A stretch of 64,000 nt of DNA from Salinibaculum litoreum. GTDB taxonomy: Archaea > Halobacteriota > Halobacteria > Halobacteriales > Haloarculaceae. A program made the position numbers and the translations under genes. Below the pieces are notes generated by a model that saw nothing but the letters and a program-made list of their open reading frames with translations, was not told the DNA's origin and ran no database searches. Positions within the stretch are counted from its first letter, which is position 1. Every line of letters starts with the position of its first letter. Positions 1 through 64,000 of this stretch are shown in pieces. The stretch lies in assembly GCA_009789175.1 (NCBI GenBank), contig CP046866.1, forward strand, positions 1,798,001 to 1,862,000, read 5' to 3'.

Positions 1-5
1 CACAG

Positions 6-1118
6 TTACTTCCGGCGGACGATTCTGAGGATGTCCTCGTCGGCGAGTTCGTGGTCCATACCGACTTGCTGTTCGTCGTGTTTGGCGCTGGACCCGGTCA
101 CGCGGGCGAAGCGAAAGCGCTCCTTGAACTCGCCGCCGAGTTTCTCGCAGGCGTCCTCGACGGTGTCGCCCTCCTGGAGCATGAGCGGTTCGTCCCGGTC
201 GACGCCACGACCGGGTTTGTCCATGTAGATGCGGATGAGGCCGAGTTCCTCCCAGATGGCCTCGCGAAGCGAGTCCAGCCCCTTCTCGGCCTCGGCACTG
301 ATGAAGATAGCCTCGTCCGGGTCGATATCGTGTTCGCGGAGGTCCTCTTCGACCGTGGGGAGGTAATCCGGTTCGATGAGGTCTGCCTTGTTGACCGAGA
401 CCAGCGATGGGAGGTACTCGCGGTTGTCCATCACGCCGTCAACGAGGCGGTCGATGTCGACCTGCTCGCCGATGGTCACGTCTGCGTTGACGTAGCCCCG
501 CTCCCGGAGGACCTGCTTGATGGTCTCCTCGTCGAGGTCGAGGTCGACGCTGGCGTTGACGCTGATTCCGTCTTTGTGTTTTTTGCGGACGCTGACCCGC
601 GGGGGTTCCTGGTCGAGTCGAATGCCGTTCTTGTACAGTTCCTCGTGAAGCCGTGCGTACTGCTGGATTTCGAACACCGAAAGGACGAACACGACGAGGT
701 CGGCAGTCCGGACGACCGAGAGAACCGCTTGGCCGTCGCCCTTGCCACCGGCGGCACCCTCGATGAGCCCCGGCACGTCAAGCATCTGGATGTTCGCACC
801 CCGGTACTGGAGCATGCCGGGGTTGACATCCAGCGTCGTGAACTCGTAGGAACCGGTCTCGCTATCGGCGTTGGTCAGGGCGTTGAGCAGGGTCGATTTG
901 CCGACGCTGGGAAAGCCGACCAGCGCGACCGTTGCGTCGCCGTGTTTCTCGACGGCGTATCCCGGGCCACCACCGGAGGAGGACTGCTGTTTCTCCAGGT
1001 CTTCTTTCAGCTCTGCAAGCTTGGCCTTCAGGCGGCCGATGTGCGCCTCCGTGGATTTGTTGTAGGGCGTCTCGGCAATCTCCTCCTCGATATCCCGGAT
1101 TTCTTCTTCGAGCCCCAT
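6..1118 (-). CDS. drg: Drg-family GTP-binding protein (Obg/DRG superfamily)
   Basis: Cytosolic translation-associated GTPase of the archaeal/eukaryotic DRG family, about 370 aa. An N-terminal helical segment (residues 1-45) precedes the G domain: P-loop GFPSVGKST near residue 68, G3 DVPGLIEGAA near 114 and G4 NKAD in the middle of the protein. The C-terminal 75 residues (beginning IRIYMDKPG) form a TGS domain, giving the usual DRG order. The usual family insertion with lysine-rich sequence sits between G3 and G4. I start at the MGLEEEI methionine, three codons inside the longest frame, because this is the normal family N-terminus. It is the last gene of a minus-strand run with the TrkA-like gene and permease, about 40 bp apart. 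The stop lies 6 bp from the window edge. Confidence 0.95.
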   Translation of the reverse strand: MGLEEEIRDIEEEIAETPYNKSTEAHIGRLKAKLAELKEDLEKQQSSSGGGPGYAVEKHGDATVALVGFPSVGKSTLLNALTNADSETGSYEFTTLDVNPGMLQYRGANIQMLDVPGLIEGAAGGKGDGQAVLSVVRTADLVVFVLSVFEIQQYARLHEELYKNGIRLDQEPPRVSVRKKHKDGISVNASVDLDLDEETIKQVLRERGYVNADVTIGEQVDIDRLVDGVMDNREYLPSLVSVNKADLIEPDYLPTVEEDLREHDIDPDEAIFISAEAEKGLDSLREAIWEELGLIRIYMDKPGRGVDRDEPLMLQEGDTVEDACEKLGGEFKERFRFARVTGSSAKHDEQQVGMDHELADEDILRIVRRK

Positions 1119-1158
1119 TACCAGCATGTCGGCCGGCCAGTCCCATTAGGGCTTTCGT

Positions 1159-1809
1159 CTATCCGCGGAAAAGATTCATCACCTCGTCGACGACCGTCGG
1201 TTCGACGGCGACGATGTAGGACTCACCGGGGTGAAGCACCGTCTCGGGGCCGGCAAGCATGTCACCAGCCGCATCGGAGACGACGAGACTGCCGTGGGGA
1301 AGCGCGACCTCGTCCAGCGACTTCCCGGCGACTGGTGCCCCGTCTGCGACGTGGACTTCGAGGATATCGAGTTCGCCCGTGACATCTTCCAGTGCGCTCA
1401 CGTCGGGTTCGATTGCATTGACTGCGGCGCGCGCGCCCGCACGCTCGGGGAAGATGACCTCGTCGACGAAACGGTCGAACTCCTCGCCGGACTCACGTTC
1501 GGTGCGGACAACAGTCTGTGTATCGGGGGACAGCTCCCGCACCATCATGCAGATTGCGAGGTTCGTCCCGGTCTGGCTCGTCAGCGCTGCGACCACGTCC
1601 GCCCGGTCAAGTCCCACCTGTTCGAGGATGTCCGGTCGCGTGGCGTCACCTTCGATGACCGTGGCGACGTAGTCGTCGCTGAGCGCATCTGCACGTTCGC
1701 TATCCCGTTCGACAACGACGACATCGTGGCCCCTGTCATCGAGCATGTGCGCCGCGCGTCGCCCGACGCGCCCGCCACCGGCGACCACGACGCGGAAGTT
1801 TCCGTCCAT
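1159..1809 (-). CDS. TrkA-type NAD(P)-binding regulatory protein
   Basis: About 216 aa with an RCK/TrkA-N Rossmann fold: VVVAGGGRVGRRAA at the N-terminus matches the GxGxxG dinucleotide loop, followed by an acidic strand end (VVVERDSERAD) and GDATRPDILEQ, the usual RCK sequence. The C-terminal third resembles a TrkA-C/RCK-C ligand-binding domain. Such proteins gate ion channels or transporters in response to nucleotides. The stop of the upstream amino acid permease is only three bases before this start, so the two are almost certainly cotranscribed. The partner is then probably that permease rather than a potassium channel (inference from position). Confidence 0.85.
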   Translation of the reverse strand: MDGNFRVVVAGGGRVGRRAAHMLDDRGHDVVVVERDSERADALSDDYVATVIEGDATRPDILEQVGLDRADVVAALTSQTGTNLAICMMVRELSPDTQTVVRTERESGEEFDRFVDEVIFPERAGARAAVNAIEPDVSALEDVTGELDILEVHVADGAPVAGKSLDEVALPHGSLVVSDAAGDMLAGPETVLHPGESYIVAVEPTVVDEVMNLFRG

Positions 1810-1812
1810 ATG

Positions 1813-3285
1813 TCAGTCGTCATCACCCTCACCAATAGAACTGTCCGTCGATTCCGAGTCCGTGGGAACGGTCTGCATGCGGTAGGTCCGCAACCCGTAG
1901 TACGCGAGCACCCCGAGCAGAATCCAGCCGACGCTCAGACCGACAGCGAGCGGGTCGGTTCGGACCAGATACACGATGAGCACGACTGTGAGGACGGCGT
2001 TGAAAACGATACCGAGTACCGCCGGAATCGGATAGTACGGCATCTTGTAGGGGCGGTTCATGTCGGGTCGCTCCCGGCGGAGTTTGATGACGGCCCCGTT
2101 GACGATGATGAACGACAACAAAAAGAAGAGACTCGACATGTTGCCCGCACTCTTCGTCGGCAGGACGACAGAGCCGAGCATCACGACGGCACTGGCGAGG
2201 ATAGCGACAAACGGCGTCCCGTACCGGTGGTGAATGTTGCCAAAGCGAGGCAGGAGTTGTCCCTCCCGGCCCATCGAAAAGGCGACCCGTGAGGAGGCGA
2301 TGACCACGGCATTCAGTGCGGTCAGCGTCGAGAAGACGGCCCCGAAGACGATGAGCGCGCCGCCGTTTTGGATTATCGGCAGGCCAGTCGGCATGAACGA
2401 CGTGGCAGCGGCAGCGATACCGGCCTCACCCGCCGCAGCGAGACCCTCGGCACCGAGCGTGCCGATGGCGACGACGACGACCAGCGCGTAGACGACCACG
2501 GTTGCACCCAGACTGTAAAAAATCGCTCTCGGGATGTTCTCACGCGGGTTTTCGACTTCCTCGGTGACCGTGGTGATGAGGTCGTACCCCTCGAAAGCGA
2601 TGAAGGTCAGGCCCATCGCCGGCAGAATCGAGACCGCCGAGGTACCGTCGGGGAACAGCGGGTCGAACTGCTGGAAGGTAAAGCTCGTCTCGCCACCGCC
2701 GCCCGCAGAGAGAAAGCCAAAGGCGACGAAGACGACCAGAATCGAGACCTTGACGATGGTAAACAGCGTCTCTGCGCTGCCGCTTGCTGCGGTCGAGACG
2801 GCGTTGAGTGCCACGAGAAAGGAGACGGCGACGAGTGCAAGTCCCACCGTCGCTGGAATCGCGACCGGAACCAGCGGAATGGCGAGCGCACCCACTTCGC
2901 CGGGGGCAGCAGTGACGCCGTAGACGTGGAGTAGTTCCAGGAAGTTCGGGGCAAACCCCAGCGCGTAGAGACCGCCGGCTATCATGTACGCGAACCAGAG
3001 CATCCAGCCCATCACGAAGGAAGGGAGGTCGTCGAATATCTCCCGGACGAACGCGTAGCCACCGCCGGATTTGGGAATCGCAGCAGCCAGTTCGGCGTAA
3101 GACAGGCCGGTAAAGGCAGTCACGACGCCGTTGAGCATGAAGACCAGGATGGCCGCCGGGCCCGAAATCTCCGCTGCCAATCCCGTCAGCACGAAGATAC
3201 CCGCTCCTATCATCGCACCCATACCAATCATTGTCGCATCCAGCAGCCCCAGTTCGGCCGCCGGTGCGCGCTCGCCGCCACTCAT
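1813..3285 (-). CDS. APC-family amino acid permease
   Basis: Polytopic membrane protein of about 490 aa with roughly 12 hydrophobic segments. The first helix has the APC signature MIGMGAMIGAGIFVLTG, the unwound substrate-binding helix of the amino acid-polyamine-organocation family; a second conserved patch is SYAELAAAIPKSGGGYAF. I use the internal MSGGERAP methionine. The 38 upstream codons of the longest frame lack the GC-rich third positions of the rest of the gene and precede an otherwise complete family N-terminus. It runs into the TrkA-like gene with a 3-bp gap. Substrate is not readable from sequence; related haloarchaeal proteins are annotated as cationic or general amino acid transporters. 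Confidence 0.9.
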   Translation of the reverse strand: MSGGERAPAAELGLLDATMIGMGAMIGAGIFVLTGLAAEISGPAAILVFMLNGVVTAFTGLSYAELAAAIPKSGGGYAFVREIFDDLPSFVMGWMLWFAYMIAGGLYALGFAPNFLELLHVYGVTAAPGEVGALAIPLVPVAIPATVGLALVAVSFLVALNAVSTAASGSAETLFTIVKVSILVVFVAFGFLSAGGGGETSFTFQQFDPLFPDGTSAVSILPAMGLTFIAFEGYDLITTVTEEVENPRENIPRAIFYSLGATVVVYALVVVVAIGTLGAEGLAAAGEAGIAAAATSFMPTGLPIIQNGGALIVFGAVFSTLTALNAVVIASSRVAFSMGREGQLLPRFGNIHHRYGTPFVAILASAVVMLGSVVLPTKSAGNMSSLFFLLSFIIVNGAVIKLRRERPDMNRPYKMPYYPIPAVLGIVFNAVLTVVLIVYLVRTDPLAVGLSVGWILLGVLAYYGLRTYRMQTVPTDSESTDSSIGEGDDD

Positions 3286-3450
3286 TACCTGCGACGATTT
3301 CCCCCAGATGGTTAGTTGTTCGGTTGGGATTTCAGCATCCAAAAACTGAGCAAGACTACCCACACCGTTGGAGGATTTTGGGGCCTGGTGAGAAGTCATT
3401 CACCGAACGGTTTCGATACACTAATACAACGACAGGACTCACAGTTGATA

Positions 3451-3651
3451 ATGACAAATGCGGCTCGTCTGCGTGACAGCACGCAGATTTTGCTCCCTCA
3501 GGAGGCGCTGGACGGTCTCCGGGAGGAGGTAGAAGCGCGTTTCGTTGTCACGATACGCGCCGAGAAGCGGCAGGTCCGTATCATCGGCAGCCCAGTCGAA
3601 ATCAAGGACGTCAGTGCGTTCCTCGCTCGAAACGGTGTAACGGTCGCCTGA
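3451..3651 (+). CDS. Small conserved haloarchaeal protein
   Basis: 66-aa protein starting MTNAARLRDSTQ. It has an amphipathic helix (QEALDGLREEVEARF) followed by two beta-like stretches (VVTIRAEKRQVRIIGSP) and a final helix (VSAFLARNGVTVA). It is divergent from the permease and lies about 105 bp upstream of rpl11 on the same strand. The high third-position GC and clean ATG support coding. The pattern resembles a short haloarchaeal family known only as hypothetical proteins; no catalytic residues are visible and I assign no function. Confidence 0.7.
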   Translation: MTNAARLRDSTQILLPQEALDGLREEVEARFVVTIRAEKRQVRIIGSPVEIKDVSAFLARNGVTVA

Positions 3652-3726
3652 GGCTGGGAGAAAGTCGATAAAAGGGAGACCAACGGGACGCGTGTGGCCA
3701 TCTGACGGGCGCAACGCGAAAAGCAA

Positions 3727-3736
3727 TTCTTAAAAC
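3727..3736 (+). promoter_or_regulatory. Likely TATA box of rpl11
   Basis: The A/T-rich block TTCTTAAAAC lies about 27 bp upstream of the rpl11 ATG, as expected for an archaeal TATA box driving a leaderless or nearly leaderless transcript. This agrees with what is known for haloarchaeal L11 genes, which are often transcribed apart from L1-L10-L12. Confidence 0.6.
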
Positions 3737-3757
3737 CGACCGAACGGACGTACGGGT

Positions 3758-4246
3758 ATGGCTGAAACTATCGAAGTGCTGGTCCCCGGTGGGCAGGCCG
3801 ATCCTGGTCCGCCGCTGGGTCCGGAACTGGGGCCGACGCCCGTCGACGTACAGGCTGTCGTCCAGGAAATCAACGACCAGACCGAGGCATTCGACGGTAC
3901 CGAGGTGCCGGTCACCATCGAGTACGAGGAGGACGGTTCCTTCTCCATCGAGGTCGGTGTCCCGCCGACGGCCGAACTCATCAAGGACGAAGCCGGCTTC
4001 GAGACCGGCAGCGGCGAACCCCACGAGGAGTTCGTCGCCGACCTCTCGGTCGACCAGATCAAACAGATTGCCGAGCAGAAACACCCCGACCTGCTGGCCT
4101 ACGATCTGAAAAACGCCGCCAAGGAAGTCGTCGGTACCTGCACCTCGCTGGGTGTCACCATCGAGGGCGACAACCCACGCGAGTTCAAAGAACTCGTCGA
4201 CGAGGGCGAGTACGACGACGTGTTTGTCGAGCAAGCCGAAGCGTAG
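3758..4246 (+). CDS. rpl11: 50S ribosomal protein L11 (uL11)
   Basis: 162-aa protein with the uL11 N-terminal signature GGQADPGPPLGPELGPTPV, which contacts the GTPase centre of 23S rRNA. The C-terminal rRNA-binding domain (KQIAEQKHPDLLAYDLKNAA) is normal. Length and acidic composition fit haloarchaeal L11. A TATA box at 3727-3736 and the 340-bp gap before rpl1, which holds a second promoter, suggest a monocistronic transcript. Confidence 0.98.
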   Translation: MAETIEVLVPGGQADPGPPLGPELGPTPVDVQAVVQEINDQTEAFDGTEVPVTIEYEEDGSFSIEVGVPPTAELIKDEAGFETGSGEPHEEFVADLSVDQIKQIAEQKHPDLLAYDLKNAAKEVVGTCTSLGVTIEGDNPREFKELVDEGEYDDVFVEQAEA

Positions 4247-4491
4247 CCACACGCTCGAATCGAGCACCGCGCTCGATGCCTTTACTGAAGTAGTAACTGC
4301 AGAGCCGCTGACAGGGGAAGACACCGGACAGCGTCTTCGTTTTCAACTGTTCGACAGTCCCAACTCCGAGTGTGTTTGCTACCGGAACTGGAACCGCGAG
4401 CGTGAACCGACGCGCACCCGTTTCCCTCGGCGATGAAACTCGACCCGGGCCGTGGGATACAGAAGCGGGAGGGCCGAGGGGACGGTTCGAC
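4247..4491. other. Spacer between rpl11 and the rpl1 promoter
   Basis: About 245 bp without a supportable gene. Reading frames here do not show haloarchaeal codon bias. I see no clear terminator apart from short T-containing runs after the rpl11 stop. Confidence 0.5.
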
Positions 4492-4587
4492 GCTTTTAAG
4501 TTTCACATCGGCTTCTACCCGGACGAGACAGGCGTAGGCCTGTTTCACTGACCCGTAGGAGCCATCGGCGCACTACGGAGGTGAACA
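4492..4587 (+). promoter_or_regulatory. rpl1 operon promoter, structured leader and Shine-Dalgarno
   Basis: A TATA-like GCTTTTAAGTTT at 4492-4503 predicts a start of transcription near 4520 and a leader of about 70 nt. The leader holds a perfect hairpin, ACAGGC (4528-4533), loop GTAG, GCCTGT (4538-4543), followed by purine-rich GACCCGTAGGAGCC. An unusually strong ribosome-binding site GGAGGTGA lies at 4577-4584. In related haloarchaea the L1-L10-L12 leader mimics the L1-binding site of 23S rRNA and mediates autogenous repression. This element is in the right place with the right size; that it binds L1 is inference. Confidence 0.65.
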
Positions 4588-5229
4588 ATGGCAGATCAGG
4601 AAATAGAGGAGGCAGTATCTCGCGCACTGGAGGAGTCACCGCCACGGAATTTCCGTGAGACGGTCGACATCGCCATCAATTTGCGCGATCTTGACCTCAA
4701 CGACCCATCGAACCGGGTAGACGAGAGTATCGTACTCCCGGAAGGTACAGGACAGGAGACGTCCATTGTCGTATTCGCGGACGGCGAGACGGCCGTTCGT
4801 GCCGAGGAAGTCGCAGACGACGTGCTGGATGCAGACGATCTGGCAGACCTCGGCGACGACGATGACGCAGCGAAAGACCTCGCCGAGGACACGGACTTCT
4901 TCATCGCAGAGGAGAGTATGATGCAGGACATCGGCCGCTATCTCGGGACCGTGCTGGGTCCCCGCGGGAAGATGCCCGACCCGCTCTCCCCCGACGACGA
5001 CGTGCAGGAAGTCGTCGAGCGACTGAAGAACTCGGTCCAGCTGCGCAGCGGTGACCGACGCACGTTCCACACGCGCGTCGGCGCAGAGGACATGTCCGCC
5101 GAGGACATCGCCGACAACATCGACGTCATCCTGCGTCGGCTCCACGCCGACCTGGAGAAAGGACCGATGAACATCGATAACGTCTACGTGAAGACGACGA
5201 TGGGCCCGGCAGTGGAGGTCTCAGCATGA
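4588..5229 (+). CDS. rpl1: 50S ribosomal protein L1 (uL1)
   Basis: 213-aa uL1, the L1-stalk protein and probable repressor of its own operon. It contains RNLRDLDL-type N-terminal sequence ([20 protein letters not shown]) and the conserved [13 protein letters not shown] loop used in 23S rRNA and mRNA binding. It is preceded by a canonical Shine-Dalgarno, which is uncommon among the leaderless genes around it. The last codons overlap the rpl10 ATG by 4 bp (ATGA), implying translational coupling. Confidence 0.98.
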
Positions 5230-6269
5230 GCGCTGAACGCAAGACCGAGACGATTCCACAGTGGAAAAAAGACGAAGTCGAGGACATCGTCGACTTCCTC
5301 GACGCCTACGACAGCGTCGGCGTCGTCGACATCACCGGGATTCCGAGCCAGCAGCTCCAGGACATGCGCCGTGACCTGCACGGCACGGCCGAACTGCGTG
5401 TCTCCCGGAACACGCTGCTCGCCCGGGCACTCGACTGGTCCGAAGAAGGGCTGGAAGACCTGACCGACTTCATCAGCGGTCAGGTCGGCCTCATCGGGAC
5501 GAACGAGAACCCGTTCGGACTCTACCAGCAACTTGAAGCATCGAAGACCTCGGCACCGATCAACGCTGGCGAGGTCGCGCCCAACGACATCGTCGTCCCC
5601 GAGGGCGACACCGGGGTCGACCCCGGTCCGTTCGTGGGCGAGCTTCAGGCTGTGGGTGCCAACGCACGCATCGAGGGCGGGTCCATCCAGGTTATGGAGG
5701 ACTCGACAGTGCTGGACGCAGGCGAGGAGGTCTCACAGGACCTCGCGAACGTCCTGGCCGAGTTGGGCATCGAGCCCAAGGAAGTCGGACTGGACCTGCG
5801 TGGCGTCTTCGCCGACGGCGTGCTCTTCGAACCCGAAGACCTCGAACTCGATGTCGAGGAGTACCGGGCCGACATCCAGGCCGCCGCCGGCCGCGGGCGC
5901 AATCTCGCACTCAACGCGAGTTACCCGACCGAGGCGACCCTGCCGGCCCTGCTGGGCAAGGCCAGTGGCGAGGGGAAGAACCTCGCTATCCACGCCGCTA
6001 TCGAGGACCCCGACGTGATGCCGGACCTCATCGGCAAGGCCGACTCGCAGGTGCGCGCACTCGCCGCGCAAATCGACGACGAGGACGCACTCCCTGAGGA
6101 GTTGCAGGACGTGGCCGAGGCCGCGGAGCCTGCAGACACCGAATCGACTGACGACCAAGATACCGAGGACACCAGCGACGAGGACGAAGCCGAGGAGGCC
6201 GACGCCGACGAGGCTGACGACGACGAAGACGACGGCGACGCTGGTGCCGCACTCGACGATATGTTCTGA
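5226..6269 (+). CDS. rpl10: 50S ribosomal protein L10 / acidic P0 (uL10)
   Basis: 347-aa archaeal P0. The N-terminal rRNA-binding domain (residues 1-110, [20 protein letters not shown]) is followed by an archaeal insertion, helical L12-binding spines and an Ala/Glu/Asp-rich hinge. The C-terminus [17 protein letters not shown] is nearly the same as that of L12, which is the expected shared factor-binding tail. It overlaps rpl1 by 4 bp and is 5 bp from rpl12. Confidence 0.98.
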
Positions 6270-6274
6270 TAACC

Positions 6275-6628
6275 ATGGAATACGTATACGCAGCACTCAT
6301 CCTGAACGAATCGGGCGAAGAAATCAACGAAGACAACCTGACCGGCGTCCTCGAGGCCGCCGGCGTCGACGTGGAAGAATCCCGCGTCAAGGCGCTGGTC
6401 GCAGCCCTCGAAGATGTCGACATCGACGAGGCCGTCGAAGAGGCGACGGCCGTGCCGGCCACGACCGGTGGCAGCGGCGGCGCAGCCCCCGCAAGCGGTG
6501 GCGACGAAGAGGCCGCTGACGAGGGCGGCGAGGAAGAAGAAGCCGAAGAGGAAGCTGCCGAGGAAGGCGGCGACGACGACGAAGACGACGGCGACGCCGG
6601 CGAAGGTCTCGGCGAACTGTTCGGGTAA
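6275..6628 (+). CDS. rpl12: 50S ribosomal protein L12 / acidic P1
   Basis: 117-aa archaeal P1-type stalk protein. The N-terminal dimerisation domain [20 protein letters not shown] binds P0. A Gly/Ala hinge ([17 protein letters not shown]) leads to a very acidic tail ending [12 protein letters not shown], which recruits translation factors. It is the last gene of the rpl1-rpl10-rpl12 operon; the next gene has its own TATA-like sequence. Confidence 0.98.
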
Positions 6629-6733
6629 CTTCGACACTCGACACTTCTTTCGGTCACAGTCCACCCGTAGCTGCTGGACTATCCAGCCAGCAGGCCACCT
6701 AAAATTAAGTTTTGCGTCGTCCAAGAGGTCGCT

Positions 6734-6979
6734 ATGTCCCTGAACCAGCAGACGATAGCGTCCCCGAAAGTAGTCAAGATGGTCGCTGCGGTTGTCCTCG
6801 GACTGGGTATCGGGACCATCATCGGGGCCGAGCCAGTGACAATTCCTGGTATCGGGGCCGTCTCCGGCTTACTCGCCGGCGGGCTTGCCGTTCTTGTCGG
6901 CGGCGCGCTGTACGTGAAAGGCCCCAACCACGTCCAGTCTGAGGACTGTGGCTGCGGCGACGACTGTGGCTGTGCCTAA
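6734..6979 (+). CDS. Small membrane protein with a Cys-rich C-terminus
   Basis: 81-aa protein with two predicted helices (about residues 15-32 and 40-61), separated by a short loop, and a C-terminal tail SEDCGCGDDCGCA with four cysteines in two CGC pairs. The clustered cysteines could bind a metal or an Fe-S cluster; that is inference. A TATA-like TAAAATTAAG at about 6700-6709 places transcription start close to the ATG. It follows the stalk operon but is not obviously part of it. I do not recognise a named family. Confidence 0.75.
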   Translation: MSLNQQTIASPKVVKMVAAVVLGLGIGTIIGAEPVTIPGIGAVSGLLAGGLAVLVGGALYVKGPNHVQSEDCGCGDDCGCA

Positions 6980-7049
6980 GTAGGACCCCGGATGCTGTTT
7001 TGCGGCCGCGGCCAAGCGTTCAAATACCATCACGAGCCAGGTCTCCCTG

Positions 7050-8285
7050 ATGCTCCCCGGAGACATCGCTGTCGTCACAGACCCCCAGGCGTCGGTACTC
7101 GCGGTGGGCTTCGTGCTCGGCGGCATCGCACTGGGAACTGTCAGCGGTCTCGTCCCAGGGCTACACGCCAACAACTTCGCGCTGTTGCTGGCTGCGTTTG
7201 CACCCGCAGTTCCTGGCCCCGCACGATACGTCGGGATGGCGATGCTCGCCGCAGGCGTCGTCCACACCTTTCTCGACGTGGTGCCCGCGCTGGCGTTGGG
7301 CGTCCCCGACCCGGCGATGGCAGCGACGGCACTCCCGGGCCATCGGCTCGTCCTCCAGGGACAGGGGAGGGAGGCGCTGCGACTGTCGGCACTCGGGAGC
7401 GGGCTGGCGGTGGCGTTTGCCGTCCCGCTGGCGATACCCGTGACGGCGGGGATGGAGCAGGCCTATCCGACGATACGCGAGCACCTCTCGGTCCTCCTGG
7501 CTGTCGTCGCGGCCTTGCTGGTACTGACCGAACGAACGTGGCGAGCGCGAGCAGGTGGAACAATCGCACTCGCCGCCAGCGGCGTCCTCGGGATGGCAAC
7601 GCTCGACCTGCCCGCGAAGGGTTTTCTCCCGGCAGGAGATATGCTCGCGCCGCTGTTTGCCGGCCTCTTTGGCGCGCCAGTACTGGTCGAGGCGCTGGGC
7701 GGGGAAGGCGTCCCACCCCAGGCCGGGCCGGAAGTGACGACAACAAGGGGGTTCGTCGCCGCTGTTGCACTGGTCGGGACGCTCGCGGGGGCTATCGTCG
7801 GCTACCTGCCGGGCATCTCCAGCGCTATCGCGGCGACCGCCGCGCTGGTGGTCGTCCCCTCGCGTGGCCCGCGCCCGTTCGTGATTGCGACCAGTGGCGT
7901 GAACACGGCGAATACCGTCTTCGCGCTCTTCGCGCTCGTGGCGCTGGGAACACCACGGACGGGCGTACTTGTCGCCTTCGAGGACACCGGAGCGCCGCTC
8001 GTGTTGCCCATGCTCCTGTGTAGCGTCGCCATCGCCGCCGCGGTCGGGTTCGTGCTGGTGGTGACTGTCGGCGACCGCTACCTCGCCGCAGTGGGTCGGG
8101 TTAACAACACCTGGCTCTGCGTGGGTGTGCTGGGGCTGCTCTGTCTGTTAGTCACAGCGCTCGCCGGCCCGCTGGGTCTGGCAGTGTTCGGTGTCAGCGC
8201 CGTGATTGGGCTGGTCCCTGCCCGCTTCGGGTCGCGTCGGGCGACGCTGATGGGTGTACTACTCGTCCCGCTAATAGTGGGGTAG
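7050..8285 (+). CDS. TctA/DUF112-like multi-pass membrane protein
   Basis: 411-aa integral membrane protein with about 10-12 hydrophobic segments. The N-terminal half has GLVPGLHANNFALLLAAF followed by HTFLDVVPALALGVPDP, and the second half has a pseudo-repeat (GYLPGISSAIAATAALVV, then SGVNTANTVFALFAL). This GxxPGxxxx duplication is typical of the tripartite tricarboxylate transporter TctA/DUF112 fold. Archaeal members usually stand alone without TctB/TctC, as here. The substrate is unknown. Confidence 0.8.
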   Translation: MLPGDIAVVTDPQASVLAVGFVLGGIALGTVSGLVPGLHANNFALLLAAFAPAVPGPARYVGMAMLAAGVVHTFLDVVPALALGVPDPAMAATALPGHRLVLQGQGREALRLSALGSGLAVAFAVPLAIPVTAGMEQAYPTIREHLSVLLAVVAALLVLTERTWRARAGGTIALAASGVLGMATLDLPAKGFLPAGDMLAPLFAGLFGAPVLVEALGGEGVPPQAGPEVTTTRGFVAAVALVGTLAGAIVGYLPGISSAIAATAALVVVPSRGPRPFVIATSGVNTANTVFALFALVALGTPRTGVLVAFEDTGAPLVLPMLLCSVAIAAAVGFVLVVTVGDRYLAAVGRVNNTWLCVGVLGLLCLLVTALAGPLGLAVFGVSAVIGLVPARFGSRRATLMGVLLVPLIVG

Positions 8286-8302
8286 TAGTACGGACACCTG
8301 GG

Positions 8303-10033
8303 TCACTCGTCCCACTGGTGACGGGGATAGTCATCGGGGACCGTCGTCCAGACGTTCGTGAAATCAAGCACCGTGTTCGACGATGCCTCGGAGCCAGTGA
8401 GTTCGGATGTCGTCAATTTCTCGAAACCGCTTTTGGTGACGGTCCCGCTACCGACGGCCTTGGATTGGCCGGTCGTCTCGGTATCCCAGTACGAATCGGT
8501 GAGAGAGACGGTCGCACCGCCTTCGATGTCACCGACAAGTCCGCCAGTGGGGCCACCGCTGACTGCGCCGGTCGCGAACGAGGTGGAGACATCGAGGTCG
8601 TACCCGCCGTGAACGCTCCCGACGAGTCCACCCGCCGCGTCGTTCCGACTCGTCACGTTCCCGCTCGCGTAGGAGTCGACGATTGTGGCGGTGCCACTGC
8701 CCTGCTGTTGACTCACCCGGCCGACGAGCGCGCCGGCACGGCCGTCGGTGATTACGTCACCAGTCGCGTAGGATTGCTTGATTGTGCCATCCCAGTTGAT
8801 ACCGACGAGGCCACCGTAGTTGTGGTTCGCACTACTCGCGCCGGCGACGCCGGTCACGTTGCCCGTCGCGTACGACTGCTCGATGGTCCCGAAGTTCTCG
8901 CCGACGAGGCCACCGACACGGGGGTAGTTGTCGCTCGCATCTGCCACAGTGACATCACCGGTCGCGGACGAACCAGTGATGGTTCCGCTGTCGGCGTTCG
9001 TGCCGACCAGCCCCGCGACGTGGCGACCCGACAGAGTCTCGACGGAGACTGCTGCAGTCGAGTGGGAGTCACGAACGGTGCCAGTGTTGTACCCGACCAT
9101 CCCCCCGATTTCGGAGCTGTCACCGCGGATTTCGCCCCTGGTGGTCGACGCCTCGATAGTCCCACCGTCGTTGTTCCCGACCAGACCGCCGACGTTTCGC
9201 TCCCCGACGACGGCGTCGTCGTAGACGTTCGATATCTGGTAGCCAGCGGCGACGTTTTCGACTGTTCCCTGGTTGGACCCGACGACGCCACCGACGTTGT
9301 CGCGACCACTGACAGAGAGGTCCTCGACGGAGAAATCACGGAGTGTGCCACTAGAGTCCGCAAACAGGCCGACATCGTTCGCACCAGGTCGGTCAATCGT
9401 AAGACCGAATATCGTGTGTCCGTCACCGTCGAGCGTGCCGCTGAAGCCCTCGATAGGGTCGAACCCGCTCCCGCCGTTCCACTGGTCGGTCTTACTGGCG
9501 TCGATATCGTTCCCGAGACGGTAGTGAGCGCCGGGGTCGATGGTAGCGATTGCCTGTAACTCGCTGTCGGTCCGGATAACGTAGGGGTCAGATGCCGACC
9601 CGTCACCGTCGAGGTCACTGGCGGAGACACTCGCCGGTGAGGCACTGGGTGCCGAGATGTCGCCGACCAGTTCCTCGCGAGTGAGCTTCCGGACCAGGTT
9701 TTCTTTCCCGTCCCTGACAGCGACGACAGAATACGTCGTTCGCGGGTCGAGCGTCCCCAGCGAGAGGGAGTCACCAGCACTCTGCAGTCGACCGTGGACG
9801 GTCCCGCTCTCATCACGTATCAGAACTTCGTCAACGTTGCTCCCGGCGACCATGACGACTTCGTCGCCATCGGCTATCTGGACGGACGCCTGTGGCGGCG
9901 CGGACGGGTCGTCGACGAGTCCGAAGGCTGCGACGACCACGATAGCGCCGAGAACGATTGCAATCCCGACCAGCAAGATGTTCCCCACAATCGGAGACTG
10001 ACCCCGGTCGGCGCCCGGGAGCGAGACGGCCAT
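8303..10033 (-). CDS. Pilin-like surface protein with GLUG repeats
   Basis: 576 aa. The N-terminus has an archaeal type IV pilin-like signal: basic GADRG, then QSPIVGNILLVGIAIVLGAI, so a PibD-type peptidase would cut between G and Q. Residues about 40-130 form a beta-rich domain. From about residue 160 the protein has a fragment of parallel beta-solenoid start (LGNDIDASKTDQWNGGSGF) and then at least eight GLUG-type repeats (pattern GGLVGxNxGTIxxSYATGxV) to about residue 520, ending with a SYWDTETTGQSKA segment. This predicts a large extracellular adhesin anchored like a pilin. It has no pilin operon next to it. Confidence 0.85.
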   Translation of the reverse strand: MAVSLPGADRGQSPIVGNILLVGIAIVLGAIVVVAAFGLVDDPSAPPQASVQIADGDEVVMVAGSNVDEVLIRDESGTVHGRLQSAGDSLSLGTLDPRTTYSVVAVRDGKENLVRKLTREELVGDISAPSASPASVSASDLDGDGSASDPYVIRTDSELQAIATIDPGAHYRLGNDIDASKTDQWNGGSGFDPIEGFSGTLDGDGHTIFGLTIDRPGANDVGLFADSSGTLRDFSVEDLSVSGRDNVGGVVGSNQGTVENVAAGYQISNVYDDAVVGERNVGGLVGNNDGGTIEASTTRGEIRGDSSEIGGMVGYNTGTVRDSHSTAAVSVETLSGRHVAGLVGTNADSGTITGSSATGDVTVADASDNYPRVGGLVGENFGTIEQSYATGNVTGVAGASSANHNYGGLVGINWDGTIKQSYATGDVITDGRAGALVGRVSQQQGSGTATIVDSYASGNVTSRNDAAGGLVGSVHGGYDLDVSTSFATGAVSGGPTGGLVGDIEGGATVSLTDSYWDTETTGQSKAVGSGTVTKSGFEKLTTSELTGSEASSNTVLDFTNVWTTVPDDYPRHQWDE

Positions 10034-10203
10034 ACCGGATATTTTGGATGCATGTGGTTTCTATTCTTCGTTTGTGCTGACGTGTGTTGACACAGACTGG
10101 ACAGAGGCCGCCAGCGTGCGACGACTCACCTGTGTGAGTGAGCCAAGCGAGTGGGTGCTGGCACTGGCTGTCGTCGGCATCGACCCGAGAGGAGAGAACG
10201 CGT

Positions 10204-11697
10204 TCAGTTGTTTAGCCGGAACTCGGGGCCGTCGTCGGTGTCCTGCACCTCGACACCCAGGGCTTCGAGTTCGTCCCGCAGGTCGTCGGCACGCTTGTAG
10301 TTCCCCGCCTCCCGTTCCTGTTCGCGGACGGATAGAACGAGGTCGACGAGGTCCTCGGCCAGCGTCACGTCGCCACCGCTGCCAGTGTCACCGAGACCCA
10401 GCCCGAAGACGTTGCCGGCGAATTCCGCCAGTGTCTCGACGGCCTCGCGCAGGCCACGGTAGTCGTACTCGTCGTGGCTGTCGACGTGGGTGTTGACCGC
10501 CGACACCAGTTCTTCGAGGGCGGCGAGTGCCGCCCGCGTGTTGAAATCGTCGTTCATCGCCGCCGCGAAGTCCTCACGGCTCGTCTCGACGGCCTCGCGG
10601 AGGTCGGTGTCTTCGATGGTCGTCCGAGCGTCGACGCTGTCGCAGGCCTCGACGGCACGTTCGTACCCGCGCTGGAGTCCCTCCCAGCGCTCGACGGCCT
10701 CATCCATCGTCTCCCGGCTGTAGACCGCCTCGTTGTGGTAGGCAGTCGACAGCAGGAAGGTCCGGACGGCGTCAGGCCCGTAGGCCTCGATGGCCTCGTC
10801 GACGGTCTCGAAGTTGCCAAGTGAGGAGGACATCTTCTCGTCGTCGGCAGCATCGAGCAGGCGGACGTGCAGCCAGTACTGCGCGAAGGTCTGGCCGGTT
10901 GCGGCTTCGCTCTGTGCGATTTCGTTTTCGTGGTGGGGGAAGACGAGGTCCTGCCCGCCGACGTGGATGTCGATGGTATCGTCCAGATGGGTCGTGCTCA
11001 TCGCCGAGCACTCGATGTGCCAGCCGGGGCGACCCTCGCCCCACGGCGAGTCCCAGGTCTGTGCGGTTTCGGCGGCCTCTTCCGGTGGGGCGGCCTCGTC
11101 GTGCTGGTGGTCGGCAACAGTCCCTGGTGCGACACCGCCGTCTTTCCAGAGCGCGAAGTCGGCAGGATTGCGCTTCTCGGAGCGCTCGTCGGGGTCGCCC
11201 TGTGCATCGAGTTGTTCGGGGTCCTGATTCGAGAGTTTGCCGTAGTCGTCGAAGCTGGTCACGTCGAAGTACACCGAGCCATTGGCCTCGTAGGCGTAGC
11301 CTTTCTCGATGAGCGTCTCCACGAGGTCGATAATCTCGGGGATGCTCTCCGAGACGCGGGGGTAGACCTCGGCACGCCGGAGGTTCAACGAGCGCATATC
11401 GTCGATAATCGACCGGATGTACGACCGAGCCACATCGGCCTCACTCTCGCCGTTCTCGCCGACCCGGGCGACGATTTTCTCGTTGACATCGGTGAAGTTC
11501 TCGACGTGGCGAACGTCGTAGCCAAGCCACTCCAGCCAGCGGTGCATCACATCGACGTGGACCCACCCGCGAGCGTGGCCGAGGTGGGCAGGGTCGGAGG
11601 TCGTCAGCCCACAGTAATACAGCAGGACAGAGTCGGGGTCGGCGGGCTCGAACTCCTCCGTGTCGCCGGTCAGCGTATTGGTCACGCGCAGCGTCAT
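10204..11697 (-). CDS. cysS: Cysteinyl-tRNA synthetase
   Basis: 497-aa class I synthetase charging tRNA-Cys. The start [11 protein letters not shown] is 29 codons inside the longest frame and matches the usual N-terminus. The zinc-binding [16 protein letters not shown] segment combines the first zinc ligand with the HIGH-type motif (HLGH), and KMSSSLGNF is the KMSKS loop. A haloarchaeal acidic insertion (residues about 180-230) interrupts the catalytic domain, and the C-terminal helical anticodon/DALR region ends GPEFRLNN. It is divergent from the winged-helix gene at 11828. Confidence 0.97.
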
Positions 11698-11767
11698 TGG
11701 CGGTAGGTACGGGGGCCACCGTTTCAAGGCTGTGGTCCCGAAAAGCGCCAGCAACCCGCCGGACCGC

Positions 11768-11805
11768 AGTTGCAGAGTCCGCAACTACGTTTCCGGTTTT
11801 AAATA
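11768..11805 (+). promoter_or_regulatory. Palindrome and TATA box upstream of the winged-helix gene
   Basis: AGTTGC (11768-11773) and GCAACT (11781-11786) are perfect inverted arms separated by 7 bp. About 12 bp downstream lies TTTTAAATAG (11797-11806), a strong TATA box whose spacing predicts a start near the GTG at 11828. The palindrome lies at the BRE-proximal edge of the promoter and between divergent cysS and the regulator, which suggests an operator, perhaps autoregulatory (inference). Confidence 0.55.
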
Positions 11806-11827
11806 GGGCCGTGCCGATTGGACGGGT

Positions 11828-12178
11828 GTGAGTGAGGACTGCGACGAGGAGGAAGTACTCGAACTCCTCGACGACGAGTATGCTCGCGCAATCCTCACAG
11901 CGACGAGTGCCGAACCCATGTCTGCACAAGAATTGAGCGAGCGGTGCGACGCCTCAGAGACGACCATATACCGGCGTCTCGACCGCTTGCAGGACTGTGA
12001 CCTCATAGAGGAACAGCTGCAGCCCCAACCCGACGGCAACCATTACAAGGTATTCGTCTCGCGGCTGGAATCATTCTCGGTCCAGTTCGAGGACGGTGAG
12101 TTGCGTGCCGACCTCGAACGGAAACCCGCCGAGGAGGACGTCGCCGACCGCTTCACCAGGATGTGGCAGGACCTATGA
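11828..12178 (+). CDS. Winged-helix transcription regulator (ArsR/HTH-like)
   Basis: 116-aa DNA-binding protein. Residues about 8-75 form a winged helix: DDEYARAILTATSAEPMSAQ, then a recognition helix region SERCDASETTIYRRLDRLQD and a wing (EEQLQPQPDGNHYKVFV). The C-terminal 40 residues are helical and acidic and may dimerise. It uses a GTG start positioned for a leaderless transcript from the TATA at 11797-11806. Its stop overlaps the start of the next gene (ATGA), and the pairing of a helix-turn-helix protein with a small membrane protein recurs in haloarchaea. Confidence 0.85.
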   Translation: MSEDCDEEEVLELLDDEYARAILTATSAEPMSAQELSERCDASETTIYRRLDRLQDCDLIEEQLQPQPDGNHYKVFVSRLESFSVQFEDGELRADLERKPAEEDVADRFTRMWQDL

Positions 12179-12489
12179 TAGTCGAAGGCTACACCACGCT
12201 CGACTGGGTATTGCTGGTCGTCTCGGCCTGTTCGGTGATACTCGGGCTTGTCATCGGCTACCAGGCCTACCGGGGCTTCCGGCGCAACGACAGTCGCGCC
12301 ATGCAGTACCTGTCAATCGGCCTCATCCTGCTGACGGCCGTGCCCTTCACCCTCTCGTTTGGCATTACGGGCATCATGCAACTCCAGCCCGAGTTGGCTC
12401 GCTTCCGGCGGGAACTCGTCGTCATCACCCGGGCCAGCCAACTCGTCGGGCTGGCTTTCATCACCTACTCGCTGTACGAAAAACCATAG
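12175..12489 (+). CDS. Small three-helix membrane protein paired with the regulator
   Basis: 104-aa protein with three hydrophobic segments (WVLLVVSACSVILGLVIGY; a second around YLSIGLILLTAVPFTLSFG; a third near LVGLAFITYSLY) and an Arg-rich cytosolic loop (YRGFRRNDSR). It overlaps the regulator gene by 4 bp, so the two are translationally coupled. The arrangement suggests a membrane sensor or anchor for the regulator, but no ligand-binding residues are recognisable. Confidence 0.8.
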   Translation: MIVEGYTTLDWVLLVVSACSVILGLVIGYQAYRGFRRNDSRAMQYLSIGLILLTAVPFTLSFGITGIMQLQPELARFRRELVVITRASQLVGLAFITYSLYEKP

Positions 12490-12543
12490 GCCGTCTGGGT
12501 TCGGCACTTTTCGAGGACACTCGACACAGGGAGTTCGGGGCTC

Positions 12544-13743
12544 TCAGTCACACTCGACAGACCGGGCCACGTCGAGCAGCTCCGCCTTCGAGATGTCGGC
12601 GGTGACGGTGTAAACGTGGCCATCACACTGCCAGGCGACCAGCGCGCGGGTCCCCGAAGACCGGTAACGACCCGTCCGGTCGCCGATTGAGACGGGGTCA
12701 CCCCGTGAGAGATTAGTGTAGTCATCTTCCGTGGTCTTGGTCACGAACAACAGCGAACTCGCTGCCCGATAACGCAGTTGCACGGCCGCGAAGTCGCTGC
12801 CTCGGATGTGGTTCGCCCGGTCCAGTGCGAACCGGTCGGGGACCGTCGGGTCCGGAACGGAAAGGGCCGCAACATCTGAGAGGGACGCGATTGTCCGGTA
12901 ACTCGTCAGGTCATAGGAGTTGGATTCGTTGAGCGTCGCCCCCGACGGCGGGTCGAACGCGAAGGTGTCCTCTTCGAAGTCCGGGTCGATGGTGACATCC
13001 GACATCCGGAAGGTAAAGGTCGACTTCTCACCGCCACGTCGGGTCACCTGTCTCGATTTGAGTGTGATGAAATACTCGGTGTCCAGCCAGACCGTCTGCT
13101 CGACGACGCCGTCACCGGGGTCACCGACCGGCTGATAATCGATGACGTAGGCCTCCCTGCCGGCGACCGTCTCCGTCCCCTCGTATGTCACATTGAAACG
13201 GCTGTTATCGTCCGACTCAGGGGCGTTCTCGGTATCTTCGCCGGCCGGGACGGCGGGCAGCGGAGCACCCCCAGCGGGCGGCCCTTCGACCGTCGTCTCA
13301 CCGTCCTCGCGGGCGCTGTCGACGACCGTCGCAATCTCATCGGCACCGGCTTCGAACGGTGCGAGGTCTTCGGTCCCGATACGGACGAACTCGTTTGTCG
13401 TCGCGTTGTACCGGACGAGCGTGCTGCCGTTGTAGACGTTGATGTTGCCCGCAATCGAATCCGGTGTGAGCCACTCGACTCTGGACCTGCCGCCGTCGAT
13501 ATCGACCTCGATATGCGACCGCCGGTCCGCGCGGTCGGTGTACTCGTAGTGCAACGTCGCCTCGTACCCGTCGAGCGACCGGTACTGCTCGGCAGCCTCT
13601 TCACCGGTCGGGAGGCTCCGCTGTCCGCTGTCGTCGGCGAGAAGCGAGCACCCCGCCAGCGCGACGACAGCGAGGATGGCGGCAGCCACCAGCAGGTGCT
13701 GGCGGTCGAACGTGTCGCCGCCGGCACGGGTGAGGACGCGCAT
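12544..13743 (-). CDS. Lipoprotein of the LolA/outer-membrane-lipoprotein-sorting-like family
   Basis: 399-aa exported lipoprotein. A hydrophobic signal (HLLVAAAILAVVALAGC) ends in the lipobox LAGC, so the mature protein is probably lipid-anchored outside the membrane. The body is a large antiparallel beta region with LolA-like features (SLDGYEATLHYEYTDRADRR; VYNGSTLVRYNATTNEFVRI; YVIDYQPVG; TVWLDTEYFITLKSRQ). Haloarchaea have several such LolA-like lipoproteins of unknown cargo. A C-terminal extension of about 120 residues goes beyond the core domain. It is convergent with the membrane gene at 12175. Confidence 0.8.
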   Translation of the reverse strand: MRVLTRAGGDTFDRQHLLVAAAILAVVALAGCSLLADDSGQRSLPTGEEAAEQYRSLDGYEATLHYEYTDRADRRSHIEVDIDGGRSRVEWLTPDSIAGNINVYNGSTLVRYNATTNEFVRIGTEDLAPFEAGADEIATVVDSAREDGETTVEGPPAGGAPLPAVPAGEDTENAPESDDNSRFNVTYEGTETVAGREAYVIDYQPVGDPGDGVVEQTVWLDTEYFITLKSRQVTRRGGEKSTFTFRMSDVTIDPDFEEDTFAFDPPSGATLNESNSYDLTSYRTIASLSDVAALSVPDPTVPDRFALDRANHIRGSDFAAVQLRYRAASSLLFVTKTTEDDYTNLSRGDPVSIGDRTGRYRSSGTRALVAWQCDGHVYTVTADISKAELLDVARSVECD

Positions 13744-14179
13744 TCAGATATGTAACGTTGCGGAATCATCGTAATATTCCTTACGTGTTTATGAAACGAA
13801 GCCGGACGCGAATCCGGGCAAGGAAGCACAGTACCGCTGCCGGCCGAGAAAGCGGCCGTGACAGGTGCACTGCCAGCGGCCCGATGAAGCTGAGGACCAT
13901 CGGGGGAGAAAGTCGGGCAGTGGCTGGCGTCAGCGGGGGTGGGGACTGCTGCTGTCAGCGGGGGGGAAGACAACACGTCAGCGGGGACTGCTGCTGTCAG
14001 CGGGGATTGTCAGGGCAACTTGTGTCGTCGCATTCCACCCTTTTGTCCAGATATCAATAAAGACGGGTCGCGACCCGCTGGCCCAGCAACGCGGCGAAAG
14101 GGTTATATGTCAGTTATCGATTCGGGCCGACCCGCAGCCAACGAAGTCTCTAAGAGTCGGTCCACCCAAGTACGGACAA
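13744..14179. other. Intergenic region upstream of cbiX
   Basis: 436 bp without a convincing gene. It contains a stem near 13840-13860 (CGGCCGAGAAAGCGGCCG), the tandem G-rich repeats at 13928-14011, and TATA-like GGGTTATATG at 14099-14108. A second weak TATA candidate, CTCTAAGAG at about 14149, would give a nearly leaderless cbiX transcript. No recognisable cobalamin riboswitch core was seen. Confidence 0.5.
13928..14011 (+). repeat. Short G-rich tandem repeats
   Basis: Two adjacent copies of a unit GTCAGCGGGG...GGACTGCTGCTGTCAGCGGGG occur, beginning near 13929 and 13977. Each copy contains GTCAGCGGGG twice and GGGACTGCTGCTGTCAGC once. The copies differ by a short G/T insertion in the first and are separated by GGAAGACAACAC. 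They lie outside any credible frame. Confidence 0.75.
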
Positions 14180-15037
14180 ATGGAACAGGCGCTCGTAATC
14201 GCAGCACACGGCTCACACCTCAATCCGGGGTCGAGCGAACCCGCCTTCGCGCACGCCGACAGGATACGGGCAACGGGTCTCTTCGAGGAAGTTCGGGAGA
14301 CGTTCTGGAAGGAAGAGCCCCACTTCCGGGAGGGACTACGGACGGTCGCCCCTGATGAGGTGTATCTCGTCCCGCTGTTCATCAGCGAGGGGTACTTCAC
14401 CGAACAGGTACTGCCACGGGAGTTCCGGCTGGAGGGGTTCGACCCCGCCGACTGGGACTCCGACGGCACGACCGCCGACCACACGACACTTACGGCTGCC
14501 GACGTGGGCAAGACGGTTCATTACTGCGGACCGGTGGGCACCCACGAGGCGATGAGCGATGTCATCATCCGCCGAGCGGAGTCGGTGACCGGCGACACCG
14601 AGGTCGGTTCCGGTGTCGGGCTAGCGGTCGTCGGCCACGGCACCGAGCGCAACGAAAACTCCGCGAAGGCCATCCAGTACCACGCCGACCGCATCCGCGA
14701 GCGCGGCCGCTTCGACGAGGTCCAGGCGCTGTTCATGGACGAGGAGCCGGAAGTCGACGACGTGACCGACCACTTCGAGAGTGAGGACGTGGTCGTCGTG
14801 CCGCTGTTCGTCGCCGACGGCTACCACACACAGGAGGATATCCCGGGAGATATGGGGCTGACCGAGGACCCCGCGTCGGGGTGGGAGACCCCGACAGTTG
14901 TCGACGGAACCCGCATCTGGTATGCCGGCGCGGTCGGCACCGAGCCGCTGCTCGCTGAGGTCGTACTGGAGCGGGCGCTGGATGCCGGAGCAGCCGACAG
15001 CACGAGCGCCGCCCGCGCGATGGAGGGGACCCGATGA
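14180..15037 (+). CDS. cbiX: CbiX/SirB-type sirohydrochlorin cobaltochelatase-like protein
   Basis: 285-aa protein with two chelatase-like halves. Each half starts with a His-containing motif: AAHGSHLNPGSSEPAF at residue 8 and VVGHGTERNENSAKAI in the second half. Both halves carry a VPLF(I/V)(S/A)(E/D)GY(F/H) strand used in metal and tetrapyrrole binding. In cobalamin synthesis CbiX inserts cobalt into sirohydrochlorin. Only the ATG at 14180 gives the family N-terminus; the upstream frame is non-coding. It overlaps the DR2241-like gene by 4 bp. An alternative is a related chelatase for siroheme or another factor. Confidence 0.88.
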   Translation: MEQALVIAAHGSHLNPGSSEPAFAHADRIRATGLFEEVRETFWKEEPHFREGLRTVAPDEVYLVPLFISEGYFTEQVLPREFRLEGFDPADWDSDGTTADHTTLTAADVGKTVHYCGPVGTHEAMSDVIIRRAESVTGDTEVGSGVGLAVVGHGTERNENSAKAIQYHADRIRERGRFDEVQALFMDEEPEVDDVTDHFESEDVVVVPLFVADGYHTQEDIPGDMGLTEDPASGWETPTVVDGTRIWYAGAVGTEPLLAEVVLERALDAGAADSTSAARAMEGTR

Positions 15038-16137
15038 ACGAAGACCAGTTCGACGCGCTGCAGTCGGCCGCGGAGGCTGGCATCGACACCGAGACGCTGA
15101 CTGTACGTACCGACGGAGAGACCTACGACTTCGTAGTCCCCGAGGCCAGTTACACCGGTCTGAGCGATGACGAATTGCATGCCGCCGCTCGCCGACACCG
15201 CGAGTACGTCACCGAGTGGTACTTCTGGACCGAGGTAGCACCGGAGCCTGCCCAGCGACGAGCCTTCATCCGATGGGTCGAACAGGCCGACGACCAGTCG
15301 GTCCCCGAGCGACGGGAACGGCTCCAGGAGGGAATCCGCCGGGAGTGGGGCCAACTGGAAATCCAGGTAAAACTCGCGGAGGCGGGCCGGCGCGTCTATC
15401 AGCTCCACCATATCGACGACAGCGACGAGCGCGTCGAGGACCTCACGGTGCACACGGACCCCCACGAGGCACGCGAGATTCGGAAATCCGACGAGGACGG
15501 GCGGTACCGCCCGCTGTCGACTGCACCGACGCTCCGACGGGGCTGGGCGTTTGTCGACCTCACGCCGGCGGCCCTCGTCGAGACTATCGAGACGTTCTAC
15601 CCGGCGACGATAGCGAACTGGCATCGCGAGCAGGAGGGCGAACTTGACGTGACTCACTGGCACGACGCAGTGACCCGACAGACCGGCATCTACGGCGTCG
15701 TCGAGACGTGGGACCGCGGCGAGGGAACCGACCACGTCGAGTGGGTCGCCGAAGCTTGCTGTGCGGACTCCCAATGTCTCAAGCGACGCGAGTGGGAGTA
15801 CGACGAGGAGACGCCACTGGATGCGGATGGCGGAGATGGGACCTTCCCCTGCCGGGAACCCTGCTCGCTGGTCGTCTCCGCGGCCCGCAAGTGGACCCGC
15901 ATCGACGCCGAGGAGTCCCGGACTTACGAATTCGAACTCACGCCAAGCGAGAAAGAGCAACTGGAGGAACTCATCGACGCCGTCGCCGACGGGCGAACCG
16001 AGGAGATACGCGAGGCCGACTTCTCCGATGGAGCCAACCGCTGGCGTGCGCGGTTCCTCCGGGCGAAACTGTTCGAGGACGGCAATCTCGACGGCGTCCC
16101 GACAGGGGACGGGGGCGCAGCCGAGGGCGACCACTGA
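15034..16137 (+). CDS. DR2241-like protein with a C-terminal Cys cluster
   Basis: 367-aa soluble acidic protein, start overlapping cbiX by 4 bp. The N-terminal two-thirds is helical and carries TEWYFWTEVAPEPAQRRAFI and YQLHHIDDS. The C-terminal part has CCADSQC and PCREPC, a spaced set of cysteines consistent with a 4Fe-4S site described for the DR2241 family. The persistent neighbourhood with cbiX suggests a role in cobaltochelation or electron supply for corrin formation (inference). It is followed three bases later by a small membrane gene. Confidence 0.8.
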   Translation: MNEDQFDALQSAAEAGIDTETLTVRTDGETYDFVVPEASYTGLSDDELHAAARRHREYVTEWYFWTEVAPEPAQRRAFIRWVEQADDQSVPERRERLQEGIRREWGQLEIQVKLAEAGRRVYQLHHIDDSDERVEDLTVHTDPHEAREIRKSDEDGRYRPLSTAPTLRRGWAFVDLTPAALVETIETFYPATIANWHREQEGELDVTHWHDAVTRQTGIYGVVETWDRGEGTDHVEWVAEACCADSQCLKRREWEYDEETPLDADGGDGTFPCREPCSLVVSAARKWTRIDAEESRTYEFELTPSEKEQLEELIDAVADGRTEEIREADFSDGANRWRARFLRAKLFEDGNLDGVPTGDGGAAEGDH

Positions 16138-16140
16138 GGG

Positions 16141-16551
16141 ATGCGGTCCCGGCATCATTTCCCCATCTCCGCACTGGTCGGTGTCGTGGTTGTTCTGGGG
16201 CGTGAGACGGGCTATCCGGCGGTGCTGGTCGTCACCTACGCGGCCCTCGTCGGAACGTTCGTCGACCTCGACCACTTCCTCATCGCGCGTGTGCGGACAG
16301 GGTCGTGGAAGTCACTTCGGCGGTCGCTGGCCGACCCACGGATGGCGTTGTTCGAGCAGGACGCCATCTTCGAGACGGGGGCCGTCGGGGCGTGGACGCG
16401 GCTGGGGAGCCACGTCGTCATCACAGTGGTGCTTTCGGGGGCACTGCTCCGACCGGCTCCCGGGCTGGCGTTCCTGACGGCAGCCGTCCTCGGGGTCCAC
16501 ATTGGCTGTGACCTCGCGTGGGACCAGTGGCGACGGTCAGCCCGCGACTGA
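16141..16551 (+). CDS. Small multi-pass membrane protein
   Basis: 136 aa with about three to four hydrophobic segments. A DLDHFLIAR motif after the second segment resembles the metal-binding patch of YdjM-like putative membrane hydrolases, and a second patch HIGCDLAWDQW lies near the end. It begins 3 bp after the DR2241-like stop, so it is probably in the cbiX transcript. Its last 15 bp overlap the convergent MFS gene. Function is unknown. Confidence 0.7.
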   Translation: MRSRHHFPISALVGVVVVLGRETGYPAVLVVTYAALVGTFVDLDHFLIARVRTGSWKSLRRSLADPRMALFEQDAIFETGAVGAWTRLGSHVVITVVLSGALLRPAPGLAFLTAAVLGVHIGCDLAWDQWRRSARD

Positions 16552-17970
16552 ACTGTCGAACGTTCCCGAGAGCAGGACGCCGAGAATCGGTACCATCAGC
16601 AAGCCGCCGATGACGAACGGCAGCCAGTAGGCGACGGCGGTGTAGAGCGCCCCGGCGACGATTGGGCCGCCGGTGCGGGCGAGACTGCCCGCGCTCTGTG
16701 TGAGACCGAAGGCACCGCCCTGCTGGTCGGCGGTCGCCGCACGGGAGACGAGCGTGTTCAGCGAGACGTTCGCGAAGCCGTTGCCGACGGCCAGCGCCGT
16801 CATCACGGCCAACAGGACGAGCACGTCCGCGGAGAGGACAGGGACAGCAGTGCTCACCGGGCCGACTGCCGGCACCGGCGACGCGAGCCAGGGGACGAAC
16901 GGCAACAGCGTGAGCGCGAACAGTTCGACGAGGACACCGACCATGGCGAGGGTGAGTTCGCCCAGCCAGTCGGTCAGCGGTCCGACCAGTCCGCCCTGAA
17001 CGACGACGATGACCAGGCCCGTGTAGGCGAGCAGGTAGCCGTTTGCCGCCGGGCCGTAGCCATAGAGGTCCTGGGTCAGGAGTACGAACATGCTCGTCAT
17101 GCCCGAGAAGGCAAGCGAGAACAGAAAGAAGGCGACGACGAGTCCGCCGATGTCACGGTCCGCCAGCGCATCCCGGAGTTGACCGACCCGCGAGCGGTCG
17201 GTATCTCCGGCAGACGAGTCGGCGTGTCTCGTCTCGGGCAGAACGAAGAAGGCGACCAGGAGGTTCACTGCGGTGATGGCCGCTGCGACGAAACTCGGCA
17301 GGGAGAACTCGTCGATGGGGACGACTGCGGGGAGCGCGCTGTCGACAGCGGAGACGATAGTCGGGTCGGAGAAGACGCCGCCAAGCGCCGGGCCGAAAAC
17401 GAACCCCAATCCGAATGCAGCACCCAGCAACCCGAGCCCTTTCGCGCGGTCCTCGGCGGCAGTGATGTCGGCCATGTAGGCCTGTGCCGTGGCGACGTTT
17501 CCGCCCATCAGCCCCGCGAGCATCCGGGCAACGAAAAGCACCCACAGCGCGTGTGCGACGCCAAACAGCGTCCACGCGATGGTACTGCCGGCAAGCGAGA
17601 CAAGCAGGACCGGACGACGGCCCCGGTCGTCGGAGATGCGACCCAGAATCGGCGCGCCGATGAACTGAAAGAGGGAGTACGCGGCCACGAGCAGGCCGAC
17701 GACGAACTCGCTCGCCCCGAAGTCCCGCACGTACAGCGGGATGATGGGAATCAAAATCCCGAACCCCAGCAGGTCGACGAAGACGATGAAAAACACCGTC
17801 GCTATCGCCCGCCGTGGGTGGTCGATAGGACTCGGCGCTCCCTCGCTGTCGTCCGGGTCGCCGTCACCACCCGCCCGAGCGAGGGGACTCCCGTCGGCCA
17901 CGGGCGCAGCAGCGTCCTCGTCGGACGGGCCTGCAGGCATGTCTGTCCCGTCGGAGGGAGTCGACTCCAA
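16537..17970 (-). CDS. Major facilitator superfamily transporter
   Basis: 477-aa membrane protein with 12 predicted helices after an acidic 45-residue N-terminal tail. The loop 2-3 signature GRISDDRGRRPVLLVS is the MFS motif A of drug:H+ antiporter-type exporters, and PIIPLYVRDFGASEFVVGLL precedes it. A long cytosolic loop with DTDRSRVGQLRDALADRD separates the two halves. It probably exports drugs or metabolites; the substrate cannot be read. Confidence 0.9.
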   Translation of the reverse strand: MESTPSDGTDMPAGPSDEDAAAPVADGSPLARAGGDGDPDDSEGAPSPIDHPRRAIATVFFIVFVDLLGFGILIPIIPLYVRDFGASEFVVGLLVAAYSLFQFIGAPILGRISDDRGRRPVLLVSLAGSTIAWTLFGVAHALWVLFVARMLAGLMGGNVATAQAYMADITAAEDRAKGLGLLGAAFGLGFVFGPALGGVFSDPTIVSAVDSALPAVVPIDEFSLPSFVAAAITAVNLLVAFFVLPETRHADSSAGDTDRSRVGQLRDALADRDIGGLVVAFFLFSLAFSGMTSMFVLLTQDLYGYGPAANGYLLAYTGLVIVVVQGGLVGPLTDWLGELTLAMVGVLVELFALTLLPFVPWLASPVPAVGPVSTAVPVLSADVLVLLAVMTALAVGNGFANVSLNTLVSRAATADQQGGAFGLTQSAGSLARTGGPIVAGALYTAVAYWLPFVIGGLLMVPILGVLLSGTFDSSVAG

Positions 17971-18002
17971 AAAGTTCCGCCATTCGTCGGCAGCGAGTGC
18001 CC

Positions 18003-18506
18003 CTACTCGTCGAGGCGCTCGCTTGTCTGCTCGTACGTGGAAGCGAGGTCGGCGTAGTGGGGAACGGTCTCCTCGGTGAGTGGCCCCTCAAGTTCGGTCT
18101 TGACCTCGGCAGGTGACCCGACGACCATGGTCTCCGGTGGGATGTCCGTCCCCGGAGTGACCACACTCCCCGCAGCGACGACGGCACCCTCCCCGATGGT
18201 CACGTCGTCCAGTACGGTCGCATTGATACCCACGAGGGCACCGCTTTCGACGGTGCAGGCGTGGACGATTGCGCTGTGGCCGACCGTGACCTCCGGTTCG
18301 AGGACGGCATCCTCGTGGAGGACGGCATTATCCTGGACGTTCGAGCGCTCGCCGACGACAATCCGTCCGTGGTCGCCCCGGAGGGTGACGTTCGGCCAGA
18401 CGCTGGCGTCGTCTTCGATGACCACGTCACCGATGACCACGGCTGCTTCGTCGACGTAGGCCGACTCCGCGATGTCCGGTTCCAGTCCGTCGACGCTCCG
18501 AATCAT
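18003..18506 (-). CDS. Gamma-class carbonic anhydrase-like hexapeptide protein
   Basis: 167-aa left-handed beta-helix protein. Hexapeptide-type repeats run through residues 15-125 (VVIGDVVIEDDASVWPNVTL; VVGERSNVQDNAVLHEDAVL). Potential metal ligands of the gamma-carbonic anhydrase family are seen: His in VLHED and both His in VGHSAIVHACTV. A C-terminal helix ends EQTSERLDE. The gene starts directly after the ilvD stop on the same strand, so they may be cotranscribed. Confidence 0.9.
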   Translation of the reverse strand: MIRSVDGLEPDIAESAYVDEAAVVIGDVVIEDDASVWPNVTLRGDHGRIVVGERSNVQDNAVLHEDAVLEPEVTVGHSAIVHACTVESGALVGINATVLDDVTIGEGAVVAAGSVVTPGTDIPPETMVVGSPAEVKTELEGPLTEETVPHYADLASTYEQTSERLDE

Positions 18507-20237
18507 CTAGTCCCACTTGGCTCCGGGGTTGGTCACGGCCCCGTTGGCCGCGGAGCCGAAGTCGCGGTGGTACTTCGCCAGCACACCGTTGTCGTAGGTC
18601 GGTTCCGGGTCGTGGTCGTCGAGGCGCTCGTCGAGTTCCTCGTCGGTCAGGTCCACCGACAGTTCCAGGTTGTCGATGTCGATGGTGACCGTATCGCCGT
18701 CTTCCAGCGCCGCGATGGGACCACCGACGTACGCCTCGGGTGCGACGTGTCCGATAGAGAAACCACGGGTCGCACCGGAGAAGCGACCGTCGGTAAACAG
18801 TGCCACGTCCTCGGCGTGGCCCTGCCCGGCGACGGCGGAGGTGACACCGAGCATCTCGCGCATGCCGGGACCGCCACGTGGTCCCTCGTTACGGATGGCG
18901 ATGACATCGCCGCTCTCGACGTGGCCCTCCTGGACGTACTCCATGGCACCTTCCTCGTCTTCGAAAATCCGGACAGGTCCCTCGTGGTGGAGGTGGTCCT
19001 CGCCGGTAATCTTGATGACCGCTCCGTCGGGCGCGAGGTTGCCCGAGAGGATGCGAATCGCGCCGCGCTCGTGGATGGGGTCATCGACAGGGTAGAGGTA
19101 ATCGACATCGAGGTCCTCGATGGCCGGCGGGTCGTAGGCCTCCAGTTCCTCACCGAGCGTGTTGCCGGTGACTGTCAGGGCGTCGCCATGGAGCAGGTCG
19201 GCCTCGTGAAGGGCGTTCAGTACGACCGGGACGCCGCCGACCTCGTGGAGGTCGTTCATCACCCGCTCGCCGCCGGGCTGGAGGTCCGCAATCTTGGGCG
19301 TCCGGGCGCTAATCTCGTTGAACTCCTCGATGTCGAGGTCGATGCCGGCCTCCGCAGCGAGGGCCAGCAGGTGGAGGACGGCGTTGGTCGAGCCGCCGAC
19401 AGCGACCTGCAGGGCGATGGCGTTCTCGAAGGATTCCTTCGAGAGAAAGTCCGAGGGGCTGCGGTGGTTCCGGACCACGTCGACGGCAAGTTCGCCGGCC
19501 TCGCGGGCCACATCGTAGCGCTGTTCGTTCTCGGCTGGCGGGGAGGCACTGCCAAGTGGCGAGAACCCAAGCGCCTCCGTGATGGAGGCCATCGTGTTGG
19601 CCGTGAACATGCCACCACAGGAGCCGGCACCGGGACAGGCGTTGCGTTCGAGGTCGTCGAGTTCGTCCTCGCTCATGTCGCCGTCCGCGACGGCCCCGAC
19701 ACCTTCGAAGACGTTCTGGATGGTGACCTCGCGGCCGTCGTGTTCACCGGGCATGATGGAACCGCCATAGAGGAAGACGCTGGGGCGGTCGGTCCGGATT
19801 GCGGCCATCATCATCCCGGGCATGTTCTTGTCACACCCGCCGATGACGACGAGGCCGTCCATGCGCTCGCCGAAGGTGACCAGTTCCACGGAGTCGGCGA
19901 TGATTTCACGGGAGATGAGACTCGCCTTCATCCCCTCCGTGCCCATCGAGATGGCGTCGGAGATGGTGATGGTGCCGAACTCGATTGGCATGCCATCGGC
20001 GTCGTCGATACCTTCGTAGGCAGCGTCTGCGACATCGTCGAGATGGACGTTACACGGCGTGATGTCGGCAGCGGGGTTGGCGACGCCGACCATCGGCGAG
20101 GAGAGGTCGTCGTCGTCGTAGCCCATCGCGCGAAACATGGCACGGTGGGGGGCTTTCTCAGTCCCCTCTGTCACGTCGTTGCTCGGAAGGTCGGGGTCTT
20201 TCCCCGAGTGCTGCTCGGACGGGTCCTGCTTGCTCAT
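18507..20237 (-). CDS. ilvD: Dihydroxy-acid dehydratase
   Basis: 576-aa Fe-S enzyme that dehydrates 2,3-dihydroxy-3-methylbutanoate and the methylpentanoate analogue in valine, isoleucine and leucine synthesis. Conserved cluster ligands are visible in [21 protein letters not shown] and [17 protein letters not shown]. The C-terminal barrel has [20 protein letters not shown] start at MSKQDPSEQ because a TATA-bearing palindrome lies 27 bp upstream; the longer frame (46 more codons) crosses this promoter. It is followed without a gap by the gamma carbonic anhydrase. Confidence 0.97.
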
Positions 20238-20570
20238 GGCTCGACACTCGCACCGGGCGGACTTAAGTCCCGCTTTCGTCGGCAGAAGACGGTACCGAGC
20301 CGGGTAGATACGTCCAGTCGGGTGTGGGAATCGGGCCTGCTCTCGCTCGATAGGCGGCGCTGTCGACACTGGCATGCGCTGGCAGGCTGGAGACGTTGAT
20401 AGTCGCTGTCACGACGGGCCATCGAACCCTACGGACACCTCTGAGACATTGTATCGACCGAAAGCGGGGTTTACGCGTCGCTTACCTGACCTAGAGGCAG
20501 GCTGTGCCGGCGGCAGTAGCTGCGAGATAGAACCGGTAAGTGCATTTGTCCCCTGGTCGGAAGCACGCGT
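20238..20570. other. Intergenic region between ilvD and a stress protein gene
   Basis: 333 bp between divergent genes. The ilvD core promoter is on the left: the perfect palindrome GGACTTAAGTCC at 20259-20270 centres on a TATA-like CTTAAG about 27 bp from the ilvD ATG. Nothing else is recognised; a weak TATA-like CATTGTATCG lies near 20446. Confidence 0.5.
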
Positions 20571-20999
20571 ATGTACGAGACGATTCTCTTCCCGACGGAC
20601 GGGAACGAGCACACGGACAAGGCAAAAGAGCACGCACTCGACATCGCAGACACGCGGGATGCGACGCTGCATGTCTTCTCCGTGGTCGACGACCGCGCGT
20701 TCCTGATGCTCGACGACGGCCAGGTCGACGAAGTGCGAAGCGAACTCGAGGAAAACGCCCTCGACACGATTGCCGAGACCGTCGAAGAGGCCGAGCAGGC
20801 CGGCGTCGAGGCCGAATCGGATGTCGATGTCGGCAATCCGGCAAACTGCATCGTCGACTATGCAGCCACCAACGACATCGACCTGGTGGTCATGGGAACC
20901 AGCGGCGGCGACTACGAGGAAAACGTCGTCGGGAGCGTCTCGAAGCGGGTGGTCGACACCTCCCCCGTCCCGGTGCTGACCGTCGGCCCGGACGCCTGA
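20571..20999 (+). CDS. Universal stress protein (UspA family)
   Basis: 142-aa UspA domain beginning YETILFPTDGNEHTDKAKEH. The nucleotide-binding loop VVMGTSGGDYEENVVGSVS near residue 105 has the G-x2-G followed by a late G-S, typical of ATP-binding Usp proteins. Its stop is one base from the next start, so it is probably cotranscribed with the beta-RFAP synthase-like gene. It is likely a stress or ATP-sensing modulator in the cytosol. Confidence 0.93.
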   Translation: MYETILFPTDGNEHTDKAKEHALDIADTRDATLHVFSVVDDRAFLMLDDGQVDEVRSELEENALDTIAETVEEAEQAGVEAESDVDVGNPANCIVDYAATNDIDLVVMGTSGGDYEENVVGSVSKRVVDTSPVPVLTVGPDA

Positions 21000-21000
21000 G

Positions 21001-21966
21001 ATGGTCACCGTCGAGACGGGGGCCCGGCTACACTTCGGGTTTCAGAACCTCGCACTCGCCCACGAACGGCTCTACGGCGGCGTCGGTGTTGCACTCACGG
21101 AGCCGCGGCTGGTTCTCTCGGCCGAGCCCGCGGCGGGCGTCGACTGCGACGATGCAGCAATCGAGCCCTTCGTCGCCGATGCCGTCTCGGCGCTGGCTGT
21201 CGAGGGTGCACGCGTGACCGTCGAGGAGCGGTTCGACCGCCACGTCGGGTTCGGGAGCGGCACCCAGCTCGCGCTGTCGACGCTCGTCGCCGTTGCCCGC
21301 GCAAACGACGAGTATGCCGACGCCCGGAACTATGCCCCGGAGCTCGGTCGTGGCGGGCGGTCGGGCGTCGGCGTCGCAGCCTTCGAACGCGGCGGGTTCG
21401 TCGTCGACGCCGGCCACCCCACCGAGCGGTTCACCTCCCGCCCGCCCTCAGAGGGGTCGTGGTCGGTCCCGAAACCGATGGTCCAGCGTGACTTACCCAG
21501 TTCCTGGCGGTTCGTTCTCGTGACGCCCGAGGGATCGGCCGGCAAGAGTGGCACGCCGGAGGAACAGAGCATGCGAAGCGTCGTCGAGCGGGCGGACCCG
21601 GGCATCGCCGACGATATCTCGCAGCTGCTGACCCGCCGGTTGCTCCCGGCAGTGGCGGAGGGCGACGTGAGTGCTTTCGGGCAGGCGGTAGCCCGGCTCG
21701 GGCGGCTGAACGGCGCGTGGTACGCCGACGAGCAGGGCGGGGTCTACCGACCCCCAGCCGGGACGCTCGTCGAACGGCTATCGGAGAGTCCGGCCGTCTA
21801 CGGCGCGGGCCAGTCGTCGTGGGGTCCGACGGTCTACGGCGTGACGCGTGCAGCCGACGTGACGGAGGCGAAACGCACTGCACGGGACGCACTCGACAGC
21901 GTCGACGAAGACGGAACGGTCCGGGTCGTGACCCCCCGAAACACGGGGGCATCACTCGAATCGTAG
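21001..21966 (+). CDS. Beta-ribofuranosylaminobenzene 5'-phosphate synthase homolog (GHMP fold)
   Basis: 321-aa GHMP-kinase-like protein. It starts with TVETGARLHFGFQNLALAHE and has the nucleotide-binding loop HVGFGSGTQLALSTLVAVA. The RGGRSGVGVAAFERGGFVVD stretch and AVYGAGQSSWGPTVYG near the end match beta-RFAP synthases, which join 4-hydroxybenzoate and PRPP in methanopterin biosynthesis. The gene follows the Usp gene by 1 bp. Haloarchaea generally use folates, so the actual product may differ. Confidence 0.85.
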   Translation: MVTVETGARLHFGFQNLALAHERLYGGVGVALTEPRLVLSAEPAAGVDCDDAAIEPFVADAVSALAVEGARVTVEERFDRHVGFGSGTQLALSTLVAVARANDEYADARNYAPELGRGGRSGVGVAAFERGGFVVDAGHPTERFTSRPPSEGSWSVPKPMVQRDLPSSWRFVLVTPEGSAGKSGTPEEQSMRSVVERADPGIADDISQLLTRRLLPAVAEGDVSAFGQAVARLGRLNGAWYADEQGGVYRPPAGTLVERLSESPAVYGAGQSSWGPTVYGVTRAADVTEAKRTARDALDSVDEDGTVRVVTPRNTGASLES

Positions 21967-22014
21967 CCGCGGGCTCGCGCGAGGTTTTAAACAGCCGGGC
22001 CGGCATGTTGCAGT

Positions 22015-22854
22015 ATGGACCGCCTACCGTTTGGTGTCAAGCGATTAGACGAGATGATAGACGGGGGAGCGCCGGCGGGCAGCGTCGTCTTGCTCTCCGG
22101 CGAGGCGGGGGCGGGCGCACGCGAGTTCATGTACACGGCTGCGGTGATGAACGGACTAGCCCGGACCGACGAGGACCTGTTCGACCTGCATTACGGGACG
22201 ATTCACGAGTCGACCAGGCTCCCCGATGAGGTCCACTACATCACCTTCACTTCCGACCGGACGCAACTGCACGCCGAAATCGAGACCGTGATGGGCGAGG
22301 ACATCGCTGCCACGGGACTGGACCCTGTCAACTTCTGTTCGCTGTCCCGGCAGTTCTTCCACGTCAGCCCCGTGCCGCGCAACTGGTACGCCGAGGAGAC
22401 ACCCGACATCAAAAACCTCCGGAAGCGCCACGAGGAGCGGGAAGGGCTGTTGAGTGCGCTCGGGACGGCACTCAGCGAGCGCGCCCCCGGCAATCTCGTC
22501 ATCATCGACTCGCTGTCCGACCTCGTGGCGACGCTGGGGGAGAACCTGGAGTGGTCGGACGTGGCATACGTCGTGAAAGGACTCCAGAAGGCGGCTCACG
22601 AGTGGAACGCAGTTATTCTCCTACACGCAAATAGGGAGACACTCTCCCCGACGAGACACGGCCAGCTGGTGGACGCCTGTACCGGGACCTTGCAGTTTAG
22701 CTGGGAGAGCGGCGGGAGCACGCGCGACCGAACTCTTGTCATCAAACAGTTCCGTGGCGTCCTCTCAAAAATCGAAGACGAAGACATCGTCCAGTTCGAG
22801 ACGGAACTCGGCGACGCTGGCTTCGATATCAGCGACGTGCGCAAGATACGGTAA
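22015..22854 (+). CDS. RecA/KaiC-like ATPase-fold protein with a degenerate P-loop
   Basis: 279 aa. The fold resembles KaiC/RadA: FGVKRLDEMIDGGAPAGSVV leads to a P-loop-like GEAGAGAREF, in which the Walker A lysine is replaced. The Walker B-like strand NLVIIDSLSDLV near residue 165 and the VILLHANRET stretch are present. The missing lysine suggests loss of ATP hydrolysis or binding in another mode. Haloarchaea contain similar 'HTR-like' proteins of unknown role. TATA-like TTTTAAAC about 28 bp upstream of the ATG suggests a leaderless transcript. Confidence 0.8.
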   Translation: MDRLPFGVKRLDEMIDGGAPAGSVVLLSGEAGAGAREFMYTAAVMNGLARTDEDLFDLHYGTIHESTRLPDEVHYITFTSDRTQLHAEIETVMGEDIAATGLDPVNFCSLSRQFFHVSPVPRNWYAEETPDIKNLRKRHEEREGLLSALGTALSERAPGNLVIIDSLSDLVATLGENLEWSDVAYVVKGLQKAAHEWNAVILLHANRETLSPTRHGQLVDACTGTLQFSWESGGSTRDRTLVIKQFRGVLSKIEDEDIVQFETELGDAGFDISDVRKIR

Positions 22855-22940
22855 TAAGCGTCTAACGGTCGTCGACCGTCGTATCAGTGACGGAAATCAG
22901 CGGCAAACCCTTAACTGTGCGGTCTGACAAAGAGTCAGTA

Positions 22941-23876
22941 ATGGCGAGTGAGTCGACCGACGAGGAGGCGCTGACAGTGAGTCTCCCGGCGGACCTTGAC
23001 GACTGGCTCGGTGAGCGTGCGGACTCTCTGGGCGTCGACCGGGAGGCCGTGTTGCGCCAGTTACTCTCTTCCTACCAGGCAGCAGCCGAACTCGACGACG
23101 ACCTCACGTCACCGGCTGCACTCGGCGATGCCGTCGGCGAGGAACTGGACCAGCAGGTCGAATCACAGCTCCAAGACCACGTCGAAGATGCTGTCCAGGC
23201 AGCCCTGGCAGAACAGCTTGACACCCGCATCGAGGCCGCTATGCAATCAAAGGCAGCGGCCCTCGTCGAGGAGGCCGCCTCGGAGCAACTGTCGAATGCG
23301 ACAGGGAGGGTCAGACAGCAAGTCGGCGAGCGCGTCGACGCTGTCGAGTCCAAACACGACGAGGACATCGAGGACGTCCGCAGCCGGGTCGTCCAGCTGA
23401 AACGGGAACTCGACGGGAAGGCACCGGCCAGCCACGACCACGAGGAGTTCGAGCGAATCACAGGGCTGGCAACAGAGCTCTCCGAACTCGAAACCAGGGT
23501 CGGCGAGATAGAAGAGGACATCTCGGCGACAGTCGAGGAACACGATGTCGCTATCGACGACATCGACGAGCGCCTCGAAAGTCTGCAGGACAGGCTCAAG
23601 ACGGTCGCGTGGGTGGTCAGTGACCTGCGGGACGCGCACGAGTCACAGGGGGGGCTGGAAGCCGTCGAGCGCATCAAGCGGGCTGCCGCGAAAAACGACA
23701 TCGACCGGGCGAAATGCGAGAATTGTGGCAACGGCGTCGCGCTTGCGTTGTTGACCGAACCCGAATGTCCACACTGTGAGGCCACCGTCACCAACGTCGA
23801 GGCGGCGAGTGGCTTTTTCGGCAAGCCCCGCCTGTTGACTGCCTCACAGCTCGAATCCGGAGCCAGAGATGAGTGA
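22941..23876 (+). CDS. Ribbon-helix-helix/coiled-coil protein with a C-terminal zinc ribbon
   Basis: 311 aa from the ATG at 22941; the longer upstream frame is not supported. Residues 10-45 (ALTVSLPADLDDWLGERADS) look like a ribbon-helix-helix. Residues about 60-230 are predicted coiled coil, rich in Glu, Gln and Ala. The C-terminus has CENCGNGVAL and CPHCEATVTN, a two-CxxC zinc ribbon. It overlaps the next gene by 8 bp. The architecture suggests an oligomeric DNA- or protein-binding adaptor; function is unknown. Confidence 0.75.
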   Translation: MASESTDEEALTVSLPADLDDWLGERADSLGVDREAVLRQLLSSYQAAAELDDDLTSPAALGDAVGEELDQQVESQLQDHVEDAVQAALAEQLDTRIEAAMQSKAAALVEEAASEQLSNATGRVRQQVGERVDAVESKHDEDIEDVRSRVVQLKRELDGKAPASHDHEEFERITGLATELSELETRVGEIEEDISATVEEHDVAIDDIDERLESLQDRLKTVAWVVSDLRDAHESQGGLEAVERIKRAAAKNDIDRAKCENCGNGVALALLTEPECPHCEATVTNVEAASGFFGKPRLLTASQLESGARDE

Positions 23877-24510
23877 CGAGGACGACCCCTTCGAGCACCT
23901 CGGCGAATCGGTCGAGGACCGCGAGGGAGACCCGTTCAAACACCTCGGTGACGCGGAGGAACAGGCAGGTGAAGACGACGAGGCGGAGACCGGAAGCGGC
24001 CGGGACCCGCGTGCCGAACCCGAGCCCGGTTACGACGCTCACGACGTGACACCGGCCGACCACCAGGATGAGATTGATGCTGTCGAGGAGATGGCTGCGG
24101 AGGCCACAGAGTCCGACGACGCGGTAGTCGAAACCGACGAGCCGACAGTCAGGTCCGGCCAGACAGGCGACCCCGACGACCCCTTCGGGGCTTCCGGCCA
24201 TCAGCGAGGCGACCCCTTCGAGGACGACATCTTCGAGGAGATGGAGGTCGGGGAACTCGACCCTGACGAGGTATGGGAGTCACTCTCAGAGGCGGAAGAG
24301 CGGGGGTCAGTCACCGAAGTCGAGGACAAGCGATACGCCGAGGTGTCGAAACACCGCTTCTGTGAGCAGTGTGAATTTTTCTCCGACCCGCCGGATATCC
24401 ACTGCTCGCACGACGGGACGGAGATTCTCGAATTCATCGACCAGGAGACCGTCCGGGTCGTGGACTGTCCCATCGTCGCCGAACGCGAGGAACTCGAACG
24501 ACACGAGTAA
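23869..24510 (+). CDS. Acidic protein with a C-terminal Cys motif
   Basis: 213 aa. The first 140 residues are low-complexity and highly acidic, with three copies of a DDPF-type motif (DEDDPFEHLG, GDPFKHLG, DDPFGASG). The C-terminal 65 residues have HRFCEQCEFFSDPPDIHCSH and a later DCPIV, a probable zinc site with three to four Cys/His ligands. It overlaps the coiled-coil zinc-ribbon gene by 8 bp, so the pair is an operon and the products may interact. Confidence 0.75.
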   Translation: MSDEDDPFEHLGESVEDREGDPFKHLGDAEEQAGEDDEAETGSGRDPRAEPEPGYDAHDVTPADHQDEIDAVEEMAAEATESDDAVVETDEPTVRSGQTGDPDDPFGASGHQRGDPFEDDIFEEMEVGELDPDEVWESLSEAEERGSVTEVEDKRYAEVSKHRFCEQCEFFSDPPDIHCSHDGTEILEFIDQETVRVVDCPIVAEREELERHE

Positions 24511-24543
24511 ATTTAGTGGGCCGCCCTCGTAGCCCGGACACCG

Positions 24544-24867
24544 ATGCAATTCTGTGACGAGTGCGGTTCGATGATGCAACCGGACGGCGACGAGATGGTC
24601 TGTGCCTCGTGTGGCGCTCGCACGGGAAAGGACGAGGACCGTGCCGCCGACTTTGTCAGCACCGAGGAACAGTCAGGCGACGAACTCATCGAGACCGAGG
24701 AGGGGGCGAATTTCGAGGGGAAACCGACGAGCGACGACGTAATCTGTGAGGAGTGTGGCCACGGCGAAGCGTGGTACACCATCAAACAGACCGGGTCGGC
24801 CGACGAGCCCCCGACGCGATTCTTCAAGTGCAAGGAGTGTGGCCACCGCTGGCGTGAGTACAGCTAG
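24544..24867 (+). CDS. tfs: Transcription elongation factor TFS
   Basis: 107-aa archaeal TFIIS/RPB9-like factor that triggers transcript cleavage by stalled RNA polymerase. It has an N-terminal zinc ribbon (CDECGSMM...CASCGA) and a C-terminal zinc ribbon (CEECGHGEAWYTIKQ...CKECGHRW). The acidic loop contains the DE dipeptide of SADEPPTRFF, the catalytic pair of cleavage-competent TFS. Length and spacing are normal. It lies 33 bp after the acidic Cys-motif protein. Confidence 0.96.
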   Translation: MQFCDECGSMMQPDGDEMVCASCGARTGKDEDRAADFVSTEEQSGDELIETEEGANFEGKPTSDDVICEECGHGEAWYTIKQTGSADEPPTRFFKCKECGHRWREYS

Positions 24868-25157
24868 ACCGGGTCGTCGGGGTCGTGGCGCTCTCGCATC
24901 CGCACTGCTTCGTTCCGGTAGCGCTCGCGGGTCTCCTCGTCGCTGACCGGCGCGAGTTCCTCGGGGTCGACCTCGATGGCGGCGGTCACCTCGGGCGCGT
25001 TGCCGCCAAAGCGGTTGTAGGCTCGCTCTTGCTGAAGATAGCGTTCGCCATCGGGCGTCGCGTAGACGATGACGAGGATGTGTGGCGAATCCGCCGAGAA
25101 CGTTCGGTGGACCATCCAGACGCGTTCGGTCGCCGTCTCGGTCTCTGTCGTCGTCAT
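24864..25157 (-). CDS. Hypothetical haloarchaeal protein
   Basis: 97-aa protein starting MTTTETETATERVWMVHRTF. Its beta-rich central part (HILVIVYATPDGERYLQQER) and acidic C-terminus (DPEELAPVSDEETRERYRNE) show normal haloarchaeal codon use. The stop overlaps the end of tfs by 4 bp in convergent orientation. I chose the inner methionine, because the 31-codon upstream extension is Cys/Pro-rich and overlaps the promoter region of the next gene. No family is recognised. Confidence 0.7.
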   Translation of the reverse strand: MTTTETETATERVWMVHRTFSADSPHILVIVYATPDGERYLQQERAYNRFGGNAPEVTAAIEVDPEELAPVSDEETRERYRNEAVRMRERHDPDDPV

Positions 25158-25258
25158 ACCTGAACTGACGCAAGCCGCAGTATCAACGAGGGCGGTCGTT
25201 CCCAGGCGGTGAGAACACGGTGCGGGGCGCTTATTCACCTGGATGTCCAACGTCGACT

Positions 25259-25795
25259 GTGTCCATCCAGCGCGGCCAGCCCGTCGAGGTGCATCCGGGG
25301 AAGGAGGCAGTCCTCGATTTCGACCCGTCGCTCACCTTCGAGTGTGTCGAGGAGTGTACCTGGTGCTGTCACCACGGCGTGTTGCTGTACGAACCGGACT
25401 TTCTCCAGCTTGCGGAGTGTGCCTCACTGGCCGAGGCGACCACACAGGTACGCGGCGAGGACTTCGTCCGTAAAGAGGAGAAAGACCGCGAGGAACACGT
25501 CAGCGACGACGGCGAGGCCTGCTTTTTCCTCCGTGAGGATGGCCTCTGTCGCCTCCACGACGAACACGACTGGAAGCCCGCACGGTGTTCGGTGTTCCCC
25601 CTGGCTGTGACCGTCGAGGACGGTGAGAAGACCAGCCACGACGGCGGAGACATCCACGTCTCGATTCGGGACTCCGCCCACGACCACTGTGAGGGACTCG
25701 ACGTCTCCGAGCGGAAGGTCGCGGACAATCTGGATGCCTTCCTGCCAGCGGTGCTGTGGGAACTCGATAACCCCGAGAGCCGGCGGGAACTGTAG
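25259..25795 (+). CDS. YkgJ-family cysteine-cluster protein
   Basis: About 178 aa with the spaced cysteines of the YkgJ/zinc- or iron-chelating family: ECVEECTWCCHHGVLL, then ACFFLREDGLCRLHDE and ARCSVFPLAV. These positions (CxxxCxxCC...C...C...C) probably bind Fe-S or zinc. A GTG at 25259 is preferred since TATA-like TTATTC at about 25231 lies 28 bp upstream; an ATG-start version would add 13 residues. Role unknown. Confidence 0.85.
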   Translation: MSIQRGQPVEVHPGKEAVLDFDPSLTFECVEECTWCCHHGVLLYEPDFLQLAECASLAEATTQVRGEDFVRKEEKDREEHVSDDGEACFFLREDGLCRLHDEHDWKPARCSVFPLAVTVEDGEKTSHDGGDIHVSIRDSAHDHCEGLDVSERKVADNLDAFLPAVLWELDNPESRREL

Positions 25796-25918
25796 GACCG
25801 GTCGCTGCGGTCGTTTTGCTGTCGGGTCCTCACAGGAACTCAGCGCCCGTAGCGTGCGCTCTGCTGTGGTCACTCGGGATTCACGACAGCGCACGCCGGA
25901 AAAGAGAGTCACCAGCGT

Positions 25919-26776
25919 TCAAGCGACGACCAGCCAGGCGAGGAAGACGGCGAGACCCCCCACAGCCGTACTCGCGACCGCATGGCCGCGCAACGCGTCC
26001 AGCCGTTCGTGGGAGTGTTCAGACAGCGAACACACCTCGTCGACCTCGCCGCCGACCTCACACGAAGGGAGAAAGTCCATGGCGACGTGAAGGAAGACGC
26101 CGGCAGCAAAGCCGAAGATAGCAGCGTTCAGCGTCGCGATCTCGGGAACCGGAAGGAGCGCAGACGGAATCGCGGTGATGCCGACGGCGGCAGCCGGCAA
26201 CAGGAGTGCAGAGACCGGTTTCTCGCCCTCACGCAGGCGGTGAGCGGCGGCGTAGCCGGCCGGCCCCTTGTGGGAGACGATGGCGAGGCCGAGCAACAGG
26301 CCCAGTTCCGGCATCGAGCCGTAGACGAGACCGATGATGAGACCTGCCGAAAGCGCGTGAGCGGTAATCGCAGCAGCAGTCACGTCCAGCCCGATATCGA
26401 TATGTGAGAGGCGGTGGCCGATGATGTGTGCACCGTACCCGGTCAGCAATCCGGTGGCGATACCGAAGCCACCGACCCGAGGGTGGAGACCGATTGCCTG
26501 CGGGACGAGAAAGACCGCCGAACTGGTCACCATCGCACCGCTGGCGAGTCCGTAGCCCCAGACCAGCCGACGGGGATAGGCCGCGACCGAGTCCGAACTC
26601 AAAATCGCCCCGGCCGTCATCGCAGCGAAGGCCACCCACGAAATAACCAATACTTTCGGCACACCGCCTGTGATGGCAACAGCCGAGAGAACCGCAAGAA
26701 CCGCGACTCCACCGACGCCGACCGCCGACAGTCCGCCAAAGACTGACGGGCCCGTCCCGTGTTCGTTGATACCCAT
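25919..26776 (-). CDS. ZIP-family divalent metal transporter
   Basis: 285-aa membrane protein with eight predicted helices. Transmembrane helices 4 and 5 carry the conserved metal-site residues: DVTAAAITAHALSAGLIIGL and GLAIVSHKGPAGYAAA (the ZIP H-x-x-P-E-like site has HKGP here). A His/Glu-rich loop near the end (CSLSEHSHERLD) could modulate uptake. The promoter has a TATA-like TTTATTAA on the minus strand about 30 bp before the start. It likely takes up zinc or manganese. Confidence 0.88.
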   Translation of the reverse strand: MGINEHGTGPSVFGGLSAVGVGGVAVLAVLSAVAITGGVPKVLVISWVAFAAMTAGAILSSDSVAAYPRRLVWGYGLASGAMVTSSAVFLVPQAIGLHPRVGGFGIATGLLTGYGAHIIGHRLSHIDIGLDVTAAAITAHALSAGLIIGLVYGSMPELGLLLGLAIVSHKGPAGYAAAHRLREGEKPVSALLLPAAAVGITAIPSALLPVPEIATLNAAIFGFAAGVFLHVAMDFLPSCEVGGEVDEVCSLSEHSHERLDALRGHAVASTAVGGLAVFLAWLVVA

Positions 26777-26826
26777 CTCGATAATAATTTTCTACCCTGA
26801 ATTAATAAACCCACCGCTTCGGAGCG

Positions 26827-27519
26827 TCAGCTCGTGGCGTCGCGGTAGGCTCGACGGTCGAGTATCTCGCCGTCGACGACATCGGGGTCGGCTTCGGTCG
26901 CAGCCCAGCGGAACTGGAGGGCGGCGTCGGTCACGTCTCGGCCCTCTCTCCCGGTGAGAGCGGTGGCGACCTGGCCGGGGTCGACGACACCGACGACCTG
27001 GGAGATGTCCCCCGCAAAGCGCAAGGCGACGGCCTCGGCGGCGGCCTTAGAAACCGCGTACGACCCGTAGCCCGCCTGTGGGTTCCGAGCGACGACCCCC
27101 GAGGAGACGAGCACGCGAGCATCGGGTGCGAGATGTGGCAACGCCTCCTGAATCGTCGCGAAGACGCCGCGAGCGTTCGTCCGGAAGTGGTCGTCGAACG
27201 CCGAATAGGACTCCGTCGAGAGCGGGGTCTGGCCAGCGTCGCCGTGATAGACGCCCGCGTTGGCGACGACGATATCGATATCGCCCCCCTCGCGGGAGGC
27301 CTGTCGCATCAGTTTCTCAACGTCGAACTCGTCGCGGATGTCCGCGCGCACGGCCGTCGCCGACCCACCCTCGTCGCGGATTGCCGCCGCGACATCCTCG
27401 ACATCGTTTCTGTCCCGAGCGCAGAGGACCACGTGTGCGCCCGCATCCCCGAACGCGTGTGCGACTGCTTCGCCAATACCCCGGCTCGCACCAGTGACGA
27501 CCGCTGTCTGCCCGTCCAT
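26827..27519 (-). CDS. Short-chain dehydrogenase/reductase
   Basis: 230-aa classical SDR. The cofactor loop is TGASRGIGEAVA at residue 8; VVANAGVYHGD is the NAG motif and YGSYAVSKAAAEA holds the catalytic Tyr and Lys. The start MDGQTAVVTG at 27519 is 17 codons inside the longest frame and gives the standard N-terminus. Substrate unknown. It is divergent from crtD, which lies 113 bp away. Confidence 0.92.
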   Translation of the reverse strand: MDGQTAVVTGASRGIGEAVAHAFGDAGAHVVLCARDRNDVEDVAAAIRDEGGSATAVRADIRDEFDVEKLMRQASREGGDIDIVVANAGVYHGDAGQTPLSTESYSAFDDHFRTNARGVFATIQEALPHLAPDARVLVSSGVVARNPQAGYGSYAVSKAAAEAVALRFAGDISQVVGVVDPGQVATALTGREGRDVTDAALQFRWAATEADPDVVDGEILDRRAYRDATS

Positions 27520-27632
27520 ACCACCCCATTGGAGCGAACCACAAAGTAAGCTGTTCTCCACGCTGGCCACGACGCGCCTGCCCCACTGGTTTGGAGGGCG
27601 GTTTATGATGGTCGGGGGAGAAGTACAGGGCG

Positions 27633-29117
27633 ATGACAGCGCTCTCCCGTTCGACGGTCACAGTCGTCGGTAGTGGATTCGGAGGTCTCTCCGCGGCTTG
27701 CTTCCTCGCGGACGCCGGTGCCGACGTGCGCGTTCTCGAAAAGAACGACCAGCTCGGCGGCCGTGCCAGCCGGCTGGAGCGCGACGGCTTCCATTTCGAT
27801 ATGGGTCCGTCGTGGTACATGATGCCCGATGTCTTCGAGCGCTTTTTCGCTCACTTCGACCGCGAGCCCTCGGACTACTACACGCTCTCACATCTCGACC
27901 CGCACTATCGCATCTTCTTCAAGGATGGCGAGGAGGTGGACGTGCGCCCGGACAAAGAGTATCTCCGCAACCTCTTCGAGTCCTACGAATCCGGCGCTGG
28001 CGAGGCCTTCGACGAGTATCTGGCGACCAGCGAACACCACTACGAGACGGCGATGGAGAAGTTCGTCTACACGGACCGCTCCCGACTCCGGGACTGGGTG
28101 GACCTGGACGTGATGACCGCTGCACCCGTGGGTTTACAGCTCATCGGGTCGATGCAAAGTCACGTCGAGGACTACTTCGAGAACCCAAAACTCCAGCAGA
28201 TAATGCAGTACACGCTGGTCTTTCTCGGTGGCTCCCCGAAGAACACGCCCGCGCTGTACAACATCATGAGCCACGTCGACTTCAATCTCGGCGTCTACTA
28301 CCCCGACGGCGGCATCGGGGCCGTCGTCGACGGCATCGTCGAGTTGGGTGACGAACTGGGCGTGACCTACGAGACCGGACGGGAGGTGACCGAGATTACT
28401 CGCCGGAAAGACGGCTTCCTCGTCGACACCGTCGATGGTTCCGAAAACCCCGATTACGTCGTCAGCAACGCCGACTACGCACACACCGAGCAGGAACTCC
28501 TGCCCGAACACGAACGCCAGTACGACGCCGACTACTGGGAGAAACGAACCTACGCCCCCTCCGCGTTTCTCATCTATCTCGGCGTCGAGGGTGACGTCGA
28601 GCCGCTGGCCCATCACACGCTCGTCCTTCCCGAGGACTGGGACCCCCACTTCGACCAGATATTCGACGAACCGGCCTGGCCGGACGAACCGGCCTACTAC
28701 CTCTGTGTCCCCTCGAAGACCGACGACACCGTCGCCCCGGAGGGCCACAGCAACCTCTTCGTTCTCGTCCCACTCGCGCCGGGGCTGGAGGACACCGAAC
28801 AACAGCGAGAGGCCTATCGCGACCAGATACTGGCGGACATCGCCGAGAACACGGGCGTGGACCTGCGGGACCGCATCGTCGTCGAGGAGCAGTTCTCCGT
28901 CTCCGATTTCGGCGAGCGGTACAACGCCACGGAGGGTACGGCGCTCGGCCTGGCTCATACGCTCCGACAAACCTCCCTGCTGCGGCCCTCGAACCGTTCC
29001 TCGGCCGTCGACGGCCTGTACTTTACCGGTTCCTTTACCACGCCGGGCATCGGCGTCCCGATGTGTCTCATCAGTGGCGAACACACGGCGAACGCGCTCA
29101 TCGAAGACCAGACGTAA
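27633..29117 (+). CDS. crtD: Carotenoid 3,4-desaturase (CrtI/CrtD family)
   Basis: 494-aa FAD-dependent desaturase. The N-terminal dinucleotide fold VVGSGFGGLSAACFLADAG is followed by GGRASRLERDGFHFDMGPSW, and the C-terminal FAD motif reads GLYFTGSFTTPGIGVPM. The order crtD-lyeJ-cruF is that of characterised haloarchaeal bacterioruberin clusters, in which CrtD introduces the 3,4 double bonds. A phytoene desaturase role cannot be excluded. TATA-like GTTTATG at 27601-27607 predicts an almost leaderless mRNA. Confidence 0.92.
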   Translation: MTALSRSTVTVVGSGFGGLSAACFLADAGADVRVLEKNDQLGGRASRLERDGFHFDMGPSWYMMPDVFERFFAHFDREPSDYYTLSHLDPHYRIFFKDGEEVDVRPDKEYLRNLFESYESGAGEAFDEYLATSEHHYETAMEKFVYTDRSRLRDWVDLDVMTAAPVGLQLIGSMQSHVEDYFENPKLQQIMQYTLVFLGGSPKNTPALYNIMSHVDFNLGVYYPDGGIGAVVDGIVELGDELGVTYETGREVTEITRRKDGFLVDTVDGSENPDYVVSNADYAHTEQELLPEHERQYDADYWEKRTYAPSAFLIYLGVEGDVEPLAHHTLVLPEDWDPHFDQIFDEPAWPDEPAYYLCVPSKTDDTVAPEGHSNLFVLVPLAPGLEDTEQQREAYRDQILADIAENTGVDLRDRIVVEEQFSVSDFGERYNATEGTALGLAHTLRQTSLLRPSNRSSAVDGLYFTGSFTTPGIGVPMCLISGEHTANALIEDQT

Positions 29118-29139
29118 CACGAGCCAGATTAGCTAGCCA

Positions 29140-30027
29140 ATGAGCCAGAGCGTCACCGAGAGACTCGCCGCGCTCGCCCCCTCCGAGCAGTCGCTGGTGG
29201 GGTATCTGTTCTGGATGTCCCGCCCCCGGTTCTGGCTGTATCTCGCCGGCCCCGTCGTCGTCGGTGTCGTCTACGCCGCCGACTCGACGGCCGCGTTTTT
29301 CACGCCACTGACCGTCGGGCTGTTCCTGTATTTCCTGGTCCCCGCGAACCTCTTTCTGTACGGTATCAACGACATCTACGACGCCGACGTAGACGAACAC
29401 AACCCCAAGAAGGCCGAAGAGGGCAAGGAAGTCCGCTATCAGGGGGACGGCATCGTCGTGATGGTCGTCTACCTGATGACTGCGACGGGGGCGCTTTTCG
29501 TCCCGTTTGTCCCCGCTGCGGGCCTGTACGTCCTGATGGGCTTTTACGCACTCGGCGCCCAGTACAGCGCGCCACCGTTGCGGCTGAAGACGACGCCGTT
29601 TCTCGACTCGCTTTCGAACGGGCTGTATATCCTGCCCGGCGTGCTCGCATATCTCGCCGTTGCGGAGTCGTTCCCGCCACTGCTGGCTGTCGCCGGTGGC
29701 TGGCTGTGGTCGATGGCGATGCACACCTTCTCCGCAATCCCCGATATCGAGCCCGACCGTGAGGCAGGCATCCGGACGACTGCGACCGTGCTGGGTGGGA
29801 ACCGCGCACTCGCGTACTGTGGCCTGTGCTGGCTCGCCGCGGCCGGCCTGATGGCGCTCGTCCACCCGTTTCTCGGGGCCGTCTTCGCCGTCTACCCGGT
29901 GTTTGCCGCGGGTATCGCCGCCGCCGACGTGTCCATCGACCGCGCGTACTGGTGGTTCCCAATCCTCAACACGCTGGCCGGGATGGTCCTGACGATGGCT
30001 GGCATCTGGGTGATTCTGTATGGGTGA
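29140..30027 (+). CDS. lyeJ: Lycopene elongase / UbiA-type prenyltransferase
   Basis: 295-aa multi-pass membrane prenyltransferase. The first Asp-rich motif is NDIYDADVDEHN and the second is DIEPDREAGIRT, typical of UbiA enzymes. In haloarchaea LyeJ adds C5 units to lycopene and hydrates the 1,2 position, which begins the conversion of C40 to C50 carotenoid. It lies 22 bp after crtD and overlaps cruF by 8 bp, so the three form one operon. Confidence 0.93.
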   Translation: MSQSVTERLAALAPSEQSLVGYLFWMSRPRFWLYLAGPVVVGVVYAADSTAAFFTPLTVGLFLYFLVPANLFLYGINDIYDADVDEHNPKKAEEGKEVRYQGDGIVVMVVYLMTATGALFVPFVPAAGLYVLMGFYALGAQYSAPPLRLKTTPFLDSLSNGLYILPGVLAYLAVAESFPPLLAVAGGWLWSMAMHTFSAIPDIEPDREAGIRTTATVLGGNRALAYCGLCWLAAAGLMALVHPFLGAVFAVYPVFAAGIAAADVSIDRAYWWFPILNTLAGMVLTMAGIWVILYG

Positions 30028-30877
30028 AGCGGCGACGCTGCCCGAGGACCGCCGCGAGTTCGAGCACCGACTGGACGCCCTCGTCGAGCGCAACCGCTTT
30101 ACCATCGCTGTCGTCTTCCCGCTCGTGGGCGCTGTCTTGCTGGTCGCCAGCGCCGAAGGGCTGTTGCCCCCGGCACTCGCATTCAATCCATACCTCGTGC
30201 TGGCGGGCGTACTCGTGATGCGATTGCCGCTCGTGGCCGGGCTCCTCCCCCTTGTCGGCCGGAAAGCCGCCGTCGCGCTGGGTGCGCTTACGGCCTATGC
30301 CTACGGCATCGAATACGTCGGGGCGACGACGGGATGGCCCTACGGGGACTTCGCCTACGATGTTCCGCTGGGGCCGATGCTCTTTGACACCATCCCGGTC
30401 GGCCTGCCCGTGTTCTTCCTGCCGCTGGTGCTCAACAGCTATCTGCTCTGTCTGCTTTTGCTTGGCGAGCGCGCCCGTACGGCGCTGGTTCGGCTGCCGG
30501 TCATCATCGCAGCAGTCATCGCAGTCGACCTCGTACTCGACCCCGCTGCCGTGGCGCTGGGCTTTTGGTCGTACACTGGCGGCGTCTACTACGGGGTTCC
30601 CCTGTCGAACTACGTCGGCTGGATACTCAGTGCGACCGTAGCCACCGCGCTGGTCGACGGTGCGTTCAGCGGCAGCGACCTCGTCGGACGGGTCCAGTCC
30701 TGTCCGTTCATGCTCGATGACCTAGTGAGTTTCGTGTTGCTGTGGGGTGCAGTCAACGCATTTTATGGCGCGTGGATGCCGGTCGCTGTTGCACTCGTGT
30801 TCGCAGCGGGGCTAGTCAGGTTGGACCGGTTCGACTTTGCCGTCTGGAGCGGACTACCGGGCCGACCGACCGAATGA
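30020..30877 (+). CDS. cruF: Bisanhydrobacterioruberin hydratase (CruF)
   Basis: 285-aa membrane protein with about seven helices. The conserved stretch YAYGIEYVGATTGWPYGDFA and the later ALGFWSYTGGVYYGVPLSNY are typical of the CruF carotenoid hydratase family. It adds water to the C2'' ends of bisanhydrobacterioruberin to give bacterioruberin, the red C50 pigment. It overlaps lyeJ by 8 bp and is convergent with crtB. Confidence 0.92.
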   Translation: MGEAATLPEDRREFEHRLDALVERNRFTIAVVFPLVGAVLLVASAEGLLPPALAFNPYLVLAGVLVMRLPLVAGLLPLVGRKAAVALGALTAYAYGIEYVGATTGWPYGDFAYDVPLGPMLFDTIPVGLPVFFLPLVLNSYLLCLLLLGERARTALVRLPVIIAAVIAVDLVLDPAAVALGFWSYTGGVYYGVPLSNYVGWILSATVATALVDGAFSGSDLVGRVQSCPFMLDDLVSFVLLWGAVNAFYGAWMPVAVALVFAAGLVRLDRFDFAVWSGLPGRPTE

Positions 30878-30894
30878 GTCCCGTGTGAGAAAGG

Positions 30895-31845
30895 TTATTC
30901 CGGGTGAACAATGCGAGTGTTTTCGATATCGCCAGCGACGGCGTCGGCCTCGGGGATGGGACTGACCCGACGGAACACTGTCACGGGGTCGCCGAACCGA
31001 CGCCAGTTCCACCAAGTCCGTGCCACGACGGCGACTTTCCGTGGCGTCGAAAGCGAGGGGCGAGTCGAGAGTACATCAAAGTCCTGCCGGCGGATGAGGC
31101 GGTGGTGCTCGGCGTACAGCGTCGCCGAAAGGAGGACTGCGAACTGGCAGTCCTCGGGGAGGTGTTCGATACCCGAGACCCCGTTCCGATAGAGTTGTTC
31201 GGCCCGTTTGAGTTCCGTCTTGACTGCCTGCCGGAATCCGGGGGTACATCTCTCCTCGCGCAACTGTTGGACGGTGACATCGTGGGCCTCCAGCGTCTCC
31301 CGGGGCAGATACACGCGGTCGAGGTCGCGGATATCTTCCCGGACATCCCGGATGAAGTTCGTAAGCTGGAATGCCTCACCGAGTGCACCCGCATGTGGAG
31401 TGGCGGCATCGAGGTGTTCGGGCTCCATCAGCGCGGTCATCATGTGCCCGACGGCAGCGGCCGACCCTCGCATGTACCCTTCCAGGTCCTCGTAGGTCTC
31501 GTAGCGGTCGGTGTCGATGTCCGCGAGCATCGCGTCGATAAACTCGTCGACTTCCCGGTCGGGAATGTCGTGTGCTTCCCGCAGGTCCGAAAATGCCGCG
31601 ACGACCGGCTCCTCGGCCGGCCGCTCGCCAAGCGCCGCTGCGCGAATCTCCTCCAGACGCTCACGTTGGGCATCACCAGCGACGTACTGGTCGCCATCGA
31701 CCACCTCGTCTGCAATCCGGAAAAAGCCGTACAGCACGTACGTCGGCTGCCGAATCCGTTCCGGCAGCAGTCGTGTCGCGTAATAAAAGGTCTGGCCAGT
31801 CTCCTTGTGAATGGCCTTTCCCCTGTCGAGTTGGGACTCGTTCAC
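30895..31845 (-). CDS. crtB: Phytoene synthase
   Basis: About 316 aa; condenses two geranylgeranyl diphosphates to phytoene. Both Asp-rich substrate motifs are present, DEVVDGDQYVAGD in the first third and NFIRDVREDIRDLDRVYLP in the middle. I prefer the GTG at 31845 (NESQLDRGKAIHKETG), since a TATA-like AAACTTACAC about 27 bp upstream fits a leaderless start; a GTG 13 codons earlier is possible. It converges on the cruF operon, which completes the bacterioruberin locus except for a separate crtI. Confidence 0.93.
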   Translation of the reverse strand: MNESQLDRGKAIHKETGQTFYYATRLLPERIRQPTYVLYGFFRIADEVVDGDQYVAGDAQRERLEEIRAAALGERPAEEPVVAAFSDLREAHDIPDREVDEFIDAMLADIDTDRYETYEDLEGYMRGSAAAVGHMMTALMEPEHLDAATPHAGALGEAFQLTNFIRDVREDIRDLDRVYLPRETLEAHDVTVQQLREERCTPGFRQAVKTELKRAEQLYRNGVSGIEHLPEDCQFAVLLSATLYAEHHRLIRRQDFDVLSTRPSLSTPRKVAVVARTWWNWRRFGDPVTVFRRVSPIPEADAVAGDIENTRIVHPE

Positions 31846-31977
31846 ACCTCTATGATAGGTTCCATCACTGTGTAAGTTTCCCACCTAATGGATTGGGTAT
31901 GGGCCCTGCGGACGGGACGCCGCGATGGCAATATGTGGAGGTGTACTTTTATACTGGACCCCGGAGAAGTGAGGGCT

Positions 31978-32379
31978 ATGGCACGATTATTGGTTGGCAC
32001 TGACGCCGAGCAGACGAGTGAACGACTGGTGGAGTATCTGGCAGAGATCGTCGACGAGGACGACATCATCTATGGCGTAAACTCCCTGCCGGGTGGCGAC
32101 CAGACCAATCCTGACGATGTCGGGGATGGCGAGGACGCACTGGATATCATCGAAGAGGGGCTGAACGAGCAGACAACCGTCGAGAGTCACCAGTACATCC
32201 GAGGGAACGAGCCCGTCGAGGACCTGCTCGAGGCCGCTGACGAGCATGATGCCGACGAGTTCGTCGTTGGCATCCGCAAGCAATCGCCGGTCGGGAAGAT
32301 GGTCTTTGGCAGTACCGCACAGAACCTTCTGCTGGAGACGGACCGTCCGGTCCGATGTGTGCCGCTGGTGTCGGACTGA
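31978..32379 (+). CDS. UspA-like stress protein
   Basis: 133-aa Usp-like domain. It begins ARLLVGTDAEQTSERLVEYL and ends EFVVGIRKQSPVGKMVFGST then VRCVPLV. The loop has R-K in place of the G-x-G of ATP-binding Usp proteins but keeps the late GST, so nucleotide binding is uncertain. The ATG at 31978 is preferred over a longer frame because a strong TATA box TTTTATAC (31947-31954) places the transcript start at the ATG. Confidence 0.87.
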   Translation: MARLLVGTDAEQTSERLVEYLAEIVDEDDIIYGVNSLPGGDQTNPDDVGDGEDALDIIEEGLNEQTTVESHQYIRGNEPVEDLLEAADEHDADEFVVGIRKQSPVGKMVFGSTAQNLLLETDRPVRCVPLVSD

Positions 32380-32433
32380 GGGGGTCTCCGCGGCAACGAA
32401 ACCGTTTTCTGACGGCCCGTGGACCGTTCTAAT

Positions 32434-32703
32434 ATGACACGAACGGAACTGGCGACCGCCAGTGAAACGCTCGCATCGGCAGCAGACGACACCAGCGGCG
32501 ACGCGACGGAGTCCCTGGAGAGTCTCGCAGACCAGCTGGACGACCTCGCCGAGGGCGACCGCGGCCCCGACCACGGCCGGCTTGCCCGCATCGAGGCGAA
32601 ACTAGACGATGTCCAGCCCGACGTGAGCGACGACGTGGCCGCGAGCATCGACGACGCGCTCGACTCGATTCACGACTACCGCGAGACGCTGGACGGCGTA
32701 TAA
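32434..32703 (+). CDS. Small helical haloarchaeal protein
   Basis: 89-aa acidic protein, predicted as three or four short helices (ATASETLASAADDTSGDATE; RLARIEAKLDDVQPDVSDDV; DDALDSIHDYRETL). It lacks Cys and aromatic residues apart from one Tyr. Similar short helical proteins are common in haloarchaea and have no known function. Codon use is typical. It lies 54 bp after the Usp gene and may share its transcript. Confidence 0.75.
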   Translation: MTRTELATASETLASAADDTSGDATESLESLADQLDDLAEGDRGPDHGRLARIEAKLDDVQPDVSDDVAASIDDALDSIHDYRETLDGV

Positions 32704-32917
32704 CGCGACTCCGTCTCAGTCGAGAGAGCGACCCTCTCTCGTGATTGGCACCTATCTGTGGGCTGACTCGGACTCAGTAGTGACCTCGCAGGCGGTATCG
32801 TAGCGGTACTAATCCAGCCGGCAGTTGCCATCCACCGCTGCACAGAGCAAACCGCTGCGTGACAACGCCAGATCGGGTCACCGATTGAGAGAGAACAGCC
32901 AGGGAGTCGGCGGGTGG
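32704..32917. other. Convergent spacer
   Basis: 214 bp between two convergent genes. I see no gene and no strong structure; ORFs read through only by chance. Confidence 0.4.
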
Positions 32918-33298
32918 TCAACACGTCGTCTCGCAATCGACCTGCCACTCGACATCCCACGTCGTGGCGAAACGCTCATACAGCGCTTGCAGCCCTGCGG
33001 ACCCTGTCGCTGGCAGAACGTGAAAGTGGATGGCGCCGCCACGAACTGACACCCGGAACACGTCGCCGGTCTCCTCGTCACGCACCAGATACAGCGGCAT
33101 GGGGAGGTTCAGGAAATCGCCGTGGCGGTACGGTCCCGCTTCCAGCGTGCGCTGGAGCAGGGTGTCGAGGCTGTCGTCGTCCTGTGGGGGGCGTGGCCGG
33201 AGATGAAAGACCGTCTCGCCCTCGTACTCGACGCCACCCTCGTAGGGGTACCGCCGCTGTGGCCGTGCGGGGATGGTAAACGAGGGCTCGGATGCCAT
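32918..33298 (-). CDS. Hypothetical protein
   Basis: 126-aa protein from the ATG at 33298 (MASEPSFTIPARPQRR). The sequence has several beta-like stretches (FHLRPRPPQDDD; MPLYLVRDEETGDVFRVSVR; IHFHVLPATGSAG) and ends with DCETTC. The open frame extends 220 codons upstream but there it lies antisense within the SRAP peptidase gene, so that part is a shadow. The start is divergent from the SRAP gene, 75 bp apart. No family recognised. Confidence 0.7.
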   Translation of the reverse strand: MASEPSFTIPARPQRRYPYEGGVEYEGETVFHLRPRPPQDDDSLDTLLQRTLEAGPYRHGDFLNLPMPLYLVRDEETGDVFRVSVRGGAIHFHVLPATGSAGLQALYERFATTWDVEWQVDCETTC

Positions 33299-33373
33299 CT
33301 CAAAAACAGGTAGGGCACAATCCCTTTTAAATTCGCGGGCGGATTTATCCCCTGCCGGCCCCTGATCCGGGGT

Positions 33374-34099
33374 ATGTGTGGCCGCTACAGTCTCATCGCG
33401 CCGCCCGAGGACATCGAAGAACGCTTCGACGCCACGTTTGCCGGTGAGTTCCAGCCCCGCTACAACGCCGCCCCGAGCCAGTCGCTGCCGGTCATCGCTG
33501 ATGCGGACCCCGACACTGTCGTCGAGAAAGAGTGGGGGTTCGTTCCACCGTGGGCCGACGACTGCAGCGACTTCGGCTTCATCAACGCCCGGGGAGAGAC
33601 ACTCTCCGAAAAGCCAACGTTCCGGGATGCCCTCGCCCAGCAGTCCCACGAAGGATTCGAGATGGGGCGGTGTCTGGTACCCGCTGACGGGTTCTACGAG
33701 TGGGTCGAGAGCGAAACGGGAAAACAGCCCTATCGAGTGCGACTGCCCGGCGACGACCTCTTTGCGATGGCCGGGCTGTGGGCCCAGTGGCAGCCACCGG
33801 CGACCCAGACGGGACTGGATGCTTTCGGTGACGGTAGCCCCGACGCGGAAGCCGACGTGAAAGAGACGTTCACTATCGTCACGACGGAGCCAAACGAGGT
33901 CGTATCCGACCTGCATCACCGGATGGCCGTCGTATTGCCCGACAGCGAACAACAGCACTGGCTGGACGGTGAAACGGATGTCTTGCAGGAACTGCTGCGG
34001 CCCTACGAGGGGGAGATGGAGGCGTACCCAGTCTCAGAGGCGGTAAACGACCCAGCGAATGACTCGCCGGAGCTAGTCGAGCCTGTCGAAGTAAAATAG
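33374..34099 (+). CDS. SRAP-family protein (YedK/HMCES)
   Basis: 241 aa. Cys2 directly after the initiator Met (MCGRYSLI) is the residue that forms a thiazolidine crosslink with abasic sites in single-stranded DNA. Other family positions are present: Asn in PRYNAAPSQ, Glu in DGFYEWVE and His in DLHHRMAVVLP. Such proteins protect abasic DNA during replication. It has an acidic insertion between residues 145 and 165 as seen in haloarchaea. Confidence 0.95.
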   Translation: MCGRYSLIAPPEDIEERFDATFAGEFQPRYNAAPSQSLPVIADADPDTVVEKEWGFVPPWADDCSDFGFINARGETLSEKPTFRDALAQQSHEGFEMGRCLVPADGFYEWVESETGKQPYRVRLPGDDLFAMAGLWAQWQPPATQTGLDAFGDGSPDAEADVKETFTIVTTEPNEVVSDLHHRMAVVLPDSEQQHWLDGETDVLQELLRPYEGEMEAYPVSEAVNDPANDSPELVEPVEVK

Positions 34100-34153
34100 A
34101 GCAAGTGAGCGCGGACGGCAGGTGAGCGGGGTGTAATCCGTACGCGGGTGGAG

Positions 34154-35674
34154 TCAGTAGACGGCGTCGCGGATGTCCTCGGCGAGGGTCTCGAACTGGT
34201 CGAGATACTCGCGGCGTTCGGCGCGCATCGCATCGAGTTCGGTCTCGTAGTCCTCGTAGTGGCTGGGCGGGTAGAACGCCTCGGGGTCGAAGCCCGGAAT
34301 CGACTGGGGGAGTTCGAGGTCGAGCACGTCGTCGTGTTCCCACTCGATTTCGCCACGGGCAGCGCCGACGAGGATGTTGACGGACTCGCGGACACCGATG
34401 TCGGCTTTGGCGGGGCCGACGTAGCCGGTGTTGATGACGAAACACTCCACGTCGTTGTCCGAGACGAGGTCATAGAAGCGGTTGCCCTCCTCGCCCTCGG
34501 GGCCGACGATGAAGGGATTCGTCCCGACCACGCGGATGGACTCGCCGGCAGCATCGGGGTCACCGGCGGAGGTCTGGATCGACTCACCGAGCATGAAGGC
34601 GACGGCAGCCTGTTCCGGGGAGAGGCGTGCGACCGCGGGCATGAGTGGGTTACGGGTGATGAAGAATATCTGGTCGACCCCTTCGAGGTCGATATCCTCC
34701 GAGGCAGTGTCGAGATGCTCGCGGAGGATGACGGCGCGCCCGTTGGTGGTCAGCTCGGTGTCGTCGAAGTCGACGGTGCCGTCCTCGAAGACGGAGACGT
34801 TCTCGAAGACGGCGGACTCGTGGGTCGCGGCGTCGTGGAGAGCGGGCTGTTCGCTCTCGTCGAGGCCGTCGGTCTTGATGTAGAGGCCGTTGCCCTCGCT
34901 GCCGGTAATCTGGCCGTCAGGGAGCAGGGCACAGACATCGTCCTGTAGCATCTCGGCACCTTCGGGCTCATCGAGCCAACACTGGTGGCCGGTCAGCGTG
35001 GACTTGCCCGTCGCGGAGAGACCGAGGAAGGCCTGTCCGACCGTCTCGATGTCACCGTCCTGTTCGATGTGAACGCGCTTGCTGCCGGCGTGAATGCCGA
35101 GCCCACCCATCTCCTTGGCACGGAGCATGAACAGGCGCAGAAACGACTTCTTGGCCTCGCCGGTGTAGTCGCTTCCGAGTACGAACGTCAGGCCCTCGTC
35201 GGGCAACACACGGATGCGACGGCGCTGGTTCTCCTGTTCGTCCCACTCGGGGAGCTGAAGCGTCTGGAAGTCCGGTTCACCGTCGGCGGGCTGCAGAAGC
35301 TTGCCCCACGAGAGAGCGATGCGGGCGTACTCCTTGGGGACGAAAAGGCGACAGACGAAGGAGGTCTCGGGATGGCGACCGACCTGCCGGTCGAGACAGA
35401 CGAACTCGTAGTCGTCGGTGCTGTCGAGTGCGTCTTCGATGGCGGCCCAGTCCTCGTCGGAGAAATCGTCGTCGATGAGGTTCTTGGTCTGGTCCGCACT
35501 ACGGGATTTCTGGTCGCTGATGTAGCTCGCATTCCCGTACTCTGTTGTCGTTTCATCGTGGCTGGCGAACTCCCGGAGTTCCTCGAACGTCGGGTCGTAG
35601 ACGACGTTGTCGGCCTGCTCCGGGTCCGGAAACTCGTCCTCCAGTCGGGACGGCTCCACCCTTTGGCTGGACAT
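34154..35674 (-). CDS. pckA: Phosphoenolpyruvate carboxykinase (ATP)
   Basis: 506-aa gluconeogenic enzyme, oxaloacetate + ATP to PEP + CO2 + ADP. The P-loop is GLSATGKSTLTGHQ near residue 230, followed by the metal/kinase-2 region LQDDVCALLPDG. FVLGSDYTGEAKKSFLRLFM precedes it and FFITRNPLMPAVARLSPEQA follows. The start at 35674 (MSSQRVEP) is preferred to the methionine 10 codons upstream, since the TATA-like GGCTTTATGC on the minus strand (35701-35710) overlaps that codon and predicts a start near 35677. Confidence 0.96.
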   Translation of the reverse strand: MSSQRVEPSRLEDEFPDPEQADNVVYDPTFEELREFASHDETTTEYGNASYISDQKSRSADQTKNLIDDDFSDEDWAAIEDALDSTDDYEFVCLDRQVGRHPETSFVCRLFVPKEYARIALSWGKLLQPADGEPDFQTLQLPEWDEQENQRRRIRVLPDEGLTFVLGSDYTGEAKKSFLRLFMLRAKEMGGLGIHAGSKRVHIEQDGDIETVGQAFLGLSATGKSTLTGHQCWLDEPEGAEMLQDDVCALLPDGQITGSEGNGLYIKTDGLDESEQPALHDAATHESAVFENVSVFEDGTVDFDDTELTTNGRAVILREHLDTASEDIDLEGVDQIFFITRNPLMPAVARLSPEQAAVAFMLGESIQTSAGDPDAAGESIRVVGTNPFIVGPEGEEGNRFYDLVSDNDVECFVINTGYVGPAKADIGVRESVNILVGAARGEIEWEHDDVLDLELPQSIPGFDPEAFYPPSHYEDYETELDAMRAERREYLDQFETLAEDIRDAVY

Positions 35675-36227
35675 GTACTGAAATGAGTCGTGAGCGGGAC
35701 GCATAAAGCCACGGAATTCGACAGACTTTGTCTATCCCCCGCAAACATCATAGTTAGGTTAATAGAAGAAATAGTATATTTCGGTGCGATCCGAGTCATA
35801 TCTCAGACAACTGGACGAAGATAGTGGGTTTTAGAAGTCCCCTACAGCGTTTTAGTTTCCACTTACCAATACCCCAGTGGTTTATCAGAATATATTCGCA
35901 GCCAGAAAAGAGAGTTTACAATTCATTTTCCAATCCTGACTACTTCCCAACCATTCTCACTAGATGTGAGGATTCGTGTGGGTCAACGAACGCCATGGTT
36001 TGTGGTTTTCACGAAGGAAATATGCAACCAGTTGTGACGACAGCGGCGGCGATACGGCTTGGCACCAGGCCGGCGTCGCGTTCCCGGTACCGTCCAAACA
36101 CCACACCGTCAGACGGGACCGACTATAGCGGCAGGTACAGACCAACAGGCAACTGACCGATACCGCGTCGCCACCAATGCTTTGGGCATTCCTTTATCCG
36201 TGTGCCAGCCCCAGACGTGTATGTTGT
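35675..36227. other. AT-rich intergenic region
   Basis: 553 bp without a supportable gene. It holds the pckA promoter (35701-35710) and a markedly AT-rich stretch, about 35745-36020. This stretch contains blocks such as GGTTAATAGAAGAAATAGTA near 35758. The right end has TTTAT near 36193-36197, probably the TATA box of the gene at 36228. The AT content differs from the rest of the window; it might be a decayed insertion or a regulatory region. Confidence 0.5.
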
Positions 36228-36449
36228 ATGAGCACAGACAACACGGCAAGTTCTGAAGAGGTCACAGAGACAACGTCCTGGCCGGAACTCGGCATCGCGC
36301 TGTACGAGCAGTTAACCGGCCGGGATGCCACAATCGAGTACAACTTCGAAGAGATGGAGGTGGCAGTCCCGAGCAAGACCGGTGAGGACGCGGAACACGC
36401 CCACTGGAAGGTTGACGGGACAGTCAGCATCACGACCCACGAAGACTGA
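36228..36449 (+). CDS. Small conserved haloarchaeal protein
   Basis: 73-aa acidic protein starting MSTDNTASSEEVTETT. The central WPELGIALYEQLTGRDATIE helix and the EEMEVAVPSKTGEDAEHAHW stretch form a compact alpha/beta pattern that I have seen only in hypothetical haloarchaeal proteins. The longer frame adds 17 residues with non-halophilic composition. TATA-like TTTAT about 33 bp upstream supports this start. Its stop overlaps the next ATG (TGATG). Confidence 0.75.
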   Translation: MSTDNTASSEEVTETTSWPELGIALYEQLTGRDATIEYNFEEMEVAVPSKTGEDAEHAHWKVDGTVSITTHED

Positions 36450-36796
36450 TGGCGACAGCGGGACCCTCCCTGTCCGTGGAGGTCGACCTCGACGTACAAC
36501 TGGACGGGAAGCGCTGTGCAGTCTGGAGCGAGGGAGACAAGGTCGTCATCAACGCCCCCTCGCTCGGCGTCGCACGGTCGCTTCTCTCCGGCGTGGAAAC
36601 GTTGCCGGTCCCCCGGGAACTGCTGGTCGATGGACTCGGGACCGCCAGCCTCACCGTCGAGTTGCGGGTGCGTCACGCGCCCGTTGCCAGCCTCGGTGCC
36701 GCTGTCGAGCCCTCCCGACTCGCCGCGCTGGCGGGCTACAGTGCCGACGTATCACTTCGGGGTCTCGCCGTCACTGGCTGGCGACGGCTACTGTAA
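36449..36796 (+). CDS. Hypothetical protein, coupled to the upstream small gene
   Basis: 115-aa protein; the start overlaps the upstream stop by one base. It is predicted mainly beta (LSVEVDLDVQLDGKRCAVWS; GDKVVINAPS) with a helical C-terminus. It has one Cys and no catalytic motif visible. The pair at 36228 and 36449 is translationally coupled, so the products may act together. It converges with the gene ending at 36797. Confidence 0.65.
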   Translation: MATAGPSLSVEVDLDVQLDGKRCAVWSEGDKVVINAPSLGVARSLLSGVETLPVPRELLVDGLGTASLTVELRVRHAPVASLGAAVEPSRLAALAGYSADVSLRGLAVTGWRRLL

Positions 36797-37321
36797 TCAG
36801 CCTTCGCTGGTCGACCCGGAAAACTCGGAGAGCGTCTCGCTGTCCCGAAGCGCGCCGAGGGTCCCGTACCACGCACCGCGGACTCCCGTGATATCGTTCT
36901 CGACGGGGTCGGCAAGCGCCAGCAGGTCCCCGAGTTCGAAGACGACGACCTCGTCAGTCGCCGAGAACGGGTCGATGAGTCGCGCCCAGCGGTCAGAGGT
37001 CATCCAGCCGCCGTCCTCGCCGCGGTGTTCGACGGTCCGGGCGAGGACGGGTGCACAGTGTGTAATGGCCGAGACTGGGGCCGGCTGATAGCAAGCCAAC
37101 CACGCGAACGCCCGGTCGGTCCGGTCATACGAGCGGGGACACGGATAGCCACCGTCACAGCACGCCTCGACCGTCTCCGGGCGAGTCGCGACGACACAGA
37201 CACCAGCCTCGGCGGTTGCTTCAACCTGGCCGCCACCTGCTATCGATTCCCAACTCCGTCGTGTCGCGACGGCCTCACCCAGTGTTGTCTCGCTGGCGGT
37301 TTCTTTCGAAGAGGGAGACAT
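36797..37321 (-). CDS. Hypothetical Cys-containing protein
   Basis: About 174 aa from the ATG at 37321 (MSPSSKETASETTL). Cysteines cluster in AGVCVVATRPETVEACCDGG, followed by YPCPRSYDRTDRAFAWLACY, and single Cys in THCAPV. A conserved-looking ITGVRGAWYGTLGALRD stretch is near the C-terminus. An earlier methionine would add 21 residues. The cysteines suggest metal binding, but I do not recognise a family. Confidence 0.6.
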   Translation of the reverse strand: MSPSSKETASETTLGEAVATRRSWESIAGGGQVEATAEAGVCVVATRPETVEACCDGGYPCPRSYDRTDRAFAWLACYQPAPVSAITHCAPVLARTVEHRGEDGGWMTSDRWARLIDPFSATDEVVVFELGDLLALADPVENDITGVRGAWYGTLGALRDSETLSEFSGSTSEG

Positions 37322-37422
37322 ATCCGATATGAGCGCCGGCAGCGATTGAATCCATCGCCGGTCGTGTGCCGCGTTACCGCGCATATGACATGACTTATAC
37401 GTGTGCCGGTTGTAGATAAGGT

Positions 37423-37707
37423 ATGAGCGAGAATAGTGGGCGACGGGACCTCCGCATGCCCAACGACGATGAAGTGTTCGCTGTAGTGACAGAACATCTT
37501 GGTGGCAACCACGTTCGCCTCCAGTGTGCCGACGGTGAGACCCGGATGGGTCGGATTCCCGGTCGGATGAAGTTCCGGACCTGGATCAACGAGGACGATG
37601 TCGTGCTGGCCGAGCCGTGGGACTGGCAAGACGAGAAGGCAAACGTGGAATGGCGCTACGACGGTCAGGCCGCCGACCAGCTTCGCCGCGAAGGCCACAT
37701 CGAATAA
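37423..37707 (+). CDS. eif1A: Translation initiation factor aIF1A
   Basis: 94-aa S1/OB-fold protein that binds the A site of the small subunit during start-codon selection. The sequence [20 protein letters not shown] followed by [19 protein letters not shown] is the archaeal/eukaryotic IF1A signature, ending with [19 protein letters not shown]. Length is normal for the archaeal protein without the long eukaryotic tail. A TTTTTCAGTCTTTT tract 29 bp after the stop is a probable terminator. Confidence 0.97.
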
Positions 37708-37735
37708 TCGTCGCGGCGTTACCGGCCGCTGAGTA

Positions 37736-37934
37736 GTTTTTCAGTCTTTTCACCGCACAGCCTGGCGGCTGTGTGGCAGCGACAGAGTATTACCCCACTG
37801 GGGCAGCGACTCGACCGACGGCTGTCGGTAACCCATCGACTGTCCCGGCTTGTGCCGAGAGAGCCACAGCGCTGGAACGACATGTAAAGCGACCCGCCAG
37901 CACTGCCGCTGGCGGGTCGAAAAAGACTGAAAAA
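37736..37934. terminator. Symmetric convergent terminators around a structured spacer
   Basis: TTTTTCAGTCTTTT occurs at 37737-37750 on the plus strand and the perfect 14-bp inverted copy lies at 37921-37934. Each follows a gene stop by about 20-30 bp in the transcription direction (eif1A and cspA), so both work as T-rich archaeal terminators. Between them are stems CACAGCC/GGCTGTG (37756-37773), CCGAC/GTCGG near 37815, and a perfect 12-bp stem CGACCCGCCAGC/GCTGGCGGGTCG (37890-37919). No ORF is visible in the spacer. Confidence 0.65.
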
Positions 37935-37953
37935 GTCTCTCTATTACCGGAAT

Positions 37954-38148
37954 CTACTGGCGAACGACGTTCGTCGCTCGCGGACCCTTGGGTGCCTGTT
38001 CGATGTCGAATTCGAGTTCCGTACCTTCAGTGAGATCCTCGCCGCCCACGTCCTCCATGTGGAAGAAAACGTCGTCGTCGGAATCCTCAGTCTCGATGAA
38101 ACCGTAACCGCCTGTGTCGTTGAAGAAGTCAACCTTACCGTTTGCCAT
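37954..38148 (-). CDS. cspA: Cold-shock domain protein
   Basis: 64-aa CSD protein starting ANGKVDFFNDTGGYGFIETE after Met. Both RNA-binding motifs are present: GYGFIE (RNP1-like) and VFFHMED (RNP2-like). The central part is acidic. A longer frame adds 27 residues of non-coding character. A TATA-like TTATCC on the minus strand about 27 bp upstream supports a leaderless start. It acts as a single-stranded nucleic acid chaperone. Confidence 0.95.
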   Translation of the reverse strand: MANGKVDFFNDTGGYGFIETEDSDDDVFFHMEDVGGEDLTEGTELEFDIEQAPKGPRATNVVRQ

Positions 38149-38545
38149 TGCAACTATCCACATGAGAGGGGGATGGATAAGCATTCCGAGAGTCACGTTA
38201 CCACGGGGGTCAACTGGACGAGTGTCCACTCAGGTGCCCACAGCCGCCGCCAGTGGCCCGCTACACCCATTACGGTGTTCTGTGAGGTGCACTTCGGACG
38301 GGGGGGAGCCACGCCGGACCGGTCACGTCTGTACACGTTTACCCCCGCAAATCGTGCCTCGATACCGACTGAAAGGGGGGCCAGCGGCTCGCGCGCACCT
38401 GTGAGAGTGCTGGACATTCCAGAGCCACCACCATTGCCAGCCGTAGCCGGCCTGTGCGAACTCACCGAACGCTGCGTCGGGACCTGCACCGACCAGGTCA
38501 ATGCCACCCCAGCAATTTTTGTCGGTTCTCGCCCAATAATTCATA
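38149..38545. other. Intergenic region between cspA and the heliorhodopsin gene
   Basis: 397 bp. It holds the cspA promoter at the left. A/T-rich GCAATTTTTGTCGG at about 38512-38525 may be the heliorhodopsin promoter. Although a plus-strand frame stays open from 38059, the codons before about 38545 do not show a protein-like pattern, so I treat this as non-coding. Confidence 0.5.
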
Positions 38546-39387
38546 GTGAGCCAACCAGAAACGGGGCAGCAGCGTCGACAGCCGAGGCATCAGAGGACGG
38601 CGAGAGGAGAACCCTGACAGCGGAGCCACGGTACCGGCGGTTGCGGCGGTGGAACGCGGTGATGGCCGTCCTGCACTTTCTCCAGGGGGTGCTGATGGTC
38701 GTCCTGGCAGATGCTGTCCGGTGGCCCATCACCCGCACGCGCTATGAGTTTACCCCTGCGACAGCGACAATCGCACCGGTAAGTGTCCCGTGGGTGGACG
38801 CACAGCTCCCGCTGCTCGTCGCGAGCTTTCTCTTTCTGTCCGCGCTTGCCCACACGCTCATTGCGACGGTTCGCTACGAGCAGTACGTCCGGTATCTCGA
38901 CCGGGGGATGAACCCGTACCGGTGGTACGAGTACTCGGTGAGTGCGTCGCTAATGATTGTCATCATCGGGATGCTCGCGGGTATCTGGGATGTCGGGACG
39001 CTGCTCGCGCTGTTCGGACTCGTCGCGGTCATGAACCTCTGTGGGCTGTTGATGGAACAGCGCAACGAGTCGACCGAGACGACCGACTGGACGCCGTACT
39101 ACGTCGGAACTCTCGCCGGATTGGTGCCGTGGGTCGTCATCGCGATTACGTTTCTCGGCACTGTCACTGCTGCCAACGGCGAGTTCCCCGAGTTCGTCAT
39201 TTACATCTATGTCTCGATTTTCGTCTTCTTCAACCTCTTCGCGTTGAACATGGTCCTGCAGTACCGCGAGACCTGGCGCTGGGAGGAGTATCTCTTCGGA
39301 GAGAAGAGCTACATCGTCCTCAGCCTCGTCGCCAAGTCGCTACTGGCCTGGCAGGTGTACTTCGGGACGCTAAATTCCCCGATATAG
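38546..39387 (+). CDS. Heliorhodopsin (retinal-binding membrane protein); start frame uncertain
   Basis: About 280 aa with seven predicted helices. The last helix reads VLSLVAKSLLAWQVYFGTL, the heliorhodopsin pattern with the retinal Schiff-base Lys. The third helix region NPYRWYEYSVSASLMIVIIG holds the Glu thought to be the counterion, and RLRRWNAVMAVLHFLQGVLM starts the first helix. The natural-looking GTG at 38546 (SQPETG...) is one base out of frame with the body: an extra G in the GGGG run at 38563-38566 would restore it. In the frame as given, the first usual starts are TTG 38641, GTG 38659 or ATG 38662. Confidence 0.9.
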
Positions 39388-39496
39388 CAGCGGGAGAGCG
39401 CGGGCAGGACATCGGTGGGACTGGCCACGGTTTCGCCAGGGTTGGGGGTGGACACGTCACAAAACATCTATTGGAGAGCCACGCAGAGAGGGGGTC

Positions 39497-40651
39497 ATGG
39501 AAGGAGAATTCGAAGGCTACGGCGGCCGGCACGTCCCGGAGCCACTCGAAGAACCGCTTGCGCAACTCGCTGCGGCGTACGAGGAAGTCGTTCCCAGCGA
39601 GGAGTTCCAGGAGGAGTTCCAGTATTACCTGAAACACTACGGCGGCCGACCGACGCCGGTCTTCTATGCCGAGACGCTCAGCGAGCGCTGGGGTGCGGAT
39701 ATCTACTTCAAACACGAAGACCTACTGCACGGCGGCGCACACAAGCTCAACAACACGCTCGGGCAGGCGCTACTGGCGAAAAAGGCCGGCAAAGAGCGGC
39801 TCATCGCCGAGACCGGTGCCGGTCAGCACGGCACTGCGACAGCGATGGTCGGTGCCCTGCTCGATATCCCCGTGAAGGTGTACATGGGCCGGAAAGACAT
39901 CGAGCGCCAGGAGATGAACGTCTTCCGGATGCGACTGCTGGGCGCGGAAGTCGAGGAGGTCACCCGCGGCAACGAGAAACTCGCGGAGGCCGTCGACGCT
40001 GCCCTGGAAGACTTCGCCGAGAACATGGACGACACCCACTACCTCGTGGGGAGTGCGGTCGGCCCGGACCCGTTCCCACGGATGGTCCGGGAATTCCAGT
40101 CGGTCATCGGCCGGGAGGCCCGCGAGCAGGTCCAGGAACTGCATGGCGACCTGCCCGATGCCTGTGTGGCCTGTGTCGGCGGTGGCTCCAACGCCATCGG
40201 TCTCTTTCACGCGTTCAAGGACGACGACGTGATGTTCTACGGCGCCGAACCCGGCGGGACGGACGACCAGCACCACTCCGCCCCGCTGGCGAAGTCGGAA
40301 CTGGACGAGCCGGAAATCTTCCAGGGTGCAAAGACGCAGGTCATCGACGACGACACCGAGAACCACTCGGTCTCGGCGGGGCTTGACTATCCCGCTGTCG
40401 GGCCGGAGCACGCCGCCCTGCAGGAACTGGGTCGGGCGGAGTACCACGCCATCACCGACGAAGAGGCCCTGGACGCTTTCAAGGAGATGAGCCGTGCCGA
40501 AGGTATCATCCCGGCACTGGAACCCAGCCACGCCATCGCGCTGGCGAAGAAACTCGCCGAGGAGGACCGCCACGACACGCTGCTGGTGAACCTCTGTGGA
40601 CGCGGCGACAAGGACATGCAGACCGCCGCCGAGAAGTTCGACCTCTCCTGA
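39497..40651 (+). CDS. trpB: Tryptophan synthase beta chain
   Basis: 384-aa PLP enzyme of the TrpB1 type, joining indole and serine to tryptophan. The PLP lysine lies in LLHGGAHKLNNTLGQALLAK, and phosphate binding is seen in CVGGGSNAIGLFH. The beginning GYGGRHVPEPLEEPLAQLAA is typical. No trpA or other trp gene is adjacent, so it is an isolated locus here; an alpha subunit elsewhere or a stand-alone function are both possible. Confidence 0.96.
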   Translation: MEGEFEGYGGRHVPEPLEEPLAQLAAAYEEVVPSEEFQEEFQYYLKHYGGRPTPVFYAETLSERWGADIYFKHEDLLHGGAHKLNNTLGQALLAKKAGKERLIAETGAGQHGTATAMVGALLDIPVKVYMGRKDIERQEMNVFRMRLLGAEVEEVTRGNEKLAEAVDAALEDFAENMDDTHYLVGSAVGPDPFPRMVREFQSVIGREAREQVQELHGDLPDACVACVGGGSNAIGLFHAFKDDDVMFYGAEPGGTDDQHHSAPLAKSELDEPEIFQGAKTQVIDDDTENHSVSAGLDYPAVGPEHAALQELGRAEYHAITDEEALDAFKEMSRAEGIIPALEPSHAIALAKKLAEEDRHDTLLVNLCGRGDKDMQTAAEKFDLS

Positions 40652-40697
40652 CGGGGGACTGGCGTCACCGCATCGCTCTCGTCGCTTATCTCTCCGG

Positions 40698-41540
40698 CTA
40701 GAGCGGGAACGCCCGCATCAGTGCCGGTAGTGCATTCTGGATACGCATCCGGAGACCGCCGGTCAGGTCGTGGATACGTGTCATCTCCTCGTCGGTCAGC
40801 TTGAAGTCGAACACCTCGGCGTTGGCTTCGACGTGCTCGGGTGTAGACGACCGGGGAATCGCCACGACGCCCTCCTGCTGGAGGAGCCAGCGCAGCGTGA
40901 CCTGTGCCGGTGACTTGTCGTAGCGCTCGCCGATAGCCACGATGTCGGCATCGTCCAGTACCGCACCCTGGGCCAGCGGGCTATAGGCGGTCAGCGCAAC
41001 GGCTTCGTCCCGACAGACCGACAGCAAATCGCGCTGGTCGACATAGGGGTGATACTGCACCTGGTCTGTCACCAGCGGGGCGTCGGCGACAGCCAGCGCC
41101 TCACGGAGTTGGTCGGCGGTGAAATTGCTGACACCGAGGTGAGATACCAACCCGTCATCGCGCAGGCGCTCCATCGCTCGCAGCGTCTCCGCGACGGGGA
41201 TTCGCGGATGAGGCCAGTGGACGAGCAGGAGGTCGACGGAGTCGACGCCGAGTCGGTCGAGGCTCGCCTCGACAGCAGGGCGTACGTCCCCGGCACGGAG
41301 GTTCGACCGCCAGACCTTCGTCGTCAGGAAAACTTCCTCGCGGTCGACCGGTGCAGCCGACAGTGCCCTGCCGACGGCACGCTCGTTCTCGTAGTACTCC
41401 GCAGTGTCGACGTGGCGGTAACCGGCTTCCAGCGCGGCACGGACCGCACGCTGGCAGGCCTCCCCGGAGAGCTGGAAGGTCCCGAAGCCGAGTGCCGGAA
41501 TCTCCGCGCCGCCGGCCGCGACTGTCGGCATATCGGTCAC
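40698..41540 (-). CDS. Aldo/keto reductase
   Basis: 280-aa NADPH-type AKR (TIM barrel). The catalytic tetrad is visible: Asp and Tyr in GYRHVDTAEYYENERAVG, Lys in VFLTTKVWRSN and His in LLLVHWPHP. The C-terminal cofactor part has AIPRSSTPEHVEANAEVFDF. A start 3 codons downstream is equally possible. It is convergent with trpB and its substrate is not readable. Confidence 0.93.
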   Translation of the reverse strand: MTDMPTVAAGGAEIPALGFGTFQLSGEACQRAVRAALEAGYRHVDTAEYYENERAVGRALSAAPVDREEVFLTTKVWRSNLRAGDVRPAVEASLDRLGVDSVDLLLVHWPHPRIPVAETLRAMERLRDDGLVSHLGVSNFTADQLREALAVADAPLVTDQVQYHPYVDQRDLLSVCRDEAVALTAYSPLAQGAVLDDADIVAIGERYDKSPAQVTLRWLLQQEGVVAIPRSSTPEHVEANAEVFDFKLTDEEMTRIHDLTGGLRMRIQNALPALMRAFPL

Positions 41541-41573
41541 GCGGCTCGCCTCCCCACCGGGTCCGACAGGTGC

Positions 41574-42350
41574 TCAAACACGGTCAGCCGCAGCCGCAAG
41601 GTTGGCTCCAAGACCCACCACGATGAGGAGGGCACTGGCGATGACGCTCGTAGTCGTACCACCGATTGGTGACGCGAGGTTGCTCGCCTGCGTAGTCAAC
41701 GCGAGCGCGACACCGCCCGTGACGAGCGTGAGACCAACCAGTCCGACGAGCAGGCCACCCGTGGGACCGAACCGACCGGCGGTGGTCTCCTCCTGGGCCT
41801 CCTCGAGTGCAGTGTAGATGCGCTCGTCGACCGCCTCCCCGACCTGGTCGGCGACGTACTGGCGGATTGTCTGGTCTTTCTGCTCGAGGTCCTGGGCTAT
41901 CTCGTCGAGTTCTGCCTCGCGTTCCCGGACCTGCTGTTCGCGCTCGTCGAGTTCCGCCTCCTGTTGTTCGATGGTCGCCTCGCGCTCTTTCAGCGTGGAG
42001 CGTTTCTCGGCGAGTTTCTCACGGTCGGTGTCGAGTTCGCGCTCGCGCTCGTCGAGTTTCGCCTTGCGTTCTTCGAGGTCCTCGGCACGTTTGTCCAGTC
42101 CGAGTTCGCGTTGCTCGATGTGTTCGGCCCGGGTCTCCAAATCGAGGTCCTCGTCGGCCGCGACTTCGGTCACCGGACGGTCGTCGATGCTGACATCGTC
42201 ATCGGTGTCGACGCTGTCGTCGGTCGGAACACCGTCCTCGTCCTCGCTGGCTTTCTCGACCGCAGTCTCGCGGTCGACCACGTCACCTCCCGTGTCCGAC
42301 TCCCCGTCCCCCTCGGTGACAGGACCGTCGGTCTGCCCCTCTTTACTCAT
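41574..42350 (-). CDS. Coiled-coil membrane protein
   Basis: 258 aa. Residues 1-65 are acidic and disordered; about 65-185 form a long Glu/Arg-rich coiled coil with heptads (DLETRAEHIEQRELGLDKRA). Two hydrophobic helices follow near the end (GLLVGLVGLTLVTGGVALAL and SVIASALLIVVGLGANLAAA). This predicts a membrane-anchored protein with a cytosolic coiled-coil arm. No enzyme domain is seen. It is about 33 bp upstream of the aldo/keto reductase on the same strand. Confidence 0.8.
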   Translation of the reverse strand: MSKEGQTDGPVTEGDGESDTGGDVVDRETAVEKASEDEDGVPTDDSVDTDDDVSIDDRPVTEVAADEDLDLETRAEHIEQRELGLDKRAEDLEERKAKLDERERELDTDREKLAEKRSTLKEREATIEQQEAELDEREQQVREREAELDEIAQDLEQKDQTIRQYVADQVGEAVDERIYTALEEAQEETTAGRFGPTGGLLVGLVGLTLVTGGVALALTTQASNLASPIGGTTTSVIASALLIVVGLGANLAAAADRV

Positions 42351-42479
42351 GTCTCTCCGATGGAATATTACCGCCAGTATGTAAAGATTTGGGACGGTTA
42401 CGACGTTCGTTGTGGTCGAACGCGGCCGCCACGTCCGCGTACCGGTACTGGGAGAATACCCTCGTTTCCAAATCCCGAA

Positions 42480-44165
42480 TCAGGCGGATGGGACTGTCAT
42501 CGCAAACCGGTTTCCGCCGTCGTACTGATACTCGATGTCGCCGTTCAGTCTGACGACACACCAGTTTACGATCCACAGCCCGATGCCCTGGCCGTGCTGT
42601 AGCGGCGTTTCGGAACCGGTTTCGAGTACGGCGATTTCGCCTTCCGGAATTTGGACGTTGTTATCTTCGATTTCGATGAGAGTTCTGGGCGCCTGCTCTC
42701 GCAGCGTCTCGATCCGGATGTTGACCCACTGTTCAGCCACGGGTGCGTGTTTCAGTGCGTTCTCGATGAGGTTTGTGAGCGCGAGTCTGAGGATATCCCG
42801 CTGTGTGTGTATCGTCGCGTCAGACGCTGCGATCTCGGTTTCGATCGTCGCATTCGGAAATCGATCCGAGAGTTGGTGCCGGAGCTGTGAGACGACCTGT
42901 TCGAGGTCGACAGCCTCCGCGTGGCTGACCTGGTCCTGTATCTGGTTGAACTCGCGTACTTTCTCCCCGATAGCGACCAGTCGGTCTCCGGCACGGGAGA
43001 TGGCTTCGGCCTGGCCTTGCAGGCCCGGGTCGGTGAGTTCACTCTCCAGTGACTCCGCGTGGCCTTTGATGACGGTCATCTCGTTTCGGAGGTTGTGTCT
43101 AAGAACGCGGTTGAGTACCGACAGTTTCTGTTTCCGTTGGCGTTCCTCGCGGAGGTCGTACAGGACGACCATCCCCCCGACGGGATTCTCTGCCGGATCT
43201 AGCAGGGGAGTGTAGGAGACGGCAAACGTTCCGCCGCTGGAACCGCCGATTTCGACTTCACCGGTCTCCCTGAGCGTCGAGAGACCGACCCCGACGAGCG
43301 TCTGCAGAGGAACCCGCCCGTCTGCAGTGGTAGACCGTCCGAACAGTTCCGTGGCGGTTTTGTTCAGATGTACCACGTTCCCCTCGGTGTCGAGAACCAT
43401 CACCGGTTCCGTGAGTTTGTCGAGTCCGGTCTGTTCAGCCACACGCTGTGTCGCCGGACTGGTCTCGAACATGTGGGTGCCGACGAAGGCATACGCATCG
43501 AGGAGAACGTGCACGACCATGAACGGGGCCGTGAGATGGAGTTCGGGCACCGGTCCGAGACCGGAGAGCCACAACAACACACCGACACTCGGCGGCGCCG
43601 TACTCAGGATGACTGCAGTCGCTTCGCGCCGGTACAGCGGCCCGTAGCTGAGTATCGCACCGATGAGAATGAGTGAACCGACGGCGGCAGTCCCGACGCT
43701 GAACAGGAGCGCGAAAACGCCCCACGGCTCGATTGTGTATCGAACCGTCGCCAGTCCGAAAACGGAAGCGAATCGGAACTCTGTCCAGACCAGCCCGTGG
43801 ACCGGGTTTGTCGCCACCAGCAGGCCCGTCGAAAGCGGTACGGCGGCGACAGCGGCAAAGAGTGGACTCCGGATGAGGCCAGTTCGGCCCGTGTAGGCGA
43901 GACCAAAGGCGAGAAAGAACGGCCCCATGAAACAGACACTCACGAACGCCACAGATTCGGCGAGGCGGCGAACTGCGGGGTCAAACACGACCAGGGAGAA
44001 TCCGTAGGTGAGACAGAACACCGTGACTGCCGCGATGTTGCCCATAAACCACGCCGCACCGGGGTTATGTCGCTTGGAATAGAGATATCGGAGCAGGTAC
44101 GCCGCCCCGAGGCCCCCGGCAATCGAGGCGAGGAGTACCACTAATCCGACCAATCCGATTCGCAT
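42480..44165 (-). CDS. Sensor histidine kinase with N-terminal 7TM region and PAS domain
   Basis: 561 aa. Residues about 1-220 have seven hydrophobic segments, matching the 7TM N-terminal module of archaeal kinases. A PAS domain lies around 230-330 (VMVLDTEGNVVHLNKTATEL). The H-box is VLNRVLRHNLRNEMTVIKGH, followed by HATPase motifs IENALKHAPV and GIGLWIVNWCVVRLNGDIEY. No adjacent response regulator is visible. It is a probable membrane signal receptor that phosphorylates an unlinked partner. Confidence 0.92.
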   Translation of the reverse strand: MRIGLVGLVVLLASIAGGLGAAYLLRYLYSKRHNPGAAWFMGNIAAVTVFCLTYGFSLVVFDPAVRRLAESVAFVSVCFMGPFFLAFGLAYTGRTGLIRSPLFAAVAAVPLSTGLLVATNPVHGLVWTEFRFASVFGLATVRYTIEPWGVFALLFSVGTAAVGSLILIGAILSYGPLYRREATAVILSTAPPSVGVLLWLSGLGPVPELHLTAPFMVVHVLLDAYAFVGTHMFETSPATQRVAEQTGLDKLTEPVMVLDTEGNVVHLNKTATELFGRSTTADGRVPLQTLVGVGLSTLRETGEVEIGGSSGGTFAVSYTPLLDPAENPVGGMVVLYDLREERQRKQKLSVLNRVLRHNLRNEMTVIKGHAESLESELTDPGLQGQAEAISRAGDRLVAIGEKVREFNQIQDQVSHAEAVDLEQVVSQLRHQLSDRFPNATIETEIAASDATIHTQRDILRLALTNLIENALKHAPVAEQWVNIRIETLREQAPRTLIEIEDNNVQIPEGEIAVLETGSETPLQHGQGIGLWIVNWCVVRLNGDIEYQYDGGNRFAMTVPSA

Positions 44166-44882
44166 TACTCGGAGAACACCGTCCCCGACAGTCCCGTTCT
44201 GGTCTCGCTACCTGACCACGGACGGGAGTATTCTGGCCACCAGTTGGAACACAGTTTCCGACACCCGGGACGGATGCCGTGTCGATTACTGCCAACTGGA
44301 AGCCGAATACGTACACTTCGCATGCGCTGGTAGGTGAAAGTTCGTGCATATTTATAAGAGTATTTTTATGTGGCTGCTGGACATCACTCGACCGTCTCGA
44401 AACAGGGAAAAGGGCAACAACCGCGGAGGTTCACAGCACTCCTGGCTGGTGCAGAAGATGGATGTCAGAACGGAGTTGCGACCCTGTCGTTCACCGCCCG
44501 GACACCTCCAGAGCGACATCAGCCCGCCAGTTCATCCCAGCCCCGCTGCCGATGTGTCATGCACAGCCGTCGCAGACGTGATTCTCCGACACGTCGACAC
44601 TCCTCTTCGCAAGTGTGAGAAAGCTGGCCTCGGCACTCACGACTCACAATCTATCCATAGTGAATGTATGTAACGCAGCCGCAGGGTCCGCTTGTCCCGC
44701 TACTGTTCGTCCAGCATCTGGATACCACGCTCGACGACCGACTTGGTCACGAGGAAACTCGTCTCTATCGAGACACCTGGGCCGTAGCCAAACGCGATGA
44801 CCCTGATAGAATCGCGTCAGTCATTGAGACCGGTTATCCCAGTGCATAGCCGCAGGCACGGTTTGGTCACTGACAACAGGTA
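44166..44882. other. Gene-poor region left of the PgsBC-like segment
   Basis: 717 bp without a well-supported gene. An A/T-rich promoter-like block lies at about 44347-44372 (ATTTATAAGAG and TATTTTTATG). The left copy of the direct repeat is at 44607-44639. A short frame at 44664-44849 (61 codons, containing LDDRLGHEETRLYRDTW) has halophile-like acidic residues but no recognisable relative, and may be a gene remnant. Confidence 0.5.
44607..44639 (+). repeat. Left copy of long direct repeat
   Basis: TCGCAAGTGT (44607-44616), one base, then AGAAAGCTGGCCTCGGCACTCA (given here by key ends AGAAAGC and GCACTCA; 22 bp at 44618-44639) is identical to the right copy at 52218-52227 plus 52234-52255, except for a 5-bp size difference between the two parts. 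A further TATGTAACGCAG occurs at 44667-44678 and 52396-52407. Confidence 0.85.
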
Positions 44883-47800
44883 CTATTTCGACCGCTTGAA
44901 CTCGAAGCGTGCCCCGCCATCGGTTCCCTCTGTCACCGAAGCCGTCCAGCCGTGTGCCTTCGCGATGTCGGCCACAATCGACAGCCCGAACCCGGTTCCC
45001 CCTTCGCTGGACGTGACGCCGTGGTTGAACACGTCATCTCGCCTCTCCTGAGGAATCCCGCTGCCGGTATCCTCAACGTAGAATCCGTCCTCTTCGTCTA
45101 GTCGGCCCACGGTAATCGTTACCCCAGCACTCCCGTGCTCGACTGCATTCCGGAAGAGATTCTCGAAGAGTTGGGTCAGCCGTCCTGCATCGCCAGTGAC
45201 TGTGGGGACTTCATCTGCAAGGGTGAGCGTTGCCTCTTTCGTGTCGACGTACCCCCACGCCTCCGTTGTAATACTCTCGAGATCGACGGCCTCGGCATTC
45301 TCGACCGTCGTCTCCCCACGTGCCAGCGTCAGGAGATCCCCGATGAGTCGTTCAATTCGGTCGTGTGCGGATTCTACCTTTTCAAAATGTTCCGCGTTGC
45401 CGGTCTCCTCTGCGATTTCGAGGAATCCCATCGCGACGGAAAGTGGGTTCCGAAGGTCGTGAGCAACGACGCTCGCGAACTGGTCGAGTCGCTCGTTCTG
45501 TCGATGTAGTTCTTCTTCTCTGCTCGCTCGTGCGAGTGCTGCCTCGACAGTCGCACCGAGAATCCGGAACAGATCGACATCCGTCTCAGAAAAGACCTGC
45601 GTGGAAACTGACCCCGTCGACATGAGCCCATACTCTCCCAGTGGGACGAGGATCTCACTTCGGATCTCTGTGTCCGGGTTGTGGGGTTGCCCCTCGGCCT
45701 GGACATCATCATATACCTGGGTTTCTCCGGACTCAAACGCGTCCCAAGCAAGACCGTCTCCAGGAGTGAACTGGGGAGAATCGCCAAACAAGTCCCGTGC
45801 TGCGGACGTTTCCGTAATTGGGACGAGCACGTTCTCTCGGTCGTCGTACTCCCAAATTCCGGTGACGTCGAGGTCGAGTATCTCCGCCGCGGCATCGACG
45901 GCGATCGTTCCGATCTCGTCGCTCGATTCAGCGCCGCTAAGCCGCTGTGCGGTGTCCTGAAGTGAACGGAGGCGAGCTTCCAACTGTTTTTGTTCGGTGA
46001 TGTCCTCCAAGACCGCGAGGATGCTCGTGGGGTCTCCGTCAGGGCCTGTAACCGGTGCGACCGACAAGAGAAGGTCCAGTTCGTCTCCGTCTTTTGTCTG
46101 CCGCCGTATCTCCTTTGCCCGAATCCGCTCGCCGCTCAGGGCACGCTGCTTGTGCGATGCAAACTCTTCTTGCTGCTCGTCCGGGACGATCGGATTGAAT
46201 TCCCCGAGCACTTCTTCGCGCGACCAGCCGAACATATTTTCGGCCTCGTCGTTCCAGCGGATGACGTTGCCATCAGTATCAATCTCCATGACGGTGAGTG
46301 GCGTGGCCCCGATGAGCGATTCCAGTCGCTGGTTCGTTGCCTCGAGTTCGCGCTCCCGCTCGACCTGCTCGGTGACGTTTCGAGCGATGCCCACAACTCG
46401 AACAGTCTCGCCATCGACGACGACCGGTGCGAGGCTGGTGTCCCAGAACTGAGCACCGTCACCGACGTCGAGCTCTTCGCGATACGAGACAGGGGCACCC
46501 TGATTGACGCAGCGAGTGTAATTCGCCTCGAGTTCAGCACCCTCCTGGTCGCCGAACACGTCTCGTGGCGTCTTGCCGCGAACTTCCTCGGTTGTGAGTC
46601 CGGTCTGTGACTCGTAGCCGGCACTGAGTCGGACAAACTCGAATGACGGGTCCTCACCAGTGGTATCGACATCGAGCAAGAAGATGGCGTCTCCGGATGT
46701 TTCGAGCAACGCCTCGTATTCCTCCGCGAGCTCTCGATGCTCGCGGCGTTCCGCTCTTCGCTCCGTAATGTCCTGAAACACGCCCCGGAGTGCTGAGTCA
46801 CCGCGCTGTGTGTCGTCGGCGTATTCTCCCCACGCCCGAACGTCACGCACCTCGCCGTCGGTTCGCACGGTTCGGAGGTCGAGGTCGTACGGTTCCCCGT
46901 CTTCGATTGCTTGGTCAACTGCTGCGGCAATCGTCTCTCTATCGTCGGGGTGATAGAACTCGAGTCCGTCGTCAAGAGTTGGCTCGTAATCGTCCTCGAC
47001 GCCGTGAATCTGGCGGACGCCGTCGGACCAGATGAGTTCCCCGCTCGATGGGACGTATTCCCAGATACCGATGTCTGCGATGTCCTGAACGCGGTCGAAG
47101 AGGAACTCCTGACGTTCGAGTTCGGCACGGTCACGACGACGCGAGAGTTCGGTACTCACGAGTTGCGCTACCAGCTCGACGAACGTCCGTTCGAGCGCTC
47201 CGAACGGCGCGACTCGCGTCGTCGGACTCGAGAAATTGACGGTTCCGTAACGCGTGTCATCGACGACGAGTGGCACGCCGATGTACGATTCTAACTCAAA
47301 GTCACGGTAGGCAGGATGCATCTCTTTTCCGTCGCTAACGGCGTCCGCGAACGAACAGACCGAATCCGTGCCGACGACTTCTGCACAGTACGTCGATTCG
47401 AGATCGAAGTGATCACCTGCCTCGATATCGGCTTCCGGTGCGTGAGCTGCTTCGACCGTGTAGTCGCTGTCCTGAATTCGCGAGACGATACCGATTTCTA
47501 GTCCGAGCGTCTGGCAACCGACTTCCAGTAGGTTCTGGAGGCGTGACCTGACCGAGACATCGCTTTCTGCCATGACGGCCTGGAGGTCCTGGAGTGCGTC
47601 CCGCTCTCGTTCCAATTGACGCTTCACCTCGCTTTGCTCGGTAACGTCTCGAGCGACAACGAGTACCTCCTTACCCTTTCGACTCTGGAACGGGGTCACC
47701 CGGACGTCGAACGTCCGCTCGCTGGTCCCGGCCACGACATCGAGTTGTAGGTCTACATCGTACAACCCGGTGGACCCACCATCGCTCTCAATCTCATCGA

Positions 47801-48788
47801 GCGTCGATTCGACTGCCTGGGAGAATCGCGTTGCATCGGAAGCGCTAACGCGGTCACCGACGACCGTTTCGAGCTGTTGTCCCGTGAGCTGGGCCGATTG
47901 ATCCCCTGCGAGCAACCGCTTTGCGGCCGTATTCGCGAACTCGACGTTCCCCGTCTCGTCGAGGACGAACACGACGTCGTGGATGGTCTCCAGAATCGCG
48001 TCACTGCGCTCTAGCCTCTGTTCCCGTTCTCGCTCGGCGGTGATTTCACGCGAAAAGACAGTCAGCCCGTCGTCATCTGGGAACGCTCGCACTTCGACCC
48101 AGTAGTCGAATGGCGCTCCCAGATGCTGTTCGAACGATACTGGTTCACCGGTCTCCATCGCCGTTCGATACTTGTCTTCGAGTTCCGTCCCGACAATCGA
48201 CGGGAACTCCTCCCAGATGGTTTCTCCGACGACCGCGTCCGGGTCACAATCGACTCGTTCGGCCATTTTTTCGTTCATATACTCGATGCGCCACTCGGTA
48301 TCGACAGCGTAAATCGCGTCAGTTGTGCGCTCGAGCGTTCGTCGGAAGCGTCGTTTCGTCTGCTCGGCCTCCGTGCGTTTGCGAGCAGCCTTCGTGAGCG
48401 TTCGAATGCGGGCCGCGAGCAGTGTGAAGTTATCACGCTCCGCCTGGACCGGGATGTAGTCCGAGACGCCGGCACGAGTCGCTTCGCTCGCGATTTCCTC
48501 ACTCCCCCCACCAGTAAAGAGGATTATCGGGATATCATCGTTCTGCTGGCGAATCGACTCCGTAAGCCCGATGCCATCGGAATCTTCGAGCGAGTACGCC
48601 GTTACGATACAGTCGATCCGGTCCGCAGCAAGATGGTGTAGTGCTTCGTCGATACCGTCAGCGGTCACACAGTCGATCTCGGTACTCGTTTGCTGGAGCT
48701 TGGTTTGAACCAAATTCGCGAATGCGGGGTCGGAGCTCACGTAGAGGACGCGGATTGGATCGTCCGGTTCGTCAGTAGTACCGAGCAC
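44883..48788 (-). CDS. Large multi-domain histidine kinase with degenerate receiver and PAS/GAF array
   Basis: About 1301 aa from the GTG at 48788 (LGTTDEPDDPIRVLYVSSDP). A TATA-like AAATATTTAAC about 28-38 bp upstream supports this over a TTG 30 codons earlier. Order, roughly: receiver-like domain (10-125), PAS (140-255), PAS (260-380), GAF (400-545), PAS (555-670), PAS (680-810), PAS (815-925), GAF (930-1085), HisKA (H-box DQFASVVAHDLRNPLSVAMG), HATPase (LFENLFRNAVEHG, DTGSGIP, GTGFGLSIV). The receiver reads DCIVTAYSLEDSDG: the expected phosphoacceptor Asp is Ala. No membrane helix, so probably cytosolic. Confidence 0.92.
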   Translation of the reverse strand: MLGTTDEPDDPIRVLYVSSDPAFANLVQTKLQQTSTEIDCVTADGIDEALHHLAADRIDCIVTAYSLEDSDGIGLTESIRQQNDDIPIILFTGGGSEEIASEATRAGVSDYIPVQAERDNFTLLAARIRTLTKAARKRTEAEQTKRRFRRTLERTTDAIYAVDTEWRIEYMNEKMAERVDCDPDAVVGETIWEEFPSIVGTELEDKYRTAMETGEPVSFEQHLGAPFDYWVEVRAFPDDDGLTVFSREITAEREREQRLERSDAILETIHDVVFVLDETGNVEFANTAAKRLLAGDQSAQLTGQQLETVVGDRVSASDATRFSQAVESTLDEIESDGGSTGLYDVDLQLDVVAGTSERTFDVRVTPFQSRKGKEVLVVARDVTEQSEVKRQLERERDALQDLQAVMAESDVSVRSRLQNLLEVGCQTLGLEIGIVSRIQDSDYTVEAAHAPEADIEAGDHFDLESTYCAEVVGTDSVCSFADAVSDGKEMHPAYRDFELESYIGVPLVVDDTRYGTVNFSSPTTRVAPFGALERTFVELVAQLVSTELSRRRDRAELERQEFLFDRVQDIADIGIWEYVPSSGELIWSDGVRQIHGVEDDYEPTLDDGLEFYHPDDRETIAAAVDQAIEDGEPYDLDLRTVRTDGEVRDVRAWGEYADDTQRGDSALRGVFQDITERRAERREHRELAEEYEALLETSGDAIFLLDVDTTGEDPSFEFVRLSAGYESQTGLTTEEVRGKTPRDVFGDQEGAELEANYTRCVNQGAPVSYREELDVGDGAQFWDTSLAPVVVDGETVRVVGIARNVTEQVERERELEATNQRLESLIGATPLTVMEIDTDGNVIRWNDEAENMFGWSREEVLGEFNPIVPDEQQEEFASHKQRALSGERIRAKEIRRQTKDGDELDLLLSVAPVTGPDGDPTSILAVLEDITEQKQLEARLRSLQDTAQRLSGAESSDEIGTIAVDAAAEILDLDVTGIWEYDDRENVLVPITETSAARDLFGDSPQFTPGDGLAWDAFESGETQVYDDVQAEGQPHNPDTEIRSEILVPLGEYGLMSTGSVSTQVFSETDVDLFRILGATVEAALARASREEELHRQNERLDQFASVVAHDLRNPLSVAMGFLEIAEETGNAEHFEKVESAHDRIERLIGDLLTLARGETTVENAEAVDLESITTEAWGYVDTKEATLTLADEVPTVTGDAGRLTQLFENLFRNAVEHGSAGVTITVGRLDEEDGFYVEDTGSGIPQERRDDVFNHGVTSSEGGTGFGLSIVADIAKAHGWTASVTEGTDGGARFEFKRSK

Positions 48789-48937
48789 AGTTACAGAGAT
48801 TTGACTGTCTAACTGGTTAAATATTTCTTGCGAGACATCCCGTGGGCTATCGAAGTCGCTGACGAGTGAAAAGCGCAATAATCGAGGAATTGTGGTATGT
48901 CGGTCAATATAAGGAGAGGGGCGGATACACTACTAGC
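48789..48937. promoter_or_regulatory. Divergent promoter region between the kinase and the response regulator
   Basis: About 150 bp with two A/T-rich blocks: GGTTAAATATTT near 48816-48827 (minus-strand TATA for the kinase) and TCAATATAAGG near 48904-48914 (plus-strand TATA for the regulator). Each lies about 25-30 bp from the proposed start, so both genes appear leaderless and can be controlled together. Confidence 0.6.
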
Positions 48938-49327
48938 ATGCCTGCGGAAATTCTGGCTGCCGACGACGACGAAAACATCAGGGAGATGATCGATGTTAGT
49001 CTTGGTGGGGAGTTCGACGTAGAGACGGTAAAAGATGGTCGGGAGGCATGGGAGTACTTAGAAGAAGCACCGGGTTCACTACCGAAAGCAGTCATTCTCG
49101 ACGTCATGATGCCAGAGATGGACGGGTTTTCGGTTCTGGACCATATCCGAGAGAACGACGGGATGCAGGACATTCCAATTATTATGCTGACATCTCGGAG
49201 TCGAGAGGAAGACATCGTTCGAGCACTTGAGGCGGGCGCGGACGATTTCCTGGCGAAGCCATTCAATAAATCAGAACTGTACGGACGTGTACAGCAAACT
49301 CTCCAGCACGAAACCGTACAGAATTGA
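48938..49327 (+). CDS. Single-domain response regulator
   Basis: 129-aa receiver domain. The acidic pocket DDDENIREM, phosphoacceptor Asp in VILDVMMPEMDGFSVLDHI, Thr/Ser in IIMLTSRSREED and Lys in DDFLAKPFNKSEL are all present, so it should be phosphorylatable. There is no output domain, which is typical of archaeal CheY-like regulators. The ATG at 48938 fits the TATA box 25-30 bp upstream. It is divergent from the large kinase and 35 bp upstream of the PgsC-like gene. Confidence 0.93.
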   Translation: MPAEILAADDDENIREMIDVSLGGEFDVETVKDGREAWEYLEEAPGSLPKAVILDVMMPEMDGFSVLDHIRENDGMQDIPIIMLTSRSREEDIVRALEAGADDFLAKPFNKSELYGRVQQTLQHETVQN

Positions 49328-49362
49328 AACAGTAAAGGTGCATAAGCCGATAAAGATTCATA

Positions 49363-50526
49363 ATGTGGGTAGCCACACTAGTCGCTGTTATCGGATTACT
49401 TGCCGTAGCGGTGACTACGCAGTTCACTGGCTACCGTCTCGGTGGAACGATCACCGTTCCGGTACTCGCGGTGTACACGCTCAAGAACGCCCTGATGCTA
49501 CCAGTGTTCGTCCTCAGTACTATCGCAGCGTACATCGGTCTCTGGTATCTCCGACAGCGAACCCTGGTTTACGGTCGAGACGAACTCCTCGCCGCATTCG
49601 TGATTGGAACGTCAGTCCCGTTGGTGACGCTTCTTGGGTTGATTCAGGTCGGGTTCGACCCAGACCTTATTGTGTTGATTGGCAGTATTCTCCCCGGGTT
49701 GGCGGCCTACAATTTCCACAGCATCAAGCCGGAGTTTCGGCGGAACGATGTACTGGCGACTGTCGGCTTGTTCACGGCACTGTTCGTCCTCGGTTTGGTA
49801 CTGGTCTCTCCCGGAATCGCGGCCCGATTCGGGACACTGACGCCACCGGTATTATTTGCTGAAACCGCCGACATTGCGGTGTACAACAATGCGGTCGTTG
49901 ATGTCACAACGGGAGCGGTCGTCATTTCGAGGGAAGTCGTGGCAGGTCTCTTTATTTTTGGTCTGATCATATCCGAACGCATCAGGTCCCGCTTCGGCGT
50001 CCGGGTCGGCATCATCACGGCAATCCTGTTGGCAGTCTACGCCCTCATGAACTACTGGCTTATCGTCATGTATCTGATTCTGTTCGTCATCGTGTTTGGC
50101 CTGGTTCAGGCACTACACTACGCGACGCTGCGGTACGGGAGAGTGCTGCTTGGAACCACCACCGCCTTTGGACTGCTCGTGGCAGTTCCACTGACCCTCT
50201 CGCTTCCGATAGATCGGGGACTGTCTGCGTTTTTCGTTGCCTTCCTCGCTGGCATCACGGCGTATAATACTCACGTGACAAGTTCATTTGATCGGCGGCT
50301 GGTACTCCCCCTGCAGGCCGTCGTGTTCGTTCCAGCGTTGCTCGTCGCGCGACTGTTCGCAACGCCGGAACCGAAGGGTATCCCACAGGAACTCACGCTC
50401 CCAGTGATCGTGATCGGCGTCTTCGTAGTGTTGGTTGGCCTGGGGATCGGGCGCTGGTATGCAGTTGACAAACCTGACGAGTCCGAGGTTCTGTCGGCAT
50501 CCGTTCTTTCCGGGGGAGACTCATGA
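49363..50526 (+). CDS. PgsC/CapC-like membrane protein, internally duplicated
   Basis: 387 aa with about 10-12 hydrophobic segments. Bacterial PgsC is about 150 aa and has a YGR motif followed by a GxIxPGLxAN loop. Here the first half has LVYGRDELLAAFVIGTSVPL and SILPGLAAYNFHSIKPEFRR, and the second half repeats the pattern as LRYGRVLLGTTTAFGLLVAV and FLAGITAYNTHVTSSFDRR. So two PgsC-like units are fused. In Bacillus PgsC works with PgsB in the membrane poly-gamma-glutamate synthase. The stop overlaps the PgsB-like gene by 4 bp (ATGA). Equivalence of function is inference. Confidence 0.8.
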   Translation: MWVATLVAVIGLLAVAVTTQFTGYRLGGTITVPVLAVYTLKNALMLPVFVLSTIAAYIGLWYLRQRTLVYGRDELLAAFVIGTSVPLVTLLGLIQVGFDPDLIVLIGSILPGLAAYNFHSIKPEFRRNDVLATVGLFTALFVLGLVLVSPGIAARFGTLTPPVLFAETADIAVYNNAVVDVTTGAVVISREVVAGLFIFGLIISERIRSRFGVRVGIITAILLAVYALMNYWLIVMYLILFVIVFGLVQALHYATLRYGRVLLGTTTAFGLLVAVPLTLSLPIDRGLSAFFVAFLAGITAYNTHVTSSFDRRLVLPLQAVVFVPALLVARLFATPEPKGIPQELTLPVIVIGVFVVLVGLGIGRWYAVDKPDESEVLSASVLSGGDS

Positions 50527-52106
50527 GCACGACTGCATACGAGATATACGGTCGAGGGTTCGGCTGGGCGTGGCGACTTCGCATGCAGGAACGCGTGGTA
50601 GCCACCGGGGGCCATCACTACGATACATCACGAGAGGCCCGACAGGCTGTCGACCAAGTTCGAGGGGCAGTTGCTGCACTCACGGGAGATAAAGAGGCGT
50701 TCGAAAGCGAGGATATCAGCGACCCGCAAACGATCGTCAGAGAAGACCCGACACCTTCCGGCGAGCTTCCAGATGACCGGAACAATTGGGTGTGGCAACT
50801 ACAGACACCCGAGCGTACCCTCGCCAACAGCGCAGACCGGTTCCCTACCGAGAGCGATGCCAGGAATGCGTTGGAGCGGTTTCTAGAGCGTGCTACGGGT
50901 GCTCTCCCAATGTTCATGGTCGGTGCCGAATACGAGTGGCGGGACGGACCACGGTCTATCGAGGTCGGGAAGCCGAGCCTGACCGGCATTATTAAAGAAT
51001 TAACACGAGGGTCCCGCCACCGCAAGGCACTCCGACGACTGGACACTCGCATCGCCGTGGCGGGGAGCCGTGGCAAGACATCGACGACCCGGCGCCTCGA
51101 CGACGTGTTCAACCGCCGGGGCTACGATACGCTGACGAAGATCACCGGGAACCATCCGACACTCATCCACAACGGCGAGGTTCACCCTATCGAACGCCGT
51201 GGCCCTCGGACAACGCTGTACGAGAACATCAGCGTGATCGGGGAATTCGCCCCGGAGCTTGATGCCTATGCCGCCGAGGATATCGGCATCTTCGAAAACC
51301 AGGGTATCACCGAGTACACGACACGGTTGATCAATCAGAAACTGATCAATCCGGACATCGTTGTCCTGACCAACGTCCGTCAGGACCACAACGACACACT
51401 TGGCAAGACCCGAACCAATATCGCCCGATCGTTCGCACGGTCAGTCTCCTCCGGGACACACGTCATCAGTGGAGAACAACACCCTGTTCTCCACGAGTAC
51501 ATGCAAGAGGAGATCGAACGACGTGGCGCTACTATCGAACAGGTCGAGATTCCGGACCGGCACGAAGGGATGATTGGGGCAGAGACTGCGCACGCAATCG
51601 ACGCTGTCCTGTCCTTTCTCGGCGAATCGCCGCTCCCCGATGGTGAACTCGAAGCGTTTTTGAACGCGATCCAGCCAGAGTGGACCCGACTTCCCAACGG
51701 CCGTGTGTTCAACGCAGCACAGGTGAACGATGTGGAGAGTACGGAGATGGTCCGTCGGGTACTCGTTGCGGAAGATGAACAGATACTGCCGTTCGTCTAT
51801 CTCCGCCGGGACCGCCGCGGTCGAACTGCCTCGTTCGCAGAGTACGTTGACCTCCTCTACGACCAAGGACACATCGAGAGAGCCCACGTTGGTGGGGCAA
51901 ACACACGTGCGTTTGCTGAGAATACTGACCTCCCGGTGACCCAACACGACGATGACACCGACGCCGACACTGTGCTGACCGATCTTCTTGCAGGTACAGA
52001 GCCTGTCGTCATCATGGGGAATACCGTAGATGAGTTTATGCGTGAGTTCGAGCAGGCAATAGGCACTCAAGAAAAAGAGATGAACGAGTCAATAACAGAC
52101 AATTAG
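50523..52106 (+). CDS. PgsB/CapB-like Mur-ligase with N-terminal YegP/DUF1508-like repeats
   Basis: 527 aa. Residues 6-49 (YEIYGRGFGWAWRLRMQERV) and about 88-125 (NWVWQLQTPERTLANSADRF) are two YegP/DUF1508-type repeats not found in Bacillus PgsB. From residue 176 it is a Mur-ligase-type amide ligase: P-loop AVAGSRGKTSTTRR at 178-190, substrate loop LTKITGNHPTLI, and NVRQDHNDTLGKTR, equivalent to the NVLEDHMDVMG segment of PgsB. The end has VIMGNTVDEFMREFEQAIG. It is expected to activate and join gamma-glutamyl or a similar carboxylate. Overlaps the PgsC-like gene by 4 bp; no PgsA is next to it. Confidence 0.85.
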   Translation: MSTTAYEIYGRGFGWAWRLRMQERVVATGGHHYDTSREARQAVDQVRGAVAALTGDKEAFESEDISDPQTIVREDPTPSGELPDDRNNWVWQLQTPERTLANSADRFPTESDARNALERFLERATGALPMFMVGAEYEWRDGPRSIEVGKPSLTGIIKELTRGSRHRKALRRLDTRIAVAGSRGKTSTTRRLDDVFNRRGYDTLTKITGNHPTLIHNGEVHPIERRGPRTTLYENISVIGEFAPELDAYAAEDIGIFENQGITEYTTRLINQKLINPDIVVLTNVRQDHNDTLGKTRTNIARSFARSVSSGTHVISGEQHPVLHEYMQEEIERRGATIEQVEIPDRHEGMIGAETAHAIDAVLSFLGESPLPDGELEAFLNAIQPEWTRLPNGRVFNAAQVNDVESTEMVRRVLVAEDEQILPFVYLRRDRRGRTASFAEYVDLLYDQGHIERAHVGGANTRAFAENTDLPVTQHDDDTDADTVLTDLLAGTEPVVIMGNTVDEFMREFEQAIGTQEKEMNESITDN

Positions 52107-52217
52107 AACGCAATTACCGCTGGACTCGATGGAGTCGCCCCTGTTTAATTGCTAATGTTCAACTATCCACTCTCAGAGAGAAGCAGACCCGATTCTCTGA
52201 CGTTCGTTCACTTCTCC

Positions 52218-52255
52218 TCGCAAGTGTATGGATAGAAAGCTGGCCTCGGCACTCA
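52218..52255 (+). repeat. Right copy of long direct repeat
   Basis: TCGCAAGTGT (52218-52227), then ATGGAT, then the 22-bp block at 52234-52255, are the counterpart of 44607-44639. The distance between the two 22-bp blocks is 7616 bp. The right copy lies at the N-terminus of the short frame at 52228. Confidence 0.85.
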
Positions 52256-52374
52256 TAGGGTTCGTCACCGCGACTGTGTACCCCACCAGTCGCTCGGACC
52301 ACATGAGTTCGTCATCGGCCGGTTCGACCTACGACCGGGAGGGCAAAAAGTCCGTCCCGTTCGAGGTGACGTGA
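52228..52374 (+). pseudogene. Short ORF, possible gene remnant overlapping the direct repeat
   Basis: A 48-codon frame begins MDRKLASALIGFVTATVYPT, which looks like the start of an exported or membrane protein, and ends in SVPFEVT. At the left repeat the frame VRKLASALTTHN (from 44615) begins in the same way and then diverges. The two are thus probably remnants of one N-terminal coding sequence duplicated around the 7.6-kb segment. No complete domain is present. Confidence 0.45.
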
Positions 52375-52512
52375 TAGTTGCGAGTCAGGAACTGTTATGT
52401 AACGCAGTGTGCAAGTAGCGCCACGAATGACAGCGAGGCACTATCGGGTTACGAACGCACCCACACGGACGAAACGACGGGTCACCGTCCGCGGGACGCT
52501 CGGAGGGCAACG

Positions 52513-54162
52513 ATGAACGGGGCGAAACTCGCGGGAGTCGTCGTCATCGGTATCCTGCTGTTCACGACAGTCGGGGCCGCCAACGTGGCGACGACAGCCG
52601 ACCGGACGGTGCTCAGTGGAGACTACGTGAGTCAGACTATCGAAGACGAAGACGCCTACGAGCCGATTCGCAACGAGACCATCGAGCAGGTACTGGAGCG
52701 AATGGAACGTGCGGACCTGAGCGAAGGGCAGACGTTGTTGCAGGCCGGCAACGGCACCGACAACAGGACCCTCGTCGAGAACGCTGTCACCGACAGCTAC
52801 GTCAAAGAGGAGACCGACAAGAACGTCGACGAACTCTATAGCTATCTCAACGGTGAGCGCGAGGAACTGTACATGGACCTCGACCTGCGCCAGCTGAAAA
52901 AGAACCTCGCCGAGGAGTTCGGCGCGGAGGTCGAGCGCAAGGAGACCAAAGCCCTCGTCAACGAGTTCGGCCCGGAAGAGGGCGACACGCCGGTCCCCAT
53001 CGACGGTGAGACCGTCGAGAAGATGAAACAGAGCCCCGGAGACTACGAGGAAGCACGGCTCGATTTCCGCGTCGATGTGGCCTACGAGACCACCAGCACA
53101 GACGAGAAACTCCTGCTTATCGGTGAGAGCCCGCGTGGGAAAAGCCAGAGCGAGAAAGAGGACATTGTCGACCGGCGTGAAGACGAGATTCGGGGCGAAC
53201 TGCGCTCACAACTGGAGACCGACCCGAACACCATCACCATCGACGGTGAGCAGGTCGATGTGGGCAGCGAAATCGACCAGCGCAAAGCAGATGCGAAAGC
53301 CGACGCCTGCAGTCGGACCAAATCGAAGCTGTCGTCGAACGCATCCGACAGCGCGGTCTGTAACGGCTACACCGGCGGCGTCCCCGGCGGGACCGCCTCG
53401 GACAACATGACTCAGGCGGCCGTCGAGTTCCAGTACGTCATCATCGACGGATTGACCGACCAGTCCTACAGCTACGAGGCGTTCGTTGCTGACCAGAAAC
53501 AGTCCGAAACGGACCTCTCGACGGAGACGACTGACTACGCCGATGTCCGTATCCAACAGGAGGTTCCCAACACGCTGTCTGCCGAGGAGCAATTCGGCGA
53601 AAGCACGGTCAATGACATCCGGAACGCCCGCGGAGGCGTGGGTACGGTCGGGCTGTTGAGCTTGCTGTTGCCCGTCCTCTCGCTGGTGCTCGTCGGTGCA
53701 GCCTACGGCATCACCCGGTCGGCCGAGACCACGGCCAAGATGGCTGGTATCGTTCTCGTCGCCGTTGGATTGCTCTCGCTCGTCGTCGCGACGCTGCTTC
53801 GCGGACCGGTTCTCTCGGCGGTCGAGGAAGGTGCCTCGGGAAGTGGCGCGGCCGAGTTCACCGACATCGCCGTGGCGCTGTTCGAGGGGCTGCTGTCGGC
53901 GCTGAGCACACAGTCGGTAACGCTTCTGGTCGTCGGTGTCGTCCTCGTCGCGCTGGTGGCCGCGAACCGGCGCGGGTATCTCGATGACCTCAAGGCCCGT
54001 GCTGGCATCGGGACGGCGACAGCCGACAGCGAGCCGACCGGCCAGAGCGGGCCGCGGGGCCACCAGCCGGACCACCAGCAGGCACCCCCGCAGGACGGCC
54101 AGACCGGACAGCAGTCGAGTCACTCCGACAGTGGACAGAACAGCGGTGACGGCAATCAGTAG
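52513..54162 (+). CDS. Membrane protein with large extracellular helical domain
   Basis: 549 aa from the ATG at 52513 (NGAKLAGVVVIGILLFTTVG), which provides a signal or membrane anchor. Residues about 30-370 are hydrophilic and acidic with many helices (EPIRNETIEQVLERMERADL), and contain a Cys pair (DACSRTK...AVCNGY). Three hydrophobic helices follow (GLLSLLLPVLSLVLVGAAYG; MAGIVLVAVGLLSLVVATLL; VTLLVVGVVLVALVAANRRG). The tail (about 45 residues) is Gly/Gln/His/Ser-rich. I do not recognise a family. Confidence 0.75.
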   Translation: MNGAKLAGVVVIGILLFTTVGAANVATTADRTVLSGDYVSQTIEDEDAYEPIRNETIEQVLERMERADLSEGQTLLQAGNGTDNRTLVENAVTDSYVKEETDKNVDELYSYLNGEREELYMDLDLRQLKKNLAEEFGAEVERKETKALVNEFGPEEGDTPVPIDGETVEKMKQSPGDYEEARLDFRVDVAYETTSTDEKLLLIGESPRGKSQSEKEDIVDRREDEIRGELRSQLETDPNTITIDGEQVDVGSEIDQRKADAKADACSRTKSKLSSNASDSAVCNGYTGGVPGGTASDNMTQAAVEFQYVIIDGLTDQSYSYEAFVADQKQSETDLSTETTDYADVRIQQEVPNTLSAEEQFGESTVNDIRNARGGVGTVGLLSLLLPVLSLVLVGAAYGITRSAETTAKMAGIVLVAVGLLSLVVATLLRGPVLSAVEEGASGSGAAEFTDIAVALFEGLLSALSTQSVTLLVVGVVLVALVAANRRGYLDDLKARAGIGTATADSEPTGQSGPRGHQPDHQQAPPQDGQTGQQSSHSDSGQNSGDGNQ

Positions 54163-54173
54163 ACGGGTCGCTT

Positions 54174-55169
54174 TCAGTCGTCGAGTCGCTCGCGGGCGGC
54201 AGCAACTACGAGCGGAAGCGTGATGGTCGCATCGGCATAGACCGAGGCGTTACGGGCGGCCTTTTCGAGTTTGCCCCACGAGCGGGCTTCGTCCAGCGTG
54301 GCACCCGAGAGCCCGCCGGTCTGTGGCGGGTCCATCGTCAACTGCACGGCGTAGTTGTAGGCATCGGGAGCGACGAGCATCGTCTGAAGGACGTAGTTTT
54401 TCGGGACGCCACCGCCGACGACCAGTGCGCCGGCAGTGTCGGCCTCGAAGGCCATGTCCGTCAGGTCGTCCATGTCGGCAAGCGCATCGAGCGAGAAATC
54501 GCTGGTCTGGTTGTACATCCACGACTGCAGTCCGAGCACCGAATCCTGGATGGCCGGGCAGTAGATAGGCACGTCTGCCTCGTAGGCCGCAGCGGCGATG
54601 CCGGGGGCCTCGGTGACATCGTCGCGGTCGTTGACAGCGGCGTTGGCCCGGCCGAGTTCCTCGGTGAGCCGCTGGATGCTGACAGTGCCGTCGGCTTCGA
54701 GTGGCGGGAACACCTCCTCACGCAGGTGGGACTCGAAGGCCGCGAAATGTTCCTGCGGGAGATAGACGTTGTAGATGCGGTCGACGCCCTCGTCCCGGAG
54801 TTGCTCGTCGTGTTCGCGCTCGCTACGGTCAGGGTGGGATTCCCGGCCGTGATGGTGTTTGCCGCCGATGGCCTCGATAGTGTCGTGTGTGAGGTTCGCG
54901 CCCGTCGTGACGAGAGCGTCGACGTACCCGTCCCGAATCAGGTCCGCGACAAGCTGGCGCATCCCGGCCGGAACCATCGCCCCGGCAAGCCCCATGAAGA
55001 CGGTGGCCTCCTCGAACATCTCCGCGGTGACATCGACGGCTTCGTGGACGGCACTGGCACCGAGCCCGGCGTTGCCGTACTCGTCGGCGAGGTCACCGAC
55101 GGTCATCCCGGCACGGGCCTCGGCGTGTGCGATAGGGTCGTGTGCGAACTCCTCGCGTTCGTCGGTCAT
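54174..55169 (-). CDS. dys: Deoxyhypusine synthase
   Basis: 331-aa NAD-dependent enzyme that modifies one lysine of aIF5A. NAD and substrate residues are conserved in VTTGANLTHDTIEAIGGKHH and VGGGVPKNYVLQTMLVAPDA, and the catalytic lysine is in LDEARSWGKLEKAARNAS. In haloarchaea agmatine rather than spermidine is thought to be the aminobutyl donor, so the agmatinase-like gene at 60486 and eif5A at 61283 are functionally connected. It converges with the membrane protein gene. Confidence 0.95.
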   Translation of the reverse strand: MTDEREEFAHDPIAHAEARAGMTVGDLADEYGNAGLGASAVHEAVDVTAEMFEEATVFMGLAGAMVPAGMRQLVADLIRDGYVDALVTTGANLTHDTIEAIGGKHHHGRESHPDRSEREHDEQLRDEGVDRIYNVYLPQEHFAAFESHLREEVFPPLEADGTVSIQRLTEELGRANAAVNDRDDVTEAPGIAAAAYEADVPIYCPAIQDSVLGLQSWMYNQTSDFSLDALADMDDLTDMAFEADTAGALVVGGGVPKNYVLQTMLVAPDAYNYAVQLTMDPPQTGGLSGATLDEARSWGKLEKAARNASVYADATITLPLVVAAARERLDD

Positions 55170-55252
55170 CGTGGGTCAGTCGACGGTGCGCGGGCTAAAG
55201 CGCGACGGTCTCGGGACAAGAGGTATTGGTCGGGACGCCCTACCACACCGGA

Positions 55253-56812
55253 GTGACAGTCGACCTGCCCGACGGCTACGACGGCCCACCGCTTGCCGAC
55301 CTCGCCGCTGCCGTACAGACCGACGGCGACGAGACGCTCCGCGTCGAAACGCCGATGACTGGAGCCGCCATCGGGGAGGTGCCCGCCTGCTCGCCGGCGG
55401 ACGTGCGGACTGCCGCCGAACGAGCACAGCAAGCACAACAGGAGTGGATGGCCCGGCCGGTGAGCGAGCGAGTCGAGGCAATCGAGCAGTTCGTCTCGCT
55501 GGTCCGGGGGTCCCAGTCCGACCTACTGGACCTCGTCCAGCTGGAGAGCGGGAAAGCCCGCTACGATGCGATGGAGGAGATACTGGACGTGGTGGCCACG
55601 GCAGGTCACTACGCCGACCGTGCGCCCGAGTATCTCGCCACCGAGAGGGTTCCGGGTGTCGTCCCACTTGTGACACAGGCCAGCGTCGACCGCGACCCCT
55701 ACGGCGTCGTCGGGTTCATCACGCCGTGGAACTATCCGCTGACGCTTGCAATCTCGGACGTAATCCCGGCGCTGCTCGCGGGAAATACAGCTATCGTCAA
55801 ACCGGCCGAACAGACCCCACACACTGCTCTGTTCGTCGCCGAGTTGCTCCGCAAGGCGGGCGTTCCCGAGGGCTGTCTGCAAATCCTCCCCGGAGACGGC
55901 GAGCGACTCGGGGAACCACTGGTGGCCGCCGTCGACGCCGTGAGCTTCACCGGGAGTACCGCCGTCGGCCGCGAGGTGGCCGCACTTGCCGGCCGCGAAC
56001 TCGTACCGGCGACGCTGGAGTTGGGCGGGAACGGCCCGCTGATCGTCCGCGAGGACGCGCCGTTGGGGCGGACCGTCACTGGCGCCCTCCGTGGAGCCTT
56101 CGCCAGCGCCGGCCAACTCTGTATCGCCACCGAGCGTATCTACGTCCACGAATCACGCTACGACGGCTTCTGTGACCGCCTCGTCGAGCGAGCGCGCGGG
56201 CTGACACTCGACACGAGCTTCGAGTGGGACCCCGATGTCGGCTCGCTCGTCTCCGAGCGCCAGCTATCGAAGGTCCGCAGTCACGTCGATGAGGCCGTCG
56301 CCGACGGCGCAACACTGCTGACAGGTGGTCGCCACAGGCCCGACGTGGGGCCATACGCCTACGAGCCGACGGTACTGGCGGACGTACCAGAGGGGAGCGC
56401 CGTCGCGTGCGAGGAGACGTTCGGGCCGGTCGTGACCGTGACGCCCGTTGCCGACGACGAGGAAGCGGTTGCACGTGCGAACGACTCCGAGTACGGACTG
56501 CACGGGAGCGTCTGGAGCGGCGACGCCGACCAGGGACGGGCGCTCGCCCGCCGACTCGACTGCGGGAGCGTCTGCGTCAACGATGCCTATATCTCTATGT
56601 GGGCCTCGACAGGCGCGCCGATGGGTGGGCGTGACGACTCCGGTATCGGCCGCCGTCACGGCAAGGAGGGCTTCGAGAAGTACACGGACCCCCAGAGCGT
56701 CGTCGTCCAGCGTGGCCACCCCGTCGCAGCACCGGCTGGCGTCCCGAACCGCCTGATGGCCGCCACGCTCTCGTGGTATCTGCGCCTCGCACGGGCGGTC
56801 GGGCTCCGATGA
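55253..56812 (+). CDS. Aldehyde dehydrogenase (succinate-semialdehyde-type)
   Basis: About 519 aa NAD(P)-dependent ALDH. Conserved residues: oxyanion Asn in FITPWNYPLTLAISD, cofactor Lys in AIVKPAEQTPHTA, Glu in ATLELGGNGPLIV and the nucleophile Cys in SAGQLCIATERIYV. ETFGPVVTVTPV is near the end. I chose the GTG at 55253, since a TATA-like GGTATTGG about 30 bp upstream fits; the ATG at 55226 would be nine codons longer. Its stop overlaps the epimerase start by 4 bp, suggesting a joint pathway. Confidence 0.92.
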   Translation: MTVDLPDGYDGPPLADLAAAVQTDGDETLRVETPMTGAAIGEVPACSPADVRTAAERAQQAQQEWMARPVSERVEAIEQFVSLVRGSQSDLLDLVQLESGKARYDAMEEILDVVATAGHYADRAPEYLATERVPGVVPLVTQASVDRDPYGVVGFITPWNYPLTLAISDVIPALLAGNTAIVKPAEQTPHTALFVAELLRKAGVPEGCLQILPGDGERLGEPLVAAVDAVSFTGSTAVGREVAALAGRELVPATLELGGNGPLIVREDAPLGRTVTGALRGAFASAGQLCIATERIYVHESRYDGFCDRLVERARGLTLDTSFEWDPDVGSLVSERQLSKVRSHVDEAVADGATLLTGGRHRPDVGPYAYEPTVLADVPEGSAVACEETFGPVVTVTPVADDEEAVARANDSEYGLHGSVWSGDADQGRALARRLDCGSVCVNDAYISMWASTGAPMGGRDDSGIGRRHGKEGFEKYTDPQSVVVQRGHPVAAPAGVPNRLMAATLSWYLRLARAVGLR

Positions 56813-57885
56813 GGGCGTTCCTGACCGGCTTCCCCGGGTTCCTCGGCGAGGCACTCGTCGAGCGACTGCTTGCCCGCGGCGAACGCGTGACCTGTCTGGT
56901 CCAGCCCGCGTATCTGGAACGGGCACAGGAGCGCGCGGCAACCCTGCAAGAGAGGACTGACGTGTCAGCCGACTGCCTCTCACTCGTCACCGGCGACATC
57001 ACCGACGCCGACCTCGGACTGGACGACCCCGAGCACCATCGCCAGCAGACCGACTCGGTGTATCATCTCGCAGCGATATACGACCTCGGCGTCGAGCGCG
57101 CGCCGGCACAGGCTGTCAACGTCGACGGGACCGAGCGCGTCCTGACATTCGCACGCAGGGCCGGTATCGACTGCCTACATTATGTCAGCACCTGCTACGT
57201 CAGCGGCCGGTACGACGGCGTGTTCGGGCCTGAGGACCTCGACGTGGGACAGTCGTTCAACAACCACTACGAGGCCACGAAGTTCGCCGCCGAGCGTGCC
57301 GTTCGAGAGCAGATGGCCGAGGGGTTGCCCGCGACCATCTACCGGCCAGCCATCGCCGTCGGCGACAGCACCACCGGCGAGACGGCGAAGTACGACGGCC
57401 TCTATTACCTGCTGGGACTGATTGACCGCCAGCCCCGCGTGGCAGTCGCACCCGTCCAGCCACCCGCGGGCCGGTACGAGTTCAACGTCGTCCCCAGGGA
57501 TTTCGTCGTCGATGCCATTGCCCACCTGAGTAGCCGCGCGGACACCGAGGGGACGACCTTCCAGTTGTGCAACCCGAACCCGCCGACGATAGGCCAGCTA
57601 CTCGATATCTGCGGGAGGGTACTGGACCGGCGAGTCCTGCGCGTGCCGATACACGCCCGGACTGGTCGGCGAGTGCTCGAAAGCGCAGGGCCGCTCTCGG
57701 GGCTGCTCGGCGTCGAGCCGGCGTCGCTCGACTATCTCGCACACCCGACGCGGTACGTCTCGCCGAACACGCGACAGGCACTGTCTGGGACCGACATCTC
57801 GTGTCCGCCGCTTGCGAGCTACGTCGAGACCCTCGTCGCGTACATGCGCGAGCACCCCGAGGTCGGGGACCGTGCGATGGTCTGA
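56809..57885 (+). CDS. NAD-dependent epimerase / thioester-reductase-like SDR
   Basis: 358-aa extended SDR. The cofactor loop AFLTGFPGFLGEALVERLLA has the GxxGxxG pattern, and the catalytic Tyr-Lys are in NNHYEATKFAAERAV. The VYHLAAIYDLGVERAPAQAV stretch and YRPAIAVGDSTTGETAKYDG are typical of the male-sterility/thioester-reductase group. It is translationally coupled with the aldehyde dehydrogenase by a 4-bp overlap. A role in lipid or aldehyde metabolism is plausible but unproven. Confidence 0.88.
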   Translation: MRAFLTGFPGFLGEALVERLLARGERVTCLVQPAYLERAQERAATLQERTDVSADCLSLVTGDITDADLGLDDPEHHRQQTDSVYHLAAIYDLGVERAPAQAVNVDGTERVLTFARRAGIDCLHYVSTCYVSGRYDGVFGPEDLDVGQSFNNHYEATKFAAERAVREQMAEGLPATIYRPAIAVGDSTTGETAKYDGLYYLLGLIDRQPRVAVAPVQPPAGRYEFNVVPRDFVVDAIAHLSSRADTEGTTFQLCNPNPPTIGQLLDICGRVLDRRVLRVPIHARTGRRVLESAGPLSGLLGVEPASLDYLAHPTRYVSPNTRQALSGTDISCPPLASYVETLVAYMREHPEVGDRAMV

Positions 57886-57912
57886 AACATCGGAGACGAC
57901 CTACCGACTGGC

Positions 57913-58680
57913 TCAGAGGCCGGTCGGGTGGTCGACGTAGCTCGTCTCGACGCCCCACTCTGAGACGACTCCTTCGAGATTGCGGACACCGAATGTCTCC
58001 GTCGCGTAGTGTCCCGCAAGCACGACGTGAATGCCGGCCTCGCGGGCCTTGTGGTAGACTTTCTGTTTGCCCTCACCGGTCACGAGCGCATCGACTCCGT
58101 TCTCGACGGCTTCGTCCAGCCAGTCGGTGCCGCTGCCGGTGACGATTGCCACGTCACGAATCGGTGAGGGGCCGAAATCGAGCACCTGTATCTCACGCCC
58201 GCCCGTATCGAGTTCACTCGCCAGGCGGTCACGCAGGCCGTCGATTGTGTAAGGCTCGCTGGCTTCGCCGCGCTGGCCGATATACTCGCCGCCAACCTGG
58301 CCGAAGGGTGAGCGGTTGCCCAAATCGAGAACGTCCGCGACGCCGGCGGCGTTGCCGAGGTTTTGGTGGCCATCGAGCGGGAGATGGCAGGCATACAGCG
58401 CGATGTCGTTCTCGATGAGCGCAGCGACGCGGCGGTACTGACTGCCGGTGACCCGGTCGATACCGCCCCAGGAGATGCCGTGGTGAGTCACGAGCAGGTC
58501 CGCGCCGTGTTCCGCTGCGCGGTCGATAGTCTCGACGGCGGCGTCGACAGCGAAGGTCACGTGGTCGACGGGTTGTGTCTCCGGGCCGACCTGCAGGCCG
58601 TTCGCGCTCGCGTCGAGGTCGGCATAGGCTGCTGTATCGAGTGTTTCATCCAGTCGCGTACAGAGGTCGCCACAGTGCAT
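57913..58680 (-). CDS. Nif3-like dinuclear metal-centre protein
   Basis: 255-aa protein of the Nif3/GTP cyclohydrolase I type 2-like family. The metal ligands are in ADLLVTHHGISWGG (two His) and in the C-terminal VVLAGHYATETFG. The start MHCGDLCTRLDETLDTAAYA is normal for the family; a 17-codon longer frame has no support. Members form hexamers with two metal ions; their substrate is uncertain. Confidence 0.93.
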   Translation of the reverse strand: MHCGDLCTRLDETLDTAAYADLDASANGLQVGPETQPVDHVTFAVDAAVETIDRAAEHGADLLVTHHGISWGGIDRVTGSQYRRVAALIENDIALYACHLPLDGHQNLGNAAGVADVLDLGNRSPFGQVGGEYIGQRGEASEPYTIDGLRDRLASELDTGGREIQVLDFGPSPIRDVAIVTGSGTDWLDEAVENGVDALVTGEGKQKVYHKAREAGIHVVLAGHYATETFGVRNLEGVVSEWGVETSYVDHPTGL

Positions 58681-58743
58681 ACCCGCCCCTTTGCCGGCCG
58701 GTGCCGTATGCGTTGTCCCCCCGGAATCCAATCGGGCGCTCGC

Positions 58744-60408
58744 TTACTCCGGTCGGACGAGGTCGGAGCCGTCCTCGTCGATGAGTCCGCGGTCGATTGC
58801 GAGGTCGATGACCTCCGCACACTCCGACTCCGAGAGGCCGTAGGCGTTGGCGGCTACCGTCTCGATTTCCTCGCGTTCGACCGGGAACTCCCGGTTCTGG
58901 AGCAAGCGCATCACTTTGTTGTACTCCAGCGCGGAGACGCTGGTCCGTGCCGTTCCCGACGCCCCGCTGTCGTCACCGGTCTCGCCCGTCCCCGCGCCGC
59001 TATCGTCGGTCACGCTCTCCGCTGACGGCTCCGTGTCGGCGACCGACTCACCGCTCTGACTCGTCTCCGTGTCGGCTTCGGACCCGGTATCGGCCGCGGG
59101 GTCGTCGGGAGCGCCGTCAGTCGGTTCGAACGACGGAGCGTCGTCGTCCACCTCGCTGCCGGCCCCTGAATCAGTATCGTCGACGCCGACGGTATCGAAT
59201 TCGTCGGGAACATCCGGTTCCATCGCCGCCTCCAGTTCGTCGTCGGGTTCGTCCTCGGCTGGCTCGTCATCGTCCTCGAGGATGCTGGCGTCGATGTCAC
59301 CCGCCAGTTGCTCGATGTCCTCGGCCGTCACGTCGTCATCGTCACCCTCGGTGTCTGCGTCGGGTGAGTCCATCTCACCGTCCGCGCTGACATCGAGCGT
59401 GTCAGCCGCGTCGTCCTCGCCATCGGTCTCGAAGGACTCCTCCCCGGCACCAGCATCCGCGTCAAACGACTCCATCTCGTCAGTTCCCTCATCGATATCG
59501 TCGATTCCGCCGTCTCCCTCATCGACGGCATCGAAACCGTCGTCTCCCTCATCGAGGTCGTCGGTGACCCCCTCGTCGGCATCTGTCCCGGCCGTCGTGA
59601 ACTCGTCGGGAACATCCGGTTCCATCGCCGCCTCCAGTTCGTCGTCGGGTTCGTCCTCGGCTGGCTCGTCATCGTCCTCAAGGATGCTGGCGTCGATATC
59701 ACCCGCCAGTTGCTCGATGTCCTCGGCCGTCACGTCGTCATCGTCGCTGTCGTTACCGGCAGTTTCCGACGGGTCTTCGGTCGCGGACACGTCGGCACTT
59801 GCCTTGGCCTCGTCGATGGATGTGGACGGCTCGTCCGATGCCGTGTCCGATGGCGACTCGGTCACCTCTGTATCCGGTGGCGACTCGGTCACCGCGTCGT
59901 CCATCTCTATCGACTCCTCGGCCGTCGAGTCCGGGTCGGCCACGTCGGTCGCTGAATCTGCACCTACCGAGTCCGCACCCGTCACGTCGCCGGCTTCGGT
60001 GTCGACAGCTTCGGAGCTGCCAGCTCCGGTTTCGACTGCTTCAGCGCCGTCGACAGTCGAATCCTGCCCTGTGTCGTCAACAGTCCCGGAGTCGTCGGGC
60101 GTCCCGAGGCCCTCGGCCGTCTCGGAGTCATCTGTCGTCCCAGGGTTGCCTATCGTCCCGGAATCGCTGGCAGCCCCGGAGTCGTCACTCCCGGATTCGC
60201 TATCGGTGGCGTCAGGGGCCGTCATCTCAGCATCGACGGCGGCGAGTACCTCGTCCAGGACGGTTTCGAGTTTCTGGTGGCAGGCGGGACAGAGCGTCGC
60301 AGTCGTCGTGTCGCCCCCGCGTTGCAGATTCTCGGGGACGACGGGGTACTCCTGCAGTGGCTCCTCAAGCGCCGACCCACAGAAGTAACACGAAGAGAGA
60401 GTGTCCAT
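58744..60408 (-). CDS. Long acidic repeat protein with N-terminal zinc ribbon
   Basis: 554 aa from the ATG at 60408. The N-terminus has CYFCGSALEEPLQEYPVVPE and CPACHQKLETV, a zinc ribbon. Residues about 70-480 are an acidic low-complexity region rich in Asp, Ser, Thr and Glu, with two nearly identical 49-residue copies (from DDDVTAEDIEQLAGDIDASI to AAMEPDVPDEF). The last 65 residues are helical and winged-helix-like (ALEYNKVMRLLQNREFPVER). It has a low-complexity linker between two putative binding domains. Function unknown. Confidence 0.8.
   Translation of the reverse strand: MDTLSSCYFCGSALEEPLQEYPVVPENLQRGGDTTTATLCPACHQKLETVLDEVLAAVDAEMTAPDATDSESGSDDSGAASDSGTIGNPGTTDDSETAEGLGTPDDSGTVDDTGQDSTVDGAEAVETGAGSSEAVDTEAGDVTGADSVGADSATDVADPDSTAEESIEMDDAVTESPPDTEVTESPSDTASDEPSTSIDEAKASADVSATEDPSETAGNDSDDDDVTAEDIEQLAGDIDASILEDDDEPAEDEPDDELEAAMEPDVPDEFTTAGTDADEGVTDDLDEGDDGFDAVDEGDGGIDDIDEGTDEMESFDADAGAGEESFETDGEDDAADTLDVSADGEMDSPDADTEGDDDDVTAEDIEQLAGDIDASILEDDDEPAEDEPDDELEAAMEPDVPDEFDTVGVDDTDSGAGSEVDDDAPSFEPTDGAPDDPAADTGSEADTETSQSGESVADTEPSAESVTDDSGAGTGETGDDSGASGTARTSVSALEYNKVMRLLQNREFPVEREEIETVAANAYGLSESECAEVIDLAIDRGLIDEDGSDLVRPE
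59197..59745. repeat. 147-bp direct duplication inside the acidic repeat gene
   Basis: The segments 59197-59343 and 59599-59745 are almost identical (differences at a few third positions, for example AATTC/AACTC, CGAGG/CAAGG and GATGTC/GATATC), separated by 255 bp. They encode the two 49-residue acidic copies. The near-identity suggests recent duplication or gene conversion within the frame. Confidence 0.9.
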
Positions 60409-60485
60409 GCCTGCATCGACGCTTGCAGGTGGCAAAAACCCCACGACGATTCACGAACACGTCGGAGCCATCCCGCAAGCAGCAC

Positions 60486-61283
60486 TCACCCGTCGGCGTG
60501 GGCGTAGACAAAGGCACGCAGTAGTTTTGCGCCAAGCACTGCCGCCTGCCCATCGTCGCGGTCGTTGACCTCCACCACGTCGAACCCGACTGACTGTGGC
60601 GCAACCGACCGGACCACGTCGTGCATCGTCGGCGGGTCGAGCCCGAACGGCTCTTTGGTCCCCGTCCCCGGTGCGTAGCCGGGGTCTGCGGCGTCTACGT
60701 CCACACTCAGGTAGACGTCACCGGAGAGCGTGGGGTCCCAGGACGGGACTTCCTCCGGCGGGACGGCGGTCACGTCGGCCTGTGCTGCCCGGTCCCACTC
60801 GGTTTCACAGCCGGCGCGAGCCCCGAGAATCACGGCGTGGTCAGCCACCTCCAGCGCATGACGGGTGGCCGTCGCGTGGCTCAGGGGGTTGCCCGCAAAC
60901 GAGTCCCGTAAATCCAGATGGGCATCAAGACAGACGAACACGTCCGGGTCGAGCGCGCGAACCGCGGCGACGGAGACGGTGTGTTCGCCGCCGACGAGCA
61001 GCGGAACCGTCCCCTGATCGCGGTACTCGGCGACAGTGCCACGGAGAAACTCGATGTACTCGGCAGCGTCGTCAGTCGGTCGGACGTTACCGTGGTCGGC
61101 GACCGCGAGGTCGGTAAAGTGCTGGTCAGTGTGGTGGTCGTAGTCCTCGAAGGATTCAGCGAAGTGGCGCACGCGACGCGGCCCAAAGCGGGTTCCCGGC
61201 TGGAAGGTCGTAGACGCGTCGAGTGGCGCACCCACGACGGCGTAGTCGGCAGCCGAGCGGTCGGCCGCGGCACCGGGAAACAT
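60486..61283 (-). CDS. speB: Agmatinase-like ureohydrolase
   Basis: 265-aa arginase/agmatinase-fold protein. The binuclear Mn ligands are visible: GGEHTVSVAAVRA, CLDAHLDLRD, and SVDVDAADPGYAPG. The C-terminal VGFDVVEVNDRDDGQAAVLG is also family-like. Its start overlaps the eif5A stop by one base, so they are coupled. In haloarchaea the gene next to eif5A is needed to release urea from the deoxyagmatinyl-lysine made by deoxyhypusine synthase, so this is probably a hypusine-pathway enzyme and not only a free agmatinase (inference from position). Confidence 0.92.
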   Translation of the reverse strand: MFPGAAADRSAADYAVVGAPLDASTTFQPGTRFGPRRVRHFAESFEDYDHHTDQHFTDLAVADHGNVRPTDDAAEYIEFLRGTVAEYRDQGTVPLLVGGEHTVSVAAVRALDPDVFVCLDAHLDLRDSFAGNPLSHATATRHALEVADHAVILGARAGCETEWDRAAQADVTAVPPEEVPSWDPTLSGDVYLSVDVDAADPGYAPGTGTKEPFGLDPPTMHDVVRSVAPQSVGFDVVEVNDRDDGQAAVLGAKLLRAFVYAHADG

Positions 61284-61654
61284 CAGACGATTTTGCGCTG
61301 TGCCTCGTATTCGAGGAACTCGATTTCGTCGTCGGCTTCCAGCGAGTCGTCGTCAGCACGCATCACGAAGTTGTCGTAGGTTTCGAGGTCCATGACCTGT
61401 ATCTCGTCGTCGCGGACATCGATAACCTGGCCCTGTTTGCGGTTGATGATGGGGACCCACACCTTCGCGTCCACGGGCTGGGACAGGGAGCGTTTCTTGC
61501 CGTCGAAGACGCCCTTGGCGTCGATTCGGGCCTTCGCGCTGCCGTGTTTGCCCGGCTTGGCCGTGCTGTAGGATGTGATTTTGCAGGGAATCTCGTCAAT
61601 CATTACGTAGCTGCCCTCGTCGAGGTCACGAACCTCGGTCTGCTGTTTTGCCAT
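61283..61654 (-). CDS. eif5A: Translation initiation/elongation factor aIF5A
   Basis: 123-aa factor that helps ribosomes through difficult peptide bonds. The hypusine loop reads [15 protein letters not shown], in which the Lys of PGKHG is the modified one. The C-terminal OB domain has [20 protein letters not shown]. Length is normal. It is coupled to the agmatinase-like gene, and dys lies 6 kb away, so all genes for the proposed archaeal pathway are in the window. Confidence 0.97.
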
Positions 61655-61728
61655 GTCCCGGGATTGTCTACCGGCCAGTATAAACGGTTTGGAATGGTGC
61701 AGCCCTGCTCATCGAATTGAGAGGACTG

Positions 61729-63450
61729 TCACTGGTCGTCCTCGTCGGTGACCGCGGCGTCACCGAAGCCGAGCGCGCCGCTTGCACCGTCGCTCTCCTC
61801 GCGCTGGCGGAGGTTCTGTCTGGTGAACTGTGGCTGAGCGCGGATGCCCCGGCGCTTGCGGAAGGAGCGATAGAGGACGAAGGCAACACCGAGCGTGAGC
61901 GCCCCGGCGACCGCTGCCGGTTCGGGACTCGGGTTGAACGAGTACAGCACGGCCGTCGAGAGCATGCCGGCAGCGAGGACAAGCCCGAACACGACGCGCA
62001 GGCCAAGCCGTCGGAGATGCCCGTCGGAGTCTTCGATGTCCGCCCGGACGTGGAAATCCTCGCGGTCGACCCGGTCGAGTGCGGATTCGAGTTTCGGCGG
62101 GATGCGCACCGCGGACTCGACGGCGTCCCGGCCTTCCTGCACGCGGTCCCCGACGAAGTCCCGCGCGCCCTCCTCGATGTATCCCTGGGTGCGGAGATAG
62201 CCCGTCGCCACGTCGATAAAGTCAAATTCCGGGTCGAGCGTCACACAGACCCCTTCGACGACGGTAGCGACACGGAGAACGAGCGCCAGGTTCGACGGCA
62301 GACGGAGGGGGAACTCGTAGATGGTGTCCTCGACCTGCTGGACGATTTGCTGGACGCGGTACTGTTCGATAGCCTCGCCGCGTGCGTCCGCGATGGCCAG
62401 TTCCATCACGTCGCCCATCACCTGTCGGTCGGCCTCCGGGCTCAGGGTCCCCATCTCGACGAGCGTGTCGAGGATGGCGTCGATATCCTGGGCGGCGACG
62501 GCCGCGTAGAAGTCGACGATTTTGTCCTGGATGAACGGGTCGACGTAGCCGGACATGCCGAAGTCATAGAAGACCAGCGTCCCGTCGTCCTGGACCGCGA
62601 GATTGCCGGGATGGGGGTCGGCATGGAAGACGCCGTCGCCGATAATCATCTGCAAGTAGGTGCGCTGAAGCGTCTCCGCGAGTGCCGACCGGTCCACGTC
62701 GAGCGTGTCCAGTTCGTCCACGTCGGAGATTTTCGTCCCGGGGACGTACTCCATGGTGAGCACCCGCCCCGTGGAGTGGCTGTCCAGAACGGACGGGATA
62801 CGGATGTCGTCATCGTCGGCGAAGTTCCCCTGGATTTCGGTGAGCATCTTGGCCTCGCGCCGGTAGTCCATCTCCTGGCGGATTGTCCGGGCGAACTCGT
62901 CGGCCAGCGTCTCCAGCGAGAACGACTGGGCGTCGTCGATGAACCGAATCAGGAGCGGCAGCGACCACCGAATCACCTTCAGGTCGGCCTCGACGAGGTC
63001 CTTGACACCGGGACGGCGAATCTTGACGGCGACATCCTGTCCGTCGACGGTGCCGACGTAGACCTGTCCGAGACTCGCACCGCTGATTGCCTCCGTATCG
63101 AAGTCAGCAAAGCGCTGGTCGATCGGGCCGAGGTCCTCTTCGAGGACGACCCGAGCGTCATCCCACGGTGCCGGCGGCACACTGTCCTGGAGTTTTGAGA
63201 ACTCCTCGATGTACTCCGGCGGGAGGATATCCGGCCGGGTCGAGAGCAACTGGCCGAGTTTGATGAAGGTCGGACCCAGCGTCAACAGCGAATCTAGCAG
63301 GGATGCTGCGCGCTTGCGGCGCTGCTCCGGGGAGACCTGCCGTGACCCTCCAAAGAGGAGGAACCGGCGACGGTCACGGGCGTAGGCGATTATCAGCGGC
63401 AGGAACTGGTAGGCAACGACGACAAAGCGCCAGTACGCTCGCAGGTTCAC
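61729..63450 (-). CDS. ABC1/AarF/UbiB-family kinase-like protein
   Basis: 573 aa with an atypical kinase fold. The Ala-rich loop reads AISGASLGQVYVGTV, the lysine motif DVAVKIRRPGVKDLV, catalytic HADPHPGNLAV and metal-binding FYDFGMSGYVDP. The N-terminal KxGQ motif (FIKLGQLLSTRPDILPPEYI) is conserved. Two C-terminal hydrophobic helices anchor it to the membrane, and an acidic tail follows. The family supports isoprenoid lipid or quinone synthesis. It is 6 bp downstream of the Hsp20 gene. Confidence 0.93.
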   Translation of the reverse strand: MNLRAYWRFVVVAYQFLPLIIAYARDRRRFLLFGGSRQVSPEQRRKRAASLLDSLLTLGPTFIKLGQLLSTRPDILPPEYIEEFSKLQDSVPPAPWDDARVVLEEDLGPIDQRFADFDTEAISGASLGQVYVGTVDGQDVAVKIRRPGVKDLVEADLKVIRWSLPLLIRFIDDAQSFSLETLADEFARTIRQEMDYRREAKMLTEIQGNFADDDDIRIPSVLDSHSTGRVLTMEYVPGTKISDVDELDTLDVDRSALAETLQRTYLQMIIGDGVFHADPHPGNLAVQDDGTLVFYDFGMSGYVDPFIQDKIVDFYAAVAAQDIDAILDTLVEMGTLSPEADRQVMGDVMELAIADARGEAIEQYRVQQIVQQVEDTIYEFPLRLPSNLALVLRVATVVEGVCVTLDPEFDFIDVATGYLRTQGYIEEGARDFVGDRVQEGRDAVESAVRIPPKLESALDRVDREDFHVRADIEDSDGHLRRLGLRVVFGLVLAAGMLSTAVLYSFNPSPEPAAVAGALTLGVAFVLYRSFRKRRGIRAQPQFTRQNLRQREESDGASGALGFGDAAVTDEDDQ

Positions 63451-63456
63451 CAGTAC

Positions 63457-63810
63457 TCACCCATCGATGGGAATCGTCGTCTCCGGCGTGGCCGACTGCT
63501 TGGGGATGTGCAACTCCAGAACACCCCGCTCGACGCTGCCTTCGGCGTCTGCACCGCTCGTGTCGGGGGGCAACGGGAGCTCTGCGTCCAGAAACAGCGA
63601 CCGCTCCTCGCTGACATACCGGAACTCCGGCGGGACCGCTTTTTCCCGACGCGCCTCGATGACGAGACGGCCGCGGTCGACGCGTACGTCGACGGTCTCC
63701 GGCGATGTACCGGGCAAGTCGATGACGAGCAGGTAGGCGTCCTCGCCCTCCAGCAGGTCGGCATACACTGCATCGGGCAGGTCGCGCAGGGCGTCACGGA
63801 GCGCGGACAT
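63457..63810 (-). CDS. Hsp20/alpha-crystallin family protein
   Basis: 117-aa small heat-shock protein. The alpha-crystallin core (residues about 25-110) includes LLVIDLPGTSPETVDVRVDR and GRLVIEARREKAVPPEFR, and ends with VERGVLELHIPKQSATPETT, which has the family G-x-L consensus (GVLEL). The N-terminal arm is short. It lies directly upstream of the UbiB-like gene and is probably cotranscribed. Confidence 0.9.
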   Translation of the reverse strand: MSALRDALRDLPDAVYADLLEGEDAYLLVIDLPGTSPETVDVRVDRGRLVIEARREKAVPPEFRYVSEERSLFLDAELPLPPDTSGADAEGSVERGVLELHIPKQSATPETTIPIDG

Positions 63811-63884
63811 ACCAATGGCTTAGAGCGGACTGGCGTTAAAGCCCCCGGACTCGTGTCCGCATCACGGCGCGGACGTGCCAGGCT

Positions 63885-64000
63885 CTAGCCGGTCAGGTCA
63901 GTTAGTTCTGCGACCCGCGGGGCGTCCAGCACGCGCTTGCCCGCCCAGTTTCGGTCCGGGCGGGAGACGTGGACGCCATCGATACCGGCGTTGTGTGCGG
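63885..64000 (-). CDS. 3' end of an unidentified gene (truncated by window edge)
   Basis: The minus-strand frame reads to a stop at 63885 and continues off the window. The 37 visible residues include NAGIDGVHVSRPDRNWAGKR and end PRVAELTDLTG. GC-rich third positions suggest a real gene, but the fragment is too short to identify. Confidence 0.6.
   Translation of the reverse strand, partial: AHNAGIDGVHVSRPDRNWAGKRVLDAPRVAELTDLTG

Follow-up and report, generated by a model that had tools for sequence, protein, structure and literature searches.

The locus lies in a 64,000-nucleotide stretch of the Salinibaculum litoreum genome (the window). It encodes a sensor kinase, a receiver-only response regulator, and a CapC-CapB pair, arranged as follows.

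44883-48878, minus strand: sensor histidine kinase (Pfam), given by its ORF bounds; the start may be at 48788.
48938-49327, plus strand: receiver-only response regulator of 129 aa, separated from the downstream capC by 35 bp (Response_reg, 1.1e-27).
49361-49362, no strand: putative recombination joint, 2 bp before the capC ATG, placed from blastn matches and a switch in identity.
49363-50526, plus strand: capC, encoding an internally duplicated polytopic CapC/PgsC membrane protein of 387 aa (PF14102 twice, homologous halves, helical membrane model).
50523-52106, plus strand: yegP2-capB, encoding a CapB/PgsB-type Mur ligase of 527 aa with two N-terminal YegP/DUF1508-type repeats.
50535-50708, plus strand: YegP-type repeat 1 of CapB (about residues 5-62).
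50772-50930, plus strand: YegP-type repeat 2 of CapB (about residues 84-136).
51057-51440, plus strand: central Mur ligase domain of CapB (PF08245; about residues 179-306), with the GSRGKTS P-loop, ENQGITEYT and NVRQDH.

The two synthase genes overlap by 4 bp (ATGA), exactly at the coordinates given in an initial annotation of this DNA, and the overlap is kept in most of the relatives compared. CapB is encoded together with a CapC partner in the window, and this pairing was constant among the relatives compared.

We found that the ligase is of the CapB type. The protein (P0002) matches Mur_ligase_M (PF08245) with 31.5 bits (cut-off 24). Its best NCBIfam model is PgsB (TIGR04012, E=1.9e-25), with FolC next and only weak matches to MurC, MurF and pseudomurein ligase. 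The PgsB score of 89.4 bits is under the equivalog cut-off of 222.7, and we therefore file the protein as a CapB-type haloarchaeal variant and not as a PgsB equivalog. TIGR04012 also matches all aligned members of the CapB family (40/40 at E<=0.001; best E=3.7e-32). Columns G181, R183, G184, K185, E258, N259, Q260, N284, R286, D288 and H289 are invariant in the family alignment, and the ENQGITEYT motif is common to its haloarchaeal members. The initial annotation had called the protein a Mur ligase, and the PF08245 match, the invariant GxRGK P-loop and PgsB as the best named relative bear this out. In a structural search with the CapB model (pLDDT 81.8), the top matches were FolC enzymes (E=5.6e-12), consistent with a report that CapB is nearest to FPGS (PMC11915815). 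The closest fold is thus that of FolC, a branch related to CapB, rather than that of some other Mur family.

The membrane partner is internally duplicated, as had been claimed. The first half of CapC (P0001) matches PF14102 at 81.8-83.3 bits, above the cut-off of 27, and the second half at 22.3 bits, below it; compared as profiles, the halves match one another with E=6.6e-23. The predicted structure is helical and of membrane type (pLDDT 84.5), and a search of the PDB for fold relatives gave no significant match. The initial annotation had stressed the duplication as unusual, but it is the haloarchaeal norm. Of 392 sampled genomes of Halobacteria, 80 have CapC, nearly always encoded by a single ORF (about 390-420 aa) that gives two matches; the window locus is thus not alone in having the duplication. 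Taken together, the family matches place the CapB and CapC proteins in the poly-gamma-glutamate synthase family.

Several lines of evidence suggest that the N-terminal repeats of CapB are of the YegP/DUF1508/UPF0339 type. From P0002 alone the match is weak (PF07411, E=0.12; HVO_2922 family, E=9.4e-5, both below the Pfam/NCBIfam cut-offs). However, the two repeats align to each other (E=2.1e-10), CapB homologues match DUF1508 at the same position (E=1.8e-4 to 2.6e-4), and a search with the CapB family profile picks out 6q2z, a UPF0339 protein of known structure, across positions 2-54 (E=0.005). The N-terminus of the CapB model likewise contains two similar units, each of strands followed by a helix. 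The earlier proposal of two YegP repeats is supported by this family evidence.

A search with whole CapB separates full-length (fused) relatives from those that match in the body only (unfused). On a tree of 71 ligase bodies, 37 CapB proteins carried the fusion and 34 did not, a distribution that needs two changes; the simplest account is a gain, with a loss in a group of 11 members. The tree was a quick, midpoint-rooted one with some long branches, and we infer the direction of change from that root. One CapB (L057) has an additional DUF1508 near its C-terminus (residues 615-662). Stretches resembling the CapB YegP region were also found in haloarchaeal proteins of about 490-970 aa (L101-L108), several with N-terminal membrane segments. 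The idea that the repeats substitute for an N-terminal membrane anchor was not supported, because unfused haloarchaeal CapB also lacks a strongly hydrophobic N-terminus.

We found no CapA encoded near the capC-capB pair of the window (tblastn) and no CapA remnant downstream of its capB. The only CapA-like gene in this genome is short and distant, on contig 3, and neither PF05908 (gamma-PGA hydrolase) nor PF01019 (CapD-type transpeptidase) was detected in the genome. The absence of CapA noted in the initial annotation is therefore real for this locus, and it extends to most of the subclade, which we define as CapB proteins with about 60% or more identity to that of the window. It is not a property of the system. 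A cognate long CapA, at least 66% identical, was found in 6 of the 23 subclade genomes searched, one of them the query itself, which rules out a missing CapA as a defining trait. The gene adjoins capC-capB in G076 and G120 and lies elsewhere in G077, G154, G266 and G275. At locus L047, capA sits between the regulator and capC. In the near-complete genomes G181, G195, G236, G294, G342 and G370 there was no match to the long CapA, and none of these was among the PF09587-positive genomes in a class-wide search. A normal capA thus occurs in some relatives and not in all of them. In other CapB clades, CapA (PF09587) or a poly-gamma-glutamate hydrolase (PF05908) lies beside capB. These distributions indicate that CapA is facultative in haloarchaeal CapB-CapC systems. 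A pair without CapA is no puzzle, since PgsBC of B. subtilis produced polymer even in the absence of PgsA, with 95% L-PGA (D/L ratio 5/95; PMC6029982).

Two further observations concern these neighbouring genes. The capA adjoining capC-capB in G076 (L046:11137-13368) holds an in-frame TGA, so CapA may be decaying in that genome. In one unfused CapB clade (L168-L174), the hydrolase gene is directly downstream of capB in 7/7 loci, most of which share a further set of surrounding genes (u17, u6, u9, u16 and u15).

The most informative part of the locus is the kinase-regulator pair, which was absent from the initial annotation. The kinase gene is divergent from the capC-capB operon and encodes a receiver domain, several PAS domains, two GAF domains, HisKA and HATPase_c (Pfam). 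Over the aligned stretch, the protein is 79-90% identical to the kinase in the same place in seven relatives. The regulators retain the acidic pair, the phospho-acceptor Asp, the Thr/Ser and the Lys in alignment. The kinase, with HisKA and HATPase_c, and the receiver, with its phospho-acceptor residues, together have the features of a two-component system.

We found that the regulator is fixed upstream of capC throughout the subclade. Wherever a subclade locus has an intact capC-capB pair and upstream DNA that can be read, the regulator is there (19/19; at L141 and L147 it was located by tblastn). Two other loci are incomplete, L048 beginning near a contig edge and L052 being a fragment without capC. 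At L140, capB is in two open-frame pieces and the gene order is still kept. In contrast, an intact regulator was found near capC in 0/48 loci outside the subclade. Matches less than 3 kb from capC occurred at two of these, namely a fragment of 30 residues at L039 and a weak match (27-31%) at L041. Kinase, regulator, capC and capB are the only genes conserved across subclade neighbourhoods; the kinases vary in length, domain content and orientation. The linkage spans several families of Halobacteria. Named carriers are, among others, Halovenus rubra, Halorubrum sp. Hd13 and a plasmid of Halorientalis marina.

The fragment at L039 (L039:9623-9712) is 90% identical to the receiver of the window. 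It sits close to a kinase of 1301 aa, downstream of a CapB that is divergent and unfused, and may be what is left of this sensor pair in a different CapB clade. At L159, within the subclade, the receiver gene is split into two distant pieces and capB is shortened, as after an insertion.

The kinase-regulator and synthase modules of the window have different closest relatives. Compared with L051, the window is 90% identical in the kinase and 91% in the regulator, but 63% in CapC and 68% in CapB; L142 shows the same pattern (about 90% and 62-68% for the two modules across L051 and L142). Compared with L046, the values are reversed: 42% for the kinase, 53% for the regulator, 85% for CapC and 92% for CapB (with L049 included, 42-54% and 84-92%). 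The kinase and regulator of the window are thus those of one sub-lineage and its synthase that of a second, and the modules behave as exchangeable. The blastn matches of six relatives of the L046-type synthase group all start at 49361, and the simplest reading is that a recombination joint lies between regulator and synthase. A regulator that is both fixed and exchangeable is the strongest new point of the locus. Gene order and module exchange are evidence of association and not of regulation.

We suggest that the locus probably makes and exports a polymer of the poly-gamma-L-glutamate type, with a phosphorelay as the switch. CapB would be an ATP-dependent ligase on the cytosolic side and CapC its duplicated membrane partner; together they would polymerise glutamate through gamma-amide bonds and move the chain across the membrane. 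The FolC-like CapB model and the CapA and hydrolase neighbours in other clades point to a gamma-linked glutamate polymer. Weighing against it are the PgsB score of CapB, far below the equivalog cut-off, and the lack of any detected gamma-PGA hydrolase or CapD-type transpeptidase family in this genome. This product would probably be all-L, with CapA optional; the haloarchaeon Natrialba aegyptiaca produces all-L PGA (PMC3815933). The initial annotation had proposed a variant amide-ligase system for a gamma-linked polymer, a peptide tag or a lipid modification. Our results bear out a variant CapB-CapC system in which the YegP fusion is consistent, but give no positive evidence for a peptide tag or lipid modification, and homology and neighbours favour the polymer. 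A reading of the locus as a defence system was rejected, as PADLOC gave no match.

Signals sensed by the PAS/GAF kinase would pass to the receiver-only regulator and from there to the synthase, in a dedicated two-component phosphorelay. Since the regulator has no DNA-binding domain, it most likely works through protein contact, its partner being either the synthase or an unlinked regulator. It is quite possible that the pair simply switches expression of the genes beside it, with the regulator controlling transcription through an unlinked DNA-binding partner. The regulator-capC gap of 34-142 bp in most loci fits a single transcript, and archaeal response regulator and HTH genes frequently adjoin (PMC5847659). 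However, subclade neighbourhoods conserve nothing beyond the four genes, and archaeal response regulators are thought to be mostly protein-protein interactors (PMC5847659). We propose more tentatively that the regulator might bind the synthase and switch it directly, the YegP domains forming part of the surface through which it is controlled, with no transcription step.

Other products and other relationships between the modules fare less well. Glutaminylglycan is poly-gamma-L-glutamate carrying oligosaccharides. Instead of free poly-gamma-glutamate, CapB-CapC could make the peptide backbone of such a decorated polymer, or build a short gamma-glutamyl chain onto some other acceptor; a role for haloarchaeal CapB in glutaminylglycan was proposed in a 2025 study (PMC11915815). 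The distance of CapB from the PgsB equivalog model and the shared haloarchaeal ENQGITEYT motif would fit this. We consider it unlikely: no glycosyltransferase cluster was recognised in the subclade neighbour lists, in which most neighbours are unannotated, and poly-gamma-glutamate hydrolases adjoin capB in some relatives.

The sensor pair might instead be a functionally unconnected passenger, carried along with the synthase by a mobile island. Most of the island is low in GC (52-60%, compared with 65-69% in flanking DNA). In the sister species G142, the flanking genes are retained with other genes between them, and the island is absent at that site. Transposase-type genes adjoin some of the loci. 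Yet the regulator stays before capC although the kinase has several sequence types and two orientations, the exchanged module is again kinase plus regulator, and the linkage crosses families, all of which make a passenger quite improbable. That the ligase belongs to another Mur family, unconnected to gamma-glutamyl polymers, is highly improbable: the weak MurC, MurF and pseudomurein ligase matches stand against PgsB and FolC as best-scoring models, FolC structures ranking first, and the constant CapC pairing.

The locus offers a receiver-only regulator fixed beside an obvious likely target across several haloarchaeal families. The natural swap of kinase and regulator on a closely related synthase provides ready-made test constructs. 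An optional CapA in natural haloarchaeal systems is consistent with the L-rich polymer of Bacillus PgsBC without PgsA (PMC6029982). The widespread YegP fusion in haloarchaea, the subclade-wide receiver-only regulator with a PAS/GAF kinase, and the module exchange look new. Among the papers that could be searched, we found no report of a YegP-CapB fusion or of a sensor linkage, which is not proof that none exists.

The system resembles Bacillus PgsBCA/CapBCA in combining a CapC-family membrane partner with a FolC-like ATP-dependent ligase. It differs in its gene order (C then B), duplicated CapC, lack of a CapA at the locus and attached sensor pair, and its CapB starts with YegP repeats and lacks a hydrophobic N-terminal segment. 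CapBCA has been reported in Haloquadratum walsbyi (PMC1544339), so the window system is a variant and not a new kind. CapB and CapC of Haloquadratum walsbyi and other haloarchaea come from the same class of organisms, and the relatives compared share the duplicated CapC and the CapB motifs. The YegP fusion and a linked two-component pair are not described in the accessible part of the Haloquadratum walsbyi report (PMC1544339), and other haloarchaeal CapB clades, unlike the window, have an adjoining CapA or gamma-PGA hydrolase. FolC, the best structural match of the CapB model, shares the gamma-glutamyl ligase chemistry; unlike CapB, it is cytosolic, adds a short chain onto folate and has no CapC partner. 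HVO_2922/UPF0339 proteins and haloarchaeal membrane proteins with YegP-like repeats have the type of repeat that the CapB N-terminus appears to carry, but in them it stands alone or is fused to other domains and not to a ligase. Finally, about 40% of archaeal response regulators are stand-alone receivers, whose neighbourhoods mostly give no clue to a target (PMC5847659). Like the regulator of the window, these CheY-like proteins have a single REC domain with conserved phosphorylation residues (PMC5847659). Most of them are without a conserved neighbourhood (PMC5847659), whereas that of the window is fixed to a synthase operon.
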